Made by a program: the position numbers and the translations under genes. A DNA stretch of 64,000 bases, taken from positions 30,404 through 94,403 of the forward strand of contig JAHBMJ010003070.1 in NCBI GenBank assembly GCA_018398765.1, in the 5' to 3' direction. A model generated the notes under the pieces. It was given only the letters and a program-made list of their open reading frames with translations, did no database searches and was not told where the DNA came from. Below, piece after piece: positions 1-64,000 of this stretch (within the stretch, counting starts at the first letter, position 1; each line of letters opens with the position of its first letter). The stretch comes from Chromera velia. Taxonomy: Eukaryota; Sar; Chromeraceae.

Positions 1-1375
1 ACCATCACGTCGATCAGCACAACAAACGGAGGCTCCAGGACAGATGTGTGGACCGTCAGTCCGGACCTGCCTAACGGGATCTCTCTTGACAGTGCCTCGG
101 GGGTCATCTCGGGTACGCCCACAGAGGTCAGCAGGAGCAAATAGCTGGTTTTGTTTGTTGCTCTTTGAGACACAGTACACTCTGATCGATGCTTGGATGC
201 CGCCAGCATTTCTTTGTGACTTTCCTCGTTCGCATCTGTGCCTGATGGAGCCATGATGGAAGCGCGTGTACGGTACCTCGCTCGCTGTTTTCGTTTCGAG
301 ACCTCGTCCTCTCATTTGGTCTCTTGGGCGTGCAACATGAAGAAATAAATTCCCTTCATTAATTCTTTCTGCAGGCAGTCGCTCTGACGAACTACACAGT
401 GGGGGCACATAACCTTGTGGGAGACTCAACGGTGCGTACGTCGGCCTGTTGACTCTGAAGAAAATTGATTGGGAAAAGATATGTACTTGAAGAAGGGGCA
501 CGTAACGGCCCATTTGAATTTTCAACTGGTGTTCACCTTGCAGTATGCAATAGGGCAGGCAGGCGGGGCGATGAATTCACCCACCGCTTTCGTATCTCTC
601 CCGTGTATTCTCTCTCATTCAGAAAGACTCGCGGCTGTGTTTCCTTAATTTGAGTGTTCATGCTCCCTTGTGATCATCTCATTTGTATATCCTCTTTTTC
701 CTCTATCTCGTTTTCTTTTCCTCTCTATCTTGTCTGTCTGTGTGACAGTGTCTGCCCGTTTCTCTGTCAGCCAGTATGCTTGTCTGTCTGCGGGTATCGC
801 TCACTGGGTCCCTTTCTATCTCTCACTGAGAATTTCTCTATCGGTCTGTTTGCAGATTCAGATCGAGTTCGGAGTCTCTTGCAGCGACGGCTACTATTGG
901 AACACAGGCTCTTCTGCCTGTGTGGCGTGCCCTTTGGGAACGTACAGGTAGGTAGAGGGGCTTGGGGATTTCGTAAATAGAGGGGGTTGGAGGACGAAAG
1001 AATATAGCCGTACGAGCAGGCAGCGAGAATGGCTTTTCGAGAGTTTGCTAAAGAGGCGTGGAGAGGATGCCTTGAAGTGAAGTCATACGGACATTCATGC
1101 AGCCTCCCTTTTCTTCTTCTTCTTCTTCTTTAAGGAGCTCATCAGGAAGAAAGGAAAAAACACCTCGTTTATCTCTGAGTCTCTACGATCGTTCGCTGAA
1201 TTTTCCCACAAGACACCATGCAAGATTGTCCATTCCGCTCACGGACCCATTGATACGTCCACTGACCAAATATGCATGCAGAGCTCAGACATCTATGCTA
1301 ATCCATGTTTGTGCGTTCAGATACGTATGTCCGTCCGTCTGTGTGTATATATACATATACATACACACACACACA

Positions 1376-1410
<35 letters not shown>

Positions 1411-3503
1411 GTGTGCGTGTGTGTGTATATATGTGTGTGTGTGTGTGTGTATGTGTGTGTGTACACACAAATGCAGAGCCCAGACGTCCACGACTTTGGA
1501 CTCCTGCACGTCGTGTTCCACCGGCCAGACGACGTCCTCGACAGGGGCCGTCACTTCGGCCTCCTGCGAGTGTGTCAAAGGTGCATGGGCTCAGAGGGGA
1601 ACAAAGGGAAGGGGAGAGAAGGGGACAGTTGCCTTATTCGGGCCTGGTCGACGATCTCCTATGAGCAAAAGCTTCACTCCTTCACTCAGTCGCTAACCAG
1701 AAGATCAACCGGCCACGTCGAGATATGATAAATGATTTTTTCCTGTCATTTGCTACACATGCGTCTTTGTCTGCCCTCTTCTTTCCTGCGTGCTCGTAAG
1801 AGTGTGCGCTCTCGGTGGACACAAACAAAACATTTATGTCACAACAAGCCTAGGTGCTTTACCGAGCATATCTATCACAGTGCATGTATGCTTGTGGATT
1901 CTTCTTTTGCAGGGTACACCCTGGAGTTAGACAGCACCAGCAATGTCTGGACGTGCACCCCCTGCGGGTCTGGGCTCTACAAGGAGGCTGCTGGAGACAC
2001 ACCGTGCTCAGGGAGGTGCATGACTAACGGGCAGACGGCGGGGGGAGCCATCAGTCTGAGGCAGTGCTCGTGCATGCAAAACTACTACCTCAAATCGGGT
2101 GCGTTGATTTGGTGAACAAAATTTTTTATGTATAACCACAATCACATACGTGCATACATACGTAGATACATCCATAAGCAGAAGAAGACAGTAGCAGACT
2201 TATCAATGCCTCTCGGTCCGGACAACACAAGAAGGAGAAAGCAGTAGAGAAGGACCGAAAAATCCGATCATTTGTCGTGCAGGAAGAAAGAGGTAGAAGA
2301 AAAGAAAAAAGGAAGAGAGCAAGCGTCGTGTTTCTTTAAATGAACAGCTGCAATAATCAGTCCTACGTTTGTCTGATGGTCTCCTTCCTCTCTGGTTGTC
2401 GGCTGTGAAGGATGAGAAGAAGCTTATTACATTTCAGTTTGTTAGCTGTTGGTTGATCCAAGCCCCCGATTTATGACGAGCGCTTTCTCTATATATTTTG
2501 TGAAAGAAAGTATCAATTGATGATCATTCCCCTTAATTAACAGGTCCCGACTACACTGAATTCTGGGTGGGCGCTTCCTGCGAGGCCTGTCCCACAGGTG
2601 CTGTCTGTGCGGGGGGCTTCTCGAACGACACCCTGGCCAAGTTGGAGGCAGACGGGGACTACGTGGAGGTACGTGAGTGAGTGCGTGGGCATGCGGGTAG
2701 ACACTCTTGATCTCATACAAGATCCCGTTGGGTCTATCCGACGCACATGCAGCCGGGTCATTCTTCATACGGGCTGACTGTTGTTTGAATCTATCTACAT
2801 CGTTTGATTTCTGGGGTCTGTCTGCCCCCTGAACCAGGCCTTTCTTGTGCGGTTTCAAAGGGTCCATAAATCCGTCCAGAAATGTGGGTGGAGCACGCTG
2901 AAGAACCACAATAACCGTATTCTTTCAAGAAAAAAAAGGACGGCAACTCCCGCTTACATAGAGTAGGGTGCAAATGAGCCTCGGGGCCGCTCTCACCCTT
3001 ACTTCACAATAAATTACGAGGTTAGATGTCTCCCTCTAAATCCCTTCTGATTGACGGATTGATGCCACTGCAGATCTCTGCCGCCGATCACATGCTGCCC
3101 GAACCCATAGAAGGTTACTACCGTCTTGGGGAAAACGCCACAGACATGGTGTTTGACATCAACAACGCAGCCATCTGGCCCTGCTATGTCCAAAGAGCCT
3201 GCCTGGCAGGAGCAGACAATCTGTGCCACTCGAACAACGACGGGGTCAGTCAGTCAGAGAGCATACGTATGTCTTGTCTATCTTCCACGAGGGGTGGCTT
3301 TCTGTCTATTCGTCTCGCCCTTCATCTGTCTAATCTCCCTGCCGTCCTGCATTCTGTCTACACATACACTCGCATTTTCTTATGTGTGTGTATTCATCTT
3401 CTCTGCGTCTTGATTACATGTGCAGCCCCTCTGCGACGAGTGCATGCCCGGATTCACGCGGGTCTCTGCAAACAACGTGTGTGCCGTGTGTCCTGCCGGG
3501 ATC
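1..3503 (+). other. Extracellular part: Ig-like (He_PIG) end and Cys-rich repeats
   Basis: The first two exons join as one Ig-like unit: the first has LPNGISLD...SGTPTE and the second continues NYTVGAHNLVGDST, the usual He_PIG (PF05345) pattern of LPxGLxLDxxTGxIxGTPT followed by a YTVxAxN strand. From 856 on, five exons hold Cys pairs of the GCC2/GCC3 or ephrin-receptor-like type: CSDGYYW...CVACPLGTYR, CTSCSTGQT...CECVKG, CTPCGSGLYKEAAGDTPC, CEACPTGAVCAGG and CDECMPGFT...CAVCPAGI. The last pair sits directly before the first membrane helix. The domain calls rest on these spacings. No signal peptide is visible because the N-terminus is missing. Confidence 0.75.
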
Positions 3504-6500
3504 TGGAACCTCCTTTTGGTCCTGTCGATCATCGTCATTTCATTCTTCATCGTCGTCTTCTACGCGCAACTGACTCTACAGGCAGGAACCAACAAGAAAG
3601 CGATGCACGCCATTGTGTTGAAGATTGGAGTCAACTACGTTGCGCTTCTGTCTACGCTGAGTACGTTCGACTACTCCACCCTCGACTGGCCTGATTGGAC
3701 TACAGGGTTGCTCAGCAGCTTCACGGACGCATCGGCAGGGGACCCTTTTTCTCTCCCCGCTTTCGACTGCCTATTCAGGAGCGAACAGAATCCGGTGGGT
3801 GGGTGGGTGTGTTCCAGCGAAGCAAGAGTTTTATGCAGTCCGGTAAGACGGCAAGCAGCGATGAAAGAAGAATGTCTGGATACTACCCAACTCCCTTTTC
3901 CGCTTGCCTGAAAATGCATTTGATCAGCAGCATTCGAGCTGACCGACATACATCCACCATTTGTGTGTGCATTTGCTGACACAATGCAGGGGCGCAAGAA
4001 AAAGAATAACAGGTTGTCATGCAAGCAAGTTGAATGCTCTCCGAATTGTCATAGTTCCTTCCTCTTGCCAAGACCGACATGTGCATTCTATGGCCATCGC
4101 TTGCAGATGAAATTCACCTACGCTTTCAAGCTGTGTCTCACAGAAACAAATCCATGTTCATGCATACACACAGCTAGATTACTGGCATGTCTCTGAGTAT
4201 ATGTGCCTGCAGGTGCCTTTCACCCAGGCATTCCACTACACCAAGCTCTTCATCTTCCTCATGCCGATCGCGTGGCCACTCACTCTAACGGCCCTGATGG
4301 CATTGGTGATCGTGGTCTACAGAAGGATGGTGAGGGTGCGCCTGGAAGAGACGAGACAAATGCTGGAGAGACTCCGAGAGCTTGGACCTCTCTATGGACC
4401 TCTACACAGGTGGGCCCTCTCTTGTCCTCTTCGCTGTTCTCCCGCAGGCTCGGAAGGCTCACGTATATACCGTCATTCTCATGCAAGTACACATAAAATT
4501 GTCTACATGCTCGCAGTCAGACATACGTGAATGTGTGCATGTGAGACCTTTCTGTAAGTCAAGCTTCCTGTGTCAAGTTCTTCTGAAAAGTCTTCTTCTT
4601 TCCCTCCCCCTCTCCTTGTCTCCGTGGGGTGCAGGCGACTTCTGGAGGAGAAGAGAGAGGAGAGGTTCCTCGGTATCTGGGCGGTTTTCTCCCTCAGGGG
4701 CGAGAGGCTGATCGTGCAGGCCAGGAGGTTCATGTCCGACACCATCCCTGTCTACATCGTCACTCTTTTCCTCATGCAGGTGGGTGGCCCGTCATAGCTT
4801 AGAGTTGTTTTGGACGCTCACTGATACGTAGACAAACTTTACAACAGTGACCGCCTTGTTGCTTTTGTTCAATCAGTGTTGCTTCACACCTTTGTGCCAA
4901 CCCGGATGGTTTGTCTACATGTTTGTATCGATCTGCCGGGTTTCACTCTTTTTTGCCTGCCACGTCTGAATGCCTGCCTGCAGAACTCGGTGACCACCCA
5001 CATGGTACAGCTCATCCAGTCAGTCAGTGCGGCATTCATCCTCTCAGTGAATTGATCGACAGTGTTTTCAGTGTCCTATTCTGGAGATGAGAGGAAATAG
5101 AAAGAGAGAGATCCGGGAAGAGAAGAGCAGCCATAAGGCCGGGACATGTGGAGTGAAAGCATCGGTCATCTCCGCTGGTTTTTCTGAACGTACATACAGA
5201 ATGGATCTGCATAGACGTACTATTCACGAACTCCTGTGTGCACGTGGCCTGTACTTTCTGCACCTGGCATCGCGGCTTGTCTGTACTATTTTTGCAGATG
5301 TGACTATATCAACAAGGAGAGACGTCTTCGGTACGCGGTGTCTCAGACATGCGACGTCACAGACCCCTTCTACGTGATTGGGTGGATGGGTCTGCTCCTG
5401 TGGTCTATCGGGATCCCGGTGGTTGCCTGCTCCCTTCTCTGGAAGCACCGGAAGGAACTTTGGAAACCGTATGTGAAGAGAAGGTTAGTCGTCCTACACA
5501 TGAAGTGGATTTTGGTGCAGGATATCATGAATGTATCTTCACATGGCTGCATGGGAATGAGTCGGGCCAAAGGAAAACGTCAGACGCTGAAGACCGAAGG
5601 CAAGAAAGGGTATAAGTTGGTTTTTCGGTTCTCTTCTGTTTCTGTGCACAGGTGGTTTTGTGCAGCGCAATCCAGTGTGGGCTCAGGCTCCGTTTCTCTT
5701 GAGCTCGCATGCAGGTACGGCTTCTTGACAAACGGGTACGACGAAGGCTTCTGGTTCTGGGAGTCGGTGGTGACTGTGCGGCGTGTGTTGATCGTCATTG
5801 CTGCCTCCTTCTTCGTCGGCACCCGCACGAACATCCGTCTGCTGTTCATGATCATTGTGGCAACAGTCGCACTCGCCCTGCAGCTGACGTGCCAGCCGTT
5901 CGACAACCGAAACGGACAAATCCTCAACAGACTCGAGGATCGGGCCCTGTACTCGTGGACATTCACGGTCCGTCGGTCAATATAGGGAGGACAGATTGAG
6001 CAAGGGGATGGGTCTCACTCAAATAGAAGCGCGTTTTCTTCTCCCTCTGCACTTGGGTCTCACGTATGTGTTTGTTTCTGTGTCCGTGCGTGTTTTTAAG
6101 TGCATATTGTGGGTCAATCTCCGTACCTGTTTCTGCAGTTGATTTTGTTCGCAATGATTTTCATTTTCAACGTGGGGTCCTGGTTTAACACCCTTCTGGT
6201 GATCATCATCGTGATCCTCCAACTGTCCTTCCTTGGGCTCTTCGCACATCACTTCTACAGGTGGGAGAGGTTGTGTGTAGATGCATCGCTTTGTTTCTCT
6301 CTTTGAGTTGACTGAATGGAGACTCTTCCAGGACTTTCTGAAAGAAGTGTGTGGAACCCTTAATTTCAACATGGTGCAAACATAGCTAGCTTTGTTCTCT
6401 TTCTTTCATCGTCTGTGAAGAAAGGAAATTGTATCTGCCTTTTGCCTCTTCTGCCTCCCCTGTTTCATGCATCAGACTCTGTAACTCACTTGCCTGTCAG

Positions 6501-9500
6501 GAAGCGGAGACATGCGCAACTGTTTTTCGATCGAAGAGCTCAGCATTGGGGGAGAGAAAGTCAATGTTTGTTATCCTTTCGTTGTGCATCCGAGACTGCA
6601 AATTATTTTCTCTCTCTGCCTTCATTATGCATGCATGCCTGCAGAGAGATGTGCAACACAGTTTTGAACAACCCCGCCTGGTGGGACTGGCCGATTCCTC
6701 TCCGGTGGGTGACGCGGGCCCTCAAGCGGTCGGCCGAGAAATTTGACGCACGCCAGGCCCGTCTCACGTTCCTCACCGAATCTGCAGACGTCCTCTTGGG
6801 AGAGGCGCGTACGGGCACCTCCTCGTGGGTCCGTCAGAGGAGACAGACGGAGGCGAACGTGTTTGCTGCCAGAATGAAGAGCCCAACGAGGGAGGGAGCA
6901 GAAATGAATGAATCTGCAAAAGCGGGAAGGAACAGAGAGGTTGGTTGGAAGAAAGGAAAAATGCCGTAGCTGACAGAATGAATGCATTCTCAAACTGAAA
7001 TCCGCTCATCCCAATTTAAATACGACAGCTTCATCAGACAGCTTTACGAGCTTTCGTGTGTTGCATGTGGACAGAAATAAGATCAACTGTGATCTCCAAA
7101 ATTCAAACTCGCAATTCTCCCCCAACTTCCCCTCAGCACAATGACTTTGTTTTTCCCTCTTCCTGTCTGACCATTCTGTGTTCATGCATATCTTGCTTTA
7201 ATTCGTGTGTCTGCCTGCTAACCTGACTGCAGTCTGTCGCGAGTGCCCGCCAGGCGTCCTTCCACCGCAAGTACCTCTCAGCCTCCGGGGAGGGCCTGGG
7301 CGTTCAGGAGGAGGAGCCCACCTCTGCCGCTCCAGGGGAAGAAGGGAAGACAGAGAAGGGAGAGGAAGAGGAATCAGACGCAAACACCAGCGGCGGGTTT
7401 GCGCACAGGAGTCATAAGGTCCACACGAGGCAGTGCACAATTTCGTTGCTGCAAGACTCCGACGAGGATGACGCTCCCAGCGGTGCCAACAAACTTAAGG
7501 GAAGACGCGCCTCTTCTGTGTGGGAGTCGAATCCCTTCCTCAAATTTGTTCGGCGACGAATTTGCTGTTGCTGCAAAAGAAACGGCACGAGCGGGAAAGA
7601 CGAAGATGCGCCTCCCCCCCTTCTCAAGTCAGACCGGCGGTACTTCGCGCACATGGTCGGGGAGGCGCTCACGTATGCGCTTGTCGCTCTGCGGCTGGAG
7701 AGACTGCCGGGTCAGTTAGTTTGTAACGTATGTGAGTGTGTCATTTATCAGATGGTTGATGGGACAGACTGCGGGGTGAGTTTTGAACGGGCCAGAAGGG
7801 CCACTTGATGACTGTGTCCTGATTTTACTTTTACGTCTCTGATTTATCCTGTCTGTAGCATTTCAATCATTCACACTACCGATGGATCTATCTGTCTTTC
7901 TCTGTCTTGATTTTGTTGTTCACACAGGTGGATCTGTCTCTTTCCCTGTCTCTTCTTTCTTCTATGTGCGTGAGTGCAGGTGACTATATCGAGTTCATTC
8001 TCCGGTTCGCATTCGCAAGCAGAGGAGGCGCAGAGACCAACGATCCCGAGAGGTGTCCTGTGGTGCGGAAGCGAAAGCTCGGCATTCTGAGGCTCAAGTC
8101 CTTCAGAGGAGGGATGCTTGACCCCGTCACGGAGACAAAGGAGATAGACATGAGGGAAAGATTGCGAGAGGTACCTGGATTTATTCTCTCTGCATCTGAG
8201 TATGTATTTTGGCACATATGTACATCTATGTGCGTGTCTATGTATGAGGATGCATATCACTTGACCCTGTTGAAGAGACTTCGAGGAATGGGATTGACTT
8301 TTGCAAGGAAGAGATAAATCTTATTTAGTGGGCGCACGACTGCTGTCTAGCCCGCAATAACCACTTGGCGGTCTACAAGATCGACGCGTCCTTTTTGTTC
8401 GGTTCGCACAGTGCTGGTTGACGTTTCTTGTTGCGCGTTACCTGTTGATGAGAGACAAGAGTGTTCAGACCTTCTATGCCTCTGTGACTGACCCCTGCCT
8501 GTCTGCCTGCAGGTTGCCGAGTTCGCAGATGCTCTGCTGGAAGAGAAGCTGCGGAGGCAACAGGAGATCCGACGGCGAAGGGAGAAGGAGCTGCGTCGGA
8601 AGAGACGGGGAAAGAAGGCGAAGGAGAGTACTCTGATTGGGAAAATATCCGGCCGTGCCCTCTGGCTGTTCGGGAGAGGAAGCCAAGTGGCATCAGACCC
8701 CCAGGCCCATTTGTCTCTGCCCACACCGAAGGGCACGGGTCTGTCTCCTCACAAGTCGAACCGGTCTTCTCTCTCTCCCTCAGCAGCCACGGCAGGGGAG
8801 GAAGGGGACGGCACAGAGATTGACCAGAACGTCGGGGGAGAGCCGGAGGACAGCGAGAGGGCTGCCATCATGAGACTTCTGGAAAGGCGTCTCGAGACCA
8901 ACAGACGAGTGCGTCACGTTGTTGCTCTGTTCGACCAGACGGTGTTTGAAGGAGGGCTCACGGCCAGGGACCTCTACAGAGGACTGATGCAAATCAAACA
9001 AATGGATGGAGAGGAACTTCATGAGGTCAGTCTGACAGTCAGACAGTGAACTTGTCAGTACACAAAACAGGAAACGCGCATGATCATCCGAACCTTTCGA
9101 AAGAAAGAAAGAAGAAAGAACGACTGATTGTTTGGGCCTAAATGTGCCCCCCCCTTTTTTCGGTTCTCTAATTCCAATGCAGACCTACGAATTGTTCCGT
9201 AAGTACAAGGAAGCGGTCATCGAGACTCAGCTGAAGCGTCTACAGTCCCAGGTCGAGTCCCTGGAGGAGAAGGTCGACTTCTACGAGAACCACTTCAACA
9301 ACCAGATGCATAGGCAAAGGTCAGAAGGGGAGTTAGTCAATGTGTCAGGCAGGTAATTAGGCAGGGAGGGAGGCACGCAAGAAAGCAACAGGTCCTCGAT
9401 GGTTCGCCTTCCGGGAGCTGCCAGGGGTTTGCTTCTGCATTCATATTTTATGTCGAGGCCCAGCCCCTATTTGTCTCTGTTTCTCTTAGCGTTCACATGT

Positions 9501-12500
9501 GAATGAAGAGGAGATGTTGGTCATCCACTTTTCATCAGCCATGTTTACGTAGGCGCTTGCATGTTTGCGTTTCCAGCGATGTGTGTTGGTCAGTGCATTT
9601 TCACGTGTTGCACTGTTGCAAGCAGATCCGGTTTGTCGAGTCACGGGTCGCGTGACTTCAACGAGACGGGTCTGGTCCCAGACAACGAAGAAGGGAACAA
9701 CGGCACTGCGGGGTTCCTTCCGCACATGTGGAAGGACAGAGAGAGGTCCGAGGGTCTGATGAGGGAGATCGGGAGGTTACGGCATCGGGTGTGGGAGCTG
9801 GAGGGGGCGATTCGGGACGGCACGGCAGAGAGTGGGTGGGCGATGGCCCGGAGTCTGTCGGGGCCCCTTCTCCCAGGTGTGGCACCGCAGCAGAAACTGG
9901 ACCCTCTCCCAGATGTCGAAGAGGGAGACAAAGAGGCAGATGAAGGAGAATTTGAGGATGCAGAAGAAGAGGGGGTTGTTTACAGGGTGGCAGAGAGGGG
10001 AGATGAGGATGCAGAATGGGATTCCCTTGAGAAGGAATCCAGGGGTTCGAATATTGCGAAGCTTGCCCGGGCAGCCTCGAAGGACCCCCAATTTTTGCGG
10101 ATGGCCTCAGGAGCTGCAGGAGGAGACAAAATGCTGGGAGGATCAAAACCCCGTCGTGCCTCGGTGTTGTCTGGAGAAAGCGACGACCCTGATTTTGATC
10201 AAGAGGGTGGTGAGGGAGACGGGGGACAGCACCGGAGGGTTACTGAATTCTCTAATCTACCTGATCTGCTGAATTTGACTTCAAGGCGCCAGTCGCGTAG
10301 AGGGGATGAGGAAGAAGAAGAAGAAGAGGAGGAAGGAACTATGCACACGGGTGCTCCGGGTACAGAATTTCTGTTCTCGGAGGACGGGGGGAGTCACAGA
10401 GATGGGAAAAAGAAGAGCAAGAAGAAGGACAAAAAAGAGAAGAAAGAGAAGAAGAAGAAAGACAAAGACACGGACAAAGAAGGGAGATCAGAGGTACCTT
10501 CAGAAACCCCCTTTGGCATGGCAGCTCTTCTAGGTTTTGGCGGAGCGGGGATACCGGAAGACGACGAAAAAGTGAGGGGAGCCTCTGCAGGAAGAGGCAA
10601 GGGAGAGGCGCAGAAACCAGAGGCGTTCCCAGACACAGAGCCAGAATCGGCAGAAGAAGGAAGAGGCAAGCGGAAGAGCCGACACTCCCACGCCGTGCCG
10701 CCGTCCCCCGAGAGAGTGCAAGAGATTGCAGGCTCAGACGCGGGGGGGGGCAGTTCTCATTTGGGTCCTCCAGGGGTTGTGGGGGGAAAGTCTGGCAAGA
10801 AGGGGAAGCGGCGAGGAAGCACAGCGTCGCAGCAGGAGGGTCTCCCGCCTGGAATTGCCTCTGTAGGTGGGGGTGCTGCAGGGAAGGAAAGGGAGGCAGA
10901 AGAGGAAGAGGAATCTCCAACAGCATCTGCAGAGAGGGAGAGGGCAAGAAAGAAAGCAGAAAAGAGAGAAAGCAGGAGACGCGCAGAAGAAGAAAGGAGC
11001 GGGGGAACTTCTCTGCCTCCCGGGGTCACGGTCAGTGTTTTTTTTTTTTCATTGTTCTTTTTGCCACTGCACTCAATGTTTTCATCATCCTCCTCTCGGC
11101 CACTACAGTTGTCTTTCTTCCGTTTCTTCTTGCCCTCCAGTAGTGACCACTCTAGCTGCTTCCCTTTCTTTCCTCTCACAAAGGGGCTTCTGCCTCTGTG
11201 CAACCACGTGTGGTCAATCGTGTATGGTATTTATTGATTGTTTGGCATCCATGCACATATTCTAATGTCTACATGGATGTGCTTGTTGTGATGAGTGCGT
11301 GCAGGTGACGGGATCAGAGACCTCTTCGCGTCCCTCAAATCGGCGGTCGTCGCAACTCCAAGCAGGAGGGGCAGCCGCGGGTGCCTCTCTCCCCCCTGGG
11401 GTGGTGGTGAGTTGATTGGTGCTTTCACGTTTCTGCTTTTTGTAGCTGTTTGTCTTGCTTTCTCTCCTGCTTTATTTTTCTTTTTCTTCCTTGTGTCATA
11501 CTTCTCGTTCTTCTTTTTTGCAGAGAGACTTGCAAGAAAATCCAGGCCGATCGAATGTCACACATCTCAATAGAGGAAGCATCATGCAGGCGCGTATGTT
11601 CAGTCGCAGGTGTGCGAGTGGCAGAGCTCTTGAATTGCATTCATCGTCAGTTCTACACTTAGTTGACTCGTTACCCTCTATTCATTTGCTTCCTCTCTCA
11701 GGCCAACGACTCCACCTCGTTCGTCTCGCTCTTCTTTACCTTCACTTAGAGACACCTATTATTCGGTTGTTTCCTTTCCTCCCCTTTCCTTTCCTCCTGC
11801 AGGCCAACGGATCCGACTCCTCACGGCAAAGAAAATCTGCTGCCCAGCTCCAGGCGGCGGCTGTGCTGGCTTCTCACAAGAGCAGCAAGAGAGACAAAGG
11901 AAAGGAAAAGCCGGAAGAAGAAGAGGAGGAGGAAGCGAATATCCACATTCGCATGTCACCAACAGCAAAGGAACCGACCCCTCCCCCTGCAGCCCTCCTC
12001 GCAGCTCCGGCCAACGCACGTGGAGGTTCTTCTAACGCCTCCCTGGCAGCTGAGCGTCTCAAGGCCGCACGTGAGAAGAGCAGTGGAGCGGGGGGTTCGA
12101 ATCGTCGAGAGCGTGAAGGGATCTTCCAAGACGCCATATCAGAGGCCTCCTCTGTGCCGACCAGCAAGGCTTCCGGCCTCCCTCCCGGACTCGCAGCAGC
12201 GGCTGCGCAGTCGAAAGAGCGTCGCGCCTCTGTGTCACGATCGCGTGATAGAAAGAGAGGCAGCGCATCGGGAGTCTGGACAGAGGCAGAGGACGGTACC
12301 TTGCCTTCCCTTCACGAGAGACGGCTGGGACAAGACGAGGAGGAAGAGGAAGAGGAGGGGGACCAGAAAGCACAGCAAGCACGTCGAAAGCTGGTTGAGG
12401 CAAAGAAGAGAGCAGGGAGAAGGAATTCAGTCACGAAAGCGGAAGAATCTCCGACAGGACAACAAAACGCAGAAGCGCAAGAACAGGAAGAGAGAATGAG

Positions 12501-12888
12501 TGCAAAAGCAACGCACGCACATTCGAATTTGAACAAACAGACGGATGAGCCCGCAAAGGGGGGTGGTGCAAGAGAGGCAGCTGCCAGGGCTCGTGCACGC
12601 AGAGCCTCGCAGGATTCTTCCACCCCCTTTCTTGCAGCTCCGGAGCCCCAATCTGCCTCTGCCTCTGCCTCTGGAGGCGCGCCTACAGGGGGCCTCCCCG
12701 CTGGAGTCTCTGCAAGGGGGGAGGGGAGTGCCAGCAGTAGAGGAGGGGGAGGGAGTGATCGAGGTGGCCGGAGTCCTGGAAGGAGAGAAGGCAGGGGAGG
12801 GGGAACTCAGAGACAGGCACCGGCAATTCCAGAAAATCAGCCACAGCTTCCAGAGGGCGAGGAAGCGGAAGATTGGGGGGATGCGTGA
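1..12888 (+). CDS. Large GCC2/GCC3-like Cys-rich multi-pass membrane protein (5' partial, 23 visible exons)
   Basis: Reconstructed by splice phase. Exons: 1-126, 375-431, 856-947, 1477-1580, 1913-2098, 2544-2668, 3074-3244, 3426-3794, 4213-4409, 4635-4779, 4984-5018, 5298-5483, 5715-5967, 6139-6260, 6645-6939, 7233-7710, 7980-8170, 8513-9025, 9183-9319, 9626-11030, 11305-11406, one from about 11525 (end unresolved), and 11803-12888 with stop TGA. All junctions but the last two keep phase, and nearly all acceptors are TGCAG. The start lies upstream of the window. Visible order: Ig-like domain, Cys-rich extracellular repeats, 8-9 membrane segments, then a long charged cytoplasmic tail. This architecture is common in alveolates and oomycetes; ligand and function are unknown. 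A surface sensor or channel-like role is inference. The junction between the exons near 11525 and 11803 is uncertain because no phase-0 donor is convincing. Confidence 0.85.
1346..1470. repeat. AC / AT / TG dinucleotide microsatellite in an intron
   Basis: The intron before exon 1477-1580 holds (CA)n, then about 14 AT units, then (TG)n with interruptions. Open frames over it on both strands are translations of the repeat and are not genes. Confidence 0.9.
3504..6260 (+). other. Multi-pass membrane core of the receptor-like protein
   Basis: Hydrophobic segments lie at about 3504-3572, 3603-3668, 4237-4329, 4744-4779, 5368-5442, 5766-5825, 5833-5893, 5947-6170 (split by an intron) and 6187-6255, giving 8-9 helices. 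The segment after the fifth helix reads YGFLTNGYDEGFWFWE followed by VRRVLIV. I recognise this GFL..GY....WWE..V..RR block as a hallmark of the TRP-like membrane domain found behind GCC2/GCC3 repeats in protist proteins. PxPF..xK before the third helix also fits. Exact helix number and topology need a predictor. Confidence 0.7.
6645..12888 (+). other. Cytoplasmic tail: coiled coil, acidic and Lys-rich low complexity, LPPG motifs
   Basis: After the last helix the protein runs about 1,400 residues without another hydrophobic segment. The exon at 9183-9319 is a clear coiled coil (LKRLQSQVESLEEKVDFYEN). The 1.4-kb exon 9626-11030 has acidic runs (about 9 Glu near 10311-10337) and a Lys-rich run near 10407-10475. 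The last exon is rich in Glu, Arg, Ser and Ala. A short motif of the form (G/S)LP(P/A)G(V/I/L) recurs near 10840, 11013, 11390, 12176 and 12692. No enzymatic domain was recognised. Confidence 0.6.
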
Positions 12889-13784
12889 TCGATCATTGAC
12901 GAATGAAGGGTCTCTAGCTTTTCGTGGGAAAGGGTCTTGGAGGAAAGGAGAAAGCAAAGCTGCTGATCTGTTCCAGGTGGTACTTTAAGACCTTCAGACC
13001 AGAAGGTTGAGGAGGAGATTTTGTAGCGTGCATTTGTTGATGGATGCCAGTGGGGAACGAGGAAAGGTAGCCAGAAGGTCGGTCGATCGAATGTTGCCAC
13101 AAGAGAACTCGCCGGCCTCAGGCTGATACAAACAGGCGAAGTCGTTGCTGCTGTAAATACCGTCTGCTCGGACTTTGCCCAGCTTAACCAGTGAATGTTA
13201 CTGGCTTCTAGACTGGCTTGCAATAAGCAAGATTAAGATTAAGGTTTTGAATATACAATATACATTGATTGAACTTCGATCCACAAAGTGATTGAAAGCG
13301 ATTATCCCTTACATGCTAAGGCATTTTTGCACTAAAACGTTTAATTTGTAAGATCCTAGGTAAGATTGGCCTATGTATAGAAAAATTAATGATTAAATTG
13401 AATTGATCATATATACACTTAGTAACCGTTCTTTCTTAATTAAGAATTTTTTTTTTATACAAACTTGAATGGCCCGTGTGTGTATATGTGTGCAGCCATA
13501 TTTTTTTGAATTTTTGATAGTGAGTAATTAAAGTTCAAGTTTTAAATGTTTTTGCTCCAACAACTCAAACTAGAACTCAAAATCTTCAAATCACTGGCCC
13601 AGAGTTTTTAAGATAACGCTAATCTAGATGCTAATTTAATATGCCGCTACTACTATTGAGCTAAGACTAGTCAAATAGTGTTAAACCTTTGTGTAAACAT
13701 AGTTTTACTTTAAACAATAAATTAAAGAAGTAAAAAAAAAAAATGGAAATTGGATTTCCAATTAAAATCCAATTAATTTTCCAT
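12889..13784. other. AT-rich intergenic stretch
   Basis: This is the 3' flank of the receptor-like gene. Composition shifts sharply to AT-rich after about 13200. No gene, RNA or clear repeat boundary was seen up to the element starting at 13793. Confidence 0.6.
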
Positions 13785-14497
13785 TTCAAAGCCTAGGGTT
13801 GGACACTAAAGTTTTAAAGTTTTTTTTTGTTAAAGTTTTTTTTTTGCCCTTTAGACTTTATTTTAAAAAAATATTTTTCAATCATTTTTTGAGTAGATCG
13901 TTAATTAAGTCAGTCATAAGTTAGACTCATAACTAAACTAATCAACTAGCCTACATAGAAGATGGCACAAGCTTAGTCTCTTTAAGTTGAAATTTATGTT
14001 CACATTGAAAACAATCATCAGCGAGATCGATCGGATCTAGCATTGGAAGAAAAGTGATCGGATGACATCACGGATCAAAAGTTCGGATGTACTTGCACCG
14101 GGAAGTAAACACTTGCAATCATTAGAATCAATGGATTTCAAATCAGGTATGCAACGCAGGAATTCCCTTTTATCCAGCGACTTGACACAAGAACGCGCCT
14201 AAGAACGCACATAAAAAAAGTCTATGTATGAAGCTATCAAGAGATCGAATTCAAGAATCATGTTCACAGAGTTTGTGCTCGCGACATTCATCAAACACAT
14301 GGCAAGGAGTCCAGCGATTGAGGAGTACTACATAGATCTTCTGCATACGATAGGCGATCAACACAAATGCACACAACATGAACGAACTCGACTTTGCCTT
14401 GTCTACATTTAAAGGCACGAATGATTGCACAAAAAGAGAAGAAGAAAAAAGAGGACAGATGAAAGGGAAACATAATTTGATATCAATTTCTCTTTCC

Positions 14498-15433
14498 TCA
14501 CTCATTATCTGACTCTTCGAGCGCGCGGCGGTTCTTGATACGGTGACGCTTCGGGGCTTGCTCAACTACGTTAGAAGAGACGGCTGGAGAGCGCGAGCGG
14601 CGGCTGGCTGTAGAGTGGGAGTTACGAGGTGCCTCTTCCTCCTCCTCGTCGTTGGATAGCTCGCTGCCCCCCTCGTTGTTGGAGCCCCCCCCCTCGTCGT
14701 TGGAGCCCTCCCCGTCCCCAACATCTGAGTCGGAGTCGACCTGCTCTCCTCGGGCATCCATGTCCTCGAGGACTGCACTAATCCACTTTCCCTCCCCCTC
14801 ACACTCATCTTGGAGAGCCTTCAGCTCGGCTGCTCCATCGTAGTGCTTACTGACTCGGATCTCCAAATCCTCGTCATCATCAGTGGGAACGACATCGGAG
14901 TCGTTGGAGTCATACTGATTGGAGTCGTTCGAGTCCGATGAATCTCCCTCTCCTTAGAGGGTGAGCCACATCCAGCACTTGTCGGTCTTGAGGGACTGCT
15001 TCAAGAGATCGAGCTTCCATTTCCCGGACTCCATCATCGTATAGGCGTACATGTGCGTGGTGGTCCATGGCACACGGAAACGGATGGCAGCATGGTACTT
15101 GTGCCTCTCACACTCGGCCTTGGTGGCGAGCTTAAAATGCTTGAACAGCGCCCACAGGTCTTTGATCGTCATTTTTTTCATTCGTTTGTCCCACTTCACC
15201 TTAGCGTCACTCCTGTCACCCTTCAAAAGGGCGGCCTTCATGGCATTGAAGACGACCTCCCTGATCTGGGCCTCTGTAACCTTCGGCTTCTTTTGTTTGG
15301 AATTCTTTGAGTCGGATGGGTTCGAGCCGGACTCGACCTTGGACTCGTTTGACTTATATTTTATCGTTTCCGTTCTCCAAGGCGCATTGGCGAAGCCACC
15401 GGCCTCAATACAATGGTGGATGCGCTCCTTCAC
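14498..15433 (-). pseudogene. Unknown acidic-tailed protein frame inside the TIR element, one in-frame stop
   Basis: Reading from 15433 to 14498, one frame stays open except for TAA at 14954-14956. Upstream of the stop is a basic region (KQKKPKVTEAQIREVVFNAM, then KMTIKDLWALFKHFKL) ending KTDKCWMWLTL. Downstream the same frame goes on with Asp/Ser-rich DSNDSNQYDSNDSD and Glu runs, and ends TGA near 14498. The first codon of the open stretch is GTG, so the true start is unknown and may lie on a further exon. The interrupted but otherwise clean frame suggests a recently broken gene, or a terminal acidic domain lost by a point mutation. No family recognised. Confidence 0.45.
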
Positions 15434-16580
15434 CGGGGTGGGAAAGCATGAAGAGAAGGGTGACGACGCACCGGGGCAAAAGATTGTAGATCTGCTGAAG
15501 AAAGAAAGAGAGGCGAGTCAGGGTAGAAAAGAAGGTGACGTCACAGAACTTGGTGTATATTCGGAAGATTCTGATGCTAACTCGAACTCTGAAGAAGATG
15601 TGGAGATAGAGGAGGACGCAGACTTGTCTGAGGCTGACTTTAACGAAGGGGAAAATGAATCAGAAGATGAGAGCGGGACGGAAGGTGCAGTGAATGAAGG
15701 CGACAAGAACAAGTATGGGCGCATATTGATTTTCGACACAAATAGAAAACTTTCAAGGGTAGACGTGGTAGTGAATGAGTTTCAAAGGCAGCTCATAGAT
15801 GAGAAAGACGATCCTGCGCTGTAGCAGGCAAAACGACAAAGACAAGAGCGAGTACAGACACAGCTGCTCATTACGCCAGAAGCACCAATGATCACAGAAA
15901 AAACTTTCGTGTGGGTGCGAGTTTTATGAGATGACGTGAGAGAAAAACAGGGAAAAGCAAAGACCAAAGCGAAGGGCAAAGCGAAGGGCAAAGCGAAGGC
16001 CAAAGAACACCCCCCCCCCGCAGCAGCAGCGTTCTCTGAAGACGCTTCTTCGAACCATACAAATCCGACTCACCGTACAGCCGCTATCGTTGCAGCTGCT
16101 GCAATTAGCAAGGCAGCGTCTCCTGATCATGATCGCGGAAAGAAGAGAGGGGGGGAAGCCGAAGGGGCTGATGGCGCTGCGGAACCTAGTGAGAAACATG
16201 AAAACGGTACAGTATGCCTCAAACTAGGGCTGGTTGAGGGCATTTTTACATCATCTGGAACCCGGGTTTTCTCTCCTGTGTACCTAGTAGCCAAAAACGA
16301 GAAATTAACGGTCCGAGTGGTGAGACACATTCGAGACAAAGAGAAGGGTACAGAGGACTTAGAGTTTTTTCAGCACTTTGGGACTACCGAGTGGGTAGAA
16401 GACTTTGAATTGGCAAATATCAAAGATGTTGCGCCAACGTTGGTATACATTGAGAAGAGACCCGGGGGAGTAGTAGTTGCAAGTAGCTGCCACCGTCTGT
16501 TAAGAGAAGTGATTGTTGGAAAAAAAGAAGTGGATTTCTTGGAGAAGGATCCCAGAGGACCAAAGTTACCGGTTGTTTGA
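15410..16580 (+). pseudogene. Unknown element-borne frame, plus strand, two in-frame stops
   Basis: A plus-strand frame rich in Glu, Asp and Ser (SEDSDANSNSEEDVEIEEDA) runs to TAG at 15822-15824. It continues in the same frame to TGA at 15927-15929, then through KAKTKAKGKAKGKAKAK and an Ala-rich linker into a globular-looking C-terminus (for example GTVCLKLGLVEGIFTSSGTR and VRHIRDKEKG), ending TGA at 16578-16580. Its 5' part overlaps the minus-strand frame, so the element's two frames are head to head. Start codon undetermined, because the frame is open back to 15051 on the antisense of the other gene. A short intron could remove the two stops, but no good GT...AG pair stands out. No family recognised. 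Confidence 0.4.
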
Positions 16581-16883
16581 ATTTATATTAACGTTGTTTC
16601 AAGGAATTTTTGTGAGAATTGTAATTAATATAGTAATGCATTACATACATCGTTTTCAAATTTAAAAAACTTTTGCATAACTATAGTATATCTAGTAATT
16701 TATAAAGTATCAACTTTGTCTGCAATAATATAAATGAAACCAACTTCTCTAGCAATGTCTTTTAAATGAGCTTTTGCATGTCTGGTTGCATCTTTACTTT
16801 TAAAGTTTTAAAGTTAAAGTTTAAAGTTTTGCAAGCAAACTATATTATAAAAAAAACTTTAGTTTCCAACCCTAGTTCAAAAC

Positions 16884-17366
16884 GTATATGATTTCCAATT
16901 GGAAAATTGGATTTCCAATTGAAAATCCAAATTTCCAATTGCATGTTTTAAAAGTTAAATGTTTATGTAAAGCTAATTGGTGTTCAGATTTGAAATCTTT
17001 GAGTTTTAAAATCTTTATGCACAAAAATGTAGCTTTGTACTATAAGTTTTTGACATAGACAAAAATCTTTCCAAATTGCTCCAAATTGGGAATTTCGGAT
17101 TCCAAATTCCCAATTAGGCGTTTCAATTGTCCCAATTACTCCCAAATGCGATAGGGATATCACTGAGGTTTGTCATTTTTTATCGATTTTGAGCTAGATT
17201 TTTCCTGAAAGTTTGCAGGAGATAAGAATCCTTGTTGAGTCCTATAGCCTAGGTTGAGTCAGAATCACTGCACAAACTCAGGCAAACCCAGGCAAAAGAA
17301 GTATTCGTTTTGAAACCGTCATGTGGCATGTGGTTTATGCCCAATTCGGTACTCTGATCTATTCTA
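16884..17366. other. AT-rich spacer
   Basis: It contains repeated ATTTCCAATTGGAAA-type palindromic words (16880-16945) that also occur just outside the left end of the TIR element (13741-13785). No gene seen. Confidence 0.5.
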
Positions 17367-17369
17367 ATC

Positions 17370-18383
17370 TCAGAAGCCCAGGTTGAAACACAGCGCTGTC
17401 CCTTCTGTGATGGTCGCAGGCTCCCGATCCACCGTGTCCCCTCCCTCCTTCTCTCCGCCCTCACGCAGTGCTGGAGCTGTCACACCTGGACACCGTCTCG
17501 CCAGCAGTTGAGATAAGCGCTCTGGATCGAAGGGCCCATAAGGGGCGGATGCGGGGTTGGTGTTCATTGTGGCAACCATCACAGAGGCGGGAATAGGGAC
17601 CGACTGACGGCTGACGAATGTGCAGCTGCACTCCGTGCGCCGATCAAATCCCGCAGCCTCGGCAAGATTCCGCATCACGCTCTCCTGGCCAAACTTTTCA
17701 ACAGACAAAACCAGGTCCTCGACTCTTTTGACCTTGCCGCTGTCGACGGCTGCGTGCTTCATCATCTCGATGAAGAAGTTATAGTGCCACGTCACAATGG
17801 TGGCAACACCTGTCGGGGAGAGGATGCGCTTGACTTCCTTCATCGCAGCCACCGGATCATCAGGAAACATGATGCCGAACATGATCACTGCCACGTCCAC
17901 AGTGCCGCTTTCTACGAAATCCAGCTGACACATGTCTGCCACCTTTGTGTCAAATACAAGCTGATCCCCGTGTGCGGCCTTCGCCTTTGTTAGGCGTTCG
18001 CCACTCTCCAGCGTTGACAGCATCCCGGCCGAAATGTCTGTCGCAGTGACTGAAAGGAACAACCCTGGGTCTCCTGCAAACAGAGCATCGATTGCGCAGA
18101 GGGCACCAACGCCCGTACCGGCTGCAATGTCCAGAACACGTACAGGGCGCACCCTTGAACCCAAGCCTGCGGGCCGCTTCTGCTGCAGGAAGGCAGCAAC
18201 GAGCCCGTCTACCGCGGCTTTGGCGAAGAGGTTGGTGAACTCGGCGAAGAACTTTCCGAACAGCGCCGCATGGGTGGACCACGCCTCCCCCTGAGGCTCT
18301 TCCTTCAATTTGGTTCCCTCAGAAACTCGGCCGGACTCAGACTGAGCGGCAGCCTTGACAGAAGAGGAATTAGACGATGACAT
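17370..18383 (-). CDS. Class I SAM-dependent methyltransferase
   Basis: A single uninterrupted exon of 337 codons starts at ATG 18383-18381. Motif I (VRVLDIAAGTGVGAL, residues about 81-95) is the SAM-binding glycine loop. TATDISAGML (about 113-122) carries the acidic residue that binds the ribose. DVAVIMFGIMFPDDPVAAMKEVKRIL followed by SPTG is the motif IV/post-IV region of UbiE/COQ5-like or generic Methyltransf_11/25 enzymes. Substrate cannot be told from the sequence. The N-terminal 30 residues are Ser/Lys/Glu-rich with no clear targeting signal. It is intronless, unlike the exon-rich genes around it, and divergent from the serine acetyltransferase. Confidence 0.85.
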   Translation of the reverse strand: MSSSNSSSVKAAAQSESGRVSEGTKLKEEPQGEAWSTHAALFGKFFAEFTNLFAKAAVDGLVAAFLQQKRPAGLGSRVRPVRVLDIAAGTGVGALCAIDALFAGDPGLFLSVTATDISAGMLSTLESGERLTKAKAAHGDQLVFDTKVADMCQLDFVESGTVDVAVIMFGIMFPDDPVAAMKEVKRILSPTGVATIVTWHYNFFIEMMKHAAVDSGKVKRVEDLVLSVEKFGQESVMRNLAEAAGFDRRTECSCTFVSRQSVPIPASVMVATMNTNPASAPYGPFDPERLSQLLARRCPGVTAPALREGGEKEGGDTVDREPATITEGTALCFNLGF

Positions 18384-18932
18384 GGTGGAGTGAGCGTACG
18401 GTTCAGCAATGGGAGTCTCTGAAGTGAAGTCTGTCCTCGACTAACTGGCAATGGGACGGTTCGGGTGTCAGATCACCGGATTCACCACTGAGATCACACA
18501 ACTGGAACAATAATGCATTGAATGATCCGCGAGCTATAGACGCGGCCATGACGCGGCCCTTTCCACGGAAAACTTGCGCGTGAAATGTCCATAAAAGCGA
18601 AAAAGAGTGCGCGCGTGCCGTCTGCCCTTCGATCTGCCTTCTGCATCCTTCGGCAAGAATGACTCATACAATTGGAATTTGACGTCGTACGTTTCGGGGC
18701 ACGTATATAAACCTATGCCTGGATGCACCCCTTTCCATTCTGTAGTCTGTCACCAGCCCTGAAGCCAAATCGATTCAGATCGCCAAATTGTCCGTTGAAT
18801 CCCCCCACTGCACAGAGCGGGGTACTGTTTTGCCGTCTCCGCGTCTCCGTGAAATCCCCTATTGCACCCATTCTATTTACACCTCCTCTTTGAGTCTTTG
18901 AAGCTGTACGCATTCGAACAAGAGGGGACGAA
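18384..18932. promoter_or_regulatory. Shared divergent intergenic region, TATA-like box on the acetyltransferase side
   Basis: 549 bp separate the two divergent start codons. TATATAA at 18704-18710 lies 220-230 bp before the acetyltransferase ATG and could serve it, with a long 5' leader. No matching element was seen toward the methyltransferase. Bidirectional promoter activity is inference. Confidence 0.4.
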
Positions 18933-20429
18933 ATGGACTCGGGTGTTTCAAGATTCAGGTTCGGCTCAGGGTCCCTCGTGGCCCTCGCCGCTGTCGGTTT
19001 CTTGTCCGTTGGCATTCATGCATGCCTGCCTGCTCTGATAAAGGGAAAGTGGAAGTGGAAGAGGCGCAATGAGACAGACGAGTTGCTCCAAGCCGTTGTG
19101 AGAGAAGCAGAAGATGCCATGAAAGCACAACCATTGCTCAGAAAACTCTTCGCTCCGTTGACTGAAGCCGCGTCGTTCGAGGAGGCAGTAGCATTGGCCG
19201 TCAGTCGACGTCTGGCGAACGGTAGCGTATCTGTAAATGGGCTTTTCCAAACTTGTGCCGCAGCTTTCTCCGACCCCTCACCCCAAAGTGAGGAGCGTCC
19301 GAGTGTGGGTGAGTGCCTGCGCCGTGACGTCGCTGCAGTAATTGAGCGCGACCCTGCCTGCAATACTTCCGTGGAGGTTTTGCTCTTCTACAAAGGCTTT
19401 GCGGCGCTTGCAGCCCATAGGGTGGCCCATTGGGCATGGGCTGTGGGTGACACTCACTTGGCCCTGTGGCTCCAGTCGCGTGTCTCCGAAGTGTGGAGCC
19501 TCGACATCCACCCAGCGGCAAGGATTGGAGCTGGGGTGATGTTTGATCATGGGACTGGGATTGTGATAGGGGAGACGGCAACGATCGGAGAGGGGTGCAC
19601 GCTGTTGCATGGGGTGACGCTGGGTGCAACTGGAAAGGACAAGGGAGATCGGCACCCGAAGGTCGGAAAGTTCGTTCTAATTGGTGCTGGGGCATCGATT
19701 CTCGGCAAGATTCACATAAACGACTGCGCCAAAATAGGGTCGGGGTCTATCGTCCTCCGTCACGTTCCTGCAGGTGCGACTGCCGTAGGCATCCCGGCCA
19801 AGATTGTCGGCAGGGCCACGGAGCGCAAACCGTCTTTGCACAACGATTTGGCACTTCATGATGTGACGCTGATTGCACCGGGTCCTCAGGATCGAAGGTT
19901 GCCCCCTGACTGCGACTTTCGGTGTGTGTGGAGGGAAATCGTATCGAATGCCGCGCCCCTCGCGAAGCACATCGGCATTTTCGATTTTAGAGCGGCGTTG
20001 CGTAAATTCTCTATGGAAGACAACGACATCGCGAATCTGTTCTTTCAGCTCGACACAGACAACGATGGACTTGTTGCAGGTAGGTCTGTTTTATTCCTTT
20101 TGGTCGTTTTTTTGTGTCTCATTTTGATCGACGTTTTGATCACACGTTGGGCTGTCAAATTTGTCTGCATGCAGTTTTCACCTCCTCTTTGCCTGTCTGT
20201 TGAGTCGATGCCTCGTTCTGCCTGCCTGCATGTCTGGCTGCGCGTCTGTCTGTCTGTCTGTCTGTCTTTCTTTCTTTCTTTCGTTCTTTCGTTCGTTCGT
20301 TCTCTCTGTCTTGTCTGCCTTTCTGTTTTTCCGTCTTTCGTTCTGTCTGTCTGTCTGTCTGTCTTGCTTTCTTTGTTTATTTATTTACTTATTTATGTCT
20401 TTCTGGCTATCCGTCTTTCTTTCTTTCTT

Positions 20430-20471
<42 letters not shown>

Positions 20472-20481
20472 GCTTGCTTTC

Positions 20482-20530
<49 letters not shown>

Positions 20531-21602
20531 TCCTTCTTCTCTTCTTTCTTTGCCTGTGCTGCCCGTGAAAAGGACAGAGGATAATAAGGAAAGAAACACA
20601 TAGTGTGGCTGTCTTCTCTTTGTGGAAGTGAAGATTCGCGTGTGAATTCAAGTCACCTTGTGGAGTGTCATCGGGGGGGAATTAAACGTCTCTCCGTCTC
20701 TCTATCTCTCTCGCTTTCGTTCCGTCTGTCCTGCCCCCCCCCCTTTCTCTTCCTCTCTTTCTCTGTGCCGCACCCCCTGCCCGCATTATCTGAGTGGTCG
20801 TGGTGTTCTTCTGTCCTCTTTCCCCCATCGTTTTTGCTCTTGTTCGTCCTTTCTTTCCTTCCTTTTGTGTTCTCTTGTGTACACGGATTTTTTTCTTTCT
20901 TGCCCACTCTCTTTCCTTCTCTCTGTCTCTCTCCCTCTCCCTCCCCGCCTCTCCCTCTCCCTCCCCGCCTCTCTCTCTCTCTCTCTCTTTCCGTTCTCCA
21001 TTCTTTCCTTGTCTGTCAGTGTGTGTAGGAGAAAAGAAGAAGTTTTGTCCGTCTGTCTTTCTGTTTGTAAAGAAGAAAGAGCAGAAAGCAAGAAGCCATG
21101 CAGCCTTTTTGAGGAGCAAGAGAGGAATGGAATGGGGGCAACAGAAAATTTGATTCAGAGACGCAGAAAGGTTCTTGTTCCTCGTTTTGTACGGAAGCCT
21201 TTTTTGCTCGCAAGACGGAACGGCATTCTTTGCACACGCACCTTCAATTTGTGCATCCAGCGTGTTTTTTCTGTTCATGCTTCGAAGTGTGTCCCCTTCT
21301 TCCCAACTGTTACGATAGTACCTATCCCTGCATATTCGGACTGGTGGCTGCCTGTGTGTTCTTTTAGCCTCTTTGGTCGGGATGCTGCCACACTGCACGT
21401 GCGTGCTTTCAAAAGATTCCACGCACACATACACCTTTACATACACATGATACATACGTATACGCGCATGCACGTGTTTTCAGAGGGCGACCTAGTGAAT
21501 TTCTGGGACCTCGTTGCGAAGTTCTGCAAGGGGCGCGGTCCGCAGATGGAAAAACGACCGCAAGTTTTGCAAGACCTGTGCAGTTTGTTGAACAAGCAAT
21601 GA
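18933..21602 (+). CDS. Serine O-acetyltransferase with C-terminal EF-hand
   Basis: Two exons, 18933-20079 and 21484-21602, joined in phase 1, give 421 residues. The enzyme makes O-acetylserine from serine and acetyl-CoA, the first step of cysteine synthesis. Left-handed beta-helix hexapeptides run from SLDIHPAARIGAGVMFDHG through GIVIGETATIGEGCTLLHGV and GATGKDKGDRHPKVG, including the conserved HG and DRHPK signatures. An N-terminal hydrophobic stretch (SLVALAAVGFLSVGIHAC, residues about 14-31) may be a signal peptide, perhaps of a bipartite plastid leader; that is inference. Past the normal C-terminus the protein adds NDIANLFFQL then the loop DTDNDGLVAEGD and LVNFWDLVAKF, a canonical EF-hand whose loop is split by the intron after its ninth residue. 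Such a tail is not usual for this family. Confidence 0.88.
20200..21010. repeat. Pyrimidine-rich simple repeats filling the acetyltransferase intron
   Basis: The 1,404-bp intron (20080-21483) is mostly GTCT, CTTT, TC and TCCC tracts on the plus strand, with (TC)n runs near 20436-20530 and 20965-20990. Open frames here such as poly-RE or poly-SL are repeat translations. Confidence 0.9.
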
Positions 21603-22327
21603 TCGATAAACAACTATGTCGAATGCTGAATGCATGGAGGAGGTGGGTCCAGGATCGGAGGATCCTAGCCACGATCCACCGCGTGTGTGGGGGAGCCGTG
21701 TGGTCCCGTTCCTCTCAGAGTTGGCGTGCGTCGAAACGTGAATATGTCATCCGAAATTCTTGAAATTTCCCACGCACATGCTGACAGTTCGACCCCGCCG
21801 GCCCTGCTGATTGATTCTTTATCACTAGTATTGATTATGTCTGCAAGTTTGAATTTGGCAATTTCTGCTAGTATATGTTTTGGCATGTTTTTGCATGTTG
21901 TGCCTGCTGACTCCGCTTAAAGTTTTCGAATTTTGATCAAATTCAATAAATTTATCATTAAAAAACTTTATCAGCATTTTTTAAATTTAAAGTTAATTGT
22001 TTTAATTTCCCAAGAAATGGTTGTTACCCTGTAATTTTGACTAATGTAGATGTTTAAAGTAATTTAGAGTACTTCAGCTATTTTAGCTGAGTAATTTAGA
22101 GCAATTCAAATTAATTTAGAATAAATTATTAGAAAGCTAAATTACTAATTTTGGATAAATTTTAGAGGTTAATTAATTTATCATGAACGTTATTAACTAG
22201 GTTATTAAAAGAGTTGGACGTTCTAACTAACAGTGCTTTAATTGTGCTTATAAGTCTATATAAGAGCTAAAAACACTATTAATTAGTTTAAACTGTCTCT
22301 ATATAAATGTTAACGGCTTTAGTTTAC
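21603..22327. other. AT-rich intergenic stretch
   Basis: 3' flank of the acetyltransferase gene. It contains recurring TAATTTAGA words around 22060-22120. No gene recognised. Confidence 0.5.
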
Positions 22328-23090
22328 CAGATGCTGAACTTGCGGCTGAAGGCGCCTATGCGGAATTTAAAATGTCTATGGCTAGTGTCTATGGTGTCCC
22401 AGGGGTAATGAGAAAGACACTTGGAGTCTGGGAGGTTGTAGAGTCGAGGTGCCAGAGGCCTATTTCTACGTGGTCCCGTTCTAAGCAGAACCTTCACTAT
22501 CGTGTGTGCCAGTGTGTGCAGGCTCTCCATACCTTTAGTATGCTCGCAGACGAGCGAGACCCTGCCAGGGGCAATCCAATTCCTCCCACAGGTGCGTGAC
22601 CGTGCATCTGTGGTCCTTCACGTTTTTTGGGTCTCAGCTCTCTGCTCGATCACTTGTGTTGCACCAACTAATGCCCTTGCGTTGCTTATCCTGTTCTGCT
22701 TGTTGATCATCCAGCTTCGATCCTGTGAGTATGGGCAGAGATGCCTTCTATCTCTTCCCAGAGTTTTGTGTTTACATGCAGTCCTCCGCATAGGCATTCT
22801 GGCCTTGGCCCACTCGATCATGTGAATTTACCCTCTTTTTTGATGTGCAGCTTGGACGTTGTCGGGCAAGACGAGGAATCGGCTCGCCCATGTGTACAAT
22901 GGGAATATAACGAACTTCCAGTCTGCAGAGGAAAAGCTTCGGAGAAGGAATCCTAATTACGTTCTCAAGGACCTCCCCGGTACTTGTGAAGATCCGCTCT
23001 GGAGTCAGTTCGCTTCAGGCGCCGACTTAGACATCTTTGAGCTCTCTGCCCTCAAGAACGAGCGTTGTCGGGAAGCCAAAAGTAACCGTG
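22328..23090 (+). pseudogene. Orphan exon pair, unknown protein (partial)
   Basis: Two stretches join cleanly: one ending at 22591 (donor GTGCGT, phase 1) and 22851-23090 (acceptor TGTGCAG, ending in donor GTTAGT, again phase 1). The joined frame has no stop and reads ordinary mixed-composition protein: MSMASVYGVPGVMRKTLGVW, later RLAHVYNGNITNFQSAEEKL and LKDLPGTCEDPLWSQF. No upstream start and no downstream partner exon were found, so it is partial, either a gene fragment in repeat-rich DNA or part of a longer gene with unrecognised exons. No family recognised. Confidence 0.4.
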
Positions 23091-23484
23091 GTTAGTCTTT
23101 TTAGTGGATCTCTCTGTCCGGTCCGTATGCCGCCTGCTTAAAAGCCTCCGAAGCCTATATACGGCTATCGTTGTGCACATTGTCTGGTCTCCGACTTTTA
23201 TCCTGAAAATCCCTAGCATACATTACTCGTTATCATCTTTTTAGATCGACTATTGTGTTGTCTCGTTATTTGTATACGTTCCTGTGTATTGTTTTCATCG
23301 CCTCTTCCTCTGTCTGCTTGGATGACCTCCTGGACCGTTAAGCAGGTCTCGTGCCTGTCTGTGTGTACTCTTTCTATGTTTGGTTCGTGGCCGTCAGAGA
23401 CCTCGGTTCTCTGGTTCTCTCTCGAGTTGCGTGTGACTCGTCTAGCTTAACCCGCATGGCTTCCCCAACAGTCTGGCACAAACG

Positions 23485-24145
23485 TCTTTTTTCTTTTTCC
23501 GTCGCGACCTCGCCCATATAAAAAATTTTCTATCATACACTCGGCATCTCCATCTCTCCAAGTTGACATGCGCGGGCTGTGTGTGGCTGTTGGTTGGGTG
23601 TGCGGTGGTAGGATGGAACCGTTAAGCAGCCTGAGCATACGTACCATGAGAGCGTGTATGTCTGCGTCAAGAGGCTTGGTCTTGGTCTGTCGAGATTGGA
23701 GTGTCTGCGGGCTTTGAAATTCCTCAGAATCTCCAGCATGTGTTCGATGTCTTCAGATGAAAGTGCGCGAGTGCTGTGTGTGTGAGTGGCTAGCTATATG
23801 AGACACTTGAGCGCAGTGTCCGCGGGGTTCCCGCCCCCCCTTTCTTTTTCTCGTCACCCGAACAAAAACTTCTCCATCATACATTCAGTATCTCCATCTC
23901 TTTAAGTTGACGTGCATACGTGTGTTTTATAGGTGGCTGTACATGCGATGGTGGGATGGAAGTTATATATATCATAGAACCATCATGCAAGCAGTATGGA
24001 TACATACCGTAAAATGCCGTGAAGAAGTATGTGTGTGCCTGCATCGAAAGGTCTGGTCTCGGGTTTGCGTGGTCTGTTGAGCTTTGAGTGTCTGCGGGCC
24101 TTTCTCGGTTTTTTCTCGTCGGCCGAACGAAAATAAGCCCTAGAA
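23485..24145. repeat. Diverged direct repeat, about 220-bp units
   Basis: The segment at about 23510-23735 (…ATCATACACTCGGCATCTCC…AAGTTGACATGC…GAGTGTCTGCGGGC) recurs diverged at about 23862-24100, and a third partial start (TTTTTTCTCGTCGGCCGAAC) lies near 24107. Spacing is about 340-350 bp. Function unknown. Confidence 0.6.
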
Positions 24146-24596
24146 GAATCGTAGAGGCCCCCGTGAAGCCTCAAAGAGAGACGGAACTAGGAGATGGGAG
24201 CAGACTAAACCCGCCTCCTTCCGAACATCACAGCGCATTCTCGTCTTCCCATTAGTTCCGGCCCCTTCACAAGTCGTCAAGGACCAAGAGGCTGCTTCTC
24301 GGGACGAGCGACGCCTCCTGGCTCCCATCACCCCACCAATAAGCAAGATCAACAACGAATACCAGACAACACCCAGGCTTACCGCGCCAAAATGAACTGT
24401 CCAGTCTCACTTTGAAGCTATATATAGCTCGATCTGTGGCTGATAGCTTTTTTGACGCCGGTTTTGTGCCACCTCTCTACAGCTTTGCCGTTGTCTTTAA
24501 GTCGCCATCACGTTGTGGTGTGCGGAATGTGTGTGCAACCCGTGCAAAATGCCGATATAGCGCCATATGCCGTCTACGTGCGTAGCACATATTAAT
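24146..24596. other. Unassigned stretch
   Basis: Moderate GC, contains an ATATATAGC stretch near 24420. No gene recognised. Confidence 0.4.
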
Positions 24597-24829
24597 ATAC
24601 AGGATGTCACTTCTATAGGCTCCAGTAGCATACCGGGGCCCAGCAAAAAATCATCTGGACTAAAAGCCTCTTAGTATTAATCCTCAGGGCCGTGTTGTAA
24701 AAAGACTGTCTAAAGTCTGGACGATGAAAGTGGAAAGACTATCATGCAAACAGACAGAAAGATAAAAGTGGAGAGTTCGTCATTCAAGCACGAAAGATGA
24801 AAATAAAGAGAAGTTCAATGTTTGCATGA
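24597..24829 (-). repeat. Interspersed repeat, inverted copy of 53244-53480
   Basis: Its reverse complement matches 53244-53480 almost base for base apart from scattered substitutions. It includes the words GCTGGGCCCCGG, GAGGATTAATACTAAGA and CTCTCCACTTTTATC. The same repeat head also starts the minisatellite at 49381. Confidence 0.8.
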
Positions 24830-24959
24830 CACTGTGTGTTTGTGTATGTATGTGTGTATATGTGTGTGTGTGCGTGTGCATGCAAGCAACATTAAGCACG
24901 AGATGAAAGCAAAAGGCAAAAGGAGACAGAGGAATACAGAGGTGGTCGTGCGGGTTCGC

Positions 24960-25028
24960 ACGTTCGTGTTCTCTCTCTCTCTCTCTGTGTGTGTATGTGT
25001 GTGTGTATGTGTGTGTGTGTGTGTATGT

Positions 25029-25069
<41 letters not shown>

Positions 25070-25073
25070 TATA
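24960..25073. repeat. TC / TG microsatellite
   Basis: (TC)n followed by interrupted (TG)n with TATG steps. Open reading frames over it are repeat translations. Confidence 0.9.
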
Positions 25074-25470
25074 ACTGGTGTATACATATTCTGTTTCATG
25101 ATTGAAGCCAGAGTGGACTTCTACTACATTATGCACAACAATTGTTTCAAGTTTAGCAAGTCAATGGCAGCAAGTCATTGGATATGCGGTGCGAAAGATG
25201 CTGTAGGTTTCGGTGCCAACTTTTGGAGCGGTACACACTGGCAGGTGAAGGTGCACCTGCATCTATCCTAGATGGTATCTTATAAATATTTATTTATACA
25301 AACAACTACTCACCGTTTTATGCCTGTAAATTACTTTAATGTTTTCATTTCTTTAACTGTTTTCATTTATTTAAAGCAAATTTCAAACATGAATTAGACC
25401 AAATTTAATTAAGAATCAGTTATAGTATTATAAATTTTCCGTATCTTATTCATATATATGTACGTATACA

Positions 25471-27449
25471 CAGTACGGTTAGGAGTAACGATAGTAGGAT
25501 GGTTAGCGGCCGCCCGGGTTACCAATTTCACGGTTACGGTAGTAGTTTTTAGTACCATAACCATGGTAGTGGTAGTGTTACATATTTTTCCTAATACTAG
25601 TGAACTTTAAACCTGTTTTATCTAGTTTTACCATCAAATCTACAATCAACAGAGGCTACAGAGTAAACACCATTGTTACATCAATGTTGCTAAACTCTTA
25701 GATCTGAGATAATAATCATAATATCAGAGATATTACTCTATCACTATAAATGATGATATTATATCATGATTATGATGCTGTAGTACCATGCCAATTGTTC
25801 AACTGTGCGATGAAACATATCATGAATGCAAGCTCACTTAGTGAGGCCTGCCAGTGATGTACTGATTGATTGATTGATCCAGCGGACTCCAACGAAAATA
25901 CGACCTTGAGGAGTGACTGGGGGGGAGGTGTGTCGCTGCCTCCCCACCCAGACTTCGGCCGGTCAACCCTAAATGAATGCGTGGTTTGCCTCTTCCAGCC
26001 GGGGGAGAAACACAGAACAAAAAAAAGAAGAACGAAGAGAGGAACAAAGGAAAAAAGATTGTTTCTCTTCGTGTATATGTGTGTGTGTGTTATGAGGGGA
26101 AATTGGGGGATCACGATATGGTCACCGGCTGGGCCGACGACCTCGCCCCCCAAGAACAGCTTGTTAATGAAGGCCTTCATGTTTGCGGCATGGTCAGAGA
26201 GGGTGGTAATACCCAGCTTTTCGTCCAGCTCGACCACCACCAGACTCGTCCAGACGACGTAGGCAGTGATGTCGGCGTTCTGGCAGAAGAGGCGTCATAC
26301 GATGACATACATGCGCTTGCCAAGAAGAGGGTAGAGGAGTTGGACAAGGAGATACTTTCTGTGTTTTTTTTGATTCCCGTCTAAGATGATAACGTACAGA
26401 CTTTTCGGGAAAATCTCCTGTACCCTTGCCTCCAGCATTTCACAGATGTCACTGCACGCTTCCGTAAGCCTCATTTTGTGGCCATGGAATGCTTGTTGAA
26501 TAGCAGGAGAGCACCTGCTGAATACCTGCTTGGCGTGCTCCAGCTCAGCGTTGAAAGCAATCTTGGAAATCATCGCATCCTGTGCCATGATTCTGGCATT
26601 TGTGAGGGAGGAGGTGGTGTACGGGATTCGAGAAGACGCCTCCCCGCACTTTACTACATGGGAGACGAACGTTCCAATTTTGTGGTCCAGTAAAAAAGGC
26701 TGAGCATCTGGGTTTTTCAACAGACAACACGTACAGAAAACGAGGAAGAACTTCTGGCTGTTCGGAGGGACGTATGGGGGAACAGTTTTCTTTGGAGTTC
26801 CAAACTGCTCCACAAATTTGGCCGTCTCCATCATGCCGAAGTCTCGAGGAGCAAGGGCAGCCTCAACATAGTCGGAACGGCCTGCAATGCCATTCTTGAG
26901 CCTCTATGCCAAAAGGTCAGCAACTAACTCAGTTCTTGGCTGAGCCGGCTCGGCCATGATGGCCGACTGAGAGAGGAGAGAGAAGAAAGGAAAAACTTCA
27001 CTGCACTGCATCTCATGATAAGACAAGAAACCCAAAAATTACTAAACACAGTGAACAGTAAACCAGGAAGAAGCGGACCACTCAGTCTTGTTTCCCAGTT
27101 TTTCATATATAGTGAGAAAGCACTGATCACTGCCGAACTGCAGCCTTCGTCAATTATTCGTCTGCTCTGATAGGGGATAGAAGAGAAATGATTACATAAT
27201 TTTGACTATAAGTAAGGTTGACTTTCATTTAAAAATTGATTTTTGAAAGTTAAAACGGATTTGAAGGAGACGGATTTTTTTTCAATCCATGCGTCACGCT
27301 TTTTTTGTATCCTTTACCAGAGTCTTAGCCCGAACTACCATAGTAGTGGTAGGGGCCCTTGGACCCCCAAGTTACCGCCCCATGGTTACCAAAGTGACGG
27401 TAACTCGCCGCCTCCCTAAGGGGCCCGGTAATAACTCCTAACCGTACTG
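25471..27449. mobile_element. 1.98-kb DNA-transposon-like element with 16-bp perfect terminal inverted repeats
   Basis: The left end CAGTACGGTTAGGAGT (25471-25486) is perfectly inverted at 27434-27449. Diverged similarity continues inward around a run of GGTTACC and ACGGTAA words (25515-25545 and 27370-27405). The word TATATGTACGTAT occurs at 25455-25467 and at 27450-27462, abutting the right end and 3 bp off the left end; it may be a target duplication blurred by a small change. The interior is moderate in GC and encodes a minus-strand frame. No transposase motif was recognised. Confidence 0.6.
26085..26834 (-). pseudogene. Unknown protein frame inside the 1.98-kb element, one in-frame stop
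   Basis: A frame from ATG 26834 runs 179 codons (SQKFFLVFCTCCLLKNPDAQ, later ALE-rich helices such as NAELEHAKQVFSRCSPAIQQ) to TGA at 26295-26297. It continues without other stops through TAYVVWTSLVVVELDEKLGI and LSDHAANMKAFINKLFLGG to about 26085, where it runs into poor-quality sequence. A 31-base GT...AG stretch spanning the stop could be removed, but that is shorter than any other intron here. More likely the frame is broken by one nonsense change. No family recognised. Confidence 0.4.
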
Positions 27450-27462
27450 TATATGTACGTAT

Positions 27463-28180
27463 GTGAATGTATAGTTATATTATAATATGTATATCCTAGG
27501 TATTATCATTATTAATTAATTCTGCTATACATTCTGATAGTTGAACTTATTATAAATGCAGTTTAAACAACAAAACAATGTTTAATATCATTAGAAATTG
27601 TTTTAAAATGCTCTAAAAAATATGTAGATACTTCATAATTTTGGAGACCATTTAGGTGTTGGAGACCATTTAAAAATTTTTTCCTTATACGCGGTGTACA
27701 TGGTCACTATGCACTATGCTGCCTCCACTACGCTTCTGCGGTATGCCGGGGCCCAGTAAGGCCAAAAAAGTAGAAACATTATTCATATAGCATTGTGGAG
27801 GTTAGAATGTGACTATGACAAGCATTCGTATCAGGACCACGTCTACGGTGGGCGCCGCATCAAGCGCACCATACAGCATGCATACAGAATTAATGGTGCT
27901 CGCATGCAGTCAATAGCAAGTCATCTGTTGTTTAGCTTGAACCCAAGAGATTGTAGTACTGACTTTGCATGACAGAACTTTAATCTTATGAGCCCTGTAC
28001 GCTACCCAACGTGGTAGCAGAGCAGAGTTCGACCACGGACTGCTGCTCTTCTGTTGAATCTTGATACGAGACGACTCTCTGTATCGATTGAACAACAGTT
28101 GTCAGCCTGTCTTCTGCACCAAAAAGAATTCTTTTATATGTGTAGATTGTAAGCCTTAGAAGTTCTTATGCTTCAGAAAA
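27463..28180. other. Intergenic, mixed repeats
   Basis: AT-rich to 27690. GGTATGCCGGGGCCCAGTAA near 27741 shares the GCCGGGGCCCAG word with the interspersed repeat at 24597-24829. No gene supported. Confidence 0.4.
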
Positions 28181-30105
28181 ATGGTAGGACAGAAAAGGAA
28201 AGGGGCTGAAAGATTGGCGGCAGTTGCCTCTATGATTGACATTGCCCACAAACTTTGCAACGTCTCGGTCGGTGCGGTCAAGGAGAAAGGCAATGCTGTT
28301 AATGCAGATCTCTCAGAGCTTGTAGAAAAGTTAAGACCCTGGCTGCTCTCTGCTGCGATGCCTTGTACAGAGGGAGAGAAGCCTGAGAAGAGAGAGAGAG
28401 AGCCGCAAGAGGCAGAAGCGAAGAGGAAAAAGAAAAGAAAAGCAAGAAGAGCCCCCCGATTCTCCGTAAAGCAGTGGTTGCAGCATCCTGCAGCTATTGT
28501 ATAACACAGCTTGATGACAGTTCTGAAGAAGTCTTTGAGGAGAGGGGAAAAGAAGAGAAAGACTTGTAGCCTGTTCTGCTTGCAGGTTTACCTACGGGTG
28601 CATTTCTAGAGGTCGAGCCAAGAACGTCGTTTGACTTCAGTTCCGGCTCCCCCATGATGGCTTTGGCCGGAAGGGATGGACAAATTACAGCAACAGCAGC
28701 AAAGGGTCCATATCCCATGATGATTGGACACATCTAGCTGAAAAAAAAAGGAAAAGCAGAGAGGACAAGGGAGAAGAGGAGAAAAAAAAGGGAAACAAAG
28801 AGTGAGAAGAGACACCAGGCCGAGCTCCATTCGATCAGACAGGAGCATATTCGGTTCGGGATTTTGTTTGAGCACCCAGGGTGGCTACGCGAGGAGACGA
28901 GGGGTTTCGGCAACCAAGTCATGCCAAGAGTGGACCCATTCCAGTTCTGCTCTGTTCGGCAATCTGATCAGCATGTCGCTCTTCAAGGTGGGGAAAACCC
29001 AGAAAGAACAGCAGTCCTCGAAGGGAGGAGAAGGAGGAAAGAAGCACGAAGGGAAAGAAAGAGGGATGCGGAGTGGAGAGCCGTAAGAAGAGTCGCCGAG
29101 GGGGTGGGTATCACTGAGCAGCTCCGCGATGCGCCTGCCAACTTCAATGTATGCCGAGTCCTCCGATGCAACCAATTGCAGTTGGAGACGAAAAAAAGGA
29201 GGGAATGGCGACGTACCTGTGGGGAAGAGAAAAGATGAAATTGGGGGGAAAGAAAGATGCGACGAGGCCGAGAGTGAAAGCCCGCTCGCTGACGGGAAGA
29301 ATAGAGAGAAAGAGACCGAACAGGTGGCTGTTGATGGAGTCAGTGGAAGAGTCGAAGAAACTACAGCACTTTTTGAAGAGACTGAAAGTCCCTGCAGTCC
29401 CGAATAGATGCAGATGGGAAAGGATCGCGCAATCGCAAGTAAAACATCAGGTCTTGCATCATCAGCCTATCTCTCTACGCAACGAAACAGCAACGCAGTG
29501 GGAAGAGAGAGGAGTGGGATGTTGTCAACTGAATCCACCCTGAGTCAAGTGCAGTTCGACGATGACAATCTTTATTGCCCCAGGCCGGAGATGGTGTAAG
29601 GAAGTGAGGAAGAGAGGAACGTCGTCAAAGAGATTGGGGTAGGAGAAGGAGGAGTGGAGAGGAAAAGTGGAAGCCTGCCGAGTTGCCGGTCAACTCTATT
29701 GACGTTCTGTCATAAGAGGTGGGTGGAAGCCATGGAGGGAAGGAAGTGAAAGAACAGAAAGTGAAAAAATCGATGGCAGTCAAAGGTGATGGAGGCAAAA
29801 GGCGGGAACTTAGGCCCAAGCCAATAAAAAAACAAAAAATGAAACAAGAGAAGGAGAAGGCTCGTGTAGAGAGACTCGAGGCCGAGAGTCTCGGATGAAA
29901 GTATGAAATGATGCCAACGCATTCTTCCCGGCAGGTGTTCACGCTGCTGCCTCAGGAGGGAGATAGCGGAGCAGTACGGCTCTACAAAGAGAAGAAGAGG
30001 GACTATTGGAAAGAGGTTCAACTTGGTCGACTGGTACAAGCAGGTATTCTAGAAATGATTCAAGACCCCCCCGTACCAGTGAAGCCTGCAAAAATGGAGA
30101 ATTAA
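28181..30105 (+). pseudogene. Multi-exon locus of unknown function, one in-frame stop
   Basis: Coding-like blocks in one direction: 28181-about 28500 (MVGQKRKGAERLAAV, helical, ending Lys/Arg-rich); about 28583-28736 (LPTGAFLEVEPRTSFDF, GRDGQITATAAKGP); about 28806-29150 (RQEHIRFGILFEHPGWLREE, then GITEQLRDAPANFN); 29129-29596, open except for TAG at 29405-29407, acidic before the stop and ending DDDNLYCPRPEM; and 29935-30105 (VFTLLPQEGDSGAVRLYKEK to stop TAA). The final junction keeps phase 0. Earlier junctions are not resolved and the start at 28181 is only the first ATG of its frame. No family recognised. The isolated stop and weak splice sites suggest a decaying gene. Confidence 0.4.
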
Positions 30106-30693
30106 GGCTTCATGATCGTTTAAGCCCGGGCTTTATCGTGTGCTCCTTTGCTTTGGTTTGTCTGTCTACATTTCACTTCGCCTCGTTGTGACGTATCTGG
30201 TTCGTTTTCTTTGCCTGCTCTTACCAGTGCAAGGACCATTACCTGTTGTCTTTTTTGATTGAGCCATCGGTTTCTGTTGAAAGAGTATTAATAGAAAGGG
30301 AGACCTCACACTCGCGTTTGGCTTGCAGTTCATTTCTGTTTCCTTCATCTGCTTGATCGTTTGGTGATCAATCTATTAGCGTGTCTGTCAGATTTTATTA
30401 GCACCTGATCTTACATTGTTTGCCCAAATTTTTTTTTACCCGTCATGCGCGTCTTGGCACTAAGTCTTTTGCGTGCTTAGACCGCGGGGACGCAGTCAGG
30501 AGAGAGGGGGCACGTGGGTTCATATGGGTGTGAGTGGTTCTCAGAGAGAGAAGGAACATGTGGCAAGAGGAGAGAGAGAGGTATGGATGGAAAGAAAGAT
30601 GAAAGGGAATCATGACGAGAAGCCGTCGTAGTAATAAAAAGAAACAAACTGTAAAGAAAGGCGAGACGACAAAGGAGTGATGAGAGAATTTGG
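30106..30693. other. Intergenic
   Basis: Between two same-strand loci. No exon or repeat recognised. Confidence 0.4.
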
Positions 30694-33377
30694 ATGGTTG
30701 TGTCAACCATGTGTGTGTTTCACACTGGGCTTGCTGTCAGAACAATCATTCACATCGATCATCGAATTTACGATCTTTGTCTTCGAGAAGAAAGACTGAC
30801 CTCGATGCCATTTGCACAAATGTCAATAGAAGAAGATGCTTCAACAGGAAAGGAACAAAGAAAAGAGAAAGACAGACAACTCTTTGCTGTCAGCACAGTA
30901 TGATTGCGAGAAGAAGGCTGACAGTTTTGTAAGTGCCCCCCGCTTCGCTTTCCGGGGCCATTCAATTTGTGCGTGGGATGTGCGTGGGTTTGGGATCGAA
31001 CTTCAATGGGAAGTCTGAGAATGTTTGAAGACCGTTGCATGCAGCGCTGCGTGAGTTTGCGAACGTACTTATACAGACCAGGGTTCAAAAGCCCCCTGAA
31101 ATTCATTACGGTTGAACAGCTCCAGTGTCTCTCCCGCGTATCAAGTGTACATCTAAGAAGATGCAGTCTGCCGTCTACGCTCTCCCCAGTCAAAATAGAT
31201 TCGTGTCTTTGACCGGTGAAGGCGGCATTCGTTTTGCAGAGCGCTGTGGTAGAAGAAGGCTCTTTGTGTTTCTTCCCGGCACAGGCGAGAGGACTGGATT
31301 GGTTCTAGGGATTGGTTGCTATCCATTTCCTACATCACAGAGGCTTCTTAGCTCTAAGACCTGATACCCGGACTCCTGCAGTGGCATTGCAGAAATGTGC
31401 AAGTCAGTGGTGGCGCGTCCATCCATTGACAGGGGCTTAGTTTGCCCTGCAGCATGCCGACACAGGTTCCTGGCTGTCTGTCAGGCAGCAAGGTCAGGGG
31501 GATGAGCGAAAGCCGGTGCTATGGGACCACAACGATGGGGAGCCTGAACAGTTTCAGTTCATCAGAACCCCCCCGAATGGGGAGCCGCTGCAAGTAGCAG
31601 GTATAACTGCAGAGACCCTCTCTTTGGCATACACAGGTTTCTCTCAAAATCCTTCTTTTACTGCGTACAGAATTCGAAGCCTCAGGCATCCCGATTTCCG
31701 TGTGTCTGACCTGAACGTGGCCCCAACTGGATCTATTCATCACCGTTCCTGTTGCTTCTCCAGGCAGCCATCCAAATGGAAGGCTTTTGTGCGCCGAAGG
31801 GAATTGGAGAGCCGGGTCTGACTCAAGTGTGTGCTTGAAAGCCTCCAGAACCCCGGTTTCTTTCTCGTTGCAGCGGAAAATCGCAGTACGTGCCGATCCC
31901 TATAACATATGAGCGCACTTCCACATTTTAAGGTGCGACTACTGTAGCTCCCTCTTTGACCCTGCACGAGATATCTACTATGTAGAGAGCATGCATTACC
32001 CCGGATGCTTCCTCGATGCGTCCGACGTAGGTGTGGCAGGCGGGGGTTTCGGCTTCTGACTCACGGGTGCGCCCACGTGCCCACCCGGGAACAACCGTCA
32101 GCCTGCGTGGGACACCTGGCCGATGTTCGAATTTGAGGGGAGGGAGGAGCGTTTCGGCAGATCCGCAGTCTTGACCGATGCCCTGATGCTCACACAATAC
32201 CAAAGAATCAATCAAGTGCTGGTGAAGCTGCCGGCCGAGGGGCTTGATCAGAGTTCAGGAGATCTGAATGGGAATAGAGACGCGATGGGGTGGGAGGAGG
32301 GATGGTCGAGGGACGTGGGTATTGAGGAGCAGATGCGACCTGCCAATGTGTTGAGGCTGCTACAGACCTCATTTCCTTCCCTTCAATTGCACAACATTCT
32401 GAGGGTAGACCATCCCTACAACGCTACCTATCCCTACAGAAGAATTATGTCCCAGCAACAGAGCCAGATGAAAGGTCTCTTTCCATCTAGAGCACTCAAA
32501 TTCGCTGTCGCTCCCGCAAGTTACGGCACACCCACCCATGTTCTTTTTGAACAGGACTGGCTTATGGCGTGGCACGGTTGCTCCCTGCACCTAGTCCCCG
32601 AGATTCTCAGGACAGGATTGAGGGGAGAGTCCCTCCTTCTGTCTCTACAGTGGGCCCAATCTGGTCCTTCCTGATCCCGAGAGGGGGGAAGGCGCCTTCT
32701 GCCGTCTGCGTGCAGTCATACAGGTGCGTCGATCTGCAACTGCAGTCCTGCATCCAGTGATGCAAAGATCCCATGCAGAGGAATGAAGAATGTTCTTGTT
32801 TGCATATATATAGTATTTATGAAAAAAAAACATTCCTGCCTGCATGGGTGCATGCAGGTGCATATGAGACTGGGCTCCTTCCAGAGACACGGAGACCCCT
32901 ATAACTTCTGCGTCCTCTCCGACTACGAACAGAGCGTCCCTGCGGATCAAATCGAATGGCATGTGGAAAATCGGCCCCGAGACGTGCAGATGGTGGGTGT
33001 GGTGTTCAAGCAGGTTGGGCCGAATCACCCGTACAAGCACCACGGCTGTAACACACGTAACGTCTACACTGCACCAGGCTCCTCCGAATGAGGAAGGGCA
33101 TGAGTGGCTTCTGGAGCCTATGGTGGGTCGTGAGAGCATGTGGGAGAAGGAAGGGACGCCAATTCAGAAGAGGATTCGAATCTCCGAGAACCGTCTTTTA
33201 CATCAGTGTCACATGGCGCATTGGACTGAGGTGCCGAGTACGAGGCTGGAAGATGGTCGGTTCGAGGCTTGCTGGGGTGCCCATGCATATCAAACTTTCT
33301 TTATGTTGATTGACAACACTCGCATCAGGGAGGCATCTCAAGATGGGGGGAGGGTTTTTCATTGGATTCGTGTGTGA
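30694..33377 (+). CDS. Multi-exon protein of unknown function, weak ADP-ribosyltransferase-like motif
   Basis: Supported exons: 30694-30897 (ATG start, donor GTATGA, phase 0), 31045-31137, 31453-about 31818, about 31890-32026, 32102-about 32636, about 32860-33070 and about 33071-33377. A possible Cys pair module (CDYCSSLFDPARDIYYVESM, then HYPGC) lies in the exon ending 32026. The 32102 exon contains WLMAWHGCSLHLVPEILRTG, whose WHG...ILR.GL spacing recalls the start of the PARP-type ADP-ribosyltransferase fold. The next block (HGDPYNFCVLSDYEQSVPAD) could continue it. The frame changes near 32636 and near 33060 without a convincing intron, so this may be a pseudogene or hold very short introns. 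The name rests on one motif and is tentative. Confidence 0.4.
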
Positions 33378-34513
33378 GGGACAGAGAAGTAGGTTGCTCT
33401 TCTACACAAAGCGATGGAGTTAAGATATTGATGCACAATTTCTGACAAAAAAAGAGCAACGATATGAGCTGAGGGATAGAAAGAATTGTTGCCACACGTT
33501 TGAGGAAGAGGGATAATTGAGGGAGCAGAGGAGAGTGGGTTGGAAAGACCGTACGAAGATGGATATAGAGGATTGAAGAATTAAGGGATGGGGGATTGCG
33601 GGGCTGCAGGGCAGGGGAGGGGGGCGAGAAAAGGTGTTACAACAACCCCCACATCTCTATTTGAGAAAGATCAGCTCACGATCTGTTTTTCAGAGCCATC
33701 TGGCTCTCTGTATCATGACTGTCTTTTCTGATTGCATGGTTTGATTTCTTCTTTACTTCTACATGAGGAAGCTGCTTTCGATCAATAAGGTAGAAGGAAG
33801 ACAGGAAAAGCGAGTCAAGACCTTGTCGACTAGCATGAAACCATTTATGTTGATACACTATGTACTAAACAGTAGCTAGGTGCTTCGACATGCTATTGTC
33901 CTCCTTCGTCTCTTTTGTGATTGGGTGCACTTTCCCATTTGAAAACGAAAAAATTTTCAAAAAAGGTCTGTAGAAGCATACCATAAATATGTCGTGACAG
34001 AAAATATCGACTGTATGCATACGCAAGACCTGAAAAAGACAACATATTAAAATTGTGTCACTGACTGTTGGGTTTAGCCTCGGTTTCAGCTCTCAGCTCT
34101 GGTTGCAACTAGGGATGCGAGTCTCACATGATTAACTCTCTTATACAGAAGAGCACTAATCAATACTAATACAGACTCCTAGTGTATGTATGAGTCTATT
34201 TGTGAGTCATCATATTTGTATGATTTAATTTAATTTGATTTGATTTGAAGCCCAAGCTCAAATATTTGATATTTGACAGTTTGAGATTATTTAAGATACT
34301 AACTAGGATACTAAGAATTTTGAAGTTGAGCTCTTCGGAGTCTTTGGCTATAATGGCTAGGTCTTTGGTCATCTTTATAGTATGACTGTGGCCACAAAAC
34401 ATCGCACTACTAAGCTAGCCAAACATTTATGATGTTAAGGAGGATTTTCATTCACATCCAAACTAAAAAGTAAAACACTCGGTAAAACAATATATACTAT
34501 CTAGTATATATCT
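33378..34513. other. AT-rich intergenic stretch
   Basis: No gene recognised. Weak TTTGATTTGA-type words near 34225-34245. Confidence 0.5.
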
Positions 34514-34521
34514 AGACTATA

Positions 34522-34774
34522 CTAGGGGTGATCCCAATAGTTTTAAATTTTTAAATAAAGTGATTCGGATGATACCCCCACTTTAACTGTAAACTTTAAA
34601 ATTTTCTCTTTAAACACTTTAAAACTACTTTGTAAAGAACGCTGAAAAAGTGATGTTTTCTTTCAAATCTAGTTCCAACCTTTCTTCTTTAAGTGTTTTA
34701 ATGTTTTAAATTATTTATTTAAAGTGAAATCATCGTCACTTTAATGTAAATAAATATATTGGGATCACCCCTAG
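34522..34774. mobile_element. 253-bp MITE with perfect 18-bp TIRs and 8-bp target duplication
   Basis: CTAGGGGTGATCCCAATA (34522-34539) is perfectly inverted at 34757-34774. The flanks AGACTATA (34514-34521) and AGACTATA (34775-34782) are an exact 8-bp target duplication. The interior is AT-rich and non-coding. Duplication length and non-coding size fit a hAT-type miniature element. Its first five bases match those of the 3.08-kb element at 13793, so relatedness is possible. Confidence 0.88.
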
Positions 34775-34782
34775 AGACTATA

Positions 34783-36305
34783 TATCTAGATCGATAATTA
34801 AAAACGGTCATAAATTCTATGATTTTGACACAGCTAGTGAGACAGGTTGCTACCTATAACTTTTTTGAAACTAAGAAAGCGATAATACGAGGTAAAGACT
34901 GATAGTCACTGATAGATCATATACAGTGATCGATATATAAACATGATGTTCTATCAAAACGCTCGATCTTTAATTTGTTTACTTTTTTGCTTGTTGTGCT
35001 TCTTTTTTTTGTATTTCAATTAACACTGAATCAACAGTCTGTATTTATCTTTTTTGATAGTCCTTTGTCCGCAGGTTGAATTCGGTTAAGTCTCCTTCAT
35101 TCCCCCTTCTCTGTACGGATATGGGAAGAGAAGCGGTGAGACTTGAGATCATGCACAGAGCTGCCAGACGGGGATCTTCTCTGAATTTGTTTCTTTGCTC
35201 TGTCGATTCATCACACCCTGACAGGTCTCCAGCTGACTGCAAACGGGCCTCCCTTTCAATGATCTCCCTTCCTCTCCGTGGAGAGGGGAGGCACCTGGGA
35301 GGAGAGAAGGAAAGCACGCCAAAAAATATGCATACAGGTCCTGTACATTCCTGCTAATTTTCCCTCCTTGTGTCCGTTTCCCGCCAAAGCTTCACAACCG
35401 CCCTGTTTGTTTAATCCCCCCATTCCACAAAATGGAGGAGAAACAGGGGGTCGCCGGAGAGAGAGAGGACTGCATGACTATCTGGTGACAGAGGGATGTT
35501 TTCCCTAATTTGCTTCTTGAATTTGCCTTTTGTCGTGCCGTTTGTGTTTATGCTCTCTGCGAGTCTTTTTAGCCTCTCCCTCCTTCCGCAGAAAGGGGAG
35601 AAGAAGGAAGAAACACGCAGGCACCAAGAGAAAAGAATTACATTGTCGAGAAAATCTGACGCTCGTTCTTAGACTAGTGCAGAACGAAGGACACCACGCA
35701 CGCGTGCCAGTTTCCTTGTCAAATCAGATCGGATGCTTTGCTTGCCGGCCTGCCACGTTCTTCCAATTGAAAAAATCCAAGCAGGCAACGATCGAAGGAA
35801 GATGCATAGTCTGTCTACCCGCAGGCAGGAGGACTGCTAGACTTCCTTCGGCTCCTCAATTCTCCCTCTCTGTCTTTTCTGGCAGCACATACTTTCTCAA
35901 GCATGCAGCATTCTTGCTTACGCCTTCTCTCTCCTCTCTCGGTCTGAAATCGTCCCAACCCACCCACCCACCCGGCCCCAAACCAATTAAGCGAGAGAAG
36001 AGAAACAGCGCCCGCCACTTTGGGCCACTTTGGGCAGAACAGAAAGAAAGCGAAGGAGAAGGAGAAAACAGAGGAGAAGGAAAAGGGAAAGGACAGAGAA
36101 AAATTGAAAAGAAGAGGGACAAGAAGACAAAGCAGCGAGAAGTGCCACAGAGGCTGAGAAGAAACTGACGAGTCACACACATATGCCTACCTGCGGTCGA
36201 TCCCCCCTTCCTCCTTCCCACCCATCAGCATGCTTTGCGCAAATGGAACGGACAACTGCTCCTTTGTTTGAATTCAGTCCCATTCACGCACGTACGCTGC
36301 CACAT

Positions 36306-36344
<39 letters not shown>

Positions 36345-36651
36345 CACACAGTGTATCTGCCATCTCTCCCTGCCTGCCGCTTGCCCACGCATGCGCCGGA
36401 AGAGAGGAAGGAATTTCATAGGGGAAGCAATTCAGGCTCGAAAGAATGAAGACAGGCTGGAAGAAAAAAAGAGACCACCGGGCACCCAACGTCTCTTTTC
36501 CTTCCGACCTCCCACCCTCGTCCTCTCGCCTTGACGCTCCTGTCAGTCAGAGGGGTGGGTCTTCAGAGTCCGTTCTGTTCTTTCTGTTGAAATTCCTTTC
36601 CTTCCTTCCACCTCCCCCCCTTTCTCTTCTCTCCCTCAGATCCTCACTCGA
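34783..36651. other. Intergenic, no gene supported
   Basis: AT-rich to about 35060, then GC-neutral DNA with pyrimidine and purine tracts. A (CA)n microsatellite lies at 36307-36345. Several open frames exist on both strands but none shows conserved-looking composition or splice support. Confidence 0.45.
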
Positions 36652-39600
36652 TCAGCGCTCAAGGGGGTCATCGAATTCCTCCTCCTTCACCCTCATCAAC
36701 GGGTCCATCGAGGAGTTGGACGAGCCTCTCCGCAGCCCCGAGGAAGAAGAAGACGAAGAAGAAGAGGAAGACTGCCCTTCACCCGACGACCACCGGGGCG
36801 CCCCACGCTGGTGCCCCATATGCTGCCGGGCTGCACCCACTGCGAAGGGAACGGGGCCCGAAGGGGGCCCCCCACCCTCCTGCTTCACAGCAAAAGAAGG
36901 ACCCCCGGCAAACGGTCCACGGCCCCAGGCGGGCCCCGGCCCTGGCCCGAGGAGTCCGGGGCCTCTGGGGGCCACACCCCCTCCGGGAGGGAATGGAGGA
37001 GAAGGAAATCCGAGGGGCGGGGGAAAGGGGAAGGGGGGAAGAGGAGGACGAGGGAGGCGGTGGGAGGGACCTGGAGGGAAGGGAGGAAGGGGCGCACCCG
37101 GAGAGGCGACGGGGGCGCGCACGGGCATGGGCTCAGGTTCTTGCTGCTGCATACGCTCTCGCGCTTGAGGGTCGGGGCGAGGGGCAGAAGCTGCTGGTGG
37201 GGATCGATCATCGTTCTTCTGCTGCTGTTGGTTGTAGATTTTCAAGGCAGCTGCGAGTCCCTTTTGGGCCCTTTTCTCTGTCTCTTTCGGCTTCAGTATG
37301 ACAAGCTTATCTTTGTTTGATGGAAGAAGTCCTTGTCGCTGCTTGGCCTTTGCCTTTGCATTTGCGGCGTTCTTGGATGCTTTTGTCTCTGCTGCTTCTT
37401 TCAGGACGGCTTTGGGCTTGGGCTGTTGCTGCTTGGCCTTTGCGTTTGCCTTCGGGGACTCGGCCTTTGCCTCTGATGCTGGGTCGGGTTGGGTACTCGC
37501 AGCGGCTGTCTTCGCCTTGGCTTTCGCTTTCGCTTTTGCGGTAGGGGGGGGGGCGGGAAGAGCAGCAGCACCCCCGCCGCAGGGCGCAGGACCTGGACCC
37601 TTGGGTGGAGGTGTGCACTTGGGACACTTGGAGCGTTTTCTGTTGTGTGCACAGAGGGCCTTGCCGTAACATTCCTGGCAGTCAGGGAGGGCTAGGCCGT
37701 GGGTGCAGATTTTTTCTTTGTCCTCTTTCTCCTGCCGTCTCGCTCGTGCACGCCGTCTCCTCCTGATCTTGTTTTTGCGTCGCCGTCTCTTGAGCCACAT
37801 CGGTTGCTTGGCAATACGGGGCTGCAGGCAGAGAGGGGAAATGGGTATGGAAGAAACACAGAAAGAACAGGAAGTCGATTCTCGGGCTGCGTGCCAACTA
37901 AGAGTCCAAGAGAGGACGGTAGCTCGGCACCCCCCATCGAGGGTGTGAGGACCGAAAAAGCGAAGGAGGGGCGGAAGAAGGACGCATGAAAGAAACCGTG
38001 TGGCGCAAGAGCTCGCACACGTCGGTCAAGCAAGCAAATAACAAAGAAGAACAGGAGTTGACCAAAAGAGGATTTGCACCAGAGAAAGACTCGATTGAAG
38101 CATCCACACAGTCACAGAAACACGACAGATCGAGGCACCAGGACAGACAATCAACCGGAGAAAGAAGGAACGGAAGGAAGGGGCCCACAGGCAGACTATA
38201 TGTTTCTTCTTCTCCCTTCTTTTCTTCATGAGACAGACAGACAGACAGACTCTATCGTCTTTTCTTTCCTTTTTCTCTTCCTTTCTACACAGCCAGCCAG
38301 ACAGACAGATTTTCCGTTCTTTCTTTTTCTTCCTTTCCTTCTCATGATTCATCGTCAAAAAGGACAGACCAAGAGGCAGGCAGATAGAAAGACACGATCA
38401 CACGGCAGACCTACTCACTCACCTGAAGGTGCGGAGGGCGATCCCAGGGGCTCCAGTCCTCCAGCATCCACCTCAGGTGTTCCTCTCCCGAGTGCTTCAC
38501 GATCTCCCTAAGGGACCTTTTGGCGTTATGAGAGAGGCCCTTCTCGTAGTCGTCGTTGTGGGACTTCACCCACATGTGGAACCTCGCGAACCCCTCTTGG
38601 TCTCTGCAACCGGCCATGCACAGAGCGAGGCAGGGAGGAAGGAAGAGGGGGACAGATCGAGAGAGAGAAACGAAAGTGAAGGAGTTGATGGATGAAGGAA
38701 GGAATGGTTAAATGGAAGACGCACATGCCTATTGAAGCGAATTAACGAGGTGGATAAATAGGGGGTGTAGAGAGAAACTCAAGGGCCACTACACACACAA
38801 AGACAGAGGGAGACACGCTAAGTCCAAGTAATTCAGAGCGCCGACCCACCCATTCACGCAGAAATAAAGTAAGACAGAATTGGCTCCCAGTCACAGCGGA
38901 CGGATCAAAAACGCGCATTGCAATGCCCCACCAATCCCTCCGTCTTCCAATAACTCACTGACCGATTTAGGTTTGCGACCATCTTGTCGTACCTCTGCCC
39001 TGCTCTCTCGAGCCCATGCACGAAGGAAGGCCACTTGGTGGTCAGGTGCCAGTGCAGCACCGTCACCCACTTCCGCATGATCTCCACGGTCTCCCTATAC
39101 CCCAACCGAACCATTCGACGCTCCTCAAAGTCATGACCCCCCATCCGGCACAGCCAGTTGAACAACCGCCACTCCCGCTCTTGCAGCACACGCTTTGCGG
39201 AGAGAAGGGTCGTGCCCTTGACGGCATGACGGATGAACAGAGAAACTTCTTCTCTGATGTCTTGAGGGGGAGGGGGGGGGTCGTTGACCTTGTCCTTCGC
39301 GATGAATTCTGCTACTTTCACTTCATACGCACGGATGCGACGGGCCACCACAGTGCCGTGACCGAACAAATCACCAGGCTCGGGCTCACCCCACTTACAA
39401 GGAGGGTCCTGTGCCCGAAGCCGGCGGAGACACTCCCATGCCCCCTGGGCACGGGCAGCGTCGGGGAGTTTTCTGCTCCATCGCGGCATGGGTAGGTGTG
39501 GCACACCGGATCGAATCTCGTGCCACAAATAGTCAAGTACCCCCACCTGCTTGCCCTCTATGGCAGCCTTGACAACCCACTGATCGAACGCGAACCTGAC

Positions 39601-40704
39601 CACCCTCTCCTCTGCCCTCATCCATTCCAGCATAGGAATGTTCCCCATTTGCGCGGCAGCCTCTGCAGGGGGTTTGTTGGTTCGCCTGCAGCGAGGATTT
39701 GCCACTTTTCGTCTGTACTGGGTAAGGGCCAGTTCATTCTCCCCAGCAGCCAAGACTGCGAGATCGTCCCCCCACTTGTAGATCGCCTTTGCACACTCGT
39801 CATGACCCCCACGAATGGCGTACCACATCAGACGTGTGACAACGAGGGGAGGGTGGATAGGTTTTCGGGTTTCGAATTCAGCCGGGTCAGGCATGGGAGT
39901 TGTGTAGGCATCCCCACTTTTCATGAATGCGCTAATGTCTCCCCTCCATGTCCTCAGGCAGAGCACGGAGAGAGCAGGGTGGAGGTGGAGGTGAAGATAT
40001 GGTTCCCACCTTTTCTTCTCTTCGTTCCACCAACGCTCTCGCATGAGGCGATTAATGAATTCTGGGTGGACGCGTTTCAGTTGGGTAATGTCGGTTTCAT
40101 CTCCGAAACTTGCTCGGAGCTGCGTCTTGAAGGTCTTGATGTATTTGATCATCGCTAGGGCATTGTCACCTCCTGCTGCGGCCGCGTGCCAGGCGCACTT
40201 TTTGAAAAAGACCTTCAAATGACGGAGCACCTGTCTCTTGAACTTATCTGCGAAGTATTTGAAGTTCATTAGAGCGTGTGGGTGTGATGCGGTCTTCGCG
40301 AAGGCCTCCATGAGGGCGAGGGTGTTTGAGAAACCCATCACCTGTTCTCGGTTCCAGATGTATCTGCGAGGGACACTCTCGTACAAGACGTATGTCGTTT
40401 GGGGGTATTTGTGCAGCTCGAGCAGCAAATGGCCCTGTCCAATCTCCACCATCTTTGCCAGCAAGGCCTCGCTGGGCGGAGTTTCGGGAAATTCCATCAG
40501 CCAGTGCAGGAACGGCGCACCGATCGTCTGTGTGATGGCGCAGTTGATAGTCATTCCCGTCACCCCAAAGGTCGACAGGATCCTCTCGTTCAGGTCTTTG
40601 CAGACGAGTCGAAGGGGAAAAACGGCCCCACTGCCAACGAAAAGCTCAATCTCAACCGGTGGCTGGCTGATGAGCTTGATGAAGGTGACCTTTTCTTGTC
40701 TCAT
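36652..40704 (-). CDS. Ankyrin-like repeat protein with Cys/His zinc motif and Pro/Lys-rich tail
   Basis: Complete three-exon gene read from 40704 to 36652: 38963-40704, 38423-38603 and 36652-37821, about 1,030 residues, phases 2 then 0, acceptors TTGCAG and CCTGCAG. The first exon has an F-box-like start (VFPLRLVCKDLNERI) and repeated helical units of ankyrin-like pattern (CAWHAAAAGGDNALAMIKYI, LMWYAIRGGHDECAKAIYKW, PPAEAAAQMGNIPMLEWMRA). The third exon opens with an Arg/Lys run, then two CxH-x6-CxxC units (CTHGLALPDCQEC and CAHNRKRSKCPKC, residues about 680-710, near 37615-37707), a KAKAKAKAK region, a Pro/Gly-rich segment and a Ser-rich end. A nuclear adaptor role with zinc binding is inference; no enzyme is seen. 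Confidence 0.8.
38189..38345. repeat. ACAG/CTTT simple repeats with a TTCTTCATGA cassette in an intron
   Basis: The intron between exons 2 and 3 holds TTTCTTCTTCTCCCTTCTTT, then TCATGA and (GACA)n. This is the inverse complement of the cassette found twice in the GTCT arrays at 47622-47870. Confidence 0.7.
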
Positions 40705-40879
40705 TTTCGTTGCTTTGAGAGAAATAAAAGGACGTCTAGACGATATAGGAGTCTATTTGAAAGTACCAACTCGCCAAACACGAAATTGGCAATAACGGGC
40801 GTGGCTCTCTCGCGCTCACAGAAGCTGGGTGTGTCCCAGGAAGAAGCAGTCTTCCTTCTTTCTAAGGAACACCTTGCAA

Positions 40880-41694
40880 GAGCTCAGTCTGCACAGCCAG
40901 ATCCATCCGGCCGGGTGTTGCGCAAACAGCAGGCCACAATAGTCAGGCAGCTCGACTTTCCTTCGGAATTATCAGTACATATATGACATGGAGGCGTCAA
41001 TTAAGTGTACTGTCAGTGAAGGTGGTGTTGGATGATCGAGGATCAAGGGATCATCGAGAAGAGAGAAAAGAGAAGAGAAAAATACCGCCCAGACCTCAGA
41101 CCCCGACGACGTCAGGGTTAGAGGCGCACGACGCTGGCTTGGGGGGGGCCGCGGAGCCAGAGAGTGACGGGGGTACGTTCCCATGCACTCCAGCCGCGGG
41201 TCATGTTTGGGCGCCACGTGGGGCAGACACGCGCGCGCTCGATGGGGGGGGCGTTCATCACTGACACGCGGGTGATGTATCACTGACACGCGGGCGTACA
41301 TCACCCGCGCGTGGATCACCCGCGTGCATCACTCTGAGACACCGATACATGCATGCATGTGATGAACGCGCTGCATGTTTCTGATATATATACAATGCGA
41401 TGTATATACAATACATACTGTCTCTGAACCAGCCATGCATACTGTCTCTGAACCAGCCATCATGATGCATCAGTCAGGAATCTTGTTGTGTTTTGTGACT
41501 CATCGCAGCAACAGCGAGAGAGGAGACTTAATATCTGATGGACCTCTGTGTGAGTGCTGCAGTCATTTGCCCGCAAACTGACCAACATGCACAGACAACG
41601 CCAGCGAGAAGCACCAAATCCCGCATCCAGAAACCAAAGAAATAAAAATAAGGCAAGAGACCAACGTAGATTCTTGTGAATGTGTGCAGGAGAA

Positions 41695-41729
<35 letters not shown>

Positions 41730-41871
41730 CGTACTAATTTATATATAGGATCGAGTGCATGCAAAAGAGTTTGATGCATTCGATCATCTTACTCCCAAAA
41801 AAATTTTTCGCGCCTGCGGCGCGCCAAAATTTGGTCGGCCCGCACGTAGGAATTTTGTCCCAGCCCTCATC
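40880..41871. repeat. First copy of a near-identical direct duplication
   Basis: It matches 42156-43131 at a fixed offset of 1,276 bp up to about 41815, including the exact length (29 nt) of the AT microsatellite near 41697-41725. One difference seen: CATGCAAAAG at 41759 against CATACAAAAG at 43035. After ATTTTTCGCG the copies differ by indels and end near GTCCCAGCCC. Confidence 0.92.
41265..41313. repeat. GC-rich inverted repeat (hairpin)
   Basis: CACGCGGGTGATGTA (41265-41279) pairs with TACATCACCCGCGCGTG (41297-41313), with a 2-base bulge. It recurs in the second copy 1,276 bp downstream (42541-42589). A 24-bp tandem pair with ACTGTCTCTGAACCAGCC follows near 41414-41461. Confidence 0.7.
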
Positions 41872-42154
41872 GAAGAGCTAGGTTTGCCTTTGAGACGCGG
41901 GCGTACACCGTCGACCATACACCGTGCAGGGGCTATGTGAGATACGACCTGGCGCTCTAGAGAGCCGGGATCGCGCTCAGAGGGCCGGGTCGGCGCGAAG
42001 CACACCGGCTTCAGAGACGGTATTCCCGGCTTCAGAGAGCCGGGAATTGCAACATGCATGCAAGAATAAAGAAAATGCAGAAAATGCAGAGAGCCGGGAA
42101 GCCAGATACATGCATCGCCCTTCGTACATGCATGAAACAGACAAATGACCTTCA
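41872..42154. other. Unique spacer between the duplicate copies
   Basis: It contains irregular repeats of AGAGAGCCGGGA-type words (41957-42100). No gene. Confidence 0.5.
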
Positions 42155-42155
42155 N
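42155..42155. other. Single ambiguous base (N)
   Basis: The only N in the window lies one base before the second duplicate copy begins, so it probably marks a contig join. Confidence 0.9.
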
Positions 42156-42970
42156 GAGCTCAGTCTGCACAGCCAGATCCATCCGGCCGGGTGTTGCGCA
42201 AACAGCAGGCCACAATAGTCAGGCAGCTCGACTTTCCTTCGGAATTATCAGTACATATATGACATGGAGGCGTCAATTAAGTGTACTGTCAGTGAAGGTG
42301 GTGTTGGATGATCGAGGATCAAGGGATCATCGAGAAGAGAGAAAAGAGAAGAGAAAAATACCGCCCAGACCTCAGACCCCGACGACGTCAGGGTTAGAGG
42401 CGCACGACGCTGGCTTGGGGGGGGCCGCGGAGCCAGAGAGTGACGGGGGTACGTTCCCATGCACTCCAGCCGCGGGTCATGTTTGGGCGCCACGTGGGGC
42501 AGACACGCGCGCGCTCGATGGGGGGGGCGTTCATCACTGACACGCGGGTGATGTATCACTGACACGCGGGCGTACATCACCCGCGCGTGGATCACCCGCG
42601 TGCATCACTCTGAGACACCGATACATGCATGCATGTGATGAACGCGCTGCATGTTTCTGATATATATACAATGCGATGTATATACAATACATACTGTCTC
42701 TGAACCAGCCATGCATACTGTCTCTGAACCAGCCATCATGATGCATCAGTCAGGAATCTTGTTGTGTTTTGTGACTCATCGCAGCAACAGCGAGAGAGGA
42801 GACTTAATATCTGATGGACCTCTGTGTGAGTGCTGCAGTCATTTGCCCGCAAACTGACCAACATGCACAGACAACGCCAGCGAGAAGCACCAAATCCCGC
42901 ATCCAGAAACCAAAGAAATAAAAATAAGGCAAGAGACCAACGTAGATTCTTGTGAATGTGTGCAGGAGAA

Positions 42971-43005
<35 letters not shown>

Positions 43006-43131
43006 CGTACTAATTTATATATAGGATCGAGTGCATACAAAAGAGTTTGATGCATTCGATCATCTTACTCCCAAAAAAATTTTTCGCGCAAAATTTTTGT
43101 CAGCTTGCACGTAGGAATTTTGTCCCAGCCC
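42156..43131. repeat. Second copy of the near-identical direct duplication
   Basis: See 40880-41871. The copy begins at GAGCTCAGTCTGCAC right after the N and fades near 43131. Confidence 0.92.
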
Positions 43132-43959
43132 CGATCTGGGCCCCTGCAAGGAAAACCCACCTCCGTCATGCAGCATGATATCGACTCAGCGTGCAATTAA
43201 TTGATATTGTGGTGCGGCGCCGGTCACCCCACCATGGCGCCGCCGCAGAGCGGCGCCGCCGTGCTCGATCAGTCCGAGATCGATATTCAGAGCGAACCCT
43301 CGTTTGCCGGGGCTCAGAGCCTCGGTTCTTGTCTAGATCTGTACACCCCCGCGACCTGGGTCAACAGGTAACGCACGCGTGTGTCCCCCGATCGTGACAC
43401 CCATCTATCACGTATGGCAGGCTCCGTGCAAATTAACGGTCACGAGAAAACAATCCCTCCGCATAACATGCAGAGAGAAACGCGTGCCCCTATAATCACC
43501 CCCGGCGTCTATAGGTGACCCCTCTATGAGGGTTGGCGGGCGGCGGGGAACATGAAATCTCGGAGACCCCCCCCCCCTCAGGAGACCCACAGACGGCGGG
43601 GAGGTTTTGTTCTCCGAAGACCCCCCCCCAATATAAATCCAGCGAATTATAATGAATTAATTATGCATGTATGCATATATATATCAAATATGTATCCTAG
43701 TATGTATCGATCATGCAATGCATACCTACATTGATCTATGCCTAAATCTATATAGCTGACATCTAGCTGCACGGCTAGCTTGTCTAGAGACTCAGGAGCT
43801 GGAGACAAAAGACAAATACCGCAATACTTATACGTAGAGAGTTCCACCTGAAGGCCTTCCCACTATGCTCATCTGTTGCCAGGGCTAGCAGGGCAGAAGC
43901 AGAAGCAGATCGATAGCACAGACACAGAGGCACACAACTGAGGGCCTGAAAGGAAACGA
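43132..43959. other. Intergenic, no gene recognised
   Basis: It holds a GC-rich GGCGCCG-rich patch (43211-43262), runs of C (43567-43578, 43621-43629) and an AT-rich part (43630-43760). Confidence 0.45.
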
Positions 43960-46258
43960 AAGGAAAGATATCCCGAGAAGGGAAGACAGAGCTGACCACG
44001 GAGGAGAAAGCTCTCCTTGAGGTAAACGAGGGAAGAATCTCAGAAGATGGAAAGGTTATGTATTGTGATAAGTGTACTGAGAGGCAGGGGAAGGAAGTAA
44101 AAATCAAACTGAAGCACCTTTTCCATCTCCGAGAGGTCCTTTGGGAGAAAGAAGTACCACATCCAAACAAGAAGAAGGCCGAAGCAGGAGAGAAGGTAGT
44201 GACAAAGGGTGGACATTTCACAACGGACGATCACTAGAAAGCCCTCAAGCCCAAGAAGGGCAAACAAACAACTGTGTCTGACTTTTTTAGCAAGAAAGTC
44301 ACGAAAACAGAGGAAGCTTCCAGCCAAACTTCAAGCCACGCTGGGGAATCACCGGTGTCTGCAGCTGCTGAGACCCAGCAAGTCAACCAAAACCAAGAAG
44401 ATGAACCCATACGGTCGCTCCGGCGGCCTTGTCGCAGAGTCAGTGCAATCCACTAGGGCAGCGCATCTTTCTTCAGATTATCTAAACAAGCCGCATACCT
44501 CAAGATATTCTACATTTTCAAAAAGCTGGAGCAAATTTCTTAAGAATGGTCTCCAAATCCCATGAAGACCTCGGGCGGCTGTTCACCCTCCACACTCAAA
44601 ATTGCTCTAGAGAGGTCAAAAAGCGCCCTTTCCCGTATCAAGTCCCAGTTCATCGAATAGATGAGGAGTGGTTAGAGAAATTCTACCTATCTCTCCATCC
44701 CGTGCCAGGCAGGAAATACACATGGATTCAAAGTGACGAGTATGAGAAAGCCAATTAGATTGCATTCGATCGCATTCGATAAGTCCCCACTGGCATGGGG
44801 AAAGTCTTCTACAAAGGCGACTGTGAAGAAGCTCATGGAGCTATAAAGAACTCTGAAAAGAAAGGTCTGTAACTCTAGGAAATTTTGCAGAATGATAAAG
44901 TGAAACACACTTCAACTTGACATCTGTTACATGTGCTTTCTTTTGACTGCTTGCAGAAGTATCGATACGCTGAAGAACTTTTGAAGATTCAATGGGCTCT
45001 GGAAAGTCCCTCAACAACTGCAGATGAGCGTAACGAGCTACTGACATGGAGACAGTCCATTTTCCCTGAGCACGAGGTGGGTATATCTGTATATGCTTTT
45101 TTAACCTGCTATTTTATGCCTCTTGTGACAGATATGCATCAATGACATTCTTCAATGTGTCGTACAAGCAACAATGCAACATGCATGCTGGTTGACGATG
45201 ATTGTCTACATCAGTTGCTGTTTGTACGCCTGTTTGTATGTAGAAGGAAAAAGCATTGGTCAAGACATGGACAGATGCATTGACGGGAACATTCAGAAGC
45301 TCGCTGCGGGAGAGAAAGTGGGATCGCATTCTGAAAGAAGTCAAAGACTTTAAAGGATAGATAGAGGCATGGGAGAGAAGCACACGGGTGATGGGGTTCC
45401 TGGACCAGCACGCACTCTTGCGAAACTTTTTCACCCTACTGGAGGAAGGAAAATTAGAGGGGACCCCCATTTTTGATCTGATCCCTGCCTGGACAAACAG
45501 AATGATGGGGTGGAAAAATGCACCCCTGGGTCCGGCCCGGAGTGCTTTCTTGCACAGTCTCTACATTCACGGATACGAGGTGCATGTCTCTCTCCATAAA
45601 AACTTGGTGGGGATTTCTGAGCGCTGGTTTCAGAGGCAAAGAGCCGCTGCAAACTTCGGAGACCACAATTTTTTTGACACAAGCAAACAGACCATGAAGA
45701 CGCGGTTTGAAGCAGGCATCTGCCAGGCCCCCCCACCCATCCGACCAGACAGAAAACATAGACTGACCTGCCATCTCGACATCTCCAAGAACAATCCAGC
45801 GGTGCTTTACTACTCCAGGTCAGTGACTGAGTGAGTGTGTGAGTGAATGAGTCGGTGCTAGGAGTCGGTGGGTGGGCCAGTGCATAAGTGAGTGAGTGAG
45901 TCAATGAGTCAGTGAGTCAGTGAGTAAATGAAGGAGAGAGTGAGTGAGTGAGTGAGTGAGTGAGGGACTGTGTGAGTGAGCGTATGACTGCATGAGTGAA
46001 TGAGTGAGTGAGTGAGTGAGTGAGTGAATGAGTGACCACATGACTGACTCCATGAATGCTCTATCCATACAATCTGCTTGGCAATGCAGGCTTAACGTAT
46101 GGATTGGGGGAGTTGGGGAGAAGGCTTACATGTCGGGGGAATCGTACAAGCCTCTGGAGGCCCCCCTACCTGAGGGGGAGATTGTAGAGTACATCACCAC
46201 GTGTCTGATCACGCTGCACGACGTTCCCTACATGATTTTCCCAAAGACCCTCTCCTGA
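43960..46258 (+). pseudogene. Spliced gene of unknown function with two in-frame stops
   Basis: Exon blocks: about 43985-44456 (MYCDKCTERQGKEVKIKLKH, then after TAG at 44235-44237 KKGKQTTVSDFFSKKVTKTE), about 44546-44757 (DEEWLEKFYLSLHPVPGRKY), 44957-45076 (phase 0 at both ends), 45244-45818 (stop TAG at 45358-45360 inside, then GFLDQHALLRNFFTLLEEGK and ARSAFLHSLYIHGYEVHVSL) and 46090-46258 (LNVWIGGVGEKAYMSG to TGA). The last three junctions keep phase (0, 0, 2). QTTVSDFF resembles PIP-box-like sequences, but that alone proves nothing. Two nonsense codons in otherwise clean exons suggest recent loss of function. Family not recognised. Confidence 0.5.
45825..46045. repeat. (GAGT)n tetranucleotide array filling an intron
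   Basis: The array starts directly at the splice donor (AG|GTCAGTGACTGAGTGAGTG) and fills most of intron 45819-46089. Confidence 0.9.
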
Positions 46259-46630
46259 ATGATGAGAAAAAATTCTGAGATGACTGCCTTGCAGTTATCC
46301 TCGAGTCGAATCATGTGTTCTTCAATGTCACGGCTGATAGAGACACAATCATGGCTCTATGGATTGTCGAACAGATCTGTCTGCGCCTTGAAGGCAAGCA
46401 GACATAGACAGGCTTAGGGTGTATCCCACACTCATAAAAAAACATGCACAAGTCGGTGGTTCTAAGATCAAGCCTCTTGTCCATTGGACCGTTTCTCATA
46501 GATGCAGGGCTTCTCCCCAAAGTTGACCCCGAATGTATTCAGGTCCGCACTTGGAGACCCAAAGATTTCACTTCCGATTTCCTAGCCAATTTCACCACCT
46601 AGCTCTTCTCCAGTCCCAAAGCCCTAACTG
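46259..46630. other. 3' flank, no gene
   Basis: Coding-like composition fades after 46258; AT-rich from about 46640. Nothing recognised. Confidence 0.4.
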
Positions 46631-47045
46631 CATTTCTACTCTGAAAAAATATTTTTCATTTTTACATATTTTTTCTTTAAATTAAAAAAGCATTTCAATG
46701 TAGTGATACGTCTATATTAGAAGGCTTTACAGCTTTAGTTTCTAATTCATTATAATTCAAAAGTTATGAATATTTATTTTCTTACATGGGTATAAAGTTT
46801 AGTCACTTATGCTATAAGTTATACATAGTAAACCTAACGGCATTTCTACTCTGAAAAAATAGTTTTTATTTTTACAGTTTTTTTCTTTAAATTAAAAAAG
46901 CATTTCAATGTAGTGATAGGTTTATATTAGAAGGCTTTACAGCTTGAATTTCAGCTTCTAACTCATTGTAATTCAAAAGTTATGAATATTTATTTTCTTG
47001 GGTATAAAGCTAGGCCGCTTGTGCATAGTAAACCCAACTACATAG
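46631..47045. repeat. Tandem duplication, 210-bp unit
   Basis: CATTTCTACTCTGAAAAAAT begins at 46631 and again at 46841. The units share most bases to CATAGTAAACC, with small indels near 46785 and 47000. AT-rich and non-coding. Confidence 0.85.
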
Positions 47046-47282
47046 TGACTTTCAGCGTGCTTCCCTAACTCTTTCCCAATCTTGAAGTGACAAGTGGCTG
47101 CCTGCAAGAAACAAAAAAGAACAATGACCCCCCCAGTCACCCTTCTAACTTGAAGGGAAGTAAGGAAATGCGACAAGGGGGTGGTTGTGACGTCTTCCAT
47201 CTCTTCGACCTCTTTCTCCTCCCCCTCCCCCTCTCTCTCTTCTGCATTCTTCTCAAAAATATGAGCAGCGAGCTGATGTGGG

Positions 47283-47749
47283 AGTGAGTGAATGAGTGAG
47301 TGAGTAACTAAGTGAAACTGAATGAGAACGAGTGAGTGAGCGAGTGAGTGAGTGAGAGTGAATGAGAGTGGGTCAGAGCGAGTGAGAGCGAGTGAGTTGG
47401 AGTGAGTGAGTGAATGAGTGACTGAGTGAGTGAGTGAGTGTGAGTGAGTGAGTGAGTGAGTGTGTGAGAAAGAATAAGTTGGAGTGAGTGAGAGCGAGTG
47501 AGTGTGAGAGTGAGGGTAAGAGTCAATAAGTGAGTGAGTGAGTGAGTGAGAGAGTGACTGAGTGAGTAAGTGAGCGAGTGAGTGAGGTCTGTCGGTCTGT
47601 CTGTTTGTCTGTCTGTCTGTTTGTTGTATTCATGAAGAAAAGGAGGGAGAAGAAGAAAAAACATATTGTCTGTCTGTCTGTCTGTCTGTGTATCTGTCTG
47701 TCTGTCCGTCCGTCCGTCCGTCCATCCACCCCGTCCGCCTGTCTTTCGA

Positions 47750-47782
<33 letters not shown>

Positions 47783-47823
47783 TGTGTTCATGAAGAAAAG
47801 GAGGGAGAAGAAGAAAAAACATA

Positions 47824-47865
<42 letters not shown>

Positions 47866-48186
47866 GGGGGGTGGTGGAGAAAGAGTGAGTTTGAGTGAGT
47901 GAGAGTGAATGAGAGTGAGAGAGTGAGTGAGTGAATGAGTGAGTGAGAGAGTGAGTGAGTGAGTGAGTGAGTGAGTAGGTGAGGCAGTGAGTGAGTGAGT
48001 GACTGAGTGAGTGAGTTAGGGTGAGTGAGCTAGGTGAGTGAGTCAGGCTGAGTGAGTTAGAGTGAGTGAGTGAGTGAGTGAGTGAGTGAGTATGTGAGTG
48101 ATTGAGAGTGTGTGAGAGTGAGTGAGAGTGTAAGTGAGAGTGAGAGTGAGAGTGAGTGAGTGAGTGAGTATGTGAGTGATTGAGAG

Positions 48187-48224
<38 letters not shown>

Positions 48225-48288
48225 TGAGTGAGTGAGTGAGTAAGTGAGAGTGAGAGTGAGAGTGAGAGTGAATGAGAGTGAGTGAGAG

Positions 48289-48337
<49 letters not shown>

Positions 48338-48384
48338 AAGTGTGAGTGAGTGAGTGAGTGAGTGAGTGAGTATGAGAGTGAGCC
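47283..48384. repeat. Tetranucleotide satellite block: (GAGT)n and (GTCT)n
   Basis: GAGT/GAGAGT arrays at 47283-47585 and 47883-48384 flank (GTCT)n arrays at 47590-47870. Two copies of a purine cassette containing TCATGAAGAAAAGGAGGGAG interrupt the GTCT arrays (47630-47680 and 47788-47827). All open frames here are repeat translations. Confidence 0.92.
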
Positions 48385-48428
48385 CCCCCCACCCTCACTG
48401 AAAGAACGCCCTGACTAGCTCTGACAGG

Positions 48429-48547
48429 TTTGCGGGGAAGAGGAGACGGAGGACGAAGAGTTCCCAGCCAGCCTGGCAGCCAGCAAAGCAAGCTGGATGC
48501 AAGAGAGGCTTTCCATTCAGCTAACACGGGACGCAAGGAGTCTCTGA
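48429..48547 (+). other. Possible terminal exon (very tentative)
   Basis: After CTGACAG a frame reads GEEETEDEEFPASLAASKAS and ends in TGA (48545-48547). It follows the GAGT array as the last exon of the locus ending 46258 follows its own array. No upstream partner was identified. Confidence 0.15.
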
Positions 48548-49380
48548 CACTTCCTTTCATAGTTTCGTGACTGTGCCCGCAGCGTTTTAGATTGAAGATG
48601 ATCAAGCAGAGGCTGAAGGTGTGGGGTTGGGATCTGAAGATGATGAAGCAGAGGCCGAGGCAGAAGTGGGAGAGTCGGAGCCCCCAACTCATGCCTTTTT
48701 AGCCATATGCTCAGTAAAAAGGAATCCTTTCCCCCATCGAGCCATATTGGGCGGGAGGGCAGGGGAAGGCCGGGACACTCAGACTGCGAAGACTGCGGAG
48801 ACGTAGGAGACGGCAAGATTCTATTGGGAAGGGGGGTCGATGGGGTAGGCGAGCGGTGGAGGAGTTCAGATAGGGGGAGGTGGGGGGGGGGGATAAAGAG
48901 AGTTGGAGGGCGGCGGAGCTGGATCTCGAGGGGGGGGGAGGGGGGGCAAGACATTCGTAGGGTGGTCCTGGCAGGCGGCAGAGCTTGACTTTGACAAGGG
49001 GGCAGGGCCCCCCCTACTTTGAGGGGGGGACGCCGGGGGTGATGCCCCTATAGGCTCATTGACAAGCAATATCGATATGTGCAGGACTGGCATAAGATCG
49101 ATCTCTTGGCCATGCAAATGCATTCAATTAAGCTATAGAATCTTCGATGGCAAAAAAGAACTGGTATGGGACAGACATAGCTGCATATTCTCCTGTATAT
49201 CTGGAGGATGGAGGTAACAGGCCCACCAGTAGGTCCAAATTTGCAGTCAATCCTGCGTCTGTGCATGCAGCTAAGCAGCAGCTTTTTGACTGACCTTGCT
49301 ATGAAAATTAGTGAACTCTGCATGCACAGTTCAATCAAGCTTCTGTCTGTACACGTGCTGAGAGAATCAAATCTTCAGGC
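48548..49380. other. Intergenic, G-rich in part
   Basis: GGGGGG runs (48880-49030) and ordinary DNA to 49380. No gene recognised. Confidence 0.4.
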
Positions 49381-50146
49381 CAGAAGTCCTATATGAAGAT
49401 AAACACGCAGACGTTGAACTTCTCTCCACTTTCACCTTTCCTGCTTGAATGACGGCCTCTCCACTTCCATCTTTCTGTCTCTTTGCATGACGGCCTCTCC
49501 ACTTCCATCTTTCTCTCTGTTTACATCACGGCCTCTTCAGTTTCATCTTTCTGTCTGTTTATATGGCGGCCTCTCCACTTTCATCTTTCTGTCTGTTTGT
49601 ACGACGGCCTCTCCACTTTCATCTTTCTGTCTGTTTACATGGCGGCCTCTCCACTTTCATCTTTCTGTCTGTTTGTACGACAGCCTCTCCACTTCTATCT
49701 TTCTGTCTGTTTGCATGACGGCCTCTCCACTTGCATCTTTCTGTCTCTTTGCATGACGGCCTCTCCACTTCCATCTTTCTGTCTGTTTACATGACGGCCT
49801 CTCCACTTTCATCTTTCTATCTGTTTGCATGACACCTCTCCGCTTCCATCTTTCTATCTGTTTGCATGGCGCCTCTTCACTTTCATCTTTCTGTCTATTT
49901 GCATGGCGCCTCTCCACTTCCATCTTTCTGTCTAACAGTGTTTCCATGATAGCCTCTCCACTTACATCTTTCTGTCTGTTTGCATGGCGCCTCAGAGTCT
50001 CCACTTTCATCTTTCTGTTTGTTTGCATGGCGCCTCTCCACTTTCGTCTTTCTGTCTAGCTGTTTGCACGACGGCTTCTCCACCTCCATCTTTCTGTCTG
50101 TTTCCATGACAGCCTCTCCACTTCCATCTTTCTGTCTGTTTGCATG
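49381..50146. repeat. 38-bp minisatellite, left part
   Basis: About 18 imperfect units containing CTCTCCACTTTCATCTTTCT and GTTTGCATG, with local 37-44 bp variants. It starts with the head of the interspersed repeat also seen at 53224. The array is interrupted at 50147 by the hAT element and resumes at 52054. Confidence 0.92.
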
Positions 50147-52053
50147 CAGTGCATTGAAAGCAATAATTGTAATTGCAATAATTGCAAATAATTGGGAGCA
50201 ATAATTCATTGCAAGCTCTTAGCTCATTGCAATTTATTGCAATAATTGTATATAATTTTAAAATTGAGAGTCTAAGGTGTTTTATTGGGCTCAAAACTAG
50301 TGAAAAAACAAGGCCAAACGCGCGTTATAGGGCGCCAAAGCGATCAAGCATACGCGTGGTGCAAAGTGGGCGTGGTACGCGCGCAGTGCGACTGCTTTGC
50401 ACGCAATTAAGCCGCGTAGACCAATGAAACACGCGTACGTGTACGCGTACAATACTGTTACATGTATGTGTTTATGGAAACGGCTCGGTCTTCTGTTGTT
50501 GTTTGTTGTTTGGCAGCTTCAGCCGACTAAGTAAAGCAAAGGAGCAGTGAGAAGAGTTCTGAGTTTCTCCTTTCTTTTAACGATGTCGTACTGTGGCCTT
50601 GCACCAGAACATATTTTCAAACACTTCTACGAACAGACTCCGTTGCAAGGCAGTGCAGAGACAAACGACAAAGGAGAGGTCATCAAAGGCAAGTATGCCT
50701 GTCTGCTCTGCAAGAAGCAGGGCAACTCTTCATCATACACTCTGAAAAAAGGGGCTGGCTTCACTCCAGCAGCACTCTGAAGTTTGAAGCGTACGTCACC
50801 TCTGACAGCCGAAAGAACGACTGCGAGGATCCTCATTTTGAGACGGCGATCGTGAAGGTGATCAACCAGAGAGGTGGAGCAAGTGTTGTCTTCACCAGAG
50901 CAGAGAAAGAGGCCTTGAACAAGGGCCACTGGCGCCTCGAGGATCGTTCCGATGCCGACGACGAACAACCCGCAGGTCCACGAGGCTCTGTTGAGAGCGA
51001 TGGAGGCAACTTTGCTTTGAAGGCGCTCAAGCGGACCACCGAACAGCGCGCGAAGGCACTGGAAGCCTCACGATCTCCGTACAAGAACCCGATCTTTCTG
51101 CCTGGAACCACTTACATCGTTGAGCGTCTGTTCTCGGCCGCGAAGTTGATCCAGTCCGACAAGCGCACCTCTCTGGACCCTTCCACTCTTGAGGTGATTG
51201 CCTCTCTCAAGGTAAAGAGGAGCTACTGGGACATTGAGACAGTGGCCACAGTAATGAAGACCGAGATGCCTGAGCGTGTCGGTTCTGAACAGTTTGACCA
51301 ACGTGCTTACTGGGAGAATGAAGAGGCGTCTCTCCGTCGTTTTATGAAAGTCGATTAAACTTGATGCCAAGGCTTAACTGCAACAGAGCCTGCCTTCATA
51401 TTGCATTCATCTGCATCCATTGTTATGAAATTGTATGCCTTGATACGTTTCTTTGATTCATGAATGATACTGAGTGATGCACAAAAATGTTGTGGCCTTC
51501 GTGTCTTCTCGTTTCTACTATTGTGTGATCGATTGCATGGATGTTTTCGTGGATATGGCCTTGTTTGCATGCAGCATACTCACAAAACTGAAGTACTATA
51601 CGTGCCAGCAATAAGTTTTTACTGCTTGTACGTACAGTTACAGAATTTTCATGTTATGAACCGTACATGAAAGTGTGTTCATATTGTTCATCATTCATAT
51701 TGAATTCTAAGTTTATATTTTCTATGTTAAAAAATAAAAATAGTTATTGTTGAATATATTACAGGTATTAATACCAAGTAATAGCTTAGTAATGAGTTGT
51801 ATAACTTAGTACAACTCCTTTCAAAGATTTTAAATTCATTTATATAAGTATTAAAATACTGTACATCACATTGAATATGCATAAAAAAACACAAAAATGT
51901 TATTAATAGTCCTTTAAACACCCTAGAGCACTTAGAAAAATTAACTTTTTGTTTTATAGGCAATTATTGACAATTAATTGCAACTATTGCAATAATTGTT
52001 TGCATCAAACTGGTCAAAGCAATTTATTTGCAACTTATTTGTTCAATGCACTG
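50147..52053 (+). mobile_element. Defective hAT transposon, 1,907 bp, 8-bp target duplication
   Basis: The ends CAGTGCATTGAA (50147-50158) and TTCAATGCACTG (52042-52053) are perfect 12-bp inverted repeats with the hAT-type CAGTG start. Direct flanks TTTGCATG at 50139-50146 and 52054-52061 are an exact 8-bp duplication made from the minisatellite unit. Subterminal GCAATAATTG words cluster at both ends (50160-50250 and 51960-52000) and could be transposase-binding sites. The body encodes the two ends of a hAT transposase but lacks the central catalytic part. Confidence 0.93.
50583..51358 (+). pseudogene. hAT transposase remnant (BED-finger-like start and C-terminal dimerisation region)
   Basis: From ATG 50583 the frame gives a short N-terminus with YACLLCKKQ, a BED-type zinc-finger first half. 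After an A-run near 50741-50746 a frameshift is needed: the second half of the finger (GWLHSSSTLKFEAYVTS) is in another frame, which continues to TAA at 51356-51358. The C-terminus has VERLFSAAKLIQSDKRTSLD followed by PSTLEVIASLK and YWD, the hAT dimerisation signature. Only about 258 codons remain where active hAT transposases have about 600, so the DDE catalytic core is deleted. It could be mobilised only by another copy's enzyme. Confidence 0.85.
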
Positions 52054-52660
52054 TTTGCATGACGGCCTCTCCACTTCCATCTTTTTGTCTGTTTCCATAA
52101 CGGCCTCTCCACTTCTATCTTTCTGTCTGTTTGCACAACGGCCTCTCCACTTTCATCTTTCTATCTGTTTACATGACGGCCTCTTTACTTTAATCGTTCT
52201 GTCTTCTTGCACAACGGCCTCTCCACTTTCATCTTTCTGTCTGTTTGCATGATGGCCTCTCCACTTCCGTCTCTCTCTCTATTTATATGACGGCCTCTCC
52301 ATTTCCATCTTTCTTTCTTTCTTCTTGCACGACAGCCTCTCCACTTTCATATTCCCATCTTTTTTTTTTGTTTGCTTGGTGGGTCTAAGCTTTCTTCTGT
52401 TGTGCGCTGTCGAACATGACGATTCTCCACTTTTATCTATCTTGCCTGCTTACATGACTACTTTCCGCTAGCTTCCATCTTTCCTGCCTGCGTGTTAAGG
52501 GCCTCTCCAGTTTCATCCTATCTGCAGGCCCGTCTGCTTGCAGAAAGTCCGCTTCACTTTCATCTTCCTTGTCTCCTCATATAACGACCTTTCAGTCTTC
52601 ATCTTTCTTGTCTGTCTGCGTGTATGACCTCTCATTGGAACAAACAATACTCTAAATCTC
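52054..52660. repeat. 38-bp minisatellite, right part, degenerating
   Basis: Units like those left of the hAT element continue, becoming diverged after about 52330 (CCTGCCTG and CTTGTCTG variants). Confidence 0.85.
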
Positions 52661-53223
52661 GTCTGGTTAATAATTCCGTACAAAAGCTGACGTCTATTCT
52701 AGTTTCATTTCTCTGGTTTTCTTTTTTGTTTTCATATGTTTGGATGCTAGCTTTTTCTAGACCACAGAGAATGTTTTTGCCTTCCTAAAATGTGAAATTT
52801 AAAGCAGAATCATTTGGAGGAGGATGGAGGATGGAGTTTATAACATTTGAACAAAAAACAACAAAGACTTCCTCACAAGGAATTTCTAGCAGAATTTTCA
52901 ACATATTCACCATAGCAATACATTGTAAGTTTCCGTTTCTGTAAGGTTCTTGTTGGGGAGAGATTTAGTAGGAAAACCGAAAAGACTTACGTTTATTTAA
53001 AGCCCTATTTACAGCTAGACATATAAAATTAGAGATAGAAACAAAAGAAAAAAAAAAGTGTAAACTTACGTAATTTCAGTTATAATTTATGTAGCACTGT
53101 GGGTAATTTACCAAATTTTGAATACTTTTGACAAAGATAGATAAAGAACTTTGAAAAAAAAAATGATAGAACTTGAAATGGTTTGAATAGTTATGAATGG
53201 TTGTGGAATAGTATAAGAACAAA
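52661..53223. other. AT-rich spacer
   Basis: No gene or repeat boundary recognised. Confidence 0.5.
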
Positions 53224-53480
53224 CCAGAACTCCTATATATGAAGATGAAGATGCAAACATTAAACTTCTCTTCACTTTTATCTTTCGTGCTTGAATGATG
53301 AACTCTCCACTTCTATCTTTCTGTCTGTTTGCATGATAGTCTTTCCACTTTCATCGTCCAGACTCCAGACAGTCTTTTTACAAGACGGCCCTGAGGATTA
53401 ATACTAAGACGCTTTGGTCCAGACGATTTTTTGCTGGGCCCCGGCATGCCACTGGAGCCTGTGGAAGTGGCATCCTGCAT
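53224..53480 (+). repeat. Interspersed repeat copy (direct)
   Basis: The head matches 49381 onward (CCAGAA(C/G)TCCTATAT...CTTGAATGA). The full length matches the inverted copy at 24597-24829. It carries only about two minisatellite-like units, so it resembles an unexpanded form. Confidence 0.85.
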
Positions 53481-53875
53481 CAGAATATTCAGAGCTTTAG
53501 TTTCATTGAGCTCTAGCTAGGGCTTTGGAAATCTTTGGAATGCTTTGGATGCCATCTGCCCAATTCTCCACCGTCGTTGAAACGTTAATTGATTCCGGAA
53601 GCAGATGTGGCATTGTGACTGAGATGTCTTCAGGCATGGCAGCAAATTCTCCAAGCAGAAGCTCTTGCAGGATGTGCATTCCTTCATTGCAGCAGGATCT
53701 GTGCTGACAGGCAATAAAGCAAGAAAAACAGGACCGCAGCTAACGGATCAGAGCGCGGGTCGCTACACTTTTGGGATTGAGCTGAACGTATTTTTTCCTG
53801 TCGTCTGTTTGGCATCTCTTTCTTCGGCCATATTCCTTTTTGGTCCGCCTTCGTGTGTCCAAAGTGGTGACAGCG

Positions 53876-56800
53876 ATGGATGCACCCCGAAGAGAGGAAA
53901 CGGGAGCACTACCCGATTCCCTCATTTCTCGTGATGGTCTGCCGTCTCCAATCCCCCCACTCTCATCTGTTCCGAGCGAGTGCCTGCACTTCCTGTTAGA
54001 GTGCGCTTTCGGAAATCCCCAGTTGGATGGTTGGAACGTCCACGCTGAGGTGCAAAGGATTTTGGAGAATGTTCTGGAAGCCTCACGTGGTTGGGAGTTG
54101 GATACAAGCACGGAAAGAGAAAGAAGGAGACGGAGTTTGGACCCAACCTGCAGAGGCGGTGAAGAAGCGCCAATAGGGGGAAACGGTTCTTCTTTGTCTC
54201 TGTCCCGAGATGAGGGTTGCGTTGCGTTAAATTATTGTCTGTATCTGTTGACCCCCCTCCTCGGTGTACTTGATGAGTGGTCGAGCCTTCTCTCTGCGTT
54301 CCATTCGGATGCGCAGACAGACACACAGATACAGAGACAGGAATGCCAAGAGGGCACAGATAGGCACAAGAAGAGGGAGGGGGAGATGGAGGGAGCCCCG
54401 TCGTTCCCCTCAGATCTGCACTTGTGTCCTGTGGACGTAAGGAAATGGAGGGAGAGGCTGGAGATAGCTGTAGGCGGTTGTCTCCTTCTCGGGGGAGAGG
54501 GAGGTGGAATGACAAAGGAACGAGGTGGCGGTGTTCGCGTTTGTGTGCCTCTGTCTCTTCCATCTCCCTCGACTGACAAAGAGCGTGAGGCTCTTTTCGT
54601 TGGATTGAGTGAGAGTTTGTTTGCTCTTTTGAGCTTTATGTCCAGACGTTGTGTTCCCTTTGTTCTCTGGGCAGGTGTGCGTCCGTGGGTCCTCCGTTTC
54701 TCTTATCGCTACCTGTCGAGCTCTGAGGCGCTTTCAAAAAGGGCAGACGTTGCAGTTGCGCTCTTTAAGAGACAACTCCCTGCGTTGCTCTCGCTGTCCT
54801 CGTCTGTAGAGTGGGTCAGGTTTACAGGGTCCCACCCCTTCGCCTCCCAGTGTGCAAAGATGAGAATTGAACAGGCCTGCGGTCGGGTGGGGCCGTTGAA
54901 ACTTTGCAGAGAGGGAGAGGGTACTGGAAAGTGGAATGAAAATAAAGCAAGGGAGACCTTGAATTCCTTGTCGAGCGGCACTGGTCGCAGGTCGTCGGTT
55001 GGCTTTGGTTGTGGTTGTTCTGGGCTCTGTTCTCTCACAGGGAGGGGGACAGAAGAACGAAGAGAGGGGGGGAGCGGGTGGGACGGGGGTTTTGCAGCTT
55101 CCTCCTCTTCCTCAAGTTCATCCTCTTCCTCCTCCTCCTCCCCCTCTTCTTCTTCTTCTTCGTGTGGGGCGGACACGAAGGTTCAGGCTGTCCCTCTTGT
55201 GCTGTGCGTGGAGTTCTGCCTTCCTCCTGATGCCTCGAGGCTCTCGGTAGAAGGGGGGGAGGTGAACGGAGGGGGGCAGAGAGGAGAGGTCGAATGGGGG
55301 CGTCTCTGCTTTGAAGCTGTGGGCAGGGAGTCGGTTGAGGGAAAGAGGGAAAAGGAGGAGGAGGGAAAGAGGTTGAGGAGTATGGGACAGAAGACATTCG
55401 TTGATTGGGCTGCAAGGGTCGGTTGGTCGGTCGTTATGTTGTTCCGTTTTTCTTTTTCCCTTCCTCGTTCCTTTTCAGTTGTTGTTTTGTCTTCTGAAGA
55501 CTTGCGTGAGCTTGTGGTAGGAGGGATGGAGGAGGAGGCAGATTGGTTTGCTGCTGCTTGACTACATTGTATCTGTCCGCATGCGGGAACCGACCAGCAA
55601 TGGTGTCAATCAATCAATTGGGAGGAGCACATACTGGATAGAGAAGAGAAGAAAGGATTGCCTGGGTTCGTGGGCCTTCACGCTGCGCCTCCAATGACAT
55701 TCTTTGACAATGCAAAGAAGGTGAATTCTTTCTTTTTTATGCCTGCAGGCAGTTCTGTCTCTCCTTGATCACTCCTCTCAATCAGAAGAACAAAAGGAAT
55801 TTCAGAAAACCTGTGAGATCTCCGTGATGCTTCTCAACGGAATGGTCGGAATCTCAACAACCCAAACGGGCCCCCCCGTGCAAGCACAGAAAGACGAACA
55901 CCCCAAGTCAATTCCAGCTCCATCAAAAACCATACTTGCGTCCCACCCAGCAGACGAAGAAATGACAGCAATTCCTTCGTCGACGAGATCACCCACAGAA
56001 AATATTCTGTCAAGGCAACCAGCACAAAATCAGAAGAGAGACCGACGGACCACTGACTTCTACCGCCCCTCCTCACAAGTGCACCTTCCAAAAAGTGCAA
56101 CTCCCACCTCAGTCATTCCGTCTTCTTCTTTTTCTCTTTCTTCTGCGTCTGCCAGAGAGTACGGGGACGAGGAGGGGGGGGCACAGGCGTTGTCTGTCTG
56201 CCCGTGTCTGCCGCTCTGTGCGGCAGTGCTCAACAGTGAAATTCCAACTCTTCTCCCTCCAGATCCCGCTGTGCTGCGCCATTTTCTGTTGGCCTTGCAC
56301 GACCAACGAGCGGGAGGAGATGAAAAAAAAAAGAGCAGTAGAGATCGGACAAGCGGGCCCCCCACGGCATGCCCCTTTCGCGGTGCTTGGGAAGAGGTGG
56401 TCTCTCGCATGGCGTCTCTTTCTTCTTCTTTCGCAGGACGCCCGCAGAGGCAAAGAGAAGGCCAAGAAGGCGTCCCCATTCCCCTTTTTCATAAACTTTC
56501 CGTTGACCTCAGTAGCGCTTTGTCGCTATGCAAAACGGCAGCAGGTGGGCGTCTGTTGTTGTTGGAGCTTCCGTGGGTGGACATGTGTAGAGGTGGAGGG
56601 AGACGGGGAAAGAATGGGCAGCAGCAACAGAAGCAGAAAACTCCGATAGATGCACAGAGAGAGGAGACAAGCAGAGTGTGGTCGAGATTGATGGCGTCTG
56701 CTGTCGAGGGTCTTCTCTCGTCTTCTCAGCAGGGTTCGATTTCTGACCGTGCGCTGTTAGACGATGCGAGAAGATTGTTAGTGGTCGATAGGGAAGGGAG

Positions 56801-58205
56801 AAAGGAGGCTTGTAGTTCAGACGTGGAAGCAGGGGAGAGCAGATGGGAGTTTGTTGAGAAGAGGGAGATGACGAAAGAGGGTAATTGGTTGGTCGACAGT
56901 CTGTGCGGGATTCTACCCCCTGACCTTGATACAAGCAAGCATCGGGAGCAGCACGACGGTCGGAGGGTTGGAGACAGGAGGAAGACGGAAGGGGGAAGCG
57001 GTTTTGACGGAGGGGCGGAAGAGCGAAAAGGAGAGGAGGGCGAAGAGGAAGAGAAGAGGCGGAAAGAGTCAAACGAACAAGAAAAAGAGTTCCCGTCAGT
57101 CATTCAGTGATCTCCTCTTTGACTAGCAGTGCATTCCTAGCGATGCAATGTCTGCGTGTGTTGCGATTAGTTACTGATGCCGTTAGGAAGCAAAGGCCGA
57201 ATCTCTCCCTCGTGCCGCTTGCTCCAGTTTCCTCGTCAATATAGTGTTCCCTCTACTTTGTTCTACCGGCTTGAATGAGTTGTCCAGCAGTCGAAGTAAA
57301 TATTTGCTTTTCGCCCTTTTTCTGTCTTCACTTTTCTATTGTGTAAGTTGCGCGCTTTCTACTGTCCGACAAAATTGCTTGTTGCTCCTTGTATTCTCAT
57401 CAGCATTAGAATGCATGTAAGGAAAGTCTTCTTTCTCCCAATCCTTCCTTCCTTCCGCCTTGCTGCAGGACTGGTGCCCTCTTCCTTTTGTCCAAAAGAG
57501 TGAACGAGGGGATGAGCCCAGATGCCCCCAGTGACGTGAGGTCTTTCTGGAGGGAGCCCAGAAGGGCAGAGAGGATCTTTCTCGGGTCCGTTGTTTGTAT
57601 CTCTATCTGTCTGTCTGTCTCTCCCTCTTTCTCTATCCGTCTCTGTATTCGTTCGTTCCATACCGCCTGCCTGTTGTTTCTTTCTGTCTGTCTCTCTCAT
57701 GCTCCCTTCCCCTGCTGCCATCTTTCCCACTCCTTGGTCCTTTCGTCTTCTTCTTTTTCTCAGCAAGCCTGCGGGAAGGTTCCAGGCAAGCAGGGAGGCA
57801 TCACACTGGAAAGATAGTGCAGCTGATGCAACCACCCAGTCCCCCGTCTCTCGCCCCCCCCCCAAGTGGCCCCTTGCGTGGGCTCAGAGGTGCCCAGATA
57901 GACAATCAGACTATATGTAGAGTTTTTGTCCGTTGCTGTCTCTGCCTTCAGGTGTATTTGCCATTTGGTCGAGACCTTCGTCCCCTTCCCCATACCCCTC
58001 CCTTTTCTGACCTCAAGGCTGAAGACAGAGGCGTGTCCCGGGGGGAGCGTGAAGAAGATGCAGAAAGAGAAGGCCCTTTTGAGGGAGAGAAGGAGAAGTC
58101 GGGGGCAGAGGGAGAGGGAGGGGGGGGCAGAAGGAGAAGGAGACAAGGGCGAAGAATGGTTCCAGACGGTGCTCGAATCTCTGGAAGCTCACATGCAGGT
58201 AGACC

Positions 58206-58237
<32 letters not shown>

Positions 58238-61200
58238 AATATGTGTGTGGAGTGGGGCAGTGAGTGCGTGGGTGGGTGTGCGTCTGTGTCAGAGTTCTTC
58301 CTGCCTCGTCTTGCGCCGTCAATGAATGCATGAATGAATGGAATGAAGAAACAAACAAACAAACAACCAACAAATAAGTGGATGATCGAATGGACGAATG
58401 CATGAATGACTACATGCAGGAATACGAGGCCCCGTTCTTCTACGAGATCTCATCTCTGGGTACAGGCGGCAGGCTGAGAGACGGCGATAGGGATCTGTTC
58501 TCTTCTCTCCAGATTCCGGTCGGGCCTGAGGGACGTGTGTGGAGCCCCCTGATGAGACTCTTCTCCGTCATCAGATGCCTTCTGAGGGATTCAGAAGTCC
58601 ACCAGATACTCACAAGAAGAAGAAAGGGATGTCACAAGGGAGGCGCGTCTTCAGGAAGGGGTGATGAGAAAGGAGACGGGGGGCGGGAGGAGGGCAGGAG
58701 CGCGTGGAGGGTGATGGTCCGTCTCCTTTCCTTCCCTGCAGCCAAGCTTGCAGTGTCACTTGAGGAGACCGAGAGAGTTGCGAGACCGTCTCCTTCAGTC
58801 TCAGTGGAGAGGAGAGAGGCATCATCAGAGGCAGGGAAAGAAGGGGGCGGTGCGGTTCTCTTTGCGCGTCTGCTTGATGACCTCACACGATTTTCCGAAT
58901 CTTTCTTCAGCGCAGAACAGAAAGAACCGGACGGAGGAGAGAGGGTGGATGACTCCGAAGAAGCTGCGTGGAGCGACGCGGGGGTGGTCTACAGGCGGGC
59001 AGTTTGCGCTTTGTGGGAGATTTGCGTCCAGTGCCTGCGTCTTTCTCTGTCCCTGTGCTTGGTGGAGGACCTTCACCTTCTTGTCGAGGAATTGACGGCA
59101 GTTTTCATGGTCGTCAGGTCGGTTTTTTTTGCGGTGTCTGCGTCTGGTGGTGTGTTTGAACTTATGCGTACAGAAAGAAAAACTTGTTGTTCTAGTCACA
59201 TGGGGGAAAAGGGGGCAACGTATTTGCGTGTGTTCTAGCTAGACTGTTTCTGCAGATGAAGTTTAGAGAGCTTTTCAGCGCGTTCATTGCACGCGTGTCC
59301 TTTCTCTCAAGGGAGAGGTGAAGGTAAGCATGCGTGTATGCTTGGAGGGAGAACGCATATGGAGAGAGGATGGGAAAGGGGCTGATGAATGGATGCACGT
59401 GCATGTGTATGTGAAAGCTCAATAAGTAGCACATACGTGTGCACCTGCCTGCCTGCCTGCAGTTGTGGAGACTCCGGCCCAGTCTGTCGAAATCTTCTGG
59501 GAGGGTCCGCGTTGGAGGGGCTCTTGTGGAGGATCCGTTGGGCCGCTTCTCCTTCTCCTTGTTCCTCATTCTTTTTGGGACAGAGGGAAAGGTCGGTTTC
59601 CTGGGGGTAAAGGAGCATCTTTGTGTCAGTCTGCAATGGTTTTTTTTTTTTGTGAACGCTCCGTCTATCCAAGTGTTCTCTTCTCCTCTCTATTCATCGC
59701 TCTCTATCTTTTTTGCCTTTTTCTTTTTCGGACTTTGAAAGGACGGTTCGGATTTTGAATTGTCTCTCGTTTTCGCGCAGAGGAAGGAAACACGCGTGGC
59801 ATGCGTGTCTTCTTTCGTACTGTTTTCTTGACTCCCTCGTGCTTGGATTAAGTACCTGTCCTTAACGTCTGCCTGTCCGATGCCTAGAGTTCCTAGGATG
59901 ACCAGAAGAGAAGAGCCCTACTCCTTTCTTTTCTTTTGTTGCAGGCGTGTCGGAGAGTCGCCTCACTTGCATTGCAAGGCCTTGAAGGCGGGGAAGGAGA
60001 TCGGAGGACAGAAGGAAAGAGGGGAGAACGAAGGGCTGAGTTCGAATGGAGGGGCCCTCCTTCTCTCCAATCTGCGGGTCTTTCTCCCATGTGAACAGGA
60101 CTTCATTCACGTCCGTTTTCTTTCAGTCAATTCTTTCTCCATGCTCTCAGACGAATTGTGCTCAGAGCGTTTCTCTCTCTTCCACTGCCAGCGCGTCTGT
60201 TTCTGCTTATCGCCAAAGAAAGGAAAGCTAACGGGGAGGGATGGTTCGCCTAGCTGACGGCAGCTCGCACAAGCACACTGTTGAGGGTCCACCAATGTTT
60301 CCACTTCCGCATGCAGCAATACTTTCAATCAGTTCACAGCGCCCTCTCCCTTTTCTGTCTTCAATTGTCGGCCGACTGGTATGAATGAAACAGGAGATGC
60401 CTCGGTTTTCTCAGACGCTTCATAATCTCCTGTCTTCACGCACCGCTCGTCTTGTGCTGCCTTCTCCTTCTTCGACTAATGGATGCTGCCTGCAGGTCGA
60501 GGCAGTAGGTTCCAAACCTAGAGGCCCTCGGGGAAGCGCGTGTGGAGGTGAGGGGGGAGGGGGAGGCAGAGATGGGGGTGGAGCCTCATCTTCCTCCTCA
60601 TCTTCTTCTTCTTCTTCTTCTTCTTCTTCTGCTAGTTCGAGCAGCTGGCAGCAGCAGCCGCCTCCCTCCAGTTGGGGCCGGTGGGGTTCTCTCAGCGGGT
60701 CGTTTTCCTTTCCGTTCCAGAGCGGGGGGTTGTTGTCGAGTGGGGTGCAGATGGAGGGACAAGAGGGAAGTGGGGGGAAGGAAAAGCGGAAGGGGGGGGG
60801 CGGTCGTCAGAGGTTCGATCCCTCCGTAGTCGAGCTGATGGTCGCAAGGTCCGTGTCGTCCCTTCTCAATTTGACTGATGAGATTTTGGGGCCTTTCAGT
60901 CAGTGCAGAAGCTCTGGGGGGGAATGTATTCATAATGAGGATAGAAAGAGGGGAGGGGGCGGGGGAAAAGGAAGGGAAAGAAGTAGAAGAGAGGAGGAGA
61001 GCCTTGAGGAGACGGCCAAGCGTCTCCTTGAAGGCTGTCGGAGCAGTCTGGTATCTCTAGCGAAACTTGCTGAAAATTCGTGGAGGGACGATTCCACCTC
61101 ACCCTTCTCTTCTTCCTCATCTTTGTCTGGTCATATGAATGCAAACACTTTGTTGTGCACTGTCCTAAACAGCGGTGCTTCCGATACTTTTGTTCTTCTG

Positions 61201-62502
61201 TCTCGGTCAGTGGAGGCAGCGATAGGACGCCTGGATGTGTCAGGGATGGCTTCACCTTCGGGTGTGGTTTTCGATGGTGGAGATGAAATGGGGGTGGGAA
61301 TGAAAGAGAGTTCCACCTCGGCAGGGGCTCGTGGGAGTTGGGGAGGAGACGGCCTCCTCTCTGAGGGTCCAATTGAGGGGAGCAGGAAGAGGTTCAGAGA
61401 GAGTGGAGATGAGAAAGAGAATGGAGGAGGGAGGCGAAAGGAGAAGAGACGATTGGTAGATCATGTCGAGAGGAGTGGTTGCTCCGGAAAGCGAAGAAGG
61501 GGGGGTCGTTTGAAAAGAACAGAAGCGCGGTTAGAATCTGATGGAGAGGGGCAGGAGAAAGAAGACGAAGAGGTGCAGGGACAGTGGAAAAGTACCAAGG
61601 GTCTGAAAGCCAACGTTGAGAAACTCTGTAAGAGTGGCGTGAGGAGTAGACATCAGTCGGGTGACTCTTCCGCTTGTCCGTCTCCTGATGTTTCTTCGTC
61701 CTCCAAAAAACGAAAGGAAGAAGGGGAGGAGGAATTCTTTTCTGCCAGATCGCGTTCAGCGTCTCGTCTCCCTTCTCGAAAAGAGACCCGGAACATATGC
61801 AGAGGGAGGGGTAGAGGAAGGGGGCGGGGTAGAGGGAGAGGGAGGGGGAGTGGGAGGGGAAGAGGAGGGCAGAGGGGGGGTCTTCAAGGATCTTCGCCCC
61901 AGCAGAGAGACTTAGATGAGGAAGAGGTGGAGGGGAAGCGAAGCAATGAGAGAATCTCAAGAGGAAAAGGAAGACCCGAGAAGTGTGCACCTAGACGCAG
62001 GTCCAATTCCCTCTCCTGGAAGGTCTTGGAAGGTCTTGTAGACTGGTCCCACCCGGACCCTCTGAGGGTTATGGCAGACAAGCAGCTCGAGAGGGAATTT
62101 GCGTCGGATGATGAAGAGGAGGAGGACGAGGAGAGCAGTGAAGAGGGGAGCGTTGACATTGGAGACAGTGAAGAAGAAGAAGAGGGGGGGGAGAGTATGG
62201 AAGAAGACAATGAAGAGAGCAGTGATGAGGAATCTGAGAAAGAGAACGAGGATGAGGAGGAAGAAGAAAAGAAGGAGAATCGTCAATCGTCCAACACCGG
62301 ACAAAAGAAAAAGAGGCTGAGTACTGTAAGCCGATCCCAAAAGGCCCCGCCCCCTTCCAGAGTCTCTTCCTCTTCCAGTTCACGAAAACCCGCAAAGCCC
62401 AAAACACGAACGCAGACAGATCCCCCTCCCACTCGGCTCTCTTTGATTTCGGCAGGTTGTCGTCGAATGATTCAGGGCCTTGCTAGGAAAACAGCTTGTT
62501 GA
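53876..62502 (+). CDS. Large acidic-tailed protein, tentative FANCD2-like
   Basis: Best phase-consistent exons: 53876-55516, 55749-57106, 57469-57585, 57952-58198, 58420-about 59109, 59256-59317, about 59462-59593, 59945-60125, 60317-60378, and a last exon from about 60420 to TGA 62500-62502. Regions resembling FANCD2 occur in the right order: KEFQKTCEISVMLLNGMVGI (cf. the CxxxxxxxLNW block), ALFLLSKRVNEGMSPDAPSD, LHCKALKAGKEI, then SVHSALSLFCLQLSADW and LHNLLSSRTAR, VELMVARSVSSLLNLTDE, and a C-terminal Glu/Asp tail. If right, this is the DNA cross-link repair protein that is mono-ubiquitinated with FANCI. Similarity is weak and judged from memory. Low-complexity Ser, Glu and Gly inserts are large. 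The junction near 60378-60420 is unresolved and may need a 36-base intron. Confidence 0.5.
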
Positions 62503-62503
62503 T

Positions 62504-63203
62504 ATGCACAACAAAGAAACAACACTTCGGGTGAAGTCTGAGAGAATTGGTTCATTCATAAAAGGTTTGCTGCAGGAAACTGTACAGAGAAAGAAGCATT
62601 TGAGGTAGGTACCTAGATTGAAGGGGCAACGAAGATGGATGGATGGCCTTGTAGGGTCGTTGTGAACTAAGGTTCTCGATCGCTTTGTAGATCTTCTGAC
62701 AGAAAAAATTAAGTCTTGACCGAAAAATTGAAGGAAACGGAGCAGAAAGACGGTGTGAAGGAATCGATCCACTTAATTGTGAGTGGAGGCCCAAGCTTTC
62801 CTGCTGACCTGCCTGGCGGCCCGGGGTTTGCTTTGCATGCTGTTCTCCTTCTCGTACCCTTTGAGCCGAACAAGATTGCTCCTTTTTGTGCTCTATTCGC
62901 TCCTCCATTCAGACCTCCCCATGTACAGTGTGAGCCGAACATGCTGACCAACAAGTGTGCGCCAGAGATGCAGAACACCGGCAGATTACAAGGGAGAAAA
63001 AAAGAGAGGCACAAACAAAGGACGGAAAGGAAAACGGACGATTTAGAGGGGATCCACGGCCGATTCCCTCCTTTCTTCCCTCATTGTGTCTGTCGAAGAT
63101 TGTCCGCGAAGCTGTTGATCTTGTTGGCTCTTTGCCCCCCCCCCCCGCAATTGAATTCCTGTTCGGAATCCTAGACCAAGACCTGCCTGCGTCGTTGTTG
63201 TGA
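62504..63203 (+). other. Possible further exons after the FANCD2-like stop
   Basis: ATG at 62504 opens a clean frame ending in donor GTAGGT at 62605 (MHNKETTLRVKSERIGSFIK, then GLLQETVQRKKHLR). The frame stays open a short way upstream of the ATG. A second block, 62716-about 62990 (for example FALHAVLLLVPFEPNKIAPF), may be another exon, but phases do not connect clearly. Either a small downstream gene or the true end of the preceding gene. Confidence 0.25.
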
Positions 63204-64000
63204 ATTCAAGGAACCCCACTGGTTTCCTCTGACATCCGCTAACAATCCCTGACTCTTTTTCTTAGCATTTGCATCAAAGTCGTAAGTTGACTCACAACAA
63301 ACGTACCAAACACTACCATACATAGAGTTGCATGCATATTTCTAGATCGAATATTTATGAGTCTAGTTATGATTAGAAATCTGAAAACCTAGCTAAAAAC
63401 CATGCAATTTAATCTTTATTTCCTTTTAGCTTAATTATCTCACGCAGCGTGTTTTTATATTTTTATGAACAAGAAATCTTTAATCCTAGAAGAAACCTAG
63501 AAGCTCTTCAATTATAAGATGAACAAAACTTAATTTTTTTTTTTTTTTAAGAATAAACTTTTCTAGAAACTTTTAAAGTTTAATTGCTGCCTTATGTATG
63601 TTAGTTCACAGTTGTAACAGAGAAAGACCTAGAGTCACATGCTCCATAATTTTGTGCATTTGGGTGGATCATAGTGCTAGGAAAAGGTTCAAGGTTCAAG
63701 GTTCACTTCGAAGTAATGAACCTGAATCAGGTTCAAAAACAGGTTCAAAAACAGGTTCACTTTTAATTAATAGAAACCTCATTTTTTCATGTTATTTTAT
63801 GCCTTTAAATTAGGTTTTAATCCATTTTTAGAACGTTTTATTATAGAATCTATGCCTTAGTAGTGTTTTTAAATAGTTTAAATCAATATTTACGCTCACA
63901 TTAGGTGCTAGTCTCAAGTTATTCACTGTTTATAGTCGAAAATTAGTAATCAAAAAAGCCTGAAAAAATTGGAAAATGTCATAATTAAATTTATATGATC
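63204..64000. other. AT-rich end of window with GGTTCA repeats
   Basis: Short direct repeats of AAGGTTC and AAAACAGGTTCA (63688-63760) surround the perfect palindrome-like GAACCTGA-A-TCAGGTTC (63719-63735). No gene recognised. Confidence 0.5.

Follow-up and report, generated by a model that had tools for sequence, protein, structure and literature searches.

The window (the whole stretch of 64,000 nucleotides of Chromera velia DNA that was analysed) contains a cut-and-paste element which is very probably a non-autonomous, internally deleted copy, its rightward gene (gene R) being the remnant of a transposase gene that has lost its catalytic core. A search for the core in the window element detected none and, judging from its relatives, gene R appears to be the counterpart of the 3' portion of a longer transposase gene; this argues for an internal-deletion derivative and not for a transposase split between two genes. 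The features of the element and of its target are collected in Table 1.

Table 1. Features of the element and of its insertion site (window positions)
Feature	Position	Strand	Basis or remark
Target repeat, left half (older, dispersed)	13663-13790	+	15 other genomic matches
Left target duplication, TTCAAAGC	13785-13792	+	7/8 against 16876-16883
Cut-and-paste element	13793-16875		inverted ends and 8-bp target duplication
Left terminal inverted repeat, CTAGGGTTGGACACTAAAGTTTT	13793-13815	+	22/23 against right end
Subterminal AAAGTTTT words, three at the left end	13806-13842	+	word scan
Gene L, leftward, basic then acidic protein	15517 to 14501	-	TAG interruption at 14954-14956
Putative junction of the lost transposase core	15430-15450		L020 homology starts at ~15435
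Gene R, putative 3' part of a transposase gene	15441-16577	+	homology to L071/L077, weaker to L088
Right terminal inverted repeat	16853-16875	-	pairs with left end; genomic terminus sites
Right target duplication, TTCAAAAC	16876-16883	+	7/8 against 13785-13792; word present in unoccupied L093/L096
Target repeat, right half (tested part)	16884-17003	+	aligned to unoccupied relatives

An insertion into an older dispersed repeat

The two inverted ends agree at 22 of 23 positions (96%), a comparable inverted pair was given by none of 200 dinucleotide shuffles of positions 13400-17300, and the words flanking the ends are identical at seven of eight positions. The segment is a genuine insertion. The cut-and-paste element that had been proposed from the letters alone (hereafter the sequence-only reading), with near-perfect ends and a 7/8 duplication, is thus confirmed, and its copies also show 8-bp duplications (see below). 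The subterminal AAAGTTTT words are possible transposase binding sites.

The target of the element is a TTCCAATT-rich dispersed repeat. Eight of the 15 further genomic matches of the left-flank repeat were fetched: in six (L093, L095, L096, L097, L098 and L100) an element-free alignment extends across the junction for at least 55 bases, and in the other two (L094 and L099) it ends about 7 bases or less from the junction. Since the flank repeat has element-free relatives spanning the junction, the flanking words are not a chance AT-rich similarity, a doubt that the sequence-only reading had itself raised. The unoccupied L093 and L096 read TTCAAAAC at the insertion site, so that the left copy of the duplication was most likely mutated after insertion. 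Beyond the right flank, a 356-codon open frame occupies positions 17370-18440 of the minus strand; we take it to be S-adenosylmethionine methyltransferase-like.

Copies of the element in the host genome

The genome searched was an assembly of 177.8 Mb in 4,040 contigs. The element gave at least 82 matches (40 of 258 candidates scored), and its 22-base terminus, with up to three mismatches, was found at 164 sites (100 of them listed), against none for a reversed-pattern control. The scan for paired ends took in 40 loci (the window, L009-L046 and L076), and found a pair in 32 and none in eight. For the paired copies, the match between the two duplication words was 8/8 in 24 cases, 7/8 in five, 6/8 in one, 3/8 in one (L044) and 0/8 in one (L046, a diverged subfamily). 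The sequence-only reading would have been given up if no second copy had the same ends; such copies exist. Those of the 36 close loci are on the average 95.3% identical to the window copy (pieces of at least 100 bases). As expected of cut-and-paste elements in general, the members of this family (family A) share terminal inverted repeats and have a fixed 8-bp target duplication. As for a DDE transposase of their own, the window copy has the putative 3' remnant only, and the motifs are present in the related L071 (see below).

Some copies contain other sequences. Two candidates for a full-length copy were rejected: L009 (4,640 bp between ends) is a deletion copy with an unrelated high-copy element inside, and L076 (5,608 bp) is a deletion copy holding other sequence, which includes a frame that we presume to be reverse-transcriptase-like (4110-5120, minus strand). 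The element nested in L009 (1720-4666) has TTTGATTTGA-type ends and relatives in L047-L054; a search with it gave at least 148 matches (40 of 569 candidates scored). In L013, L027, L042 and L045 the copy sets in abruptly at positions 158, 181, 166 and 187 of the element, respectively, with the matching left end 1.2 to 11.8 kb further outward, and positions 158-187 are perhaps a favoured site of nested insertions. L044 carries, at 540-773, a 232-base insert between about 10 repeated element bases (element positions 239-248).

Internal deletions and the missing centre

Compared with the window copy, 36 of the 38 loci fetched have an internal deletion (L019 and L026 show no junction). Their 39 deletion junctions represent 37 distinct pairs, with 268 to 2,332 bases removed, and 36 of the 39 span the centre of the element (element positions 1336-1642). 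At the junctions the BLAST pieces overlap by 1-11 bases in 27 cases, abut in three and lie 2 to 122 bases apart in nine. The same pattern is familiar from the derivatives of P and Ac/Ds. The middle of the element (15127-15840), used as a query, matched nothing but the window itself, a piece of C3773 and a short stretch of C3322. With the middle so rare, no family A copy seen is more complete than that of the window, and none with a complete core was found.

No piece of transposase core from the related elements described below matched the window element (the first motif of L071 was outside the query set): the best match had an E value of 0.031 and lay in a simple stretch, on the strand opposite to gene R. 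The deletions span the missing core and hence point to it. Of the options put forward in the sequence-only reading, that of a non-autonomous element is supported.

One deletion copy, L020, has other sequence with DxxH-like words just upstream of the point where its homology starts, in the frame of gene R. This 122-bp insert encodes ICLQDPIHLL in that frame and is the sole hint of a core within family A; no second copy of it was found in the genome. Among the loci compared, and leaving itself aside, it matched best the DxxH motifs found in L089 and L071 (two hits, E ~1 each). That this match is weak, and that the link with the core runs via relatives, are among the points that weigh against reading the window element as a deletion derivative.

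Gene R and the putative transposase core of related elements

Both opposite-strand frames of the sequence-only reading are present, each of them interrupted, and the KAK repeat that it reported in the plus frame is located at 15949-16008. Gene R has in-frame stops at 15822-15824 (TAG) and 15927-15929 (TGA) ahead of its terminal TGA (16578-16580). It matched no Pfam model above the cut-off, and nothing significant was found in the PDB by sequence for gene R, gene L or L089; the single-sequence structure prediction of gene R, with a mean pLDDT of 40.6, was not usable.

A protein search with the C-terminal part of gene R hit 61 places in the genome, mostly family A copies, the distant ones being 25 to 38% identical. 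Several of these distant places make up a second family, B (L071, L072, L073, L077 and L078); its ends, CTAGGCATGG, match those of family A, and its duplications are 8/8 in L072 and L078 and 7/8 in L077. For the C-terminal part of gene R, comparison of the family A and family B profiles (hhalign) gave an E value of 3.4e-9, and blastp of gene R against family B gave two collinear stretches (E = 5e-8 and, upstream, 3e-5). The third family, C, is formed by L088 and L090. Against L088, blastp gave E = 0.001 with BLOSUM62 and 0.52 with BLOSUM45, and the local score (z 8.4) was reached by none of 300 shuffles; profile comparison with family C gave E = 0.035 (probability 1.4%), and that of family B with family C gave 0.21. 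The transposase C-terminus of L091 was not matched by gene R (z 0.29), therefore the tail is not common to the whole group. By these comparisons, the gene R link is strong from family A to family B and loses strength outside these two.

What precedes the gene R region is best seen in L071, the longest family B copy, where a plus-strand core lies between a divergent gene and the gene R region. Its motifs are EDATG (899), GSDGD (1232), QDPIH (1384), NFITYN (1863) and SQHCE (1977), so that a D (899), a D (1232), a DxxH (1384) and an E (1977) precede the gene R region on the same strand. About 99 bases of the left end of L071 are missing and stops are present; the motifs lie in different frames, for which we assume exons or frameshifts. 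Segment 1863-2250 has 18 genomic matches, itself included. The motifs and their order recur in L089, with about 27 to 40% identity in the matched pieces, and in L088 core and tail are found in one open frame (989-2329, minus strand). These core motifs recall, as we take it, a group of uncharacterised invertebrate proteins. Because they stand ahead of the gene R region, in an order shared by L071 and L089, L071 is taken as the carrier of a DDE transposase. According to a published account (PMC3706591), transposases of the hAT, Kolobok, P, MuDR and Dada groups have a DxxH motif following their second D. We take the residues assigned by motif in L071 to be catalytic, and gene R to be the 3' part of the transposase gene.

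Comparison of the C-terminus of gene R with the window copy (Nei-Gojobori method) gave dN/dS ratios of 0.12 for L046 (96 codons) and 0.13 for L075 (92 codons). For closer or other copies the ratios were 0.37 (L009), 0.38 (L033), 0.60 (L021), 0.67 (L011), 0.84 (L013) and 0.96 (L017). The low values against the diverged subfamilies L046 and L075 fit a protein maintained by complete relatives, and the higher ones among close copies fit drift once function was lost.

The relatives also bear on the suggestion, made in the sequence-only reading, of a single transposase divided over two head-to-head genes. The catalytic motifs share their strand with gene R in these relatives; no core piece matches the window, save for the simple stretch on the other strand (E = 0.031), and each of the three families has a divergent gene unlike those of the other two. 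Although divergent frames have been retained side by side, in families B and C as well, a divided transposase is hardly credible: gene R would be the 3' part of one gene and gene L a different gene.

Gene L, a divergent second gene

When the host genome was searched with the gene L protein, the protein itself and four further matches in three other loci were found, all in element copies. In two loci, L010 and L074, the codon that takes the place of the window gene's TAG is a sense codon; therefore both minus frames were formerly one gene. Pfam gave no match above the cut-off, the eIF4E model not being reported. Matches to eIF4E in the PDB were weak and non-significant (E values of 0.34 to 1.3), and the eIF4E identity was dropped on that account. 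No significant relative of gene L was found outside the family. In families B and C, too, a divergent frame accompanies the transposase, and comparison of the divergent genes of the three families (the L090 frame in the case of C) gave no match between them. The most suitable view of gene L is that of a separate divergent gene, in the position of an exchangeable second gene.

In family C, the frame adjacent to the transposase (L090: 2124-2738, minus strand; L088: 3932-4270, plus strand) has VPGDGRCLYHCF-like words and weakly resembles the start of an OTU protease. For the L090 frame, the comparison with OTU gave a Pfam E value of 0.23 over 20 residues and a best PDB E value of 0.023; it may, on this weak similarity, encode an OTU-type protease.

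Both genes could instead be host genes captured by a non-autonomous carrier, as the sequence-only reading had considered. Neither protein has a Pfam match above the cut-off, gene L varies between families and its weak eIF4E matches would suit a host origin; but gene R recurs, behind a transposase core, in two element families with like ends, and the genome search with gene L returned element copies only, with no report of the Pfam eIF4E model. Capture of the two genes together is very unlikely. Taken separately, capture of gene R is unlikely and that of gene L is possible.

Comparison with known superfamilies

Duplications of 8 bp are usual for hAT elements, where T is favoured at position 2 and A at position 7. 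hAT elements, Ac/Ds included, resemble the window family by their 8-bp duplications, their short inverted ends with subterminal repeats and their Ds-like deletion derivatives. They differ from it by the dimerisation domain (PF05699), which was not reported in the window frames or in the related transposase pieces and which detects seven other loci in the genome (L081-L087), and by the duplication bias: of 29 duplications, 10 have T at position 2 and 10 have A at position 7, which is no clear hAT-like bias. The related transposase pieces gave no match to any hAT model, hence hAT membership is unsupported.

The element might still have been moved by one of the genome's own hAT transposases, its two genes being carried incidentally. 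The existence of the seven loci, one of which (L087) has an exact 8-bp duplication, and the size of the duplications in the window family would agree with this; however, none of the seven has an end within four mismatches of CTAGGGTTGGACACTAAAG in flanks of about 1.5 kb or less, the bias is unclear, and gene R indicates a different transposase. We regard hAT mobilisation as unlikely, and L081-L087 were rejected as partners for want of matching ends in those flanks. A TIR-like word in L086 and L087 (5 to 6 mismatches) is in the wrong orientation and probably due to chance. L085, L086 and L087 form a hAT family with CATAGTTGCC ends, the duplication of L087 being AATTAAGG.

The hint at hAT that the sequence-only reading drew from the 8-bp duplication loses its force, since P elements share this feature. 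In a published description (PMC7776569), P elements have 8-bp duplications and occur as full-length and smaller, internally deleted copies. P and THAP9-like elements are thus like the window family in both respects; they are unlike it in that its ends start with CTAGG and that it has a second, divergent gene. No P or THAP Pfam model matched the pieces scanned, in which neither a THAP domain nor a GTP-binding insert was seen. The P transposase in the PDB was not matched by the L089 pieces, no full-length protein having been assembled from one open frame.

Dada elements encode a DDE transposase related to those of P and hAT, with a DxxH after the second D, and those with definable termini insert into small RNA genes (PMC3706591). 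The DxxH is common to Dada and the window family, whose duplications differ at every site. The KDZ (Kyakuja-Dileera-Zisupton) elements are large, multi-gene DNA transposons, and Kyakuja has 7-bp duplications, CA..TG termini and no inverted repeats, as stated in its description (PMC12730594). They are like the window family in being large and multi-gene, and Kyakuja is unlike it in lacking inverted repeats. The KDZ model (PF18758) gave no genomic match, but it also detected none of 14 controls.

The window element, families B and C and the loci L089, L091 and L092 might together form an undescribed DDE superfamily, which we propose only tentatively. Its features would be target duplications of 8 bp, CTAGG ends (in A and B), an acidic stretch together with a small conserved domain at the C-terminus of the transposase, and, beside the transposase, a divergent gene that is exchangeable (in family C possibly that of an OTU-type protease). 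Our literature search was directed elsewhere and did not show the window family; we make no claim as to its being unpublished. In viral contigs, 25 stretches fit a pattern and none was confirmed as a relative. To conclude, the window family works like P and hAT elements, and we leave its superfamily unnamed.

A model for the origin of the window element

The complete ancestor, of which no copy was found, would have contained, between CTAGGGTTGG inverted ends, gene L pointing leftward and a transposase gene pointing rightward. A transposase supplied from elsewhere would bind both ends, excise the element and insert it with an 8-bp staggered cut. In other elements, deletion copies are known to arise when the gap left by excision is repaired abortively. 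Here too, repair from a sister copy would often halt early and rejoin at short shared words, and this could have generated the many different internal deletions, which are themselves observed. In the window copy the catalytic core would have gone in this way, leaving gene L and gene R facing apart, both with stop codons, and such copies would be mobile only in trans.

The process is an ordinary one, acting on a little-described element: what appears to be a transposon without a transposase would result from internal deletions that have occurred again and again in a cut-and-paste element. The link of gene R to a transposase that Pfam does not match may open the way to a group of transposases with little description so far, and, as the divergent gene varies, one may ask which advantage a second gene brings to transposons of this type.
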